A stretch of 46,933 bases of DNA from Helicobacteraceae bacterium (lineage in GTDB: Bacteria > Campylobacterota > Campylobacteria > Campylobacterales > SZUA-545), in contig JAISOU010000087.1 in NCBI GenBank assembly GCA_031275395.1, forward strand, positions 1 through 46,933. The letters run 5' to 3'. The notes below the pieces were generated by a model. That model did no database searches. It had not been told where the DNA came from and saw only the letters and a list, made by a program, of their open reading frames with translations. Every line of letters starts with the position of its first letter. Position 1 is the first letter of the stretch. Shown here piece after piece: positions 1 through 46,933 of this stretch. A program made the position numbers and the translations under genes.

Positions 1-46
1 CCCGGAGCGCCTACTATGCCAAAGCCTTGACCATTTTAAGGGCGTA

Positions 47-76
47 TTGATTTTTACAATAAGCAATGGCTATAAT
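47..76 (+). promoter_or_regulatory. Sigma-70 promoter for the first small gene
   Basis: TTGATT at 47-52 and a perfect TATAAT at 71-76 are separated by 18 bases. The -10 ends 26 bases before the ATG at 103, and AAGGAG lies just before that start. This is the most canonical promoter in the accessory edge and suggests the small gene is expressed. Confidence 0.6.
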
Positions 77-102
77 GTAGCCAACAAAAGAAGGAGCAAG
101 CG

Positions 103-405
103 ATGGGCGCGATGTATGGAACAGATACGGGTACTGATACGAATACGGGCGTTTATGACGTGTCCATTGATCATTATAAATTCTCAAGGTTAAGAAAAAA
201 ATGGAAGCCTATTGCAACATCACACGACAAGTTATATCCATCGCCACATTTGGGAACGCTAGTAGCAAAGGTCATAGGGTGGGGAGGTTTATCATATACC
301 ATAGGGTTACTTTCTGGCAACGTATTGTATATGTTGCTAATGTTTTTTGTTGGTATATTTGCTTACGCAACTTATGTTATCATCATTGATGACGAGAGGA
401 CATAA
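103..405 (+). CDS. Small membrane protein, unknown function
   Basis: A 100-residue protein with a Thr/Asp/Gly-rich N-terminus (residues 4-16), a basic stretch and a hydrophobic C-terminal half (about 55-93). That half could form two closely spaced membrane segments, and it ends in an acidic tail. I chose the ATG at 103 because AAGGAG sits about seven bases upstream and a sigma-70-like promoter precedes it. An internal ATG at 112 is a weaker alternative. I recognise no family. The gene lies before a broken integrase and could be cargo of the same element. The next ORF begins two bases after its stop, so the two may be co-transcribed. Confidence 0.55.
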   Translation: MGAMYGTDTGTDTNTGVYDVSIDHYKFSRLRKKWKPIATSHDKLYPSPHLGTLVAKVIGWGGLSYTIGLLSGNVLYMLLMFFVGIFAYATYVIIIDDERT

Positions 406-406
406 G

Positions 407-648
407 GTGAGCAGAAAGCTCAAAGCCCTTGTTGCGATTGCCGCCTTCACGGTTATTCCGTGGCGTTGGCGTTCGTTTGGACGGGCGCGGCGGTCATATA
501 TGCCGTTTCTTTCGTGTTGCTTGGGTTAATTTACCCGCTATTACCAGAAAGAGGAGTTAAAATATCCAATAGCGGACAATCGCCAATCCCATCTGACAAT
601 GTCGCCTCCAACCCCAGCTCCTGCTTCGTCAAGCCCCCTCAAAGCTAG
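407..648 (+). pseudogene. Frameshifted small membrane protein, unknown function
   Basis: A GTG at 407 starts a frame whose first 17 or so residues look like a lysine-led hydrophobic segment (VSRKLKALVAIAAF). The frame then turns arginine-rich and stops at 529. In the neighbouring frame a strongly hydrophobic segment (about 460-545) continues directly and runs to a stop at 648. Joining the two near base 456 gives one protein of about 80 residues with two membrane segments and a polar tail. This is either a one-base frameshift or a separate GTG start at 460, which has no ribosome binding site. I recognise no family. Confidence 0.4.
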
Positions 649-828
649 TCTTTTCTCCCTACCAGAATTGCCTTATAGAGCGGCTTTGTTGAAACAAACG
701 GCGTTTATTTCCGTTTTTCCGCCATTAACTTTTTCTTCAACTTCCCGATCATTGACCCAAATCTCGAATAAGGATCGCTAGAGCAAGCAACGTAGCAAAA
801 TCTCTTTTCCATATTCCAACGATAACGG

Positions 829-890
829 ACGAGCGTTTCCGTTACGTTAAAGGAGCGTTTTCACGCCTATGCGTTTCCGTAAACGCTCGT
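829..890. repeat. Short inverted and direct repeats before the integrase
   Basis: ACGAGCGTTT at 829-838 is the inverse of AAACGCTCGT at 881-890, and GCGTTTCCGT occurs twice in direct orientation at 833-842 and 871-880. These repeats lie about 60 bases before the integrase N-terminal ORF. Arm-type sites for recombinases with arm-binding domains are often arranged like this, but that role is inference. The rest of 649-949 shows no convincing gene. Confidence 0.35.
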
Positions 891-949
891 TTAGCCGATA
901 ACGTAAAGCCGATCGTTTCTGACTCGCGCATAATCGTCAAAGGACAAGA

Positions 950-1216
950 GTGAGCGAGAAAAAAGGAACGACGCATATCTATACGCGCAATAACATCGTA
1001 TACGTATATGCCTTTATAGACGGCAAGCGTTATCGCTACAGCGCCAAGAAAGAGGCTACGCAAGCCAATATCGAATGGGTTAAGGCGCATTGGCGCGAAA
1101 TCATAGACAAAGCTATTAAAAGGAGGTCAAAACGCCCTAAATCCAAATCAAAGGAGACGAGGATGAAGGGCGAAACGAAACGCGTATCGGTTCGCGGCAG
1201 ATATATACACGTCTAA
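950..1216 (+). CDS. N-terminal arm-type DNA-binding part of an interrupted integrase
   Basis: An 88-codon ORF with a GTG start preceded by AAAGGAC. Residues 8-50 resemble the arm-type DNA-binding module of Campylobacterota phage-type integrases (GKRYRYSAK, AT-AN, W-KAHW). After a lysine/arginine linker a second copy of the module begins at an internal ATG (1163), which has its own AAGGAG. It is cut off by TAA at 1214-1216. Translation past that stop in the same frame continues the second module (AYLNGRRHRYSTG) straight into the recombinase ORF at 1277. I read the two ORFs as one integrase gene with a tandemly duplicated N-terminal module and a nonsense codon. Whether the fragment is functional alone is unknown. 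Confidence 0.6.
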   Translation: MSEKKGTTHIYTRNNIVYVYAFIDGKRYRYSAKKEATQANIEWVKAHWREIIDKAIKRRSKRPKSKSKETRMKGETKRVSVRGRYIHV

Positions 1217-1276
1217 GCTTACCTAAACGGGCGGCGACACCGCTACAGCACGGGCAGACTCGCCACTGAAGCTAAT

Positions 1277-2251
1277 ATGGCTTGGGCGAATAGACGTTAC
1301 AAGGCGATAATCCGCGAGAAGATGTTGGCGAAAGAGTCGCCAAATCAGTCAGGGTCAGTAACGGTATCGGAGTTTGCCAAGCGCTCGCTTAACGCGCGCA
1401 AGCGAAAGGACTCGACCATCAAAAACTATCAATCGTCGTTAAGAACGGCTATACTGCCCTATTTCGGCAAAACGCGCGTTAAGGATATTACGCCCTTTAA
1501 CGTCCGAGAGTGGATGCGCTCTATTGAAGCGCGGAAGAAAGGCGAGTACGCTATCAAAACGGCGCGCGCCGTATTCTCTACGATCCTAAGCGACGCTATG
1601 GAGGAAGGCATAATAGAGCGCAATCCCGTTAAGGCTACTAGACCTCCTACGATAGAGCGCAAGGATAACCGCCCTTTTACGTTAAAGGAGATCGGATTGT
1701 TGCTCGATACCGCGAAGGACGGGCAGTTCAGAGACTTTCTGATCCTTTCCTTCTTTAGCGGTATACGAACGGGAGAGGCTCTAGCGCTTGAATGGAAGCA
1801 TATCGACTTTGAAAATAAAGCGATTTGCGTAAGGCAGACAAGAAGCGACGGAAAGATTACCGATCCCAAATCGCGTTCCTCCGTCCGCGATATTGATATG
1901 CTACCAATAGTAGAGGAAGCTCTAAGAAGGCAGTATGAGCAGACGGGTAAAAAGACGGGATTCGTCTTTTTAACTCAACGAGGCAAGCCGTATCGTTATA
2001 TCACGAGTATGCGCGATCAATGGAAGAGGCTGCTAAATAAAAGCGAGATGGAGTATCGCAAGATATATACCACGCGCCATACCTTTGCGAGCGTTATGTT
2101 AAGCGAGGGAGAAAAGCCTATGTGGGTATCCAAAACGATGGGACATAAAAGTCTAGCGATAACGTTAAACGCGTATGCCAGCTATGTGCCAAGAGAGCGC
2201 GAAAAGCACGCGGAGTTCCTGAACGATTTCTTTGGTTTAGGGGAGGGGTAA
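1277..2251 (+). CDS. Tyrosine recombinase / phage-type integrase, catalytic part (interrupted gene)
   Basis: A 324-residue protein with a SAM-like core-binding domain (about 28-115) and a C-terminal catalytic domain. The catalytic set is visible: R164 in SGIRTGEA, YTTR-H at 264-268 with Tyr in place of the usual first His (a known variant in phage integrases), H290 in MGH, and the probable nucleophile Y300. The ATG at 1277 has no ribosome binding site, and the frame stays open upstream to the TAA at 1214. The real protein therefore probably began at 950 or 1163 and is now broken, unless the stop is suppressed. It would move a genomic island or prophage. No tRNA-type attachment site is visible beside it. 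Confidence 0.8.
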   Translation: MAWANRRYKAIIREKMLAKESPNQSGSVTVSEFAKRSLNARKRKDSTIKNYQSSLRTAILPYFGKTRVKDITPFNVREWMRSIEARKKGEYAIKTARAVFSTILSDAMEEGIIERNPVKATRPPTIERKDNRPFTLKEIGLLLDTAKDGQFRDFLILSFFSGIRTGEALALEWKHIDFENKAICVRQTRSDGKITDPKSRSSVRDIDMLPIVEEALRRQYEQTGKKTGFVFLTQRGKPYRYITSMRDQWKRLLNKSEMEYRKIYTTRHTFASVMLSEGEKPMWVSKTMGHKSLAITLNAYASYVPREREKHAEFLNDFFGLGEG

Positions 2252-2343
2252 GATAGCGAAGCGGGAGTTTTTCAGTTATGATCGCGCATTGAATAAATCG
2301 CGCCGTAACCGACTTGATTAAGGATGTTTTACGAGAAAACTTC

Positions 2344-2362
2344 CGCAAAAAGTTTTTTTGCG
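2344..2362. terminator. A/T-rich hairpin between integrase and minus-strand ORF
   Basis: CGCAAAAA and TTTTTGCG form a perfect eight-base stem with a three-base loop. It sits in the gap between two convergent reading frames and may be a weak bidirectional terminator. No extra T-run follows the stem on either strand, so this is tentative. Confidence 0.35.
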
Positions 2363-2405
2363 CTAAAATTACGAGGATTGGCTTGAGGCTAGATAAAGCG
2401 CGTTG

Positions 2406-2537
2406 TTAAGCGGTTTGTCGGGCATTCGGAAAGCGCGAGAATTGCGAATTCGTCTGTGAATGAGAGAGAGAGAGAGAGAGAGAACTGAAGCCTTCGGCTT
2501 CAATAACGCTTTGCGAAACATTTGCTTGCATACTCAT
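2406..2537 (-). CDS. Small ORF spanning a GA/CT repeat; possible phase-variable gene start
   Basis: The ATG at 2537 has a perfect AAGGAG at 2545-2550 with seven-base spacing. The ORF reads 43 residues: a polar N-terminus, then alternating Ser-Leu encoded by a CT dinucleotide run, then a short tail rich in Ser, Gln and Arg. Changing the number of CT units moves the tail into other frames, all of which close within about 35 codons, so no long product is available in any phase. It is either a short phase-variable peptide or the surviving 5' end of a larger gene whose remainder was lost near the integrase. I recognise no family. Confidence 0.4.
   Translation of the reverse strand: MSMQANVSQSVIEAEGFSSLSLSLSHSQTNSQFSRFPNARQTA
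2462..2483. repeat. (GA)11 dinucleotide tract
   Basis: Eleven uninterrupted GA units read as CT on the minus strand. Dinucleotide tracts of this length inside the 5' part of genes are known slipped-strand phase-variation sites in Helicobacter and Campylobacter. Here the tract lies inside a minus-strand ORF with a strong ribosome binding site. Confidence 0.85.
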
Positions 2538-2607
2538 AACCTAGCTCCTTGTCAAATTTCAAGTTCAAACTAAAAGCGGATTATATCAGTCCTTAATAAA
2601 AACCGAC

Positions 2608-2863
2608 CTATTTAACCAATTCCAACAAATCCTTGCCAAACGCCGCAAAAATCAATAAGATCGGCAAAGCGTCGTCGATCATATATTGGTTTGGCGTTTC
2701 TTTTTCGACGATCGGCGAATTTGCCGCTACGCCGATCAAAAGCGTTTTTTGTTATATCGTAGCCGACGTTCGCGCCAAAACCTATATCCTTAAAACCCGA
2801 CTTTGCCTTATAAATATCATGCGCGAACTCTATAAAGCGGCTACGAGCAAACGTTAGCGGCGT
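2608..2863 (-). pseudogene. Decayed gene: C-terminal remnant with a frameshift
   Basis: From 2863 down to about 2745 one minus frame reads a plausible protein segment (FIEFAHDIYKAKSGF, then DIGFGANVGYD). It is followed at a six-base T/A homopolymer (2745-2750) by a shift into the frame that continues LLIGVAANSPIVEKETPN and ends in a hydrophobic segment and FGKDLLELVK before the stop at 2608. Codon choice matches the neighbours. An in-frame TAA at 2864-2866 sits above it and there is no start codon, so this is a 5'-truncated and frameshifted remnant. I cannot name the family. It begins inside the 3' end of the HIT gene. Confidence 0.4.
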
Positions 2864-3218
2864 TTAACGCGGCGATCAGGCGCGTTTCAAAAACGGCGCG
2901 ATCAGGCAAAATCAGATCGCCCTCTCTTTGGCGTTCGCCCCACATCGATTCTGGAAAGTGGCTATCGTCGGCAAAACGCGCCATAATATGAATATGAACT
3001 CTCGGCAGTTGGTTGCCAAAACTTGCGATATTGATCTTATCGGGCTTGTAGTATTCGCGCAGGGTTTTTTCGCAGATCAAAACCGTCCGCCAAAGCTCGT
3101 CGATCGCGTAACTTGGGCAGTCGGTAATTTCGCGGTAAGGTTCGATCGTAAAGATTTTAAGCCAAGGGATTGTAACCTCGCTCCATTCAATATAAAGGTT
3201 TTTGCTTTTGAAAAACAT
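2841..3218 (-). CDS. HIT family hydrolase
   Basis: A 125-residue protein of the histidine-triad superfamily, which cleaves or transfers nucleotides at a catalytic histidine. The region NQLPRVHIHIMAR (about 69-81) followed by DDSHFPESMWG matches the subfamily in which the triad reads H-x-H-x-hydrophobic and a W-G motif follows. H75 and H77 are the visible triad residues, and the third His is replaced. The ATG at 3218 has AAAGGAG upstream. Its start overlaps the divergently read thiE start by about 11 bases, so the two genes share a very compact promoter region. Substrate is unknown; nucleoside or dinucleoside phosphates are usual for the family. Confidence 0.75.
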   Translation of the reverse strand: MFFKSKNLYIEWSEVTIPWLKIFTIEPYREITDCPSYAIDELWRTVLICEKTLREYYKPDKINIASFGNQLPRVHIHIMARFADDSHFPESMWGERQREGDLILPDRAVFETRLIAALNAANVCS

Positions 3219-3834
3219 TTTATCTCCTTTGAGCGGATTATACGCGATTAGCGACGAGATTTTAACGCCGATCGATTCAATCCTAGAAAAAGCGCTAAAG
3301 GTTTTGCAAGGCGGAGCGCGGCTTTTTCAACTGCGCGACAAGAGCGCCAGCGACGAAGAGGCGCTTTCGATCGTCCGAAAACTGCGCGAATTATGCGATC
3401 GCTACGGCGCGAAACTAATTATCGACGATCGCGTAGAGCTGGCAAAAGAGGCGAACGGCGTTCATATCGGCGCGCTCGATCGTCCGATTTCAGAGGCGCG
3501 ATCGATTCTTGGAAGCGAGGCGATTATCGGCGTTTCGTGTTACGGCGATCTTAACCGCGCTATTGAAGCCGAAAAATTAGGCGCGAGCTACGTTTCGTTT
3601 GGCGCGTGCTTTAACTCCGCAACAAAACCAAACGCGAAAGTAATCGATCACGGCGTTTTTGGCGAGGCAAAATCGCGTCTTAAAATCCCAATCTGCGCGA
3701 TCGGCGGCATAACGACGCAAAACGCGCCCGCGTTGCTTGGTCGCGGCGCGGATATGATAGCGATCGTAAGCGATCTGTGGAAAGACGGCGATCCAAAACA
3801 AAAAGCGAAAGATTTCGCCTCGCTATGGCTGTAA
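3208..3834 (+). CDS. thiE: Thiamine-phosphate synthase ThiE
   Basis: A TIM-barrel enzyme that joins the thiazole phosphate and the HMP pyrimidine diphosphate to give thiamine phosphate in the cytoplasm. Family landmarks in order are FQLRDKSA, DDR (usually NDR), GVHIGALD, a glycine-serine loop GVSCY, YVSFGACFNSATKP (the pyrophosphate-binding T-x-TK region) and CAIGGI. Length (about 208 residues) is normal. There is no ATG near the N-terminus. I prefer TTG at 3208 because AAAGG lies nine bases upstream, while TTG at 3202 is too close to it and TTG at 3229 lacks a site. No TPP riboswitch is apparent upstream. Confidence 0.88.
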   Translation: MKNILSPLSGLYAISDEILTPIDSILEKALKVLQGGARLFQLRDKSASDEEALSIVRKLRELCDRYGAKLIIDDRVELAKEANGVHIGALDRPISEARSILGSEAIIGVSCYGDLNRAIEAEKLGASYVSFGACFNSATKPNAKVIDHGVFGEAKSRLKIPICAIGGITTQNAPALLGRGADMIAIVSDLWKDGDPKQKAKDFASLWL

Positions 3835-3944
3835 AGAGGCGCTTGCGTTTTGAACGGGAACTATTTTTGCTTGCGGTAAATTGATAAAAGCGCCTAGCAA
3901 ATTTAGCGAGGATTTGCCGATTTACAAGCAAATAGGAGTTCAAA

Positions 3945-4127
3945 ATGGAAGATCAAGAGCTAGCGCTATATCAAAAAAGCCGAAAGGCGCTTGAAGAATC
4001 GCAAAAAGAGCGGCTTAAACAGCTTGACGCTCTACGAAAAGAGCGCGAATTTCTTTTAAATCCACTTAAGTTTATCTATGCGGACGAACGCGAAAAAGAG
4101 CCTAAAAAGGTCGTTAGCGTAGTTTAA
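3945..4127 (+). CDS. Small highly charged helical protein, unknown function
   Basis: A 60-residue protein, very rich in Lys, Glu and Arg, with heptad-like leucines through about residues 5-38, predicting one long helix or coiled coil. It has no Cys and no membrane segment. A good AGGAG lies eight bases before the ATG, and the ORF stands alone between thiE and the SIMPL gene, so I consider it real. I recognise no family. Confidence 0.6.
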   Translation: MEDQELALYQKSRKALEESQKERLKQLDALRKEREFLLNPLKFIYADEREKEPKKVVSVV

Positions 4128-4160
4128 CCTCGTTTTTTAGTTTTCGCGGGTAAAAATCGA

Positions 4161-4166
4161 TATAAT
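4161..4166 (+). promoter_or_regulatory. -10 element upstream of the SIMPL gene
   Basis: A perfect TATAAT stands 30 bases before the ATG at 4197 in an A/T-rich stretch. No clear -35 is present, as is common for sigma-70 promoters of Campylobacterota. Confidence 0.5.
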
Positions 4167-4196
4167 ATCCGCGATTTCACAAAAAGCGAGGCAAAG

Positions 4197-5294
4197 ATGA
4201 AAAAGGTTATTGGCGTTGTTTTACTGGCGCAATTTTTGGCGTTAAGCGCCGCGCAGGGAGCGGAAAAAAGCGAGGTTATACAGCTAAACGAGCTAAAATA
4301 CGGCGCTAATACGATCTCGGTCGGAACGATCAGCGTTACTTACGGCGAAAAGATCAAGCTCGAACCGGACGTCGCGCAATTTAGCGTTACCTATCTTACC
4401 GAAGGCGCTACGCCAAATACGGCTTCAAATCAAAACGTTAAAAATATGACGGCGCTAAAAGAGTATCTTAAATCGCTTGGAGTTAGAGATAGCGATATAA
4501 CGACGCTGGATTATAAAAACTTTGAAAGAACCGAAAAAATCTATACGCAAAAATCGGAATATAACGCGGAGTTAAGCGTTATTTTTGAAATGCAGACGGA
4601 TAGTTTTTATAAGATTATAAAACTCCTAGATCAGTACGGAATATCAAACTTAAAAAAAGATAGCGATAGCAAAAAATATTTCTTTACGATCGTAGCGAAC
4701 GGCGCTTCGGAAAACGCGGCGCGAACTCGCGTCCAAGAGCTATACGAAAAAGTTGAAACCCCGCTTAAAAACAGCGGCTTTATAAGAAATCTCGGCGTGA
4801 AAGAGTACAAGATCAAGAAAAACGATCAGAATCGCGTAAGCGAAGAGATCAAAAAATACTATTCGTTAAATCAGATTCGGATTAAGCTTTCAAACTTTGA
4901 GAATATCGGCAAGATATACGCAAAGGCGCAAGAGTTAAAGATGAGCGTTAATAACGATCTATCCTATTTCGTATCCGACGAGCGGAAACAAAAGGAGATC
5001 GGCGAATACGAAAGCAAACTGTTTGAAAAGCTGCAAGAAAGAGCAAAAAGACTAATCGGAAATAAAGAGTATTCGCTTGGCGCTCCGTCCAGTCTATCGA
5101 TCTCGACCGTCGCGACGGACGATTCGCGTTACCGCAACTATCGCGGTTACGATCAAAACTACGTTACAAACAGCGCCAACGCCATTACGCAAACTCAGTC
5201 GGCGCAAGCGGTAGATATTAACCCGCCTTCCGATTACGAAATCTCCATAACGATAGACGGTCGCTTTGATATTACAAAAGATATAAAAAAGTAA
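4197..5294 (+). CDS. Periplasmic SIMPL (DUF541) domain protein
   Basis: A 365-residue secreted protein. Residues 1-21 form a typical signal peptide ending AAQGA. The SIMPL-type region follows (about 45-200), with LEPDVAQFSV, a TA-N-AS repeat of small residues, LGVRDSDI and TLDY, as in DUF541 proteins of the BP26/OMP28 type. The C-terminal part (about 200-365) is less familiar, charged, and ends in a polar Asn/Gln-rich stretch and a final beta-like segment. The molecular role of SIMPL proteins is poorly defined; some are linked to oxidative or envelope stress. A GCGAGG-like site and a -10 box precede the gene, which appears monocistronic. Confidence 0.75.
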   Translation: MKKVIGVVLLAQFLALSAAQGAEKSEVIQLNELKYGANTISVGTISVTYGEKIKLEPDVAQFSVTYLTEGATPNTASNQNVKNMTALKEYLKSLGVRDSDITTLDYKNFERTEKIYTQKSEYNAELSVIFEMQTDSFYKIIKLLDQYGISNLKKDSDSKKYFFTIVANGASENAARTRVQELYEKVETPLKNSGFIRNLGVKEYKIKKNDQNRVSEEIKKYYSLNQIRIKLSNFENIGKIYAKAQELKMSVNNDLSYFVSDERKQKEIGEYESKLFEKLQERAKRLIGNKEYSLGAPSSLSISTVATDDSRYRNYRGYDQNYVTNSANAITQTQSAQAVDINPPSDYEISITIDGRFDITKDIKK

Positions 5295-5502
5295 CCTAAA
5301 CGTTTTTGGTTTCGCCTATACGGGGCTTTAACGGAGATATTAACCTGCGATAGACGACTATTTTGCCGATACGCGTAATTTTCGCCGCGTATAAATCGCC
5401 TTTTGGGCGTTTCCAAACGTTAAAAAGCGGGGTTGGTTATAAAACGTCGCCTGTCGTTTTACTATTTTTTGCCACAATATCGCCTTGACTTGAAAGGGTT
5501 AA

Positions 5503-6072
5503 ATGGAAACGATTATCGAAAATCTCGAAACATACGGCTACGCCGCGCTCTTTTTATACTCGCTTGGCGGCGGGTTTGTAGGAATCGTCGCGGCGGGCGC
5601 GCTTTCGGGGCTAGAATATATGAATATCTTTATTACGATCGCCGTCGTTTTTACGGCAAACGTTATAGGCGATCAGGCGTTATTTTTGCTTAGCCGCTAC
5701 AACAAAGGCGCGATAAAGCCGTATTTGCGTCGGCATCGCCGCAAGCTCGCGCTTTCTCATCTACTACTTAAGCGGTACGGCAACCGTATTTTGGTAGGGC
5801 AGAAGTTTGTATACGGTTTGAAAACTCTGATTCCGGTCGTGGCGGGTTTCACAAAATACGACGCGAAAAAGTTTCTTGCGTTCAATATGATCGGCGCTTG
5901 CCTCTTTGTCCTTGTCTTTGGCTTCGGCAGCTACTTTGCGGGCGAGTTTTTCGCAAAGATCGCAAATTACGCAAGCGATAAGCCCTATCTTTTGCCGATC
6001 GCGCTCGTAACGATCATCGGCGGTTCTTATCTGCTTGTCGGCTTCGCGTCGCGCAAAAAAGCAAAGCGGTAA
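5503..6072 (+). CDS. DedA family membrane protein
   Basis: A 189-residue integral inner-membrane protein of the DedA/SNARE-associated family. YGYAALFLYSLGGGFVG at the N-terminus resembles short epsilonproteobacterial DedA proteins. Several membrane segments follow (about 13-60, 118-145, 160-182). A basic stretch (LRRHRRK) and the G-x-K-x-x-x-G-x-x-T-x-x-P-x-x-A-G-x-x-K pattern around residues 105-125 are characteristic. DedA proteins help maintain membrane homeostasis and are implicated in lipid scrambling. The substrate here cannot be told. GAAAGGG precedes the ATG. Its TAA shares one base with the next ATG, so translation of the helicase is probably coupled. Confidence 0.82.
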   Translation: METIIENLETYGYAALFLYSLGGGFVGIVAAGALSGLEYMNIFITIAVVFTANVIGDQALFLLSRYNKGAIKPYLRRHRRKLALSHLLLKRYGNRILVGQKFVYGLKTLIPVVAGFTKYDAKKFLAFNMIGACLFVLVFGFGSYFAGEFFAKIANYASDKPYLLPIALVTIIGGSYLLVGFASRKKAKR

Positions 6073-7409
6073 TGATCGGCGAAATAATCTCTAAAAGCGC
6101 CGTCGATCTAGCCGCGATCGGCGCGAATAACGAGATCGCGCTTCAAGAGGAGAACGGCAATTATTTTATCACGGGCGGCGCGGGAGCGGGCAAAAGCCGC
6201 GCGCTATGCCTTATACGCGACGCTCTGCGCGAGCGCAAACTGCGCGTAGCTTCGCTGGGTAGCACGGGGATCGCGGCGGTCAATATCGGAGGGCAGACAA
6301 TCCACAGTTTTTTCGGTTTTGGGATATGCCCCTCGCTTGAAGATCTGATCGCCCACGATAAACGTAATAAAAGGCTGATTAAGAAAATCGAAACGATGAT
6401 CGGCGCGCTAAATACGATTTTGATCGACGAGATCAGTATGGTCGGCGCCAATCTAATGGAGATGATCTACTACCGCCTGCAATCGGCTGGATTTGGCGGC
6501 AGGATCGTTTTAGCGGGCGATTTTTACCAGCTGCCGCCTGTCGAAAGGCGGACGCAACAGAACCTTTTTACGGCGCGATACGCCTTTGAAAGCGAAGCGT
6601 GGCGCGCTCTTAACCCAAAGTTTTTGGAGCTAAACGCGCTTTGGCGATCGAGCGATCAGGATTTTATAGAGCTTTTGGGCGCGCTTCGCGTCGGCGTTTT
6701 GGACGATCGCGGCGAAAAACTTTTAAGAACTTACGCCTCGCAAACCGAAGTTTTGCAAAATAATCCCACGCTTCTTTTCGGACGCAACCGCGAAGCCGAC
6801 GCGCATAACGAAGCGCGGCTAAAACGCCTGATCGCGGAAGAGTATCGCTTTGAAGCCGCGATCGAGGTCGCAAAAGAGATGAACGAAAAACGGCTGTCGA
6901 GTTTTTTGCGATCGCTTAACGCGCCGCTAACGTTAAAGTTAAAAGTCGGCGCGCCTATCCTTTTTATCGTCAATGAAACGGGTTCGTTTTACAACGGCGA
7001 ACGCGGCGTTATAACGGCGATCAGGGAGGATACGTTGATCGTCGAAAAAGCGAACGGCGAAACGATCGAAGTCGAACGGCACAGCTTTACCTACGAAGAG
7101 CAGAGCGGCGAAGAGTCGCCAAAGGTTTTGGCGAGCGTTACGCAGTTTCCCGTTCGCCTCGCGTGGGCGATCACGATTCATAAATCGCAGGGTATGGGTA
7201 TTTTAGACCTTGCGATCAACCTTGATCATCTTTTTGAATCGGGGCAGTTTTATGTGGCGATCGGCAGGGCGATCGATCCTAAACGCCTCTATTTACAAAG
7301 CTCTTTTGATCCTATTAGGCGAATAAGATCCGCGCTTTATCCAAATCCGAGCGTCGATCGTTTTTACGAGTTAGAAAGAAGTAAGATTAAGGGCGTAAAA
7401 ATCTATTGA
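6072..7409 (+). CDS. Pif1-like superfamily 1B DNA helicase
   Basis: A 445-residue ATP-dependent helicase. Visible motifs are Walker A FITGGAGAGKS (33-42), motif Ia STGIAAVNIGG with TIHSFFGFG, Walker B LIDEISM (118-123), motif III LAGDFYQLPPVE (148-158), a GERGVITAI beta segment, and motif V/VI AWAITIHKSQGM with FYVAIGRA near the C-terminus. This set and order is that of Pif1/RecD-type 5'-3' helicases, which resolve difficult DNA structures. It overlaps the DedA stop by one base. Its 3' end overlaps the convergent modB end by seven bases, so transcription from the two directions collides here. Confidence 0.85.
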   Translation: MIGEIISKSAVDLAAIGANNEIALQEENGNYFITGGAGAGKSRALCLIRDALRERKLRVASLGSTGIAAVNIGGQTIHSFFGFGICPSLEDLIAHDKRNKRLIKKIETMIGALNTILIDEISMVGANLMEMIYYRLQSAGFGGRIVLAGDFYQLPPVERRTQQNLFTARYAFESEAWRALNPKFLELNALWRSSDQDFIELLGALRVGVLDDRGEKLLRTYASQTEVLQNNPTLLFGRNREADAHNEARLKRLIAEEYRFEAAIEVAKEMNEKRLSSFLRSLNAPLTLKLKVGAPILFIVNETGSFYNGERGVITAIREDTLIVEKANGETIEVERHSFTYEEQSGEESPKVLASVTQFPVRLAWAITIHKSQGMGILDLAINLDHLFESGQFYVAIGRAIDPKRLYLQSSFDPIRRIRSALYPNPSVDRFYELERSKIKGVKIY

Positions 7410-8074
7410 TCTTTGCCGTATGACAACCTTTTTAGAACAATAAAAATTAACAGAGAAAAAACTCCCAACGCCGCGCTTAAAACGATCGCCTTATCGGTTT
7501 CGCCCGTCATTGCGCCATTGTAGATCGCAAGTCCTAAAGTATCGGTTTCGCCTATGATATTTCCGCCTAACATCAGCGTTATGCCAATTTCGCCAAACGA
7601 TCGTCCTAAGCCTAAAAATAACGCCGCGCATATCGCCTTTGGGATATTAGGCAGTAGCGCGAAGATCAACGTTTCAAAGCGGCTTTTACCCATACAATAC
7701 GCCGCTTCCGCATATAGTTTTTCCTGCTCGCTCAAAGCGCTTTCGATCGGCTTAACCACAAGCGGTAATCCCGCTATAAACGCCGCTAAAATTACGCCGC
7801 CCGTAGAGAAAATAATCTCTATATTATACGCCGCAAGCGCCGAGCCTATCAAGCCTTGTTTGCCTAGCAAAAGCAAGAGAAAAAAGCCGACGGCAATCGG
7901 CGGAAAGACGATTGGAAGCGATATAAAAATATCGATCGCCGTTTTATAAAACCGTTTTTGTCCAGATATAACTACCGCCAAAAAAACGCCCAAAGTCGAA
8001 TGTAATAACAGCGTCGCAAAGGCGACTTTAAGCGTTAATAAAAGAGGCGATATAAACCACTCTTGCGCGAACAA
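7403..8074 (-). CDS. modB: Molybdate/tungstate ABC transporter permease ModB
   Basis: A 223-residue polytopic inner-membrane protein of the binding-protein-dependent permease family. It has about five membrane segments, IFISLPIVFPPIAVGF near residue 50, and the EAA loop around residues 125-150 (YAEAAYCMGKSRFETL). The C-terminal LGRSFGEIGITLMLGGNI is highly typical of ModB. It lies four bases after modA. The expected ATPase ModC is not next to it: a convergent helicase gene follows directly, so the ATPase must be encoded elsewhere or have been lost. Tungstate cannot be excluded as substrate. Confidence 0.9.
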   Translation of the reverse strand: MFAQEWFISPLLLTLKVAFATLLLHSTLGVFLAVVISGQKRFYKTAIDIFISLPIVFPPIAVGFFLLLLLGKQGLIGSALAAYNIEIIFSTGGVILAAFIAGLPLVVKPIESALSEQEKLYAEAAYCMGKSRFETLIFALLPNIPKAICAALFLGLGRSFGEIGITLMLGGNIIGETDTLGLAIYNGAMTGETDKAIVLSAALGVFSLLIFIVLKRLSYGKDQ

Positions 8075-8077
8075 AAC

Positions 8078-8785
8078 TTATAATCCGTTCGCTTTTAATA
8101 TCTCCTTTGCCTCCGCGCTTTTAAGAAACTCTATAAAACCTTGCGCTTCTTCGCTGGCGCGCTCGCTCAAAACCACGCAAACGATCTTAATCGGCGTATA
8201 TAGTTTGCGATCGACTTCCAGCGCGAAACCCGTTTGATCTTTGATCGCCAAATAGTTGGTTTTATTGATAAATCCCGCGTCTATATCTCCGCTTTTTAAG
8301 TATTCGGCTACTTGCGGGATATGCTGAACGATCGTTAGCTTGGATTCTACGTCGCGGTAGAGTTTTGCGTTCTTTAACGCCTCGTCTGCGGCAATGCCGA
8401 AAATCGCGCTTTTTGGGTGCGGCGCGCCGATCTTTTTAATCGTCGGGTTTTTAAGAAAATCCAGCGACGGCTCTCCTTTGATACTCTTAGAAAAAACCAA
8501 CGTCAAAACGCCTTCGCCAAAAACGATCTTTTGCGTATATTTTACGCCCTGTTCGTCGATAATTTTTTCGTCGCCCACAAAAAGCTCGAACTTGTCGGTA
8601 TTTTGCGTCTGCGCGGCAATATGTTGCATATTGCCGAACATCGTTTTTACCGCGACGCCGCTTGCCTTCTGATAACTTGCCGCTAGGCTCTCGATCGGTT
8701 TTTTGTAACCCATCGCTCCAGCAAGATAGAGATCGCCCGCGTTTGCGACGCAAAAAAGTAACGCCGCTATCAGTAATCCTCTCAT
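8078..8785 (-). CDS. modA: Molybdate-binding periplasmic protein ModA
   Basis: A 235-residue type II substrate-binding protein. It starts with a signal peptide (about 1-16, ending VANAG), then LYLAGAMGYKKPIESL and MFGNMQHIAAQ in the places of the oxyanion-contacting loops. The region GAPHPKSAIFGIAADEAL is the signature segment, and DIDAGFINKT continues it. Substrate would be molybdate or tungstate delivered to ModB. A strong GGAGGAG precedes the ATG. A palindromic ModE-like site lies 44 bases upstream, indicating repression by molybdate-bound ModE, an inference from the site alone. Confidence 0.88.
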   Translation of the reverse strand: MRGLLIAALLFCVANAGDLYLAGAMGYKKPIESLAASYQKASGVAVKTMFGNMQHIAAQTQNTDKFELFVGDEKIIDEQGVKYTQKIVFGEGVLTLVFSKSIKGEPSLDFLKNPTIKKIGAPHPKSAIFGIAADEALKNAKLYRDVESKLTIVQHIPQVAEYLKSGDIDAGFINKTNYLAIKDQTGFALEVDRKLYTPIKIVCVVLSERASEEAQGFIEFLKSAEAKEILKANGL

Positions 8786-8828
8786 TTTCTCCTCCGTTTT
8801 GCGTTTTAATCGCGCATTTTAGCGCGTT

Positions 8829-8852
8829 CGTTATATCTTCCGCAATATAACG
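8829..8852. promoter_or_regulatory. ModE-like operator upstream of modA
   Basis: CGTTATAT at 8829-8836 and ATATAACG at 8845-8852 are perfect inverted half-sites separated by eight bases. This agrees with the known proteobacterial ModE box (CGnTATAT, a short spacer, then ATATnnCG). It is centred about 55 bases upstream of modA's ATG, where bound ModE would block RNA polymerase. No modE gene lies in the window. Confidence 0.7.
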
Positions 8853-8912
8853 TAGATTAAATAATAGGCGACGCGCCGTAGCGCGAACAAAGCGCTTATA
8901 GACAAAATAGGT

Positions 8913-8918
8913 TATAAT
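8913..8918 (+). promoter_or_regulatory. -10 element upstream of the Lpp20-like gene
   Basis: A perfect TATAAT 31 bases before the ATG at 8950. No obvious -35 is present. GTGAGGAG just before the start serves as the ribosome binding site. Confidence 0.5.
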
Positions 8919-8949
8919 CGACGACTTTATTTCAGTGAGGAGAAGTTAA

Positions 8950-9537
8950 ATGAAACGGCTAGTTGGTTTCGCGGCGATAGTCGCGACTTTATTCTTGAGC
9001 GGGTGCGGCGGCAAACAACCCGATACGACCGCTACGGGCGCGCCATGCTTAAACGACGGCAAAGAAGCGCCAAAATGGGTTTGTATTCCATATCTTGACG
9101 ACAAGACAATCGCGGGACTTGGCACGGCGCAAAAGAACCCCGCCAACGACTACGGCTTTCAATTTACGCAAGCGCAAGCTCAGGGACGCGACGCGATCTC
9201 TTTTAACGTAGAGGCAAACGTCCGCGCCGCGTTCGATAGCTGGCAGAGGAACACGGGCGCGGGCGAAAACGCGATCTTTGAGCAAAATATGGAGCGCGTT
9301 TCGCGGCAAACTTCGTTTTTGAGTATTAAAGGGGCTAAAGTCGCCGATACTTGGCAGCACCCTAATAACGGAACGCTTTTTGTACTGATGACCGCGCCTT
9401 TGGATCAGACGGAAAACGCGCTGATGAGCAGCCTTCGCAATGAAAACGCGCTATGGCAGCAATTCCAAAGCCAAAAGGCTCAGGAGCAGCTTAAAGAAGA
9501 GTTTGAAAGAGCGATCAAACAGCCTGTAACCGAATAG
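8950..9537 (+). CDS. Lpp20-like outer-membrane lipoprotein
   Basis: A 195-residue lipoprotein. The first 18 residues form a signal with lipobox LSGC (Cys19 modified). Then PKWVCIPYLDDKTIAGLGTA opens an LPP20-type domain of about 120 residues. The region QAQAQGRDAISFNVEANVRAAF matches the conserved helix of this family, and KVADTWQHPNNGTLFVLMTA the core strand. The C-terminal tail is a charged helix. The function of Lpp20 proteins is not firmly known; they are surface or outer-membrane antigens in Helicobacter. The gene is monocistronic, with its own -10 box upstream and a strong terminator just downstream. Confidence 0.75.
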   Translation: MKRLVGFAAIVATLFLSGCGGKQPDTTATGAPCLNDGKEAPKWVCIPYLDDKTIAGLGTAQKNPANDYGFQFTQAQAQGRDAISFNVEANVRAAFDSWQRNTGAGENAIFEQNMERVSRQTSFLSIKGAKVADTWQHPNNGTLFVLMTAPLDQTENALMSSLRNENALWQQFQSQKAQEQLKEEFERAIKQPVTE

Positions 9538-9543
9538 TTTTAC

Positions 9544-9583
9544 GCCTCTTTGCCCGTTTGCGGCAAAGGGGCGAAGATTTTTT
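9544..9583 (+). terminator. Rho-independent terminator after the Lpp20-like gene
   Basis: An 11-base stem (9544-9554 with 9562-9572, one G-U pair) closes a seven-base loop. It is followed by a six-base T run at 9578-9583. It starts seven bases after the lipoprotein stop codon. Confidence 0.8.
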
Positions 9584-9611
9584 AAGAGCGCTCGTCGTTA
9601 AAAGAGCTTTA

Positions 9612-9898
9612 ATGAAAAAGTTTATTTGCGCCGCCCTAAATTGCTCTCTCGACGGTTTTTACTTACGCGCATAAGGCGGGTTTAGAAATATGCGGCGATT
9701 GCGCTATATACCCAATCGATCGGGATCGACCCAATCTTCAAATCCTATAATAAAAACAAAACCTACATTTATAGTCGCTCCCGCCATCTTTCGCGGCTAA
9801 CGGTTGGGGATAGCCTGTTATTTTCTCCTGAAATGCGAATTGTTTTATTGGCGATCTTTGCTTTTTCGCTCTTTGCAAGCAATTATAACGGGCGATAA
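9612..9898 (+). pseudogene. Decayed secreted-protein gene with two frameshifts
   Basis: An ATG at 9612 begins MKKFICAAL, a signal-peptide start, but its frame stops at 9674. Shifting by one base near 9639 completes a convincing signal peptide (IALSTVFTYAHKAG) followed by LEICGDCAIY, which stops at 9748. A second shift near 9706 opens a 60-codon stretch (IDPIFKSYNKNKTY, then RHLSRLTVGDSLLF) that ends at 9898 after a second hydrophobic signal-like segment starting at ATG 9833. I read this as one or two decayed genes for exported proteins. The family is unknown. The remaining gap to 10134 holds only a -10 box and a short repeat. Confidence 0.4.
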
Positions 9899-9982
9899 GA
9901 CGAATAGTAAGGTCGGCGATCGCCGATTAACGCTAAAAACTCGATATTGCGCGAAAGAATAAAAGGTTTCTTAAATTGGCGT

Positions 9983-9988
9983 TATAAT
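9983..9988 (+). promoter_or_regulatory. -10 element, possibly for the phosphomannomutase gene
   Basis: TATAAT stands in an A/T-rich stretch about 147 bases upstream of the phosphohexomutase start, implying a long leader if it is used. There is no clear -35. Confidence 0.35.
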
Positions 9989-10092
9989 TATATGCGTCGA
10001 TCGCGTAAAAACGCGAGAATCAAAATAGGGCGTAGCCGCGCTTATTCATACTTGCGAATACGCGCCTTGCGCTCCTGCGCTTCGCGCTATTT

Positions 10093-10115
10093 GGATTTTC
10101 GCCTACGCGGGAATG
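10093..10115. repeat. Single copy of a CGCCTACGCGGGAATGA-type intergenic element
   Basis: The stretch GGATTTTCGCC-TACGCGGGAATGA resembles the short palindromic intergenic repeats (GGATTCCCGCCT-n-GCGGGAATGAC type) found in many proteobacteria. Only one copy is visible in this window, so its repeat status is inferred from likeness, not from recurrence here. Confidence 0.3.
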
Positions 10116-10134
10116 AAAGTTAAAGGGGGGAAAA

Positions 10135-11487
10135 ATGTCAATTTACCGAGAGTATGATATTCGGGGCGTTTTTGGCGACGAGTTAAACGCCGATCGGATC
10201 AAAAAACTAGGCTTTGTCTTGGGCAAAGAGATTGGCGCGGGTAAAGCCGTAGTGATCGGCTACGACGCGAGAACGCATTCGCCGCAACTTTTCGATTGGC
10301 TTGCGAGCGGTTTTAACCACGCGAAAGTTAAACCGCTAGATATTGGAATGTGTCCCACGCCCGTAAGTTACTTTGCGGGCTTTTGCGACTTTGACGGACT
10401 TAAGCCCGATTTTAGCGTGATGATCACGGGTAGCCACAATCCGCCCGAGTACAACGGCTTTAAGATCACGGTCGGAAACGCGCCGTTTTTCGGCGAGCAG
10501 ATTTATGAGCTTGGACGCAAGATCGAGGCGTGTTCGGAAAATATCCCCGACAATTCCGGCGCGACTTGGATCAACGCTTTGCAGCGTTACGTCAATTATT
10601 TAAGCGAGCAGTTTGCCGCGTTGCGCGGTTTGAAAACTCCGCTTGCGTTCGATATTGGCAACGGCGTGGCGGCGATTGCGCTTAAACCGGTTCTTGAAAA
10701 TCTGGGAATTAAAGCCAAACTTCTATTTGAAGAACCCGACGGAACGTTTCCTAATCACCACCCCGATCCTAGCGAGGAGGAGAATCTGGAGCTTCTGAAA
10801 AAAGAGATGAAAAAGGGCGCCCAAAGATACGGCTTCGCTTTTGACGGCGACGCGGATCGTATCGCGATGTTAAGCGCGAAAAATAACTTTAAGGGCGATA
10901 TTCTTTCGATCTTTTTGGCGCGGTATATCAAAAACCCGATCGTAATCGGCGAGGTGAAATGCTCTCAAGTTATGTATGACGAGATCAACAAGTTTGGCAA
11001 GGCGATTATGTATAAAACGGGGCATAGCAACCTCAAAGTCAAGATCAAAGAAACAAACGCAAGTTTTGCGGCGGAAGTAAGCGGTCATCTGTTTTTCAAC
11101 GATCGCTACTTTGGTTACGACGACGCGATTTACGCGGCTTTGCGTCTGATCGAGCTTGTGAAAGCGGGCTTTGATTTTGACGGCGAAGCGGCGAAATTGC
11201 CAAAAGTTTATTCGACGGACGAGCTTAAAATAAAAACGACGGAAGAGGAGAAGTTTAAGATCATAGAGCGTCTTAAAGCCGCGTTAAGAAACCCTAGCGT
11301 CGCTCTGCCAAAAATCCGCGAAATTATCGAAATAGACGGCGTTCGCGTGATCTTTGAAAACGGCTGGGGGCTTGTGCGCGCTTCCAACACCACGCCCGTT
11401 TTGGTAACGCGCTTCGAGGCGACAAGCGAGAAGGATTTAGACGAGATTCAAGCTTCGCTAACGGCGTTATTGGAGCGTTGCAAGTAG
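10135..11487 (+). CDS. Phosphomannomutase / phosphoglucomutase
   Basis: A 450-residue alpha-D-phosphohexomutase that interconverts 6-phospho and 1-phospho mannose or glucose, feeding LPS, capsule or glycan sugar nucleotides. The four domain signatures are present in order: active-site loop TGSHNPPEYNG (phosphoserine S100), metal-binding FDGDADR (237-242), sugar-specificity loop EVSGHLFF (about 321) and phosphate-binding RASNTTPVL (about 421). YREYDIRG at the N-terminus is typical of the dual-specificity AlgC/ManB group. GGGGGG precedes the ATG. It lies alone, with a hairpin after the stop. Which sugar it prefers in vivo cannot be read from sequence. Confidence 0.88.
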   Translation: MSIYREYDIRGVFGDELNADRIKKLGFVLGKEIGAGKAVVIGYDARTHSPQLFDWLASGFNHAKVKPLDIGMCPTPVSYFAGFCDFDGLKPDFSVMITGSHNPPEYNGFKITVGNAPFFGEQIYELGRKIEACSENIPDNSGATWINALQRYVNYLSEQFAALRGLKTPLAFDIGNGVAAIALKPVLENLGIKAKLLFEEPDGTFPNHHPDPSEEENLELLKKEMKKGAQRYGFAFDGDADRIAMLSAKNNFKGDILSIFLARYIKNPIVIGEVKCSQVMYDEINKFGKAIMYKTGHSNLKVKIKETNASFAAEVSGHLFFNDRYFGYDDAIYAALRLIELVKAGFDFDGEAAKLPKVYSTDELKIKTTEEEKFKIIERLKAALRNPSVALPKIREIIEIDGVRVIFENGWGLVRASNTTPVLVTRFEATSEKDLDEIQASLTALLERCK

Positions 11488-11500
11488 AGCTTGGCGATTA

Positions 11501-11525
11501 ACGGGCGCAATTTTAAGTCGCCCGT
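11501..11525 (+). terminator. Hairpin after the phosphohexomutase gene
   Basis: ACGGGCG at 11501-11507 pairs with CGCCCGT at 11519-11525 across an 11-base loop, starting 14 bases after the stop codon. Only two T residues follow, so it is a weak terminator candidate. Up to the tRNA promoter at 11808 I see no credible gene. Confidence 0.4.
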
Positions 11526-11807
11526 TTGGCGCAACGCGCTTTGAGCGCGCCTCTATGCGGTTTTTCGCGTTTCTTATGTTTGATCTTTTAGATCTTTGAA
11601 AATACAAGCGGGCGAGGCTAAAAGCTAGTTTCCGAGTGGCGATAATCCGCGTAAGGCTCGCAACAAACCGCCGATCGTCGTTGATACGCCCCCGTCCAAA
11701 CTGGACATTTGTATTCAATTATCTCAAAATTGATCGGAGCACTTTTAACGTATATTCTTGTTTGGCGCGTTTTTGCGCGAACTTAGCGTCGTTTTGATAT
11801 AATTGGC

Positions 11808-11837
11808 TTGACTTAAACAGGCAAAAAGGGCTATAAT
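11808..11837 (+). promoter_or_regulatory. Sigma-70 promoter for the tRNA genes
   Basis: TTGACT at 11808-11813 and TATAAT at 11832-11837 are separated by 18 bases. The -10 ends 19 bases before the tRNA-Gln start. This near-consensus arrangement fits a strong stable-RNA promoter. Confidence 0.75.
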
Positions 11838-11856
11838 CCCGCTTCCGATTTTCCGT

Positions 11857-11927
11857 TGGGGTATCGTCTAACGGCAGGACAGCTGGTTTTGGTCCAGTTA
11901 ATCGAGGTTCGAGTCCTTGTACCCCAG
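11857..11927 (+). tRNA. tRNA-Gln (anticodon TTG)
   Basis: The acceptor stem TGGGGTA pairs with TACCCCA. The anticodon stem GCTGG/CCAGT holds loop TTTTGGT, giving anticodon TTG for CAA glutamine codons. The T arm is closed by GGTTCGAGTCC. The 3' CCA is not encoded, since the gene ends with discriminator G followed by TTT. The sequence closely follows bacterial tRNA-Gln. Confidence 0.93.
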
Positions 11928-11985
11928 TTTAGTCGGTCTTTTTTTTCGCGTCGCCCTCTTGCGAAACGGCGATGAGCGTATACGT

Positions 11986-12062
<77 letters not shown>

Positions 12063-12197
12063 ATCCACAAACCCCGTCCTATCTTGCTTTGTTAGCCTTC
12101 AAAATGTACAAGTCAATTCTTTCGTTGAGGCTTTTATCAAAGCGATACGTTAGTATCGCCAATTATACTGCGTCGCGAGAACAACTTCTGAAGCGCT

Positions 12198-13229
12198 TTA
12201 GTCGTTTGTTTGTCGGCGCTTATACTCTTTTTCAAAGATATTGATCATATTTGGCTCTTTTATTAAAGGGCGCGCTAAACCAAAATATCTAATTTTTGTT
12301 TGGTTTAATATATTAGCCATTTTGTTAAAATCTCTATTACCGCCCGTTAAAATAATCGCCGTATCGTTTAGCTCGGCTATTTTTTCGGCTTCGCTTTGAA
12401 AATACGCGCCCCGCGTTCTAACGCTACGCCAAGAACCGCTTATCTCGATCGCGTTAATACCTTTATTCGTCAGTTCTTTGCATAGATATAATACGTCGTC
12501 AAAAACGACCGATACTTTATTATCGTCCATAACGTTAATTTTGATCCATACTGTAAAATCGATTCCAACCGCCGAGCGTATCGCGTCGTAAGTTTCCAAA
12601 GAGATTCGCGCCATATTTTGCGTCGATCCTCCATACTGATCCGTTCTGCGGTTATAGTATGGCGACATAAACTGACTTAAGAAAAAACCGTGCGCCGCGT
12701 GTATTTCGACGCCGCTATAACCAACCTCTTTGGCTCTTAACGCGGCGGCGGCAAACTTTTGCTCTATTTTTTTAATCTCCGAAACGCTAATTTCTTTTGG
12801 CAAAACGCCCGTATGAACGTTTTCGATAGCGCTTGGCGCAAGTATAGTTATCTTATCGTTTAGATCTTTATATCTATTATGAAACGCGACGGAAGAGTGA
12901 GCGCCGATATAAACAAGCTGTAAAACGATATTGACGTTATAAGAACGAGCCAGATCGACTAGTTTTTTATGTCCGTCGAAAAACGAGTCGTCGTAAAAAG
13001 CCAATATATCGTTATAAGACCTCTCCGCTTCGTCGATTAACGTATAACCCGTAATAATAGTCCCTACCCCGCCGCGCGCGATCTTTTCGTATAGATCGAG
13101 CATATCGTCGTTAACATATCCGTTTGACGAATCGTCGCCGACCGCGGCGCGAATAAATCTGTTTTTTAGCGCCATAGCGCCGCATTGCGTTTTATCAAAT
13201 AGGGTTTTATCTGCTTGCGCGTTTATCAA
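12198..13229 (-). CDS. Old-yellow-enzyme family NADH:flavin oxidoreductase
   Basis: A 343-residue FMN-dependent TIM-barrel reductase of the OYE/2,4-dienoyl-CoA reductase family. Signatures are LKNRFIRAA near residue 21, GVGTIITGYTLI, YSGVEIHAAHGFFLSQF with the active-site His, SPYYNRRTDQYGGS, then an ILTGGNRD phosphate-binding segment and FGLARPLI. No C-terminal iron-sulfur domain is present, so it is a short single-domain type. Its natural substrate (an activated alkene) is unknown. The TTG start overlaps the stop of the upstream ABC exporter by two bases, making it the last gene of the heme/envelope operon. Confidence 0.85.
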   Translation of the reverse strand: MINAQADKTLFDKTQCGAMALKNRFIRAAVGDDSSNGYVNDDMLDLYEKIARGGVGTIITGYTLIDEAERSYNDILAFYDDSFFDGHKKLVDLARSYNVNIVLQLVYIGAHSSVAFHNRYKDLNDKITILAPSAIENVHTGVLPKEISVSEIKKIEQKFAAAALRAKEVGYSGVEIHAAHGFFLSQFMSPYYNRRTDQYGGSTQNMARISLETYDAIRSAVGIDFTVWIKINVMDDNKVSVVFDDVLYLCKELTNKGINAIEISGSWRSVRTRGAYFQSEAEKIAELNDTAIILTGGNRDFNKMANILNQTKIRYFGLARPLIKEPNMINIFEKEYKRRQTND

Positions 13230-14950
13230 CCCATTTCCTTTTCTTTGAACTGCATATTATAAAGTTTGGCGTATTCGCCCTTTTTTGCGAGTAGCTCCTC
13301 GTGCGTTCCGCGCTCTATAATCTCGCCGTTTAATAAAACGCAGATTAGATCGGCGTTAATAATCGTCGATAAACGGTGCGCAATAACGATCGCCGTGCGA
13401 TCTTTCATCATCAGATCAAGCGCCGCTTGAACCTCGCGTTCGCTTTTAGTATCAAGCGCGCTTGTCGCCTCGTCAAAAAGCAAAATAGGCGCGTCTTTTA
13501 GTATCGCTCTGGCTATAGAAATACGCTGTTTTTGCCCGCCCGAAAGGCGCGATCCTTTTTCGCCTATGATCGTATCGTATCCCTGCGGTAAAGTTTCAAT
13601 AAAATTATCCGCGTTTGCGCTCTTCGCCGCCGCTTTGATCTCGTCTATACTTGGGACGTTCCCCTCCCCTCTTGCATAAGCGATATTATTGGCGATCGTG
13701 TCGTCGAATAAAATAACCTCTTGGCTTACGTATGCGATCTTATCCCTTAGACTTGCTTGGGAGTATTCGCGTATATCTACCCCGTCGATCAAAACCGCGC
13801 CCTCGCTAACCTCAAAAAAACGCGGAACAAGGCTAATAAGAGTCGTTTTGCCGCCGCCGCTAGAACCTACTAACGCCACAGTCGATCCGCTTGGAATAAT
13901 TAAATTGATATTATTTAAGACTTTTTCCCCGCTTTCATATTCAAAAGAGAGGGCGCGAAACTCGATTTCGCCTTTAACGTAGTCCAACTTTTTCGCGTTT
14001 GGAATATCCACAATTTCAGACTTTGCGTCGATCACCTCATAAACGCGCTCTGCGTGTACTAAAGCGGCTCTTAATTGCGTCTTAAAATGCAATAACGATT
14101 TAAGCGGTTTATACATAGCGACCCATGCGCCCAGAAACGCGACAAAATCGCCCGCCGTGATCGAATTGTTAGAAATCTGATAACCGCCATAAACGATAAT
14201 AATCGCCAAAATAATACCCGTTAAACTATCGGTAAGAGGCGTAATAATAGCCGTAGTTTTAACTCTGCTTCTCGATAGATGAAATAGCTGATCGAACATA
14301 GCGCGTAGAGCGCCCGTTTCGCGCCGTTCCATATTGTAAGATTTGATAATTTTAACGTTTTGAAGAGCTTCGGCTATTTTACTAAGCAAAGCCGCGCTCG
14401 CATTTGCGGATTTACGCTCGATCTTATTAACCTTTTTATCGATCGCCTTCATAGCCAACGCGCCAAGCGGCACAAAGATTAAAATCACAAAAAATAAACG
14501 CCACGAAAAATATAAGATCAAAGCAAACATTGACGCGCAGGTTATAACATCTTTAAACGTATTGGTAATAAAGTTGATAGCAATCTGACTTACGGCTTGA
14601 CAATCGCTAATAATTCTAGCCAATATCTGACCGCTATTATTTCTGCTAAAAAACGGCATATCAAGCGTTAATAGGTGCGAAAAAACGCGATGTTGAATCG
14701 CTTGGATCGTTTTTACGCTAACGTGGTTTAATATCTGCGAATGAGAAAAAGAGAGCCACCCTTTAACAAAATAGACGACGAATATCTGAACGCACAAAAA
14801 CTTAAGCGCATCATACCCTGAAGCCGTAAAACCTTTATCAAAAATAGGCTTTAGTAGATAGACCGAATAGGATTCTAAAGCGGCGATAATAATCGTTAGA
14901 GCAATCGCGCTATTAAAGTCGTTAGATATTTTTTGGTATGCTCGCGCCAA
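13226..14950 (-). CDS. MsbA-like lipid ABC exporter (N-terminus frameshifted)
   Basis: A 574-residue half transporter with an exporter-type membrane domain (about 15-290, with LLKPIFDKGF) and a C-terminal ATPase: Walker A GSSGGGKT, Q-loop YVSQEV, signature LSGGQKQR, Walker B ILLFDEATSAL and H-loop IAHRLS. This layout is that of MsbA, which flips lipid A core across the inner membrane. The annotated start is a TTG without a ribosome binding site. The neighbouring frame begins at GTG 14967 and reads IIKRIWREHTKKYLTTLIA, a much better MsbA N-terminus. A one-base shift around 14895-14905 would join them, so this is either a recent frameshift or a sequencing error. Confidence 0.8.
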   Translation of the reverse strand: MARAYQKISNDFNSAIALTIIIAALESYSVYLLKPIFDKGFTASGYDALKFLCVQIFVVYFVKGWLSFSHSQILNHVSVKTIQAIQHRVFSHLLTLDMPFFSRNNSGQILARIISDCQAVSQIAINFITNTFKDVITCASMFALILYFSWRLFFVILIFVPLGALAMKAIDKKVNKIERKSANASAALLSKIAEALQNVKIIKSYNMERRETGALRAMFDQLFHLSRSRVKTTAIITPLTDSLTGIILAIIIVYGGYQISNNSITAGDFVAFLGAWVAMYKPLKSLLHFKTQLRAALVHAERVYEVIDAKSEIVDIPNAKKLDYVKGEIEFRALSFEYESGEKVLNNINLIIPSGSTVALVGSSGGGKTTLISLVPRFFEVSEGAVLIDGVDIREYSQASLRDKIAYVSQEVILFDDTIANNIAYARGEGNVPSIDEIKAAAKSANADNFIETLPQGYDTIIGEKGSRLSGGQKQRISIARAILKDAPILLFDEATSALDTKSEREVQAALDLMMKDRTAIVIAHRLSTIINADLICVLLNGEIIERGTHEELLAKKGEYAKLYNMQFKEKEMG

Positions 14951-14992
14951 ATACGCTTAATTATCACGCCGTCTTTATATATTTTTTCGTTG

Positions 14993-15937
14993 TTATTTTT
15001 CCGCATTATTCATCGCTTCGGCGCGTAATAAAACCTCTTTTGCGCCAACGTCCAATAACTGATCGGCTAAAGCGCCGCCTAGCGCCGCATAGTTAGAACG
15101 ATCGCCGCGTATTTCCGCTCTTAAAATCTCTTTTGCGTTAGGTAGCCCTACGACTCCGCGAGCGTATATCGATCCGTCGTTAAATAGCTTAGCTACAACG
15201 CCGATCGGCGCTTGGCAACCGCTCTGAAGTTTATCGACAAAATCGCGCTCGATCGCGCTTTCGATCGTAGCGGTATCGTCTATTAAAGGCGTTATTAGTT
15301 CTAACGTTTCAGAGTTTGCGGCGCATTCCAAACCTAAAACGCCCTGCCCCATCGCGGGAAGCATAACCTCTATATCAAAAGGGCTAACAAATTTTACCGA
15401 ATTGGTTAATCTAAGCCGATCCAAGCCCGCGCGAGCAAGTATGATCGCGTCAAAAAGACCGCTTCGCAATTTATCTAAACGGCTATGAACGTTGCCGCGC
15501 AAACTTCTTATAATTAGATCGCCGCGCATAGCGAGCAGTTGCATTCGCCTGCGCAACGAAGTCGTGCCAATCAACGCGCCTTGCGGCAGAGAGTCCAAAG
15601 AGTCGTATTTTTCGCTAACAAGACAATCTCGCCTGTCGGCGCGCTCCGTAACGCCCGCCAAAACCAAACCGCTAGGCAGGCGCGTAGGCAGATCTTTAAG
15701 GCTATGTACGGCTAAATGCGCCTCGCCGCGCAAAATAGCCTCCTCAAGCTCTTTTACAAACAGTCCTTTGCCGCCGATTTTGGATAACGGCGTATCTAAA
15801 ATAATATCGCCCTGCGTTTTAAAAATCTTAATATCGACCTCAAGATCTCTATGCGCGGTTTTAAGGCGTTCGGCGACATAGTTTGCCTGCCATAACGCCA
15901 ATTCGCTACCGCGCGAAGCGATCGTAACTTTATTCAT
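14993..15937 (-). CDS. hemC: Hydroxymethylbilane synthase HemC
   Basis: It polymerises four porphobilinogens into hydroxymethylbilane in heme synthesis. Signatures are IASRGSELALWQA, TQGD, KGLFVKELE, HSLKDLPT, GTTSLRR, IRSLRGNVHSRL, PAMGQGVLGLE and LQSGCQAPIG, whose Cys carries the dipyrromethane cofactor. I start at the ATG at 15937, giving 314 residues. The longer reading from 15991 adds 18 residues overlapping the upstream gene that do not match the family. It begins 11 bases after the thioredoxin-fold gene and belongs to the hemA-proS-hemC run. Confidence 0.93.
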   Translation of the reverse strand: MNKVTIASRGSELALWQANYVAERLKTAHRDLEVDIKIFKTQGDIILDTPLSKIGGKGLFVKELEEAILRGEAHLAVHSLKDLPTRLPSGLVLAGVTERADRRDCLVSEKYDSLDSLPQGALIGTTSLRRRMQLLAMRGDLIIRSLRGNVHSRLDKLRSGLFDAIILARAGLDRLRLTNSVKFVSPFDIEVMLPAMGQGVLGLECAANSETLELITPLIDDTATIESAIERDFVDKLQSGCQAPIGVVAKLFNDGSIYARGVVGLPNAKEILRAEIRGDRSNYAALGGALADQLLDVGAKEVLLRAEAMNNAEK

Positions 15938-15947
15938 CAAAGCGCGT

Positions 15948-17045
15948 CTATTTGGCAAGTAGTTTTGCAATCTCTTGACGGTTTGAATCAAACTTGCCGT
16001 TAATAAAGAACGACGGCGTTGAATTGATCAATAACTCCGAAGCGATCTTTTGATCGTAATTGTAATGTTTCAATATCGCTTCGGTATTAACGTCGTCTAA
16101 TTTATATTCCGTCTTATATATCGCGTTAAAAATCTTAAGCGCTTCGAGATCGTCGCCCGATTTAGCCAGATCGCTCGCTTTTTGGGCAAAATCCGCCCCC
16201 TCATACATAGCGCGTTCTACCGATTTATTGTTCAGTTTGCTTGCAAGCGCGGCTTTCATAAGCGTAGGCGAAACGCTATGCGTAGGCATTGCGTAATAAT
16301 AAAGCGCGATTTTATCGGGATTTTCGCTCGCCGCTTTTAATATATTCGGCATTACGTTACGGCAAGCGGGACATAGCGGATCGCTAAAAACGATCACTTT
16401 ATTTGTAGCTTTGGCGTTTCCCGCGATTAGACGATCTGCGCTGTAATATTCGGGTTTAATATCGCCTTTAATTTCGGATTTCAGCGTATCGCCGCTTGCT
16501 ATGCGATAAATATCGGGAAGAATATAGTTTTTACCGACAAACCAGACGATCGTATCGGAAATCTCCCGCGTTTCATTTCCCTGTTTAACGTCAAGATCCC
16601 ACGTCATCGCCACAGCCGTTAAGCCCTCGATCTCTTTAACGGGAACGCGCTTAATAACGCGGCTGGCTTTTAGGGATACATTAGGATTACTTTGCAAAGT
16701 CATACGCGCTATCTCCCCTAGTTTTGCGTCGGGAACGATCTTGCTTTTATTATCGCTTTCGACCTCCATTAACTCCGGCGCGACAAAGCCTTTATAGACA
16801 TATAACGATCCGCCTTGCGATAAAGGGATCGTCTGCCCTTTTGGCGTGAAAGTGATATTAACGTCCGCCCTCTCCCAACCGTTTGCGCCTTTAACGGCTT
16901 CACGACTAAGAACGCGAAACTTATTAAGGGTTATGTTTGGATTACGCTCCTGGCTTCGCGTAAAAAAACCTTCCAGCTCTTTGTTGGTAGCCGCAAACGC
17001 GGCGCTAGTTAATAGGGCAAGCCCTATAAGCAGAATCTTTTTCAT
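15948..17045 (-). CDS. Exported DsbA/DsbC-like thioredoxin-fold protein
   Basis: About 365 residues with a clear signal peptide (MKKILLIGLALL, ending AFA). Two related alpha/beta segments (about 20-170) resemble DsbC-like N-terminal domains. A thioredoxin-fold domain follows (about 205-365), with VIVFSDPLCPACRNVMP (CPAC active site) and the cis-proline loop STPSFFINGKF. It would oxidise or isomerise disulfides in the periplasm. The start at 17045 gives an ATGA overlap with proS, whose end supplies the GGAGAG site. A gene of unclear role at the same place between proS and hemC is known from Campylobacter; I rely on memory for that. Confidence 0.75.
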   Translation of the reverse strand: MKKILLIGLALLTSAAFAATNKELEGFFTRSQERNPNITLNKFRVLSREAVKGANGWERADVNITFTPKGQTIPLSQGGSLYVYKGFVAPELMEVESDNKSKIVPDAKLGEIARMTLQSNPNVSLKASRVIKRVPVKEIEGLTAVAMTWDLDVKQGNETREISDTIVWFVGKNYILPDIYRIASGDTLKSEIKGDIKPEYYSADRLIAGNAKATNKVIVFSDPLCPACRNVMPNILKAASENPDKIALYYYAMPTHSVSPTLMKAALASKLNNKSVERAMYEGADFAQKASDLAKSGDDLEALKIFNAIYKTEYKLDDVNTEAILKHYNYDQKIASELLINSTPSFFINGKFDSNRQEIAKLLAK

Positions 17046-18736
17046 ACTCTCTCCTTTAACCAATTTATGATCCGATCGGCGCTTATTAACTCTCTTTCGC
17101 CGCTTTTACGATCGACTATCTCTATCCTGTTTTCCGTCGCGTTTTTACCTACAATAATCGCGTAAGGAAAACCAAGCAGTTCAAAATCGTTCATCTTAAC
17201 GCCGAAACCAACGTCGCGATCGTCTAGTATTGTTTCATATCCCTCGTGAAGCAGTTGTGAATATAGATTTTCCGCAAGCGTTTTTTGCGCCTTGTCTTTT
17301 AGGCTTCCCACGACAATATCGATCAGATACGGAGCGATCTTGTCGTTCCATACGCAACCCTTTTCGTCGCGGTTTGCTTCGATAACCGCCGCGATCAAAC
17401 GGCTAACCCCTATTCCGTATGTTCCCATAATAAAGTTCTTCGCTTTGCCGTTTTCGTCTAAAAAGGCGGCGTTTAACGGTTTTGAGTAGCGATCGCCTAG
17501 CTGAAATATATGCCCAATCTCTATGCCCGATCGACCTTTTAATTTTGCGCCGCAAACGGGGCAGGAATCGCCCTCTTGCGCGGCGATTAGATCGGCGAAA
17601 GTATGATCGCTTCCGATATTAACGCCAAAAATATGCGTATCTTTTTTATTTGCGCCGCCAATCATATCAACCTCGTTTTCAAGCTCGCGATCGACAATAG
17701 TTAAAACCTCGCTACGTTTATAACCGACGCCTATAAATCCCGTGACAATCTCGTATTTTTCTAGCTCGGCGTTTGAAGGGTCGATTAACTCGTTTGCATT
17801 AACGGCGTTTAAGGCTTTTGTTTCCTCTAATATATCCGATCCGCGAATAAAAAAGATCGCTATTTTTTCGCCGTTGTCAAATAGCGCTTTTTTGACGATC
17901 GCTTTAATAGTTTTATATTCGGGAATCTTCAAAAACTCCGCTAAATTAGCGATCGACGTTACGTCCGGCGTTTTTATCTCGCCTTTGCGATTGTCTGAAA
18001 AAGGCGGATATATCGGTTTAACGCGCTTTGCCGCTTCTACATTTGCGCCGTACTCGCATTTTTCGCACGACAAAATCGTATCCTCGCCACTATCGGTTAG
18101 CGCCATAAACTCTTTACTGCCGCTACCGCCGATCGCGCCGCTATCGGCTTCAACGACGCGAAAATCGATTCCTACGCGCTTAAATATGCGTTTATACGTT
18201 TCTTCCATAAGGTTAAACTCTCGCGACATATCTTCGTAGGAGGCGTGAAAACTATAGCCGTCTTTCATCAAAAACTCGCGCCCTCTCATTAAACCAAAAC
18301 GCGGACGCGCCTCGTCGCGGAACTTTAAGTTGATCTGATAGAGATTTAACGGAAGTTGTTTATAACTAGTAACCCGCCCGCGCACAAGATTTACCATCGC
18401 TTCTTCGTGCGTAGGGCCTAAAACAAATTCGCCCTCTTTGCGATCCTTAAAACGGAGCAACTCTTTGCCGTATTTGAAAAATCTGCCCGACTCTTGCCAT
18501 AATTCGCTTGGCGTTACAAAACCCAAACTAACCTCTTCGCAACCCGCTTTGTCTAATTCGTCCTTAACGATAAAGCGGATTTTATCCAACACTCTCTTGC
18601 CAAGCGGCATATAGTCGTAAATGCCCGCCGCCGAAGAAGATATAAACCCTCCGCGCAGCAGAAGTTGATGACTTGGTAAAACCGCGTCTTTTGGCGTTTC
18701 CTTCACGGTGCGAATAAAGGCTCTTGTCCAGCGCAA
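17042..18736 (-). CDS. proS: Prolyl-tRNA synthetase ProS
   Basis: A 564-residue class II synthetase, bacterial type with an editing insertion. Class II motif 1 (GIYDYMPLGKRVLDKI), motif 2 (KFRDEARPRFGLMRGREFLMKD) and motif 3 (YGIGVSRLIAAVIE) are all present. The YbaK-like insertion spans about 220-390, and the anticodon-binding domain (about 460-560) includes DRDVGFGVK. The start is TTG at 18736 with GAAGGA seven bases upstream, overlapping the end of hemA. It charges proline tRNA. Confidence 0.95.
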   Translation of the reverse strand: MRWTRAFIRTVKETPKDAVLPSHQLLLRGGFISSSAAGIYDYMPLGKRVLDKIRFIVKDELDKAGCEEVSLGFVTPSELWQESGRFFKYGKELLRFKDRKEGEFVLGPTHEEAMVNLVRGRVTSYKQLPLNLYQINLKFRDEARPRFGLMRGREFLMKDGYSFHASYEDMSREFNLMEETYKRIFKRVGIDFRVVEADSGAIGGSGSKEFMALTDSGEDTILSCEKCEYGANVEAAKRVKPIYPPFSDNRKGEIKTPDVTSIANLAEFLKIPEYKTIKAIVKKALFDNGEKIAIFFIRGSDILEETKALNAVNANELIDPSNAELEKYEIVTGFIGVGYKRSEVLTIVDRELENEVDMIGGANKKDTHIFGVNIGSDHTFADLIAAQEGDSCPVCGAKLKGRSGIEIGHIFQLGDRYSKPLNAAFLDENGKAKNFIMGTYGIGVSRLIAAVIEANRDEKGCVWNDKIAPYLIDIVVGSLKDKAQKTLAENLYSQLLHEGYETILDDRDVGFGVKMNDFELLGFPYAIIVGKNATENRIEIVDRKSGERELISADRIINWLKERV

Positions 18737-18737
18737 A

Positions 18738-19994
18738 TTACTTTCCTTCTAAATCGAATATATCTTTGATTACGTCCGAGATTGTTTCGCTATTTTGCTT
18801 ATCCATAGCAAGGCGAAGCGCTATCGTAGGAGCGTGTAGAAAACGCTTAAACGCGCCATAAAGCAACCGCTCTACGTTTTTCGCGTGTTCGGGATCGTGC
18901 GGAATAAAACATTTTTTCATAGCGCGCTCAATCTCGATTCTACAGGCTTCTTCCGCTTTATTGCGCAGAGCTTTAATAAGCGGTTCAGCCCCTTGCGAAT
19001 TAAGCCAGCCATAAAAATCCTCGACAAACTCGCCTACAATTCTAAAGGCTTTCGACGCCTCTTCTTCGCGCAAGCTCATATTGGTTTTTACGATCGATTG
19101 CAAGTCGTCGACAACAAAGACTTTTATTCTCTCGTCCTCGATCGCGCCTATATCTCGCGGTACGGCTATATCAAACCAAAAACGATCGAAATCTACGCTC
19201 TCGATCATCTCTGAGTTAATAACCGTATGCGGCGCGCCCGTCGCGGTAAATAAAAACTGGTGAGCGTTGATCAGTTGCGGCAACTTTGCAAACGACGCGG
19301 CTTGCGCGCCTTCGCCCAACTCTTTAACAAACTCTTCGGTTTTCCCCAAATCGCGCCCAACTACGATTGTCTTAGCTTTCGCGCCGATTAGATGTAGCGC
19401 CGTTAAACGGCTCATCTCGCCGCTTCCGACCACGATCGCCGTTTTATTCTCTAGCGATCCGTTCGCCAAAACTTTCGCCTGCGCGATCGCCGCGCTTGAA
19501 ACCGACACCGGATTTTTGCCTACTTCGGTACTTGCGCGAACCGCCGCCGCGCAACGCGTAGCGTGATCGCTCAAAGCGCGAAGCCGTTTGGAAGCAAAGC
19601 CGCGATCAAAGGCAAACTTAAATGCGTCTTTAAACTGCCCCGCGATCTGCGATTCGCCCACCACGACGCTTTCAAGCCCGCTCGCGACGCTAAAGAGGTG
19701 CCGCGCCGCGCCTTCGTCCTCGTAGCTGTGCGCCCGCCCTTCGATCTCGACGCGATCGACGCCGCTCTCTTTATGAAGCGCGTCCAACCCCGAACTAAGC
19801 GCCGCGTGAAGATCGAGCGCGCTCATAATTAACTCGACGCGATTGCAGGTAACAAGTAGCGCCGCCTCGGCGACTGCGCCCGCGTTTTGAAGCGTTTGCA
19901 GTATGCGCTCCTGTCGCGTCGCGTCAAAGGCGAACTTCTCGCGCGCGACTAACTCGGTATTCTTGTACGAAATTGATATTAGTAGATAACGCAT
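18738..19994 (-). CDS. hemA: Glutamyl-tRNA reductase HemA
   Basis: A 418-residue first enzyme of C5 heme synthesis, reducing glutamyl-tRNA to glutamate-1-semialdehyde. The catalytic cysteine is C50 in TCNRVE. GESQIAGQFKDAF matches the tRNA/substrate region. An NADPH-binding Rossmann domain contains VVGSGEMSRL and the C-terminal dimerisation helix is present. FWFDIAVPRDI is a family landmark. It leads directly into proS and hemC, a block conserved in Helicobacter and Campylobacter. Confidence 0.95.
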   Translation of the reverse strand: MRYLLISISYKNTELVAREKFAFDATRQERILQTLQNAGAVAEAALLVTCNRVELIMSALDLHAALSSGLDALHKESGVDRVEIEGRAHSYEDEGAARHLFSVASGLESVVVGESQIAGQFKDAFKFAFDRGFASKRLRALSDHATRCAAAVRASTEVGKNPVSVSSAAIAQAKVLANGSLENKTAIVVGSGEMSRLTALHLIGAKAKTIVVGRDLGKTEEFVKELGEGAQAASFAKLPQLINAHQFLFTATGAPHTVINSEMIESVDFDRFWFDIAVPRDIGAIEDERIKVFVVDDLQSIVKTNMSLREEEASKAFRIVGEFVEDFYGWLNSQGAEPLIKALRNKAEEACRIEIERAMKKCFIPHDPEHAKNVERLLYGAFKRFLHAPTIALRLAMDKQNSETISDVIKDIFDLEGK

Positions 19995-20011
19995 TGCGGG
20001 TATTATAGCGC

Positions 20012-20887
20012 CTATTTTATACGGCTGACCAGCGCTTCGGCGATAGCCGAAAGCTCGCTATCGTCGAAAACCAAAGCTTTGGCTTCGCCCAAAAGCCCTT
20101 TTGCGTAACCGAGGCTCGAATCGATCGCGCCGCTACTTTCTAACGCCTCTTTTAGCCAGTCCGCGTCCGTTTTTTCAATCGGCTTGCCAAATAGAGCTAA
20201 CAATTTTTCTCTATCGCTTTTCTCGGCTTTTTGGTAGAAATATATTAACGGCAGAGTCGCCTTGCCTTCGCTCAAATCGTTAAGCGCGGGTTTGCCCAAA
20301 GTCGCCTCGTCTTGCGTAATATCCAAAACGTCGTCTATTATCTGGAACGCTACGCCCAAAAGCGCGCCAAACTTTCTAAAACGTTCGCGATCTTTACGAG
20401 CCAAAATCGCAGCCGCTTCACAGCTTGCTTCTATCAATGCGGAGGTTTTCAGATAGATCATATTTTCGTATTTTTCTTTGCTCTCGTTAAACGATTTTGA
20501 CAGCTCTACGTCTAACATTTCGCCTCTTGAAAGTTTAGCGACCGCAAGGCTTACGATCTTGGCTATCTCCTCGCCTAAAACGACCAATCTTGAAAAGGCT
20601 GTGGAGTAAAAAATATCGCCGACCATAATCGCGGTTTTCGCGCCTTCGCTCGCGCCGATCGAAGGAACTCCGCGCCTTATTTTAGCGTTGTCAACCACAT
20701 CGTCGTGAAGTAAGCTCGCCAAATGTATAGTTTCTATAATCGCGCTTAATAGGTAGCGATCGACGCTATCTTTTGCGATCGCGCAGATAAGACGGCTTCT
20801 TAGCAGTTTGCCTGCGGGGATTTTACTTAAATACTCTCTGATTGGCGGCTCGAAAAAGCCGTTGATAATCTCTTTAATTTCTTTCAT
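20012..20887 (-). CDS. Long-chain polyprenyl diphosphate synthase
   Basis: About 291 residues, trans-isoprenyl diphosphate synthase family. The first Asp-rich motif DDVVD (in ASLLHDDVVDNA) and the second, IIDDVLD, bind Mg-diphosphate. GKLLRSRL and RRGVPSIG match the IPP-binding region, and KTSALIEASCEAA the chain-length helix. It probably makes the octaprenyl-class tail of menaquinone. Residues before the first Asp motif are small, which suits a long product, but chain length is inference. I prefer ATG 20887, which has AAAGG upstream. The start overlaps the preceding gene by 14 bases. Confidence 0.85.
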   Translation of the reverse strand: MKEIKEIINGFFEPPIREYLSKIPAGKLLRSRLICAIAKDSVDRYLLSAIIETIHLASLLHDDVVDNAKIRRGVPSIGASEGAKTAIMVGDIFYSTAFSRLVVLGEEIAKIVSLAVAKLSRGEMLDVELSKSFNESKEKYENMIYLKTSALIEASCEAAAILARKDRERFRKFGALLGVAFQIIDDVLDITQDEATLGKPALNDLSEGKATLPLIYFYQKAEKSDREKLLALFGKPIEKTDADWLKEALESSGAIDSSLGYAKGLLGEAKALVFDDSELSAIAEALVSRIK

Positions 20888-21272
20888 CGCTCGCCTTTGC
20901 AATTTTTACCGAACCTAACTCGTCGAAAAGATAAAGTCGCATATTCGATAAGTTGCGATCCGAATCGAAACTTTCAAAAACGATCGTCATATACGGAAGC
21001 GGCGGCGGGGTGGTTCTATTTGTTTTTACCGGAATCTTGATCGCGTTAAGTTTATAATCGTCGTACAGTATGGTTTGATACGGAAAATGATCGTATTTGA
21101 TCAGAGAAACCAAACCGTTATTGTGAAACAAAGACCAGCGAAAGGTTAATATGCGATCGTCGATCTCAAAAACGGCAAACTCGTCCTTTCTTAAACTAAA
21201 CGGTTCGCTATAAGCCCAATCGATCGCGGATAGATTAACAAAAAACGCGAATAAAATTAAAAAGCGCTTCAT
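20874..21272 (-). CDS. Exported protein of unknown function, conserved beside the polyprenyl synthase
   Basis: 132 residues with an N-terminal signal peptide (MKRFLILFAFFVNLSA). The mature part contains DWAYSEPFSLRKDE and FRWSLFHNNGLVSLIKYD, a beta-rich pattern I associate with small periplasmic proteins found at this position in Helicobacter and Campylobacter. No catalytic motif and no lipobox are visible. It overlaps the DUF2018-like gene by ATGA and the polyprenyl synthase by 14 bases, so the three are translationally linked. Confidence 0.65.
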   Translation of the reverse strand: MKRFLILFAFFVNLSAIDWAYSEPFSLRKDEFAVFEIDDRILTFRWSLFHNNGLVSLIKYDHFPYQTILYDDYKLNAIKIPVKTNRTTPPPLPYMTIVFESFDSDRNLSNMRLYLFDELGSVKIAKASDERN

Positions 21273-21460
21273 CTTTCACTGCCGCTCGCTATGCGCGACA
21301 TAATCTCGATCATCTTGCTTTCGCGATCGCCGCTTAGATCCAACAGCGATAATATCTCCGTCTTTGCAATCTGTCGATCGCCGTTAAACAAAATATCGAA
21401 AAAGCGCTCCTCTATGTCGGCGCTAAACAAGTCGTCGGGAAAAAGAGCGTCTAAATCCAT
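21269..21460 (-). CDS. DUF2018-like small protein
   Basis: 63 residues, acidic and helical. The segment ERFFDILFNGDRQIAKTEI resembles DUF2018, the family of the knotted Helicobacter pylori protein HP0242, and the position between a conserved exported protein and a NagZ gene supports this. It is shorter than the roughly 90 residues usual for the family. The ATG lies one base after the nagZ stop and the end overlaps the next gene by four bases. Function is unknown. Confidence 0.6.
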   Translation of the reverse strand: MDLDALFPDDLFSADIEERFFDILFNGDRQIAKTEILSLLDLSGDRESKMIEIMSRIASGSER

Positions 21461-21461
21461 A

Positions 21462-22526
21462 TCAGTTTAACCGTTTGTATTTTAACGCGATTATGCGGTT
21501 GTAAGATTCGATGATTCTGCTTTCGCTTATTAACCCGTCGCTAATCGCTTTTTTGACGATTGCTAAAACTTTTTTTGCAATCTCTGGATCGTTTATTAAC
21601 ATATTGGAAAAAAGTAAAATATCATTGCCCGCGTCGATCGCCTTGATCACGCTTTCGTTTAGATCGTAATTTTGCGCTATCGCTCCCATTTGTAGATCGT
21701 CGCTAATCGCTACGCCCTCAAAACCTAAGAAACGTAAGCGATCGATATGCTTTTTTGAAAGCGTAGCGGGAAGTTCGTCAAATCTGCGATCGACGATATG
21801 CGAGATCATAACGCTATGCGCCGTTTTATTTTTTATCAATATTTCAAATGGAATTATCTCTTTTTCTTCGTAATTCTCCGTAGCGTCGGAAGAACCAAAA
21901 TGCGGATCGTTTTTAGAGCTTCCGTGTCCCGGAAAGTGTTTTAAGGTCGTTAAAACGCCGCACGAATCGTGCGCCTTAATAAAGCGCTCGGCGTATTTGG
22001 CGACTTTTACGGGGTCTGAACCAAAACTGCGCTTATCGTTGGATATAACGTTTTGATCGCGGGCTAGATCGACTACGGGCGCTAGATTAAAGTTGATTGC
22101 GTAGCCCTTTAACTCGCACGCTAAATCGCGATAAGTCGCGTAAGCCGTATCCAGCGATCCCTCGCCGATCTTCGCCGCCGTCGGATAATCGCTAAAACCT
22201 TTTTTTGAGTTTAACCGCGTTATAATCCCTCCCTCTTGATCGATCATAATCCATAGCGGCGGATTATTTCCGATCGAAGCGCGCAGCGTTTCTAAAAAAA
22301 ACCTTAAGCGCGTTGGATCTTTAACGTTTTTTGCGTAGATAACCGCGCTTCCAATCTCGCCTTTTTTAATCTGCGAAATAACGCGAATCGCGCCTTCGTC
22401 GTTAGGATTTTCGCCCTCGAAGCCGATCGCTATCATCTGCCCTATCATCTTTTCGATCGGAGCGGTTTTTTGGGCTTGCGCGATCGCAAAAACGCAAAAA
22501 AGCGCGAAAAACAAACGAGGGATCAC
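21462..22526 (-). CDS. nagZ: Glycoside hydrolase family 3 beta-N-acetylhexosaminidase, NagZ-like
   Basis: About 354 residues. GH3 landmarks are IGQMIAIGFEG, WIMIDQEGG, NFNLAPVVDLA, LTTLKHFPGHGSSKNDPH (the KH-FPGHG histidine loop unique to NagZ-type enzymes) and GVAISDDLQMGAI with the catalytic Asp. It removes N-acetylglucosamine from peptidoglycan fragments. The N-terminus is hydrophobic (IPRLFFALFCVFAIA) and looks like a signal, suggesting a periplasmic enzyme rather than the cytosolic type. I take GTG 22526, which overlaps the cysS TGA; TTG 22538 is an alternative. Confidence 0.88.
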   Translation of the reverse strand: MIPRLFFALFCVFAIAQAQKTAPIEKMIGQMIAIGFEGENPNDEGAIRVISQIKKGEIGSAVIYAKNVKDPTRLRFFLETLRASIGNNPPLWIMIDQEGGIITRLNSKKGFSDYPTAAKIGEGSLDTAYATYRDLACELKGYAINFNLAPVVDLARDQNVISNDKRSFGSDPVKVAKYAERFIKAHDSCGVLTTLKHFPGHGSSKNDPHFGSSDATENYEEKEIIPFEILIKNKTAHSVMISHIVDRRFDELPATLSKKHIDRLRFLGFEGVAISDDLQMGAIAQNYDLNESVIKAIDAGNDILLFSNMLINDPEIAKKVLAIVKKAISDGLISESRIIESYNRIIALKYKRLN

Positions 22527-23923
22527 AATTTTTCCCAAACGGTTTTATCGCTCAGATCCATAACGCTAACGCCTATCGCGTTTAGCTTTTCGCGTATCAG
22601 ATCGGCTTTTTGATAATCTTTGTTTGCTTTCGCTACGGCGCGATCGACTACTAATTTTTCGATCGCTTTTTTATCCTCTTCGTCGATTCCCCATTGAAAC
22701 CACTCGTAAGGATCTTGCAAACCTACGCCTAAAATATCGCGTATCAATTTTAAGTTGCCGCCAAAGACGGCTTTTGCCGTTTTATCTTTCTCGTTTTTAT
22801 CCAAAATATCATTTCCCCGCGATATCATTTCGTCGATCGCGGCAAGAGTTTTTGATATGTTCAGATCGTCAAGCATTGCGGATAGTAGCTCCTCTTTAAA
22901 TATCGCTTCGGCTTGTTCGTTTTGACTATCGACTCGTTTTTTCAAGCGGTAGATACGATCTAAACGTTTTTTGCTCGCGTTTAAGTCGTTATAATTATAA
23001 TTTAAGCCCGCGCGGTAATGTATGCTCATCAAATAGAATCTTAAAGCTTCGCCGGGAAAAAGTTTAAGCGCCTCTTTCACAAAGAATCCGTTGTTAAGCG
23101 ACTTGCTCATCTTTTGCCCGTCGATACGCACAAAACCATTGTGCATCCAATATTTAGAAAGCGAATTATCATAAGCGCATTTTGTCTGCGCCGCCTCGTT
23201 TTCGTGGTGCGGAAAAAAGAGATCGCTGCCGCCCGCGTGAATATCGCACGCATATTTCGCGCCGCTTCTAAATAGATGAGTTTGAGCCATAGCCGAGCAC
23301 TCTAAATGCCAACCCGGCCGCCCCCTGCCATACGGCGAATCATAACTAACCGCCTCGTTTTCTTTCGCCGATTTCCATAAAGCGAAATCGCGGCTATTTC
23401 GTTTTTGTTCCGTCGAAACTCTCGTCTGCGTATCCTCCTGCGTTTCGCCCGAAAGAAAACCGTATTGCGGATACGTAGTTACGTCGAAATAAATATCTCC
23501 GTTTTGCGTTTGATACGCCGCTTTATGATCAAGTAGCCGCGCGATCAGTTCCGACATTTGCGCAATATGCTCCGTAGCCTTTGGCTCGATCGTTGGCGGC
23601 AAAACGCCTAAAGCCTCTAAATCGCTTTGATAGCGATCGGAATAAAAGTTGGTAATCTCCTCTAGCGATTTGCCCGTTTGCGCCATTTTGTTAAGGATTT
23701 TATCGTCAATATCCGTGATATTGCGCACAAAAGTTACCTTGTAACCGATATGGCTTAAAAGACGGCGCAAAAGATCGAAACTAATAGCGCTTCTTGCGTG
23801 TCCTAAATGCGAATCGTCATAAACGGTCGGTCCGCAAACGTAAATACGCGCTTCGCCCTCGAACTCGGGCGCGAACTCTACCTTGTTTTTCAGATGAGAA
23901 TCAAATAAAACAAAAGGTTTCAC
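22523..23923 (-). CDS. cysS: Cysteinyl-tRNA synthetase CysS
   Basis: A 466-residue class I synthetase. The first zinc ligand and HIGH signature are CGPTVYDDSHLGHAR (HIGH reads HLGH). The other zinc-site residues lie in WHLECSAMA and GGSDLFFPHHENE, and the KMSKS loop is KMSKSLNN. The DALR-type helical C-terminus is present. The start is GTG at 23923, overlapping the murJ TGA, so the two are coupled. It charges cysteine tRNA. Confidence 0.95.
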   Translation of the reverse strand: MKPFVLFDSHLKNKVEFAPEFEGEARIYVCGPTVYDDSHLGHARSAISFDLLRRLLSHIGYKVTFVRNITDIDDKILNKMAQTGKSLEEITNFYSDRYQSDLEALGVLPPTIEPKATEHIAQMSELIARLLDHKAAYQTQNGDIYFDVTTYPQYGFLSGETQEDTQTRVSTEQKRNSRDFALWKSAKENEAVSYDSPYGRGRPGWHLECSAMAQTHLFRSGAKYACDIHAGGSDLFFPHHENEAAQTKCAYDNSLSKYWMHNGFVRIDGQKMSKSLNNGFFVKEALKLFPGEALRFYLMSIHYRAGLNYNYNDLNASKKRLDRIYRLKKRVDSQNEQAEAIFKEELLSAMLDDLNISKTLAAIDEMISRGNDILDKNEKDKTAKAVFGGNLKLIRDILGVGLQDPYEWFQWGIDEEDKKAIEKLVVDRAVAKANKDYQKADLIREKLNAIGVSVMDLSDKTVWEKL

Positions 23924-25320
23924 TCAAAAAATCCTTGATAACCTACGGCTAATTTAAATCCTTCGATCGCCAGCGCCTCGAAAGCCAACGCGACCAAAAG
24001 CGCCACGACCAATTTAAGGCGAATCATACCCAAAACCCTCTGCCAACCAAAATGCCTGATATTCAAAGCGAGCAAAACCGCGCCGCCAAGCGATCCAGAC
24101 AAAGCCAAACCTTTAACGCCAAGCGGCGCGATCAATAGGAGCGAAAAAATCGCGTTACAGCCAAGCGAGATCGCGCTGATCTTCGCGGCTAACGCCTGTG
24201 CGTGATGCGAGTAAAACCACAGCGAAAAAAGGCGCGAAAGCCCAAAGGGAATAAGACCTATCATATAGAGCGTTAAAATCTCGGCGCACCTGATTGTATC
24301 GATTCGCGCAAACTCCTTTCGCTCAAATAAAAGCCATATAATCCCTTCGCTCAAAAGCGCTCCGCCAAGCGCGCTTAAAGATAACAAAAACAGCAAAAGC
24401 CAAAAACATTTTGTTAATAGCTTTAGCGATCCCTCTTCGTCGCGGCGTTTAACCGCCTTTGCGATCGCGGGAAAAAGCGCCATAGAAAAAGCGATAGCGA
24501 ATATCGCCAAAGGCAGTTGAAATATGCGGTTTGCGTAGAATAGATAGCTAATGCTTCCAGCCGCGAAAAAAGAGGCTAAAACCGTATCGATAAAAGCGGA
24601 AATATGCACCGCAGAAGAGCCGAAAACGGCGGGCATAAAAGCCCTGCGAAAACGATTTGTATCGGCTTTGATTTCGCGCTTTTTTCTAACCCCGCCGATT
24701 AGCATAGGAATCAAACGTTTGCCTTTTAGCGCCACGATATGCAAAAGCAGTTGCAAAACGCCGCCGATCAACACGCCAAAAGTCAAATACCAAAGAACGA
24801 CATCTTTGCGTTCGATCGGAGCTAAAAGCAGAGCGAAGATCATAGAAACGTTTAATAGCGCCGTAGAAAAAGCGGGGGCTACAAAACTTTTACGATAGTG
24901 AAGTAGCGCCGTCAAAAAAGAGAATAAAAAAACTATATCCAAATACCAAAAATTAACGGCGACGTAAGGCGCGGCGATTTTAACCGTCCGTTCGTCGAAA
25001 CCCCACGCGATCGCTTGCGTAAGCGCCTCGCTAAAAAAACTCGCCAACGCGGAAATAAATAAGACGACGCAGAAAAGTCCGAAAAATACGCGAACGCTAA
25101 ACGCGCCTTTGTATCGCGCCGCCGCGAAAGATGGCAAAAACGCTTGAGTGAAAGCGCCTTCCGCAAAAACGCTCCTAAAAAGGTTTGGCAATTTGAACGC
25201 GACGATAAAAATGTCGGAATAAACGCCCGCGCCCAAAATCGAAGCTGTGGTAAAATCACGGATAAAACCTGCGACGCGGGAAACTAGAATGCCAGCCGAG
25301 TTGGTAAATACGCCTCTCAA
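23920..25320 (-). CDS. murJ: Lipid II flippase MurJ (MviN)
   Basis: A polytopic MOP-superfamily protein that flips lipid II for peptidoglycan synthesis. NSAGILVSRVAGFIRDF at the start, LPNLFRSVFAEGAFTQAFLPSFA, RIFQLPLAIFAIAFSMALFPAIA and about 14 membrane segments are characteristic. The frame is open to an ATG at 25395, but that would add 25 unrelated residues overlapping the divergent DUF342 start. TTG 25320, with AAAAAAGG upstream, fits the family N-terminus and gives 466 residues. The order murJ-cysS with DUF342 and ruvA diverging matches Helicobacter as I recall. Confidence 0.9.
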   Translation of the reverse strand: MRGVFTNSAGILVSRVAGFIRDFTTASILGAGVYSDIFIVAFKLPNLFRSVFAEGAFTQAFLPSFAAARYKGAFSVRVFFGLFCVVLFISALASFFSEALTQAIAWGFDERTVKIAAPYVAVNFWYLDIVFLFSFLTALLHYRKSFVAPAFSTALLNVSMIFALLLAPIERKDVVLWYLTFGVLIGGVLQLLLHIVALKGKRLIPMLIGGVRKKREIKADTNRFRRAFMPAVFGSSAVHISAFIDTVLASFFAAGSISYLFYANRIFQLPLAIFAIAFSMALFPAIAKAVKRRDEEGSLKLLTKCFWLLLFLLSLSALGGALLSEGIIWLLFERKEFARIDTIRCAEILTLYMIGLIPFGLSRLFSLWFYSHHAQALAAKISAISLGCNAIFSLLLIAPLGVKGLALSGSLGGAVLLALNIRHFGWQRVLGMIRLKLVVALLVALAFEALAIEGFKLAVGYQGFFE

Positions 25321-25368
25321 TTCAACGCCTTTTTTGGCGATTGTAGCAAAGGCTTCTATAAGGTGGTT

Positions 25369-27255
25369 ATGGTTTTGTTGGAAAATGATGCGCAAAAACC
25401 GCGTTTTTTGGGCGCCGTCGTTATGGAAACCGACAATATGCCCGCGACGCTAAAAGAGTTATCCCAGCGCTTTGGCGTTAAATCTTCACAGATTGACTTT
25501 CTGATCCAACACGTAAAAACAATCGTCCAATTTCCGGAGTCCGATAAGCCTGCGGAGCTTACTCCCGCGATGATCGGGCGGCTTAGCGACCCCGCGCTTT
25601 TGATCAATAGCGACTTTTCTATCAAGCAGATCTATACCACAACGTTTAGCCCCGCGCCAAACGAGCGAGATCGGCAGCTTGCAATTGAGGTTTCCGCCAA
25701 CGCCGCCCGAACGAAAGCGATCGCCTCAGTCCAGCCTACGAGCAAAATCCGCAACTTCTCCAACATAAGAGATTACGTTATCGGCGAGCTGAATAAAATT
25801 AAACTTCGTTACGGAATGATTATCGGCTTGCGCGAAGGCGCGATGCAAAACGACGTTATGGGGCTTGTCAATAAGATTCGCATTCACGACTGCGTTCCAG
25901 AACCGCACAGGATCGTTCTCTGCGATTGGATCGCGCCGACTCCGACCATTAACGACAGCTTAATTTTACATTTCAAAGACAAAAAAGAGGCTTCAAAAGA
26001 GAGCGATCGCGTCGATTACGCCGAGCGCGGTTTTATTAAAACCGTCGAAGCGGGCGAATTGCTTGTAGAGTATATCAAGCCCAAAAACGGAACGGCGGGG
26101 CGCGACTTTTGCGGCGTTTATATACCGATTCTTAAAGCTAAAAGAGCGTTTTTGCCTATCCTAAATCCGGACTTAGAAGCGATCGAGGTCAGAGAGGACG
26201 ATCGCTCTATCGGCTACTACGCGAAGCGAAGCGGCTACGTGAATTATCGGCAGAAGGAAAGCAGGCTATCGATCGGCGATACGATCGAAATCGAAAGCGT
26301 CAATTTCAAAACGACGGGCAACATTCAAGCGGGGCTTGATCGGGAGGTAAAAATCAAGATCGAGGGAAACGACGCTTATGAAGATCATATTGGAACAAAC
26401 GTCAAGATCGAGGCGAGCGAGATCGATCTGGACGGTAGCGTGGCGAGCGGCGCGCAAGTTAAAGCAAAAATAGTAAGCGTAGCGGGGCAGACGCATAGCT
26501 CTAGCTCTATCATCGCCGAAACGGCGACGATTGGCGTGCATAAGGGTATGCTGGAGGCAAAAAAGGTCAAGATCGACCGATTAGAACACGGGCGGGTGAG
26601 CGCCGAAGAGGTCGAGATCGATCTGGCGATCGGCGGTATGGTTTGGGCGCGACGCATTATCGTTGGCGTTTTGCGATCGCACGCCACTCTAATCGCCAGC
26701 GAAAGAATTGAAATACGCCAACTGATCGGCGGCGAAAACCATATCTATATCGAAGCGGCAGCGAACGTAGCGGATCGCAAACGATTGGAAGCGCTTATGA
26801 TAGAGAGTAAAACCTGCGATCGGGAGGTAAGCGCGACGTTTCACAAATACGATAAAAAACGCGCCGTTTTGCAAAGAAACAAATCGCAATTTGAGCAGCT
26901 GCGCGGTCGTATCGAAAGCGATCGTTCAAGCGGCAAGGTTTCGCCGTCGGTATTTATCGAACGCTACAACCAATATCTTGAAGAGATGAAAAACGCTCGC
27001 CTGTTAAAAGAGGAGCTAGAGGCGGCGCAGTATAAACAGGGGACGTTGCAGGACGAGATCGGATTGATTCAAAGCCGCGTTCTTAACGCCGTCGTGATCA
27101 ATAAAGATATTTGGCGCAACTATAACGAGATCAGATTTCGCCTTCTTAACCCGCCTAAAGAGCTTCTATTCGTGCCGAAAGAAAACAGCAGGGCGAGCGA
27201 AATACGTTTAGAGATTAGCGGCGTGGAAGATTACGCGATCAAGGTTATAGAGTGA
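25369..27255 (+). CDS. DUF342 / FapA-like protein (flagellar assembly protein A family)
   Basis: About 628 residues. The central part (about 220-480) is a repetitive beta-rich region with regularly spaced polar and hydrophobic residues, forming the DUF342 parallel-beta architecture (GTAGRDFCGVYIP, VEIDLAIGGMVWARRIIVG). A coiled coil follows (about 485-590). FapA of Vibrio, in this family, promotes polar localisation of the flagellar factor HubP/FlhF systems; the role here is inferred. I take ATG 25369, with AAGGTGG just upstream; GTG 25363 and ATG 25423 are alternatives. It overlaps ruvA by four bases. Confidence 0.75.
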   Translation: MVLLENDAQKPRFLGAVVMETDNMPATLKELSQRFGVKSSQIDFLIQHVKTIVQFPESDKPAELTPAMIGRLSDPALLINSDFSIKQIYTTTFSPAPNERDRQLAIEVSANAARTKAIASVQPTSKIRNFSNIRDYVIGELNKIKLRYGMIIGLREGAMQNDVMGLVNKIRIHDCVPEPHRIVLCDWIAPTPTINDSLILHFKDKKEASKESDRVDYAERGFIKTVEAGELLVEYIKPKNGTAGRDFCGVYIPILKAKRAFLPILNPDLEAIEVREDDRSIGYYAKRSGYVNYRQKESRLSIGDTIEIESVNFKTTGNIQAGLDREVKIKIEGNDAYEDHIGTNVKIEASEIDLDGSVASGAQVKAKIVSVAGQTHSSSSIIAETATIGVHKGMLEAKKVKIDRLEHGRVSAEEVEIDLAIGGMVWARRIIVGVLRSHATLIASERIEIRQLIGGENHIYIEAAANVADRKRLEALMIESKTCDREVSATFHKYDKKRAVLQRNKSQFEQLRGRIESDRSSGKVSPSVFIERYNQYLEEMKNARLLKEELEAAQYKQGTLQDEIGLIQSRVLNAVVINKDIWRNYNEIRFRLLNPPKELLFVPKENSRASEIRLEISGVEDYAIKVIE

Positions 27256-27821
27256 TAGCGGCGATCGAGGGCGAAATTATCGCTAAAGAGCCTAATTATT
27301 GCGATATTTTAACGGCGAGCGGAGTCGCTTATCGACTTTACATCTCGCTAAACGCTTACGCGGCTATAGATAAGCCTCGTATTCGACTTTTAACGTCGTT
27401 AATAATTAGAGAGGACGCGCAGATTCTATACGGCTTTATCGACGAAGCCGAACGAGAGCTTTTTGAAGCTTTAATAAAAGTTAGCGGAGTGGGACCAAAA
27501 AGCGCTATGGCGATTCTATCGACATTTACGCCAAAACAATTTACCGAAGCGCTCGCAAATCGCGACGACAAACTATTAACAAGAGCGCCCGGAGTGGGCA
27601 AAAAAAGCGCGGGGTTAATTATCGTCCAATTAAGCGGAAGTTTAGGCAAAATCGGCGCGGGCGGCGATCAAAACAGCGCGAGCGGCAAAGCCTCTTTAGC
27701 GCTAGAATCGCTAGGCTTTAGACCACTAGAAATCGCGCGCGCTTTGGCAAAATGCTCGTCAAACGACACGGCGAGCCTCGTAAAAGAGGCGTTAAAACTA
27801 TTAAAATCGACGGATAGTTAA
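27252..27821 (+). CDS. ruvA: Holliday junction DNA helicase subunit RuvA
   Basis: A 189-residue tetrameric junction-binding protein that partners RuvB. The OB-fold N-domain (IAAIEGEIIAKE), the acidic-pin segment, and the helix-hairpin-helix elements LIKVSGVGPKSAMAIL and LTRAPGVGKKSAGLIIVQL are clear. The C-terminal RuvB-contacting domain (ALESLGFRPLEIARAL) is present. The GTG start overlaps the TGA of the DUF342 gene. No ruvB or ruvC lies nearby. Confidence 0.93.
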   Translation: MIAAIEGEIIAKEPNYCDILTASGVAYRLYISLNAYAAIDKPRIRLLTSLIIREDAQILYGFIDEAERELFEALIKVSGVGPKSAMAILSTFTPKQFTEALANRDDKLLTRAPGVGKKSAGLIIVQLSGSLGKIGAGGDQNSASGKASLALESLGFRPLEIARALAKCSSNDTASLVKEALKLLKSTDS

Positions 27822-27841
27822 ATCTAAATTAAAGGCAAAAA

Positions 27842-28879
27842 ATGCAAAAACCGATCATACTTTTTGGCGGGCAAAGTTACGAACACGAGATTAGCATAGT
27901 CAGCGCGATCTCGCTACACAAGGCGATCGGCGCGCAATGCGCGTTTGTTTTTCTATCGCCCGATCGCCGTTTTTATCTAATCGATCTTATCGATATGAAA
28001 GCCGATCATTTTTCAAGCGGGCGCTACCGCAAAAACGCCGAACTATTTTTAGCGCGGGGCGGATTCGAGCGCAAAACCCTCTTTGGCAGAACGCCGATCG
28101 ATGGCGACGTCGTAATCAGCGTCGCGCACGGCGCGGACGGCGAAGACGGCAAACTCGCCGCGCTGTTTGATTTTTACGGCGTCGCATATGTCGGTCCCCG
28201 TTTGGAAGCCTCCGTTTTAAGTTTCAACAAACGCTGGACAAAGTTTTTAGCTCTGTGCGCGGGAGTTAAAACCCTGCCCTATCAGGTCGTCCGCAGAGGC
28301 GACGCGATAGACCTGCCCTACCCTTTTATATTAAAACCTTTGCGGCTTGGAAGCTCGATTGGAATCGCGGTCGTTAAAAGCCAAGCCGATCTGAGCTACG
28401 CGATCGACGCGGCGTTTGAGTTTGACGACGAAGCGCTGGCGGAACCTTTTATCGACGGCGTAAGCGAATACAATCTTGCGGGCTGCAAAACGGGCGAAAC
28501 GTGGCGGCTTTCTACGATAGAAGAGCCGCAGAAAAAAGAGGTTTTGGATTTTGACCAAAAGTATCTCGATTTTTCGCGCGACGGCAAAGCCAAAGAGGCG
28601 CGGCTGTCAAACGAAACGGCGGAGGCTTTGCGGGAGGCGTTCAAAAAGATATACGATCAGGGCTTTGCGGGAGCGTTGATTCGCTGCGATTTTTTTGTGG
28701 TCGATAACGAAGTTATATTAAACGAGATCAATCCGATACCGGGCAGTTTAGCGCACTATCTTTTCCCCGATTACGAAACGACCCTTAACGAGCTTTTAGC
28801 CGCGCTACCACGCCCAAAACAGATCGCGGTAACCTACAACTATATACACTCGATTAAAGCCGCCAAAGGCAAGCTCTAA
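27842..28879 (+). CDS. ddl: D-alanine--D-alanine ligase Ddl
   Basis: A 345-residue ATP-grasp ligase that makes the D-Ala-D-Ala end of the peptidoglycan stem. Landmarks are LFGGQSYEHEISIVSA, VAHGADGEDGKLAALFDFYGV, FILKPLRLGSSIGI (ATP loop), RCDFFV and ILNEINPIPGSL (metal ligands). Length is normal for the family. It lies 20 bases after ruvA, and the ruvA-ddl order is also known from Campylobacter. Specificity for D-Ala rather than D-lactate is inferred. Confidence 0.92.
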   Translation: MQKPIILFGGQSYEHEISIVSAISLHKAIGAQCAFVFLSPDRRFYLIDLIDMKADHFSSGRYRKNAELFLARGGFERKTLFGRTPIDGDVVISVAHGADGEDGKLAALFDFYGVAYVGPRLEASVLSFNKRWTKFLALCAGVKTLPYQVVRRGDAIDLPYPFILKPLRLGSSIGIAVVKSQADLSYAIDAAFEFDDEALAEPFIDGVSEYNLAGCKTGETWRLSTIEEPQKKEVLDFDQKYLDFSRDGKAKEARLSNETAEALREAFKKIYDQGFAGALIRCDFFVVDNEVILNEINPIPGSLAHYLFPDYETTLNELLAALPRPKQIAVTYNYIHSIKAAKGKL

Positions 28880-29027
28880 GCGCTTTAACGCATTGCGAAA
28901 CGATCTTTGGCGCGGCAAAGCGGCGGTTTTGCCGATAATACATAGGTTTTACAAACGTTTGAGCTTCTATTTCTATTTTTTTGCAAAGTTATCAAAAACT
29001 CCGCTTTTCAAAATCCCTTTGGCGGCG

Positions 29028-29879
29028 CTACGCGCCTTTCATAGTTACGTCGAGTTGCGGGAAAGGAATGGCGATTTTCGCCTCGTTTAGCGCGTCGTAA
29101 ATTAACGGCAGAAAGTCGTATTCGTAGGGGGAAGGCGCGTCGATCGCCGTTTTGGTATAGGCGACCAAAACAAAGTTTAACGCGCTATCGCCGAGCGAAA
29201 CAAGCCGAACCGCTAAAGGCCTATCGCGTTCGTATTGCAGATCGCTCGCTTCGATCTTGGCGATCACGACGCGCTTAACCTCGTTGATCGCGCTTGCGTA
29301 AGCCGCGCTAAAGGGGATCAAAACCCGCCTAACGCCGTCGCTAAAAGAGAGATTGACGATATTTTGCGTGATAAAGGTTTGATTAGGAACGATAATTTCG
29401 ATGTTGTCCGCCGTGATAATAATGGTCGATCGCATATTGATCTGCCTCACCCAGCCGCGTTCTTTGTTTGGAAGCTCGATAAGATCGCCGATGCGAATCG
29501 TTTTTTCAAAAAGCAAAATTACGCCGCTGACGAAATTTGAAACGATATTTTGCAGACCAAAGCCCACGCCTACCGAGATCGCGCCGGCGATCACCGCTAG
29601 AGCCGAGAGATTGATTCCAAGCGCGCTTAATCCGATAAAGATCGTGCCGATCACGATCGCGTAGTAGCCGATATTCGAGACGATCTGTTTATTTTCGCGG
29701 GTTAATTGCATAAGCTCCAGCGAAGCGATCCGCCGCCGAAACAGCCTGCCCAAAAAAAAGCCGAACCAAAAAACGGCGATAAACTTTAATACGCCCAAAG
29801 CGGAGATTTGCGCGCCGCCAATATCCAAAAACGTAAAATTCAAAAACTCCCACACGCGCCCAAACCACTCTTTCATCAT
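29028..29879 (-). CDS. MscS family mechanosensitive channel
   Basis: 283 residues. Three N-terminal membrane helices are followed by the glycine/alanine-rich pore helix LAVIAGAISVGVGFGLQNIVSNFVSG and the beta domain (IRIGDLIELPNKERGWVRQI, IIVPNQTFITQNIVNLSF). This is the minimal MscS fold, which opens on hypo-osmotic shock. Its start overlaps the stop of the upstream acetyltransferase gene by four bases (ATGA). The C-terminus is of normal length. Confidence 0.88.
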   Translation of the reverse strand: MMKEWFGRVWEFLNFTFLDIGGAQISALGVLKFIAVFWFGFFLGRLFRRRIASLELMQLTRENKQIVSNIGYYAIVIGTIFIGLSALGINLSALAVIAGAISVGVGFGLQNIVSNFVSGVILLFEKTIRIGDLIELPNKERGWVRQINMRSTIIITADNIEIIVPNQTFITQNIVNLSFSDGVRRVLIPFSAAYASAINEVKRVVIAKIEASDLQYERDRPLAVRLVSLGDSALNFVLVAYTKTAIDAPSPYEYDFLPLIYDALNEAKIAIPFPQLDVTMKGA

Positions 29880-30319
29880 AGCTCCAAGTTCATCTTTAGC
29901 CCGTCCGCGCCAAGCGGATAGTAGGCTTTTATTAACGCGATCTTACGAAATGCAAACTTTTTGTAGAGCGCGATCGCGGCGGCGTTGTCGATCCTGACCT
30001 CTAAAAAGAGCCGTTTTTTGCCGAGTTTTTTTGCGTATTCGATCGCGTTTGTTAAAAGCGCCGCGCCGATCCCGCGCCGATAATAGGCGCTATCGACGCC
30101 AAGCGCGTAAAGTCTAGCCCAATCGCGGTTTTTGGCGGTAAAAACTAGCGCGTAGCCCGCTAACGCGCCGTTTAACTCCGCTTTGATCAGATAGTTTTCG
30201 CGTTTAAGATGGTAACTAAACGCGCGTCTGTTTAGCCGCCAATCCTCGTCGGAAAAACAGCGGCGTTCAAACGCCGCAAGTTCGTTAAGATCGTCGATAG
30301 AGGCTCTGATTAGCTTCAT
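29876..30319 (-). CDS. rimI: GNAT N-acetyltransferase, RimI-like
   Basis: 147 residues. The acetyl-CoA loop reads YYRRGIGAALLTNAI (R/Q-x-x-G-x-G/A), and LFLEVRIDNAAAIALYKKFAFRKI is the RimI-type C-terminal core. RimI acetylates the N-terminus of ribosomal protein S18, though related proteins modify other targets. It is coupled to mscS downstream. A less specific GNAT function cannot be excluded. Confidence 0.75.
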   Translation of the reverse strand: MKLIRASIDDLNELAAFERRCFSDEDWRLNRRAFSYHLKRENYLIKAELNGALAGYALVFTAKNRDWARLYALGVDSAYYRRGIGAALLTNAIEYAKKLGKKRLFLEVRIDNAAAIALYKKFAFRKIALIKAYYPLGADGLKMNLEL

Positions 30320-30357
30320 AAAATACCTTTTTCAACGCTTTTTGAGGCTTGTTTATT

Positions 30358-30363
30358 TATAAT
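30358..30363 (+). promoter_or_regulatory. -10 element upstream of gltX
   Basis: TATAAT stands 37 bases before the preferred gltX ATG (30400). It lies within the longer possible reading frame, supporting the shorter start. Confidence 0.5.
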
Positions 30364-30399
30364 CCCCGCAATAAGTTTATCCGTTTTGGAGTTTTAGAG

Positions 30400-31767
30400 A
30401 TGGTTGTTACCCGTTTTGCCCCCTCTCCGACGGGGTTTTTGCATATCGGCGGTTTAAGAACGGCGCTTTTTTCGTATCTATGGGCGCGAAAGAACAAAGG
30501 CAGGTTTTTACTGCGCATAGAAGACACCGATCTGGCGCGAAATAGCGAGGAGGCGACGAAGGCGATCTTGGAGGCGTTCGAGTGGGTTAAAATGGAGCGC
30601 GACGGAGTAATCGAGTATCAATCTAAACGCTTTGATATTTACGCCGAATATATCGATAAACTACTCGCAAACGGCGACGCGTATTATTGCTATATGAGCA
30701 AGGAGGAGCTAGACGCTCTGCGCGAGGAGCAACAAAAACGCGGCGAGCGTCCGCGCTACGACGGGCGTTACCGCGATGGCAAACTGCCGCCAAAAGAGGG
30801 GGTCGCGCCCGTCGTGCGGATCAAAGTCCCGACAAGCGGTTCGATCGTTTTCGACGACGGCGTAAAAGGCAGAGTAGAGTTTGGCGCGGATCAACTAGAC
30901 GATTTTATTATCGCTAGAAGCGACAAAACGCCCACTTATAATTTTGTCGTGGCGATCGACGATCGCCTTATGGGCGTAACCGACGTGATCAGAGGCGACG
31001 ATCACCTCTCCAACACTCCCAAACAGATCGCCGTCTATCAAGCCTTCGGTTGGGAGATTCCGCGCTTTTTTCACGTGCCTATGATCCTAAACGGCGAGGG
31101 CAAAAAACTAAGCAAACGCGATGGCGCGACAAACGTAATGGATTACAGGGCAAACGGCTATCTGCCCGAAGCGCTTTTGAATTTTCTTGCTCGGCTAGGC
31201 TGGAGCCACGGCGATCAGGAGATCTTTAGTCGCGAGGAGTTGCTGGAGTTTTTCGATCCGAAGGATATAAACAGATCGGCTTCGGCGTTTAACGCAAGCA
31301 AACTTCTGTGGATCAACCACGAACATATCAAAGCGCAAAGCGACGATCGGCTGATCGAAACGCTGAAAAACGATTTTGACGCCGATTTAAGCGGCTTTGA
31401 AAACCAATCGAAACTTCTTAAACTCTGCAAAGAGAAGGCGCAAACGCTTACCGCGCTAGCGATCGAAGCTAAAAAATTCGTTTTACGTCCGACAAGCTAT
31501 AATCCTAAAGATCTATCGCGGGTTACGGAGGATAATTTGGCGATCGTCGAGCGGTTTTTGGATTTCGCGGCGCTTAGGCAAGATTTTCACGGCGCGATCG
31601 AAGAGTTTTTAAAGATCGAAAATATTAAAATGCCGCAGTTAGGCAAACCGCTTAGAATCGCGGTTTTTGGCGAAGCCTCAGGCGCGGGACTGGTCGAAAC
31701 TTTGGAGATTTTGGGAATAAAAGAGATAAAGATCAGGTTGCAGGCGTTAAAAAAATGCGTAAAATAG
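30400..31767 (+). CDS. gltX: Glutamyl-tRNA synthetase GltX
   Basis: A class I synthetase that charges glutamate, and in this lineage often glutamine tRNA for later amidation. FAPSPTGFLHIGGLRTAL contains the HIGH motif (HIGG), RIEDTD the glutamate-binding loop, and KKLSKRDG the KMSKS motif. Length 455 is normal. ATG 30400 has GGAG eight bases upstream and begins with the family-typical VVTRFAPSPTG. The reading from 30349 would include the promoter. Campylobacterota frequently carry two GltX paralogues, but which one this is cannot be told. Confidence 0.93.
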   Translation: MVVTRFAPSPTGFLHIGGLRTALFSYLWARKNKGRFLLRIEDTDLARNSEEATKAILEAFEWVKMERDGVIEYQSKRFDIYAEYIDKLLANGDAYYCYMSKEELDALREEQQKRGERPRYDGRYRDGKLPPKEGVAPVVRIKVPTSGSIVFDDGVKGRVEFGADQLDDFIIARSDKTPTYNFVVAIDDRLMGVTDVIRGDDHLSNTPKQIAVYQAFGWEIPRFFHVPMILNGEGKKLSKRDGATNVMDYRANGYLPEALLNFLARLGWSHGDQEIFSREELLEFFDPKDINRSASAFNASKLLWINHEHIKAQSDDRLIETLKNDFDADLSGFENQSKLLKLCKEKAQTLTALAIEAKKFVLRPTSYNPKDLSRVTEDNLAIVERFLDFAALRQDFHGAIEEFLKIENIKMPQLGKPLRIAVFGEASGAGLVETLEILGIKEIKIRLQALKKCVK

Positions 31768-31805
31768 CGAATTAGTTTTTATGCTATTAGGAAAAGGAAG
31801 GTCTG

Positions 31806-32738
31806 TTGCGTAGGCGCGATTTTTTGGCGTTATCGTTGGGGGCAATCGCGGCGATCGGTTGCGTCGCGGGTAGAAAAGAGGACGCGGTTAAAACGGCGAA
31901 GTTTGTAGCGCCTCAGCCGCAAACCGATCTGATCGAATCGATCGAACGCGCCGCAATCGAAGAAGAACAGTCGGCGCAAGAAGCTATGGAAGAAGGGATC
32001 GGTTCGGAAGATTCGCAAGCCGTCCCAAAGGATAATTTAGAGATCGTTAAAGAGTCGCGGGAGTTAAAGCCGATTGTCGCGCAAGGCGACGAGTTGGAGC
32101 TACTAACAAGCGTCTTCAAACGGCTCGCTAGCGTCCAAAAGTATATCGGCTTTGGCAACTTTAACATTATTAGTTTCGACGCCATGATTAGCCTCGCTAG
32201 AACCGCCAAAACCGTTGGCGCGTTTACCTACGCGGAGCTTACCTATTTAGAAAAACTCTTTTTTCGCGACGCGAAAGCCTACGGCTTTTTTGGCGAAAAG
32301 GTTACGACAAAGCTCACGGAAGAGATCGCGCAAAAAGAGGTGTTTAAAGCTCCCAATACGGGGCATTACCTTTACAAAGGAAAGGCGGCGCAGGTTTATG
32401 AGAGCGTCAAAAAGGATATTGGCGATTCGATTATTATGACAAGCGGCGTGCGCGGGATTCCAAAACAGTTTTACCTCTTTTTAGCCAAAACGCTGGAGTG
32501 TAAAGGCAACTATTCGGAAGCGTCCCACTCGCTTGCTCCCGCGGGCTATTCCTATCACGGAATAGGCGATTTCGACGTGGGCAAAGTGGGTTACGGCGAA
32601 AAAAACTTTACGCAAGACTTCGCTCAAACGCAGGAGTTTGAAAAACTAATGCAACTAGGATATATCGCAATCCGCTATCCGAGAGGCAACCCCTACGGCG
32701 TATATTTTGAGCCTTGGCACGTCGAGGTGGTAACTTAA
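31806..32738 (+). CDS. Tat-exported M15-type D,D-carboxypeptidase (VanY-like)
   Basis: 310 residues. The N-terminus MRRRDFLALSLGAIAAIG is a twin-arginine signal and GCVAG could also be a lipobox. A long acidic linker (about 25-95) precedes the peptidase. The catalytic part contains SGVRGIPKQF, SYHGIGDFDVGK (the H-x6-D zinc motif region) and EPWHVEV (third zinc ligand and Glu), as in M15 D-Ala-D-Ala carboxypeptidases. It would trim peptidoglycan stems in the periplasm. The start is TTG with GGAAGG upstream. It appears monocistronic. Confidence 0.78.
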   Translation: MRRRDFLALSLGAIAAIGCVAGRKEDAVKTAKFVAPQPQTDLIESIERAAIEEEQSAQEAMEEGIGSEDSQAVPKDNLEIVKESRELKPIVAQGDELELLTSVFKRLASVQKYIGFGNFNIISFDAMISLARTAKTVGAFTYAELTYLEKLFFRDAKAYGFFGEKVTTKLTEEIAQKEVFKAPNTGHYLYKGKAAQVYESVKKDIGDSIIMTSGVRGIPKQFYLFLAKTLECKGNYSEASHSLAPAGYSYHGIGDFDVGKVGYGEKNFTQDFAQTQEFEKLMQLGYIAIRYPRGNPYGVYFEPWHVEVVT

Positions 32739-32921
32739 GTTAGAGGATACCCGCGCTCCATTGTAGGTTTTTACGCCGCTTATTCTCCAAACGTCTTTTT
32801 TGCGTAAAACGACAAAGGACGGATCAAAGCTGCGCCAATGAATAGGCGCTCGCGCAAAATAACCCTCCGCGCGATTTTGTTTATAAACGTTACGGAAGTT
32901 TTCAGAGGATTTTTTATTCCG
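32739..32921 (-). pseudogene. Possible gene remnant without a start
   Basis: One minus frame is open from 32921, just below an in-frame TAA, and reads about 58 residues with normal codon use and protein-like texture (YFARAPIHWRSFDPSF, then KDVWRISGVKTYNGAR). No start codon is available and the frame runs on into the antisense of the M15 gene. It looks like the C-terminal stub of a lost gene directly after the ABC exporter. I do not recognise it. Confidence 0.3.
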
Positions 32922-32925
32922 TTAT

Positions 32926-34632
32926 TTATCCCTTTGGGGTTTCAATTTGCGTTAGCGTTCCGCCTTTAACCATATAAACGAGGTCGCAACGAGAAAGAGC
33001 GCTTAATCTATGCGCGATTATTAGCATGGTCTTTGCCGCGCCGTAGATTTCGTCCATAATCGCCGCTTCGGTTTCAACGTCTAAAGCGCTTGTCGCCTCG
33101 TCTAAAACCAAAACCTCCGGATCGCCGTATAGAGCGCGGGCGATCGCGATTCTCTGCCTCTGTCCGCCGCTTAGTAAAATCCCGCCGTCGCCCACTCTGG
33201 TATCGATTCCTTCGTGCCGAAGCAAAAAATCGTAGATATTCGCCCCGCGCAAAGCCCTTTCGACTCCGTTTTGATCGTATGGTTTGCCAAAGGCGACGTT
33301 TTGCGCGACGCTCCCGTCAAATAGATAAATATCTTGCGGGATATAACCAATTTTTTTACGCCAGTCTCTGATATTTTCTCTCGTTATCTTTTCGTCGTCG
33401 ATAAGAATCTCTCCGCTTTGCGGCTCATAAACGCCGCATATCAGATCGATCAGCGAACTTTTTCCGCCGCCGCTCTTGCCGCAAAAACCTATCTTTTGCC
33501 ATTTTTTGATCGTTAGCGTTAGATCGTTTATTATCGGTTTTGCGGGATCGTAGCCAAAACGGATATTTTTTAGAGCTATACGCTTTTCAAACGCGATAGG
33601 CTTATCGCCTTCGTTTGGAGTTTGCGCGATTAGCTCGTCATAGACAAGCGGCGCGGCGTGCAGGTATTGTTGAATCTCGTTAAACAAGCCGAGTATTCTT
33701 TGCGACGACGGCAATAGGCGGTATAAAACCAGCACAAACATCGAAACGATCGGCACGATCGCGGAAGCGTCTTGGTATTTGGCGATCACATAGATCACCA
33801 AAGATAGCAGGATAATAAAACCCATCGTTTCGATCGAAATTCGGGGCAAAACGCCAAGAACGTTTGAGGTAATCGTATTTTTGAAAAGCTGCGCGACGCG
33901 CTTGGAGAATATTTCCGCTATTTCGGCGGCGTTGCCCGCGAGTTTGATCATTTTGAAATTGCCGAAGGTCGATTGAAGCGTTTCGTGCATTGTCGAGTTG
34001 ATATCGGAGTTTTTATTGCCGATCTTGCGAAGGCGGCGCGAGATCGTCTTTAGCACGACGACTATTTTGACGATCAAGATCGCGCTCAGGACTAACGTGA
34101 TCTTCCAGTGGACAAACCAGACCATCGCGTAGAGCATAAAAAAGATGAAAAGCTCCGAAAGCAACTGAGAAAAAGCGCGAAGCAGATGTGCCATCTGCAA
34201 CGAGTTATACATCACGCTTTTGACGAGTTTTCCGGAGTTAAGCCGCGCGAAATCAAGGTAGCTTAATTCCAGCGTTTTGATAAAGAGCCGTCTTTTCAAG
34301 TCCTCGCCCACGCCGACGCTAAAGCGAGCGCTAAGATAGGCTTGAAAAAGTAAAAGCGCGGCGCGAAAGAGATAAAAGGCGATCAATACCAAGCCAAACG
34401 CGATGGTCATTTCCGCCGCGCTTTGAAAGCCAAAGAAGTCGCCGATCGCCTTGTAGCGCGAGTCGTTTTGGGCAAGCGCGGGGTTGGTCGCCAACGCTAT
34501 AAAGGGCATAATCGCGCCCAATCCGACGGTCTCTACAAGCGCCGCGAAAACGCCTACCGCGATAAGCGCGCCAAAGAGAATCCGTTTTCTCCCGCCCAAG
34601 AAAAAAAACAGTTGTTTGAAAAAATCTCGCAT
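32926..34632 (-). CDS. PglK-like ABC transporter (lipid-linked oligosaccharide flippase family)
   Basis: 568 residues, a fused membrane and ATPase half transporter. The membrane domain (about 15-310) contains a LVETVGLGAIMPFIALA-like segment and LYRLLPSSQRI, closely resembling Campylobacter PglK, which flips the N-glycan heptasaccharide on undecaprenyl diphosphate. The ATPase has GKSGGGKSSLIDLI (Walker A), IGYIPQDIYLFDGS (Q-loop), LSGGQRQRIAIARAL (signature), VLVLDEATSAL (Walker B) and IAHRLS. No glycosyltransferases or oligosaccharyltransferase lie in the window, so the glycan carried is unknown. A generic MsbA-type substrate is the alternative. Confidence 0.7.
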   Translation of the reverse strand: MRDFFKQLFFFLGGRKRILFGALIAVGVFAALVETVGLGAIMPFIALATNPALAQNDSRYKAIGDFFGFQSAAEMTIAFGLVLIAFYLFRAALLLFQAYLSARFSVGVGEDLKRRLFIKTLELSYLDFARLNSGKLVKSVMYNSLQMAHLLRAFSQLLSELFIFFMLYAMVWFVHWKITLVLSAILIVKIVVVLKTISRRLRKIGNKNSDINSTMHETLQSTFGNFKMIKLAGNAAEIAEIFSKRVAQLFKNTITSNVLGVLPRISIETMGFIILLSLVIYVIAKYQDASAIVPIVSMFVLVLYRLLPSSQRILGLFNEIQQYLHAAPLVYDELIAQTPNEGDKPIAFEKRIALKNIRFGYDPAKPIINDLTLTIKKWQKIGFCGKSGGGKSSLIDLICGVYEPQSGEILIDDEKITRENIRDWRKKIGYIPQDIYLFDGSVAQNVAFGKPYDQNGVERALRGANIYDFLLRHEGIDTRVGDGGILLSGGQRQRIAIARALYGDPEVLVLDEATSALDVETEAAIMDEIYGAAKTMLIIAHRLSALSRCDLVYMVKGGTLTQIETPKG

Positions 34633-34685
34633 ATATCCCGTTTTTATATTTATTTGTAATTGTAAGTCTGCTATGCTTACAGGTT

Positions 34686-35924
34686 ATGAAATACTTTGAG
34701 GCGACCCTTATTGCACGGGGCAAAAAAGAGGTGCATCATTTTTTAGCGGGCGATCGCAAAGAGGCGATGAATATCGCTCAAAGCGGCGGAATGGTCGTGC
34801 AGGTTAAAGAGGTGGCTATGCCGCTTAAAGAACGCCTGCTGGTGATAAAAGATCAGATCGAAAGCAAGATCTTTACCGGTCCGGTCAAGATGCAGGACTG
34901 GATTGTGTCGATGCGTCAGATGGGGGTTATGCTTAACGCCGGCATTTCGCTTTCGGAAGCGCTAGGCGAAGCGGCGAGCGCGACGGAGGATAAAAAGACA
35001 AAACGTATCCTTTTTCAGGCGCTTGAAGACGTGGAAGCGGGTTTTAGCCTATCGGCTTCGTTGGAAAAAAGCAGATCGCAGATCGGCACGATCTCGATGG
35101 CGTTGGTTACGCTAGGCGAGAAAACGGGTACGTTAGCCGAGTCGCTCTTGAAACTGGCGGATATGGTCGAGGAGCTTCAGAATAATCGCTCCAAAGTAAA
35201 AAAGGCGACAAGAATGCCCGCAATCACGTTAGTGGCTATGGCGGCGGCTTTTGTGATTCTAATTATGCTTGTGGTGCCGAAGTTTCAATCGACATTCCAA
35301 AAACTTGGCGCCGATCTGCCTATGCCTACGCTAGCGCTAATCGCCTGCGAAGAGCTTTTTAGTACTTACTGGATACACGCGCTAGTCGCGATCGCTGTGC
35401 TGATTTGGGCGCATAATTGGGCTATGAAAAACCGTCCCAAATACCAGCTTGCCTTTGATCGCAACATTCTGAAGGTCTATCTGGTAGGCAGTATGCTTAG
35501 TCTGGGATTTTACGGACGGTTTATGATGATCTTTAGCCAGCTAATCAAATCGGGCATTCCGCTTACGGAGGCGATGGCGACTTCGGGCGGCACGATTGAA
35601 AATAGCCATGTGCGCGTGAAACTTGCCGAAGCGGGCAGAGGTATCGGACAGGGCAAACAGCTATCGGTCGCGCTCGAGGAAACGGCGTTGTTCGAACCGA
35701 TGGTGTTGCAAATGGTTCGATCTGGCGAAAGTAGCGGCGAGCTTGATTCGATGTTGGAACGTATCGGCGATTACTACCGAATGCGCTTCAATCACCTGAT
35801 CGACAACTTTGCGGCGTTATTGGAACCGATCCTGATGGTCTTTATGAGCGTTCTCGTTCTATTTTTGGCGATGGGCATTATGTTGCCGATGTGGGATATT
35901 TCGAGCGCGGTCAGAAAGAAATAG
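34686..35924 (+). CDS. Type II secretion / transformation protein GspF-PilC family (CtsF-like)
   Basis: 412 residues with the duplicated T2SSF domain. The first copy (about 72-195) has WIVSMRQMGVMLNAGISLSEAL and GYxLSxAL-like GFSLSASLEKS. The second (about 275-400) has FMMIFSQLIKSGIPLTEAM, KQLSVALEE and MVRSGESSGELDSML. Three membrane segments lie at about 180-200, 225-245 and 375-400. It is the inner-membrane platform of a pilus-like machine, in Campylobacter the Cts DNA-uptake system. No other secretion genes are adjacent. Its TAG overlaps the GTG start of trpS by one base. Confidence 0.82.
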   Translation: MKYFEATLIARGKKEVHHFLAGDRKEAMNIAQSGGMVVQVKEVAMPLKERLLVIKDQIESKIFTGPVKMQDWIVSMRQMGVMLNAGISLSEALGEAASATEDKKTKRILFQALEDVEAGFSLSASLEKSRSQIGTISMALVTLGEKTGTLAESLLKLADMVEELQNNRSKVKKATRMPAITLVAMAAAFVILIMLVVPKFQSTFQKLGADLPMPTLALIACEELFSTYWIHALVAIAVLIWAHNWAMKNRPKYQLAFDRNILKVYLVGSMLSLGFYGRFMMIFSQLIKSGIPLTEAMATSGGTIENSHVRVKLAEAGRGIGQGKQLSVALEETALFEPMVLQMVRSGESSGELDSMLERIGDYYRMRFNHLIDNFAALLEPILMVFMSVLVLFLAMGIMLPMWDISSAVRKK

Positions 35925-36889
35925 TGAGGATTCTTTCCGGTATACAGCCTTCGGGCGCGTTTCATCTAGGCAACTATTTTGGAATGATCGCCCAGATGGT
36001 AAAAGCGCAAAAAAATGAGGACGTGTTCGCTTTTATCGCAAACTACCATGCGATGACAAGCGTTTTCGAGGGCGATCGTTTAGCGAAGCAAACGCGCGAG
36101 GCGGCGATCGCCTTTTTGAGCTTTGGAATCGATCCCGCGCGATCGACCTTTTGGCTCCAATCCGCCGTTCCCGAAACGCTAGAGCTTTATTGGATTTTGA
36201 GCCAACATACGCCGATCGGATTACTGGAACGCGCCCATAGCTACAAAGATAAGGTCGCCAAAGGCTTGTCGCCTTCGCACGGCTTGTTCAGCTATCCCGT
36301 TTTGATGGCGGCGGATATTCTGCTTTACGATACCGACCTCGTCCCCGTAGGTAAAGATCAGGTTCAGCACGTCGAGATCGCCCGCGACGTCGCTATCAAG
36401 TTCAACAACGCGATCGGCGGCGATCTACTTAAAATCCCGACTTTCAAAATCGAAGAAAACGTCGCGACCGTTCTTGGAATCGATGGCGCGAAGATGAGCA
36501 AAAGCTACGGCAACGCAATCGATATTTTTACCGATCGTCAAACCTTAGAAAAGCGCGTTAAACAGATCGTAACGTCGCCTTTGGCGCTTGAAGAACCAAA
36601 AGAGTGGCGAAACGATAACGTTTATCGGTTATGCGCTTTATTTTTGGACGAAGAGGGTAAAACCGCCTTGCAAAAGCGCTACGAAAAGGGCGGCGAAGGA
36701 CACGGACATTTCAAAGCGTATTTAACCGATCTGATCTGGGATTATTTCGCCCCCGCCCGCGCCAAATACGAAGAGCTTAAACAAGCGCCGTTCAAAGTCG
36801 ATGAAGCGTTAACGATCGGCGCGAAAAAAGCCGAAAAAATCGCCGCCGAAAAGATGACAAAGATTCGCGCCGCGGTAGGTATCCTCTAA
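35924..36889 (+). CDS. trpS: Tryptophanyl-tRNA synthetase TrpS
   Basis: A class I synthetase. VRILSGIQPSGAFHLGNYFG contains the HIGH-type motif (HLGN), GLFSYPVLMAADILLYDTDLVPVGKDQ the tryptophan pocket, and GAKMSKSYGNAI the KMSKS loop. The open frame extends to 35891, but GTG 35924 gives the canonical N-terminus (322 residues) and a one-base overlap with the upstream gene. It charges tryptophan tRNA. Confidence 0.95.
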   Translation: MRILSGIQPSGAFHLGNYFGMIAQMVKAQKNEDVFAFIANYHAMTSVFEGDRLAKQTREAAIAFLSFGIDPARSTFWLQSAVPETLELYWILSQHTPIGLLERAHSYKDKVAKGLSPSHGLFSYPVLMAADILLYDTDLVPVGKDQVQHVEIARDVAIKFNNAIGGDLLKIPTFKIEENVATVLGIDGAKMSKSYGNAIDIFTDRQTLEKRVKQIVTSPLALEEPKEWRNDNVYRLCALFLDEEGKTALQKRYEKGGEGHGHFKAYLTDLIWDYFAPARAKYEELKQAPFKVDEALTIGAKKAEKIAAEKMTKIRAAVGIL

Positions 36890-36991
36890 AATCGTCCCTC
36901 CTGTAAAAAAGCGTAAAGCGCGCGTCAATCTCAATCCCTCCGTATTGCTCGCCGAGAGATCGCCAAGGATTTGAACGCCAAAAGGCTATAA

Positions 36992-37196
36992 GCCGATCTT
37001 GACGGGATCAGTGCGGTATGTTTGCTTATTACTCCGATCGGCTTAGGAATTAGAATATATATCGGCGACGCTCTTTATGATCTTCGCGGTTTTCAACGCT
37101 CTTGGCGAAATAGTAGAAAACGAAACCGACTACGACTATTTCATTGTTATTAGCGGCGCGATCGCTATAATTTTTACTTCGTCGCGCGATTTATAA
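36992..37196 (+). pseudogene. Decayed small membrane-protein gene
   Basis: After a TAA at 36989 one frame reads ADLDGISAVCLLITPIGLGI, then RIYIGDAL. Continuing after a one-base shift near 37074 is a 39-codon ORF (ATG 37077, stop 37196) reading FAVFNALGEIVENET and then a second hydrophobic segment. Together they look like a broken two-helix membrane protein. The family is unknown. Other parts of 36890-37361 show only a hairpin. Confidence 0.35.
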
Positions 37197-37305
37197 AAAA
37201 CGCGCTAGTTTGCTAAAGGAAGCGGGAAGATAAGTTTTTTATATTAAACAAACGCCGCGATCGAAAGCGCGGCGCGCTTTATTAAACGATCTTGGCAACG
37301 TAGCG

Positions 37306-37339
37306 ACCAAAATCGGCGGAAAACTCCGCCAATTTTGGT
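37306..37339. terminator. Strong 15-base-stem hairpin between trpS region and the FlgP-like gene
   Basis: Bases 37306-37320 pair with 37325-37339 (14 of 15 positions, one C-A mismatch) around a four-base loop. It lies 22 bases beyond the end of the minus-strand FlgP-like gene and can serve as its terminator. There is no T run, so factor-independent function is uncertain. Confidence 0.5.
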
Positions 37340-37361
37340 TAAAGAGCCGATTTAAACGATA

Positions 37362-37868
37362 TTAAAATCCCGATAATACGCGATACCATCTGCGCCCGTC
37401 AAGTTTAACTTCCATTTCGACTTGGCATAATCCGTCCTTGAATACCGTTTCAAGGATTTCGGCGTTGCGAATAATCGCGTACATTTGCGTTCGCACCGTC
37501 GAGCTTTGAGCCACCGCGTCTTTAAGCGTGTCTTTGGCGTTGATTCTGATGCCGTACATCTTTTCGCCAAGCTGCCTATAAGCGTCGAGAATAGCCGCCC
37601 TCTTCGCTAAAACCAAAGCCTGCGCGGGCGAAATTGTGCTTTCGGGCGACACGCCCATACCAATCGCTCTGACGGTGATAATATTCGTCGGTTGCAAAAT
37701 CGGCGAGTTTGGAATTAGATACTCCTCCGTTTCGTCGATTCTGGGCAGAGGTTGTTGCGGCGCGACCTGCGTCGGGGCGGGTTCATAAACCACCTCTTCA
37801 ACCACGTATTCGGGTTCCGCCGCGAGCGCCATCGCGCCGACCAAAACCCATATTGCAAACTTTCTCAT
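37362..37868 (-). CDS. FlgP-like LPP20-family protein
   Basis: 168 residues with an N-terminal signal (ending AMALAA). A Pro/Glu-rich spacer (about 18-50) is followed by a domain resembling Campylobacter FlgP: ALVLAKRAAILDAYRQLGEK, MYGIRINAKDTLKDAV, then a helix and a FKDGLCQVEMEVKL strand. FlgP is an outer-membrane basal-disk protein needed for motility. Unlike FlgP, described as a lipoprotein, this one has no lipobox Cys at the cleavage site. A sigma-54 -24/-12 promoter lies just upstream, as expected for a flagellar gene. A flgQ-type partner is not adjacent. Confidence 0.68.
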   Translation of the reverse strand: MRKFAIWVLVGAMALAAEPEYVVEEVVYEPAPTQVAPQQPLPRIDETEEYLIPNSPILQPTNIITVRAIGMGVSPESTISPAQALVLAKRAAILDAYRQLGEKMYGIRINAKDTLKDAVAQSSTVRTQMYAIIRNAEILETVFKDGLCQVEMEVKLDGRRWYRVLSGF

Positions 37869-37909
37869 CGCTTTTTGGCTCCTTTTTTTTGACTATTAAG
37901 CCAGCAAAA

Positions 37910-37923
37910 GCAACCGCCGTTCC
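37910..37923 (-). promoter_or_regulatory. Sigma-54 (RpoN) -24/-12 promoter for the FlgP-like gene
   Basis: On the minus strand TTGGAAC-n4-GTTGCTT has GG and GC separated by exactly ten bases, matching the RpoN consensus and the GGAA/TTGCTT form of Campylobacter flagellar promoters. It ends about 42 bases before the ATG at 37868, with AAAGGAG between, leaving a leader of about 30 bases. Confidence 0.7.
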
Positions 37924-37929
37924 AATTTA

Positions 37930-38163
37930 AGAGCCTTATTGCCGTTCCCGCCATTAGCGCAAGCGAAGTCTTCAAAAAACGGCTTTTTCGCCCCAAAAAT
38001 CAAGAACGATTTATGGAAACCTCCGATTGCGTTTTTGAAGCGAGGAAGACGAAATCCAACCCAAGACTTACGGCGTTCAATATTAAGGGTAAGTTTCTTC
38101 TACATATAAAAAGCTAAAACCGGCGCGGCAAAACTTAGTTTAATTGTTTACGTCAAGCTTTAT
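37930..38163. other. Intergenic stretch with a short open frame only
   Basis: Between the sigma-54 promoter and the rpoD hairpin, a plus frame is open through most of the gap but has an ATG only at 38012, giving 34 codons to the stop at 38116. There is no ribosome binding site. It may be a remnant. I see no RNA gene or confident coding sequence here. Confidence 0.3.
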
Positions 38164-38167
38164 GAAC

Positions 38168-38204
38168 GATTTAGATTGAAGGCAGACGCGCTTCAATCTA
38201 AATC
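38168..38204. terminator. Perfect 14-base-stem hairpin after rpoD
   Basis: GATTTAGATTGAAG at 38168-38181 pairs perfectly with its inverse at 38191-38204 around a nine-base loop. It lies 20 bases past the end of minus-strand rpoD. It probably ends rpoD transcription or protects the 3' end, although no clear T run follows. Confidence 0.5.
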
Positions 38205-38223
38205 TAATCGCGCGAAAGATCCG

Positions 38224-40161
38224 TTATCTTCCTCCGTCGATATAGTTTTTAAATGGTCGCCCGACTTTTGGGTGTTTGAGTTTTTTTATCGCGCTCGCTT
38301 CGATCTGACGCACTCTTTCCCTAGTTACGTTTAGCACCTTTGCGATCTCTTCGAGCGTGCGATCGCTTTCGTCGTCTAAAAGCCCAAAGCGCATAGAGAT
38401 CACCACTCTTTCTCGCTCGTTTAACTGATCGAGTAGCGTAGCGACCTGCGTTTTTAGATCGTCTTTGAGTACATACTCGACGGGATTAACCGAGTCGCCT
38501 TCGATAAAATCGCCGAATTTGCCGTCGTCCTCGTTACCGACAGGCGCTTCTAGGCTGATTGGCTCTTTTGTGATCTTAATAACCCCTTTTAGTTTCTCTA
38601 CGCTCAAGCCTACCTCTTCGGCGATCGTTTCTTCGTCAGGTTCTCTACCGTGATCCTGAACGTATTTGCGCGATGCTTTATTTATGCGGTTGATCGTTTC
38701 GATCATATGAATTGGAATACGTATCGTCCGCGCCTGATCCGCTATTGCGCGACTAATCGCCTGTCTGATCCACCACGTCGCGTATGTTGAAAACTTAAAG
38801 CCGCGCTTATATTCAAACTTATCGACCGCTTTCATCAACCCGATATTGCCCTCTTGTATTAAGTCCAAAAACGGCAAACCGCGATTAGTGTAGCGCTTGG
38901 CGATCGACACCACTAAGCGTAAGTTTGATTTAGACATTCTCACCTTTGCCGCTTCGCTAATTCTCTTGCCGCGTTTGATCTGCTCAAGTACGGATTTTAA
39001 TCCCTCTTCGTCCAGATCGAACTGCGTTCTGCCCGCCTCTTTTGTCCAGATCAGTTTTTTAATATCCATATAAACGTTTACCATTGTCGCTTCAGGCACA
39101 ATGGACGAGATCTCCTCTTTGTTCATATTGGCGATCTTTTTAAGAAGTTGGTGGTGCAAAATACGGTGGTTATCGTTAAAAAGCGGCAAGCGATATTCAA
39201 GTTTTTTTAATTCGCGTTCAAAATGCGCTTCGCTTTTCAAACTTGTTTCCATAGCGCGGACAAGCTCGTTGATCAATTTGCTTGTGGGGCCAAGCTCCAA
39301 AAGTTTATCTTTAACGGCGTTTTTCTTGTAAGCGTTGGAAAGATACGCAAGCGTTTTGACCGTTTCGTCTTTATGCGAAAACAGATCTTTGCGGTTAGTT
39401 TTTTCCCATTCGTTTTTAGCTTTCTCTAGCGCCTCGAAGCTTTCTAGCACCTTCTCTACGCGCTTGTTGTCTTTTTTATTTACCTGTTTTTCAAGACCCT
39501 CTTCGCCTTCGTGTTGTTCCTCTTCGTCGATCTCGCTTTCTTCTTCTACAGGATCGTCGTCGTCGTCAAAACTTTTAAACAACTCTTTCACGCGCCTTTC
39601 GCGGTTGATCAGCGCGTCTTTGTAATCGAGAATAAACTCCAAAAGATAGGATACGGAACAAACCGCGTCGATAATCATATCTTCGCCAATTTTTATCTGT
39701 TTGGAAATCTCGATCTCTTCCTCTTTTGTTAAAAGCGGAATCTGCCCCATCTCGCGCAAATACATACGCACGGGAGAATCGGATCTGCTCCACTCTAAAA
39801 GCTCGCGCTCTTTAAGAACGTCAAACTCCTCTTCTAAACCCTCTTCTTGAAGCCTCTTTAACTTATCTTGACGGCGTTTTGCGTCTTGGCGGTTTTTATG
39901 CCCTACGACTTCGGCGTTGGTTAAGATATTAACCTCGTATTTTCGCGCGTATTCCAAAACTTTTTTTGCTAACGCGGCGTTTGGCTGTTTTACGTGTAAT
40001 TTCGTAATCGCCTCATAAGTAACCATCGAGCCTTTCGCGTTTTCAAAGAGATCCTTAAGCGGATCGGATTTGTTTTTTGACTTTTTTTCGGTTTTTTTCT
40101 CGCTCTTTTTTTCAGGCGCGACCTTCTTTTCGACAAGCGCGCCGTTTTCTAACGAAGACAT
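38224..40161 (-). CDS. rpoD: Primary sigma factor RpoD (sigma-70)
   Basis: 645 residues. A Lys/Glu-rich N-terminal tail (1-35) precedes a region 1.1-like part. Region 1.2 is [20 protein letters not shown]. The non-conserved insert carries an acidic stretch near residues 205-230. Region 2 ([33 protein letters not shown] and [17 protein letters not shown]), region 3 ([15 protein letters not shown]) and region 4 ([20 protein letters not shown] with [15 protein letters not shown]) are all intact. It directs housekeeping transcription. It is monocistronic, with its own -10 box and a downstream hairpin. Confidence 0.96.
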
Positions 40162-40220
40162 AGCGAAAACTCCTTCTTTCTGCGAAATTTAGCGGGATTT
40201 TGGGGTGTTTTTTTGCAAGG

Positions 40221-40226
40221 ATTATA
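40221..40226 (-). promoter_or_regulatory. -10 element upstream of rpoD
   Basis: TATAAT on the minus strand, 59 bases before the rpoD ATG, in an A/T-rich context without an evident -35. Confidence 0.5.
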
Positions 40227-40287
40227 CCGAAATAATTTTGAAGATACCTTAAAAACGCGCCGTTTTGGCGAAAATCCGACTATTTTT

Positions 40288-40803
40288 TCACGGGCGAAAA
40301 GCCTTTATAACCGCCTCGTTAGTTTCAATGTAGGGCGCGCCAATCAGATCTAGACAGTAAGGAACCGCTTGAAACGCGGCGTCCAAACAGACCCTGATCG
40401 ATTTAGGCTTGCCGGGCAGATTGATAATCAGCGTTTTGCCTCTAATGCCCGCGCTTTGGCGCGATAAAATCGCGGTTGGCGCGTATAACAAGCTCTTTTG
40501 GCGCATAAGCTCGCCAAAACCGGGCAACTCCTTTTCGCAAACGCTTCGCATAGCCTCCGGCGTTACGTCCCTTGGAGCGGGTCCGGTGCCGCCCGTCGTT
40601 AAGATCAGCGAAGCGCTTTCGCACATATCGATCAGCTCTTTTTCTATCGTTTTTTGATCGTCTTGAATAATGCGGTAATCGTAGGTTCGCGGCGTGATTA
40701 AATATTCGTCGATCGTTTGCATAATAGCTTTTCCGCTTAAATCTTTGTATTCGCCTCTGCTTGCGCGATCGCTTAATACTAATACGCCAATTTTTATGCT
40801 CAT
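40288..40803 (-). CDS. mog: Molybdopterin adenylyltransferase (MogA/MoaB family)
   Basis: 171 residues. GVLVLSDRASRGEYKDLSG, LILTTGGTGPAPRDVTPEA and LIINLPGKPKSIRVCLDA are the MPT-binding segments of MogA, which adenylates molybdopterin before molybdate insertion. Length fits Mog rather than the fused MoeA type. The ATG overlaps the bioV TGA by four bases, making it the last gene of the FtsH-like/BioV/Mog run. Together with modAB elsewhere in the window it supports a working molybdenum-cofactor pathway. Confidence 0.88.
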   Translation of the reverse strand: MSIKIGVLVLSDRASRGEYKDLSGKAIMQTIDEYLITPRTYDYRIIQDDQKTIEKELIDMCESASLILTTGGTGPAPRDVTPEAMRSVCEKELPGFGELMRQKSLLYAPTAILSRQSAGIRGKTLIINLPGKPKSIRVCLDAAFQAVPYCLDLIGAPYIETNEAVIKAFRP

Positions 40804-41315
40804 TTTATATCGCTCCTTAATAGATGATTTGCGTTTTTAATATATTTTATTTCTATGCGTATTGCGCGAAAAAATTCATAGGCGCTGTTTGCGTTGATGA
40901 TTTTATCGTTCGCGCCTAAAATAACCTCGATCTTGACTTTGGATAATCGCTTAAAATCTTCCGCTTTCCAATGAAAATTAAGCAAAAACTCCAAATCGTT
41001 TTTTTGCGCGTTGATCTCTTTATATTTAGGATCGAACTCGCCGCAATTTGCATAAAAGTTTTGCATATACAAAGCTCGATCGCGAGTAAAACCGATAAGC
41101 TGCGAACGGATAAAGCGATCATCTCTATCTTGAAAAAACGGCGGCGAAAGCAAAATCAGCCGATCGAATCTTTGGCTACGATCGGCGACAAACTGGTAAG
41201 CTCTAATCGCGCCCAAACTAAAGCCCGCCGCGCAAAAAGGCGCGTCGTCGATCGGCAGATAGTCCGCAAAAAGCGACGCTTCGTTTTTGAATCCAAAACC
41301 GCTAAAGAACCTCAA
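40800..41315 (-). CDS. bioV: Pimeloyl-ACP methyl ester esterase BioV-like
   Basis: About 171 residues of a small alpha/beta hydrolase. RFFSGFGFKNEASLFADYL, the nucleophile elbow AAGFSLGAIRAYQF, and LLSPPFFQDRDDRF with YMQNFYANCG match the BioV proteins of Helicobacter and Campylobacter. These demethylate pimeloyl-ACP methyl ester to end biotin chain synthesis. Candidates for the other triad residues are the Asp in GANDKII and the His in NANHLL. The open frame starts at 41369, but TTG 41315 inside the end of the FtsH-like gene gives the family N-terminus. Confidence 0.8.
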   Translation of the reverse strand: MRFFSGFGFKNEASLFADYLPIDDAPFCAAGFSLGAIRAYQFVADRSQRFDRLILLSPPFFQDRDDRFIRSQLIGFTRDRALYMQNFYANCGEFDPKYKEINAQKNDLEFLLNFHWKAEDFKRLSKVKIEVILGANDKIINANSAYEFFRAIRIEIKYIKNANHLLRSDIK

Positions 41316-42705
41316 ACGCCGCGCTTTCGTTTGCGAGTAACAGCGCCGCAATCTTCTCGATTGCCGCACTATCGAGATTATCGCCCGCCGCCATAATCGC
41401 CTCTTGCATCAACTTTTCCGCGCCGCCTTTAAGCTCCGTCGGATCGTAGATCGCGATATATCGCTCGGCGATCTTACGCGCAAGCGCCGCGTCGCTTTCG
41501 CAAAAACTCGCGCCGCTTTCCGCGTTCGATCGCCACAGAGCGAACCCCGCTAATCTTGCGCATAGCAGCGCGAAAAGCTCCGATTCGCTTAAAACGCTTT
41601 CGTGATCTTGTAAGAAATCGTTTGCAAGTTTAACCGTCTCAAACCGCGATCCCAATCGCTTTGCCGCGATCGCTTTTGCCGCTTGATAACGCGCTCTTTT
41701 TTCGCGCATATCCGCCTCGAGCCACTCGCCGCTTTTCTTTAGGCTAATCACCTTTTCTTTGATCGCTTCTATGTCGATCTGCTCAATCTTTTCCGCGTTT
41801 CGTTTTAGCGCGTGTAAAGCCGCCTCGTTTGCAAGAGTCGATAGCGCCGCGCCGCTAAAGCCCGTAGAGTTTTGCGCTAATCTATTGAGATCGATCGAAT
41901 GAGGCTTTCCGCTAAAGGCTATTTTTAAGATTTCTAAGCGATCGTTTATATTGGGCAGACCTATCTCTACGCGCCGATCGAATCTACCCGGTCGTAATAG
42001 CGCGCTATCCAAAAGTTCTATGCGGTTTGTAGCCGCCAAAACCACTACTCCGCTTTGGCTTTCAAAGCCGTCCATTTCCGTTAAAAGCTGATTAAGCGTA
42101 TTTTCCCGTTCGTCGCTTCTTGCGCCGCCTCGCGCCTTGCCCACCGCGTCGATCTCGTCTATAAAGACGATCGACGGGGCGCTTTTACGCGCCGCCGCGA
42201 AAAGCTCGGCGACTTTTTTTGGTCCTACGCCCACGTAAAGATGAGCGAAACTCGACCCCGAAGCGTAGAAAAACGCCACGCCCGCTTCTCCCGCGATCGC
42301 CTTCGCCATTAGCGTTTTGCCTACGCCTGGAGGTCCGGCTAACAAAACGCCGCGAGGCAAAACCACGCCAAAGCGCCCGTATTTAGACGGATTTTTGAAA
42401 TAATCGACAATCTCGTCAAGCTCCTCTCGCGCCGAGTTTAGCCCCGCGACCTGTTTGAACGTAACCTTTGATCGCGTCGGCGTAAAAGAGGTTTCGTTCG
42501 GCTCTTTTGACGACCTGTTCGCGCTCGCGCTTACGTTTTGCGCAATTGGCGCGGCGAACTTAGTCCAAAAAAGAAAAAGCGCGGCGGCGGCCAATAACGT
42601 AACGATCGGCGCGTACCAATTACTTAATGCAAAGCCTAGAATCAGCAGAACGCAACCGATTGCAAGAGAGGCTATGGCGAGGCTGTCTATCTTTTTAAGC
42701 GTCAT
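41302..42705 (-). CDS. FtsH-like AAA ATPase lacking the protease zinc motif
   Basis: 467 residues. Two N-terminal membrane segments (about 8-48) are followed by a canonical FtsH AAA module: FKQVAGLNSAREELDEI, Walker A GPPGVGKT, pore loop ASGSSFAHLYVGVG, Walker B IVFIDEIDAVG and second region of homology ATNRIELLDSALLRPGRFDRR. The C-terminal M41-like domain is short and degenerate: where FtsH has HEAGH the sequence reads YQAAKAIAAKR, so zinc proteolysis is not expected. It is probably a membrane-bound remodelling ATPase or a regulator of true FtsH. It heads the bioV-mog operon. Confidence 0.82.
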   Translation of the reverse strand: MTLKKIDSLAIASLAIGCVLLILGFALSNWYAPIVTLLAAAALFLFWTKFAAPIAQNVSASANRSSKEPNETSFTPTRSKVTFKQVAGLNSAREELDEIVDYFKNPSKYGRFGVVLPRGVLLAGPPGVGKTLMAKAIAGEAGVAFFYASGSSFAHLYVGVGPKKVAELFAAARKSAPSIVFIDEIDAVGKARGGARSDERENTLNQLLTEMDGFESQSGVVVLAATNRIELLDSALLRPGRFDRRVEIGLPNINDRLEILKIAFSGKPHSIDLNRLAQNSTGFSGAALSTLANEAALHALKRNAEKIEQIDIEAIKEKVISLKKSGEWLEADMREKRARYQAAKAIAAKRLGSRFETVKLANDFLQDHESVLSESELFALLCARLAGFALWRSNAESGASFCESDAALARKIAERYIAIYDPTELKGGAEKLMQEAIMAAGDNLDSAAIEKIAALLLANESAAFEVL

Positions 42706-42808
42706 TTTCGCCTTCCGTTTTGGCTTTTTAATTTAACGATCCTATAACGCAATCGCTTACGGCTAAAATTGATCGATGATTTAAGCCTAATTGGTTATGA
42801 TTGGCTTT

Positions 42809-43750
42809 ATGAATTCGCAATTTATCGAAGTTATCGAGTCCGTTACGCCCGATCCGAATCTGTTGATGTGGAAGTTTCGCGACGAGATTTGCGAGATACA
42901 AAACGGAGCGAAATTAACCGTGCGGGAAAGCCAGCAGGCGCTGTTTCTTTGCGAGGGACGGATAGCCGACGTTTTTCAAAGCGGATTGCACTCTTTAGCT
43001 ACCGAAAATATCCCGATCTTTAGCCGTCTTAAGGGTTGGAAATACGGTTTCAAAAGCCCCTATAAAGCCGATATTTACTTTTTCAATACCAACCAATTTA
43101 TCAACAACAAATGGGGGACGCCTTCGCCTATCCTTATGCGCGATAGCGAATTTGGCAACGCTCGCGTTAGGGCTTACGGCAGTTTTGATATCCGTATAAG
43201 CGACGCGGCGTTGTTTTTCAAAGAGTATGCGGGGACGTATAAACAACTAACAATATTTGAACTCCAACGCCAACTGCGCGATTTTATCGCGCCAAAATTC
43301 GGCGAGATTTTAAGCTCTGAAAAGATAGCGCTGATGGAGGTCGCGGGCAATATAACGGAGCTTAGCAAAAAGATAGAACCGCTTATATCGCCCTATTTCG
43401 CGCAAATGGGGCTAACTCTGACGCAATTTATCATCACTTCCGTAACCCTGCCCGACGAAGTGTTGGCGCATATCGATTCGCTTACAAATATGAATATGGT
43501 AAGCGATATGAAACGCTTTAGCGAGTTTCAAACGGCAAAAGCGATAGGCGAGAATAAAAGCGCGTTAAACGACGCGGCGGCGCAAGGCGCGGCGTTAAAT
43601 CTAATTTTAGCGCGGGCGCAAGCGAACGATAAACAAGAGGACATAGCGGCAAAACTGACGAGGTTAAAAACGCTATTTGAAAACGCTTTGATAGACGAAG
43701 CGGAATATAAATCCAAAAAAGCTCAAATCCTAGCGGAGTTTGACGTATAA
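42809..43750 (+). CDS. SPFH-domain protein with C-terminal SHOCT-like segment (YdjI-like)
   Basis: About 313 residues. The first 220 form an SPFH/band-7-type domain of the 'virion core protein' subfamily: LMWKFRDEICEIQNGAKLTV, VRESQQALFLCEGRIAD, ARVRAYGSFDIRISDA, then helices. After an Ala-rich coiled stretch (about 235-275) the last 32 residues (IAAKLTRLKTLFENALID, then EAEYKSKKAQIL) match a SHOCT domain. B. subtilis YdjI has similar features and helps recruit the PspA protein to membranes. There is no transmembrane segment. The start is uncertain: ATG 42809 fits the domain, ATG 42797 is possible, and ribosome binding sites are weak. It is the first gene of a four-gene cassette. Confidence 0.72.
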   Translation: MNSQFIEVIESVTPDPNLLMWKFRDEICEIQNGAKLTVRESQQALFLCEGRIADVFQSGLHSLATENIPIFSRLKGWKYGFKSPYKADIYFFNTNQFINNKWGTPSPILMRDSEFGNARVRAYGSFDIRISDAALFFKEYAGTYKQLTIFELQRQLRDFIAPKFGEILSSEKIALMEVAGNITELSKKIEPLISPYFAQMGLTLTQFIITSVTLPDEVLAHIDSLTNMNMVSDMKRFSEFQTAKAIGENKSALNDAAAQGAALNLILARAQANDKQEDIAAKLTRLKTLFENALIDEAEYKSKKAQILAEFDV

Positions 43751-43751
43751 G

Positions 43752-44003
43752 ATGGCGAACAAAAGCAGCTTAAACTTCTTAAAAAATATGCAAAATATCG
43801 CCGTTAATCAAAAAAATTACGGATCGAGCGAAGCGCTAAAAGAAACGAAAATAGCGGCTAAACTTTGTCCAAATTGCGGCGCGGCGCGCGCTAAATACGA
43901 CGGGCTAACGCATTGCGCATATTGCGGATATAAGTTTATCGATACAACTTTGACGGACGGCATATTTATCAAAAAGGAGGACAATTCGCGCGATGGCAAA
44001 TAA
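43752..44003 (+). CDS. Small zinc-ribbon protein
   Basis: 83 residues. A short basic N-terminal helix is followed by a single zinc ribbon, CPNCG (about residue 43) and CAYCGYKF (about 59). The tail is acidic then basic. ATG 43752 lies one base after the upstream stop. The frame overlaps the next start by 11 bases. I cannot assign a function. In B. subtilis a zinc-ribbon protein (YdjG) is partner of the SPFH protein YdjI, and by context this may be its counterpart, although much shorter. Confidence 0.65.
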   Translation: MANKSSLNFLKNMQNIAVNQKNYGSSEALKETKIAAKLCPNCGAARAKYDGLTHCAYCGYKFIDTTLTDGIFIKKEDNSRDGK

Positions 44004-45048
44004 CGACGAATTTGACGAAACGGACGAACAAGACGCCAAATGGCTCTCTAATTTTATGAGCAAAATGCAAAAAAAGGCGCAAGCCGCGTTTGGCGCGCTA
44101 ACAAGCGTAGCGGAAGAGAAGAACGACGAAGAGCTTGACGATTTACGCGAAGAGATCGAGGATAGGCAAACAAGATGGTTCGCTTTTACAAACAAATTAG
44201 AAGAGAGGGCAAAAGAGCTCTTTGACGAGGCGCTGCCCCAACTTCGCGCGTTAAGAAAAAGCGACGAGGATATATATAAGTCAAATTACAACAAGGCGCT
44301 ATCGGGCGTATGCGGACAGCTTAGCGCGATTCGCGACAAGGCGTTTAAGGCAAAAGATAAAGAGATAGTCGATTTTAATTACTACGCGAAAGATAAAATC
44401 CCCTCTTCCCACTCCCTATCAAAAAAATTAGACAAGTTTTGGTATGACGCAAACGAAGAGTTTGAACGCTTTGATATGGCGATATACGAGTTGGATAAAC
44501 GCCTACTGGAAGACGCGGAGAATGATCTAGAGGGCGAATATCAAGAGATTATAGACTCTTTCAACGCCCAAAAAGGTAACTTTAAATGTTCGCAATGCGG
44601 AGCTACTTTACAGATTGAGCGCATATTTTTTATAGACGTAAATGTGGCGTGCGGCGTTTGCGCGTCGCAAAACAGTTTCGAGCCTAGCTCGCAAGCAAGA
44701 AGATTGCAGTTTATCGCGAACGATTTAGCCAAAAAGCGGTGCAAGCCGCTTTTGAAAGCCTACGAAGAGGAGGAGCAAAAAGAGCGCGATTTATACCAAC
44801 AGGCGCACGAGTTAAGGCTAAACGCGATACATGAAAGCGCAAGGAGAAAAGCCGAGATAGAAAAAGAGAGAGATAGGCTAAACAAGCTAAGAGAGGAAGC
44901 GATCAAAAACGCTCCTAGACTATATAGCCTCTATCTGCGCGCGGTTTGCGACGAGCTAAATAAAATCCTGCCAGAGTTCAAAGAGCATCATGAAAAGATG
45001 TATATCGAACAGAGCGGGCAAATATTTCAAATAAAGGAAAGCGAATAA
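43993..45048 (+). CDS. Coiled-coil protein with an internal zinc ribbon, unknown function
   Basis: 351 residues, highly charged. Long helices or coiled coils cover about 20-180 and 235-320. Between them lies a zinc ribbon, FKCSQCGATL and VACGVCAS (about 196-218). No signal or membrane segment is seen. AAGGAGG precedes the ATG. It overlaps the small zinc-ribbon gene by 11 bases, and its TAA shares a base with the next ATG. I recognise no family. Two ribbon proteins side by side suggest that they bind each other or the SPFH protein. Confidence 0.6.
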   Translation: MANNDEFDETDEQDAKWLSNFMSKMQKKAQAAFGALTSVAEEKNDEELDDLREEIEDRQTRWFAFTNKLEERAKELFDEALPQLRALRKSDEDIYKSNYNKALSGVCGQLSAIRDKAFKAKDKEIVDFNYYAKDKIPSSHSLSKKLDKFWYDANEEFERFDMAIYELDKRLLEDAENDLEGEYQEIIDSFNAQKGNFKCSQCGATLQIERIFFIDVNVACGVCASQNSFEPSSQARRLQFIANDLAKKRCKPLLKAYEEEEQKERDLYQQAHELRLNAIHESARRKAEIEKERDRLNKLREEAIKNAPRLYSLYLRAVCDELNKILPEFKEHHEKMYIEQSGQIFQIKESE

Positions 45049-45611
45049 TGTCAAATTTAGAACCGATACACGGTATAACGCTCCAAGAGTGGGCGCAAAT
45101 GGCAAAACTGATGGTTTCGGGCGTTGAAGAGGCGAAGGTAATCCAAGCGATGGGCATAGACGGCGCGGTTTGGGACGAGGTAAACGCGCTTTGGACGCAG
45201 AGATTGGCGGAGGATTCTACCTTTCAAATCGGGCAGATTTACGCGCAGGCTTTCGGCACGGAGGTAACGGAGCCGCGACTTAAAAATCTAAGCGCGAATA
45301 TTTCTCCCGAAGGCGCCCAAAACCTTGAGCGCATCAAAAACGACCGCTACTTTTACCACGAATTAAACGGCGCTAGAAACGCGGCTTACGCTTACGGGTT
45401 GGACGGCGCGCAGTGGATACTCGATAACTACGGCGTAAGTTTGGGCGATTTTCAATCTGTCGCTATGCAGTATATGGCGTTAAGAAATAGCGCGGGCGGC
45501 GATGAAGATCTGATACATTTTCTTGACTACGAAAAGCAAAAGCAAGAGGAGTATGAGGAGAGGTTCGCAAACGAGCGCGGCGGAAACGTCGCCGACGATA
45601 TAGAGTTTTAA
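45048..45611 (+). CDS. Helical protein, DUF6620-like, unknown function
   Basis: 187 residues, acidic and mostly helical. The opening LEPIHGITLQEWAQMAKLM followed by a glycine-containing helix and VWDEVNALWTQRL recalls the DUF6620 family as I remember it; I have not verified this. No catalytic motif, signal or membrane segment is visible. The start overlaps the previous stop by one base (TAATG), so it is the last gene of the SPFH cassette. Confidence 0.55.
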   Translation: MSNLEPIHGITLQEWAQMAKLMVSGVEEAKVIQAMGIDGAVWDEVNALWTQRLAEDSTFQIGQIYAQAFGTEVTEPRLKNLSANISPEGAQNLERIKNDRYFYHELNGARNAAYAYGLDGAQWILDNYGVSLGDFQSVAMQYMALRNSAGGDEDLIHFLDYEKQKQEEYEERFANERGGNVADDIEF

Positions 45612-45774
45612 CGCGCATAGACGAAGAAAACCTAGTTTGAATTAGCGCGGAAGGATATCTTGCTAACAAGCGAAAATATTCAAAGAAATAACGCCGCAAC
45701 TACGGGATTGCGTCTTTGCAATCAACGTTGGACTGATTGGTTTTTTGCTACGATCGCTCATAAGGAGAACGGAT

Positions 45775-46005
45775 ATGAAAAGGAAAATCGCGGCGGTTTT
45801 GGCGGCGGCGTTCTTAACGGCTATAAGCGCGACGGGTAACAATGGCGAACCTATATCCTCCGGCGGCTTTTTGCCCGATCGCGCCGATTTTGACAAGCTT
45901 ATAGCGGAGGCGCTTGAAAGCGGCGACTATAGCGCTATGCTCGACGCGAAATCGCAGGGGGATTGGGCGGAGCTAACGGGGTTACTTTATGAAACGCGAC
46001 GTTGA
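45775..46005 (+). CDS. Short exported protein, possibly the 5' part of a split gene
   Basis: 76 residues starting at ATG 45775, with AAGGAG seven bases upstream. The N-terminus is a signal peptide (MKRKIAAVLAAAFLTAISA). The mature part is short and acidic (FDKLIAEALESGDY, then DAKSQGDWAELTGLL). The next ORF starts inside its end in another frame and codes for a beta-rich segment that would also need export. A single gene with a frameshift near 45985-46005 is the simplest explanation, but overlapping genes are possible. The family is unknown. Confidence 0.5.
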   Translation: MKRKIAAVLAAAFLTAISATGNNGEPISSGGFLPDRADFDKLIAEALESGDYSAMLDAKSQGDWAELTGLLYETRR

Positions 46006-46297
46006 AACCGTAACGAAAATGCCTCTGTCGTTGAATATCAAAGACTACGGCTTGACAGAAGAGGACAAAGAAGCGTCCGAGTTTGTAATAACTCCTAAAA
46101 AATCGGGCGTCGTTACCATTTTACGCGACGGAAAACGTAGCTTCGTTTCAAATCTAAAGATCGACGGCGAACAAGAGGCTATCGGCGGTTCTACCTATAG
46201 GTTTCGTTTTGCGGCGCAAGCGGGGCGCTCGTATCGCGTTATTTTAAGCAAGCCCTATTATAGGGGTTTGTATAGCGCTTGGGCTAACGTAAATTAG
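45989..46297 (+). CDS. Beta-rich protein segment, possibly the 3' part of a split exported protein
   Basis: 102 residues from ATG 45989, overlapping the preceding ORF by 17 bases. The sequence alternates polar and hydrophobic residues (SEFVITPKKSGVVTIL, STYRFRFAAQAGRSYRVIL), suggesting a small beta-sandwich of the kind found in secreted proteins. It has no signal peptide and no ribosome binding site of its own. See the preceding entry for the frameshift interpretation. Confidence 0.5.
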   Translation: MKRDVETVTKMPLSLNIKDYGLTEEDKEASEFVITPKKSGVVTILRDGKRSFVSNLKIDGEQEAIGGSTYRFRFAAQAGRSYRVILSKPYYRGLYSAWANVN

Positions 46298-46333
46298 CGC
46301 GAATGCAAAACCGCTCTAAATAAAGGCGCGATA

Positions 46334-46933
46334 TTGGCTAAAAAGCAAAAGCGGCACTTTTTTTGGCGACGCGCTTGGTTTAAGAAGTTTATTCGCGGCG
46401 CGGGGCTAAAGATTTTGCCCTTTTTGGGTTACCTGTTCACAAAACTGATCTATCTGACCAACCGCAAGCGCTTTATAGGGCTTGAAACGATCGCTCCGGA
46501 TAAACCCGTGATTGTCGCCTTCTGGCACGAACATATCTTGATGGCGACCTTTCACTGGAAGAAACTGCGCAAGGGCAAGAAAAACGCCAAAGTTTCCGCT
46601 ATGGTCAGCGATCACCGCGACGGCGAATATATCGCTAGGATCGTTTCGTTTTTGGGAATCTCTACGGTGCGAGGCAGTAGCGCAAGGGGCGGCGTAAAAG
46701 CGCTAATCGCCGCGTTAAAAGAGTTAAAATTGGGCAACGACGTCGCCTTTACGCCCGACGGGCCTAGAGGCCCAAGACACAGCGTCGCCGACGGGATTAT
46801 TTTAGCGGCGAAAAAGAGCGGAGCGGCTATACTACCAATGCGTTACGAGGCAAGCCGATTTTGGCGCTTAAAAAGCTGGGATCGGTTTATCATTCCAAAG
46901 CCGTTTGGCGTCATTACCTTTACCGCCAACAAG
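46334..46933 (+). CDS. DUF374 / LPxTG-less lysophospholipid acyltransferase-like protein (partial)
   Basis: The 200 codons visible run off the window end, so the C-terminus is missing. An N-terminal membrane-anchoring segment is followed by the DUF374 core: FWHEHILMA (the H-x-acyltransferase-like histidine), SDHRDGEYIARIVSFLGI, RGSSARGGVKAL and FTPDGPRGPRH. DUF374 proteins belong to the LPLAT-like acyltransferases of the inner membrane and are often near lipid A genes; the substrate is unknown. The start is TTG 46334 with AAAGG seven bases upstream. Confidence 0.8.
   Translation, partial: MAKKQKRHFFWRRAWFKKFIRGAGLKILPFLGYLFTKLIYLTNRKRFIGLETIAPDKPVIVAFWHEHILMATFHWKKLRKGKKNAKVSAMVSDHRDGEYIARIVSFLGISTVRGSSARGGVKALIAALKELKLGNDVAFTPDGPRGPRHSVADGIILAAKKSGAAILPMRYEASRFWRLKSWDRFIIPKPFGVITFTANK

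Follow-up and report, generated by a model that had tools for sequence, protein, structure and literature searches.

Four genes packed on the forward strand of a Helicobacteraceae contig, at positions 42797-45611 of the 46,933-nucleotide stretch analysed here (hereafter the window), form a genuine, conserved module that is horizontally mobile and for which no published description was found in the literature searched. Their products could assemble into a single PspA-independent, cytosolic, zinc-dependent SPFH scaffold complex with zinc-ribbon and helical adaptors, the reading that we prefer, at slightly less than an even chance.

Gene content and layout of the cassette

The first gene (42797..43750, +) encodes a 317-aa SPFH protein, whose Band_7_1 domain (PF13421) scores 243 bits for a curated cut-off of 24 (E=2.8e-72). 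It is a soluble protein, without transmembrane segment (maximum 19-residue KD of 1.14), and its tail (residues 286-312) is SHOCT-like, with a weak match of 17 bits for a cut-off of 27 (E=0.005); SHOCT just reaches 27.0 bits, for the same cut-off, in the distant homologue of locus L064. The second gene (43752..44003, +) encodes a small, 83-aa zinc-ribbon protein with a CPNC-x12-CAYC motif and sub-threshold Pfam zinc-ribbon matches. The third (43993..45048, +) encodes a long, 351-aa helical, spectrin/bundle-like protein that contains an internal zinc ribbon and belongs to no Pfam family, and the fourth (45048..45611, +) a 187-aa, all-helical protein corresponding to the C-terminal region of DUF6620. 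The intergenic spacings, from gene 1 to gene 4, are +1, -11 and -1 nt. The tight packing, the coordinates and the domain content that an earlier note had read from the letters of this DNA are thereby upheld, the SHOCT match being weak. Scans for promoters and terminators around the module are at or below chance and reveal no regulatory signal, no convincing repeat is found at the edges of the cassette, and the GC3 of the module genes is close to the local background of the window.

The most frequent companion domain of SHOCT is Band 7 (PF13421), and SHOCT failed as an oligomerisation domain in the single test reported (PMC3581485). The SPFH protein has this Band 7 domain, but the published cases are single-protein architectures, whereas the SPFH gene lies here within a conserved multi-gene module (PMC3581485). 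An FtsH-like AAA+ gene (41302-42705, -) adjoins the SPFH gene and is divergently transcribed; its product has N-terminal hydrophobic stretches and AAA and lid domains, without any match to peptidase M41. SPFH proteins HflK/C regulate FtsH in other systems. The adjacency is suggestive, and is seen, among the loci inspected, only in the window and at the sister-species locus L014.

Co-conservation of the four genes

A comparison of gene neighbourhoods, which the earlier note had proposed as a check, finds the grouping conserved in the Bacteroidota carriers and at loci of a termite metagenome series. DUF6620 is present in 10 of the 346 Bacteroidota genomes sampled, and an independent profile search of the same draw retrieves gene 3 in the same 10 genomes, along with two fragmentary matches (E=3e-4 and 9e-4). 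When these two are set aside and relatedness is ignored, the chance of such an agreement is about 1 in 6e18. In the 10 carriers, DUF6620 and gene 3 are always adjacent and the SPFH gene is present in most. A gene 2 homologue stands beside them at all loci examined, barring the truncated L028.

The order SPFH, zinc ribbon, gene 3, DUF6620 is exactly kept at five flavobacterial loci (L056-L060), and the SPFH-first four-gene order is also found, at differing sites, among termite MAGs with Campylobacterota, Bacteroidota and Zoogloeaceae labels. All four genes are present at L064, in a different order. The SPFH gene is not an obligate local partner, as the three other genes occur without an adjacent one at L061, L062, L063 and L032. 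The obligate core is composed of the zinc ribbon, gene 3 and DUF6620, and the SPFH protein is its usual partner; identity of the latter to the window protein is 60-96% across the module loci that have it, with the exception of the distant L064 (28%).

Within the window's own genus, gene 3 is found in 4 of 7 genomes and the SPFH gene in the same 4. The module of L014 occupies the same site as that of the window, with proteins 87-96% identical and a downstream acyltransferase 97% identical, and those of the genus relatives L015 and L016 lie at other sites. The dN/dS values of the module genes (0.02-0.23) indicate purifying selection and reach 0.08-0.23, for all four genes, between sister species; gene 3 has the highest value of the module in every pair compared. 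Because all four genes are constrained to this extent and their order recurs at unrelated genomic sites, the grouping is more than a chance one, and the suggestion of a distinct conserved module holds.

Distribution and horizontal transfer

The earlier note had suggested a system in Campylobacterota, and a specificity for this phylum is not supported. DUF6620 is carried by 10/346 Bacteroidota versus 3/298 Campylobacterota among the sampled genomes, and by 1/349 Pseudomonadota and 1/297 Actinomycetota, these single carriers being the seed genomes themselves. The module is thus mainly found in Bacteroidota and is very rare outside this phylum in the sampled genomes. One of the three Campylobacterota matches (L004) is taken as chance, since it scores below the cut-off and falls within a 735-aa frame that is unrelated.

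When 84,980 species genomes are scanned with strict peptide patterns, which miss distant relatives (the flavobacterial carriers came to light by profile only), nine loci with close relatives of DUF6620 emerge, all in MAGs of one naming series. Their labels span four phyla, with Campylobacterota, Bacteroidota, a Zoogloeaceae and a Bifidobacteriaceae. The sample codes Kf353, Ncb351 and Nm470 designate the lower termites Kalotermes flavicollis, Neotermes cubanus and Neotermes meruensis (PMC11707648); the codes Im510, Nc350, Cd354 and Iy174 follow the same naming style, and no text describing them was found in the literature searched.

In a tree of the concatenated proteins, L015 and L016, which come from genus mates of the window, and L017, a Campylobacterota contig, join the termite Bacteroidota in a cluster supported at 100/100, from which the window's own lineage is excluded. 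Monophyly of Campylobacterota is rejected (AU p=0.0013), as is that of the genus (AU p=0.0006), in a test using 5000 replicates where IQ-TREE advises 10000. The four module proteins of L017 are 83, 78, 63 and 84% identical to those of the Bacteroidota contig L030, L017 being a 4.6-kb contig for which misbinning is possible, as it is for the short contig L033. L014 and L016 are on contigs of 28.6 and 26.8 kb. As a control, PurA from contig L030 has 43-49% identity with the best-matching PurA in every other genome compared. The tree and these identities indicate that the module came to the window's genus by horizontal transfer and, more generally, that it moves between phyla as a unit, in termite guts. 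That phyla sharing one gut habitat exchange the module suggests that it brings a selectable advantage in that habitat.

Signs of decay accompany this mobility. A remnant beside queC (L028:7481-8558) retains a 3' portion of gene 3 with an intact DUF6620 gene, the SPFH and small zinc-ribbon genes being gone. In L016, one frameshift, possibly an assembly error, interrupts the SPFH gene. One Prevotellaceae-labelled MAG has two divergent module copies on separate contigs (L031:5901-8561 and L034:16-2325). Given this decay and these two copies, the module behaves as an accessory system.

Zinc ribbons and the DUF6620 tail

The four cysteines of the gene 2 protein (Cys39/42/55/58) and those of the gene 3 protein (Cys199/202/220/223) are invariant, in 19 homologues each. 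The AF2 model of the latter (pLDDT 86.4) displays helices at 9-90, 97-135 and 141-196, the zinc ribbon at 199-223, and further helices at 233-350; a Foldseek search against the PDB gives nothing significant, just generic helical bundles.

The fourth protein matches PF20325 with 43.4 bits for a cut-off of 27 (E=2.2e-11), and aligns only to positions 272-450 of the model, the last 179 of 450. No mention of DUF6620 was found in the literature searched. Its AF2 model is all-helical (pLDDT 83.9), apart from a disordered tail formed by the last eight residues (180-187, pLDDT <50), and gives nothing significant by Foldseek against the PDB; matches to coronavirus main protease are due to chance (32 residues, E 0.02 or worse). 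As neither of the two models significantly matches a PDB entry, the folds give no functional pointer, and no relative of known structure was found. An N-terminal DUF6620 unit (EPxxGxxLExW...W..RM..D) is repeated inside one protein at L063:1591-2511 and is carried by two tandem genes at L061 and L062 (L061:7246-8579); the 450-position PF20325 model may reflect such repeats.

The DUF6620 protein ends with ADDIEF-COOH. All 21 complete homologues have Phe as the terminal residue (F187) and 20 of the 21 have Asp at position -4 (D184); identity to the window protein drops to 24-30% among homologues and the C-terminal end is still kept. Because the tail is disordered and its free end conserved, this near-invariant D-[ILV]-x-F-COOH motif is a candidate docking peptide. 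It resembles the C-terminal tip of bacterial SSB, DDDIPF (PMC5872125), in being acidic and disordered, with a free C-terminal Phe that is near-invariant within a variable tail. The likeness is one of analogy only, since DUF6620 is another protein with no sign of an SSB fold and its motif has no Pro.

Possible function of the module

In the scaffold complex that we favour, the SPFH protein would build an oligomeric platform in the form of a ring or cage, as is general among SPFH proteins, on which the small zinc-ribbon protein would dock; such a zinc-ribbon/SPFH contact is suggested by the C-terminal zinc finger of Bacillus YdjI, which sits in the same chain as its SPFH domain. The gene 3 and DUF6620 proteins would form an obligate client- or adaptor-binding unit, with the free D-[ILV]-x-F end as the peptide by which a partner or client docks. 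The complex would probably have a stress-related role, in which client proteins are assembled or quarantined, perhaps at the inner membrane face, as an accessory system conferring a benefit in the termite gut. This functional proposal is suggested by observed features, namely the togetherness of the genes, the purifying selection, the intact zinc ligands, the lack of membrane segments, the conserved C-terminal motif, the TPM gene near three flavobacterial loci and the movement from phylum to phylum. The loci where the triad has no SPFH gene beside it, the failure of SHOCT in the oligomerisation test (PMC3581485), the lack of a significant PDB match for either model and the lack of a regulatory signal weigh against it. 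SPFH proteins are widespread and, to our knowledge, many bacterial ones have no known partner. In this module, an SPFH protein is accompanied by partners that appear to be obligate and by a candidate docking motif, PspA being absent, and the module may be testable in culture, as its gene order is unchanged in five flavobacterial-type genomes. That it represents an undescribed machine, in which the obligate triad is combined with an SPFH scaffold without PspA and with an SSB-tip-like recruiting peptide, and which is exchanged as a unit between termite-gut phyla, is a more doubtful proposition.

The module could alternatively be a variant of the Bacillus PspA-YdjG-YdjH-YdjI membrane-stress module, in which other proteins would replace PspA and the transmembrane partners and which would repair the inner membrane. 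In B. subtilis, the SPFH protein YdjI is soluble; its partners recruit it, and it connects PspA with the membrane by way of YdjG and YdjH (PMC8581546). Ravi and colleagues have described band-7, ZnR and TPM contexts around PspA in Firmicutes, and TPM, band-7 and chaperone-like neighbours of PspA have been proposed to assemble membrane-linked complexes (PMC11237479). The echo of these parts perceived in the earlier note is a true one: the window SPFH protein is soluble like YdjI and of the same family type, with an extra C-terminal element, it is accompanied by zinc ribbons (PMC11237479, PMC8581546), and a TPM gene, encoding the YdjH-type domain, lies near three of the five flavobacterial loci. 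The module shares the domain vocabulary of the catalogued Band-7/ZnR/TPM/SHOCT contexts and the proposed assembly of membrane-linked complexes, but PspA or PSP partner domains are central to the published contexts (PMC11237479). PspA (PF04012) is detected in 0 of the 20 genomes tested, while the same search is positive in 9 of 14 control genomes, so that the absence noticed at the locus extends genome-wide. The membrane partners are also missing, as anticipated, since no transmembrane segment is predicted by hydropathy in any of the four proteins (top 19-residue average of 1.33), and none is thus a membrane-integral zinc-ribbon or TPM partner comparable to YdjG or YdjH. Moreover, no TPM gene was noticed near the termite loci, the window SPFH protein has a SHOCT-like tail instead of the fused C-terminal zinc finger of YdjI, and the module adds two families, gene 3 and DUF6620. 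Because PspA is absent from all 20 genomes and transmembrane segments from the four proteins, the module is not the Bacillus one, and the SPFH analogy is what points to an envelope-guarding role. A variant of it is an unlikely explanation.

Less likely still is a biological-conflict system, active against phages or toxins, horizontally spread and often lost. Its patchy presence, the inter-phylum transfer, the decay of L028 and L016, the two divergent copies in one genome and the AbiEi/AbiEii pair immediately downstream of the L031 module would be consistent with such a role. This pair is, however, the sole defence pair standing out in the flanks, which are otherwise mostly composed of housekeeping genes, and the module proteins have no recognisable nuclease, NTPase or toxin domain. 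PADLOC gives just trivial zinc-ribbon matches (E 0.02 or worse) and PHROGs no convincing one. Nothing was found in plasmid collections with the window gene 3 and DUF6620 queries, nor in plasmid and phage collections with a flavobacterial DUF6620 query. An anti-phage function or a plasmid or phage origin is rejected on these grounds.

Finally, it is improbable that the zinc-ribbon/helical/DUF6620 triad acts on nucleic acids, its ribbons binding RNA or DNA and its acidic, SSB-like tail recruiting or competing for replication or repair proteins, for although it has two zinc ribbons, an end similar to the SSB tip (PMC5872125) and occurrences without an adjacent SPFH gene, zinc ribbons often serve protein contacts, the gene 3 and DUF6620 products are acidic (pI 5.1 and 4.4), the tail likeness is short and without Pro, and no nucleic-acid enzyme was noticed within the module.

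Genes flanking the module

No clean empty site for the module was found. At the three flavobacterial loci with a TPM gene, this gene and a DUF2314-ankyrin gene are located downstream of the module. An ankyrin-repeat gene (L014:9437-9916) is also present immediately 3' of the module in the sister species, and not in the window. In two relatives (L082:4405-6328 and L083:2864-4802), a miaB-like ORF lies immediately 5' of the acyltransferase gene, a junction that is broken in the window (46298-46933) and in L014, with the module side upstream. As the miaB-like gene directly precedes the acyltransferase gene in these relatives, the window lineage was rearranged at the acyltransferase. After the module, the window contains two small overlapping ORFs (45745-46297), the first with a signal-peptide-like stretch and only the second recovered in L014; they may correspond to a degrading secreted-protein gene.
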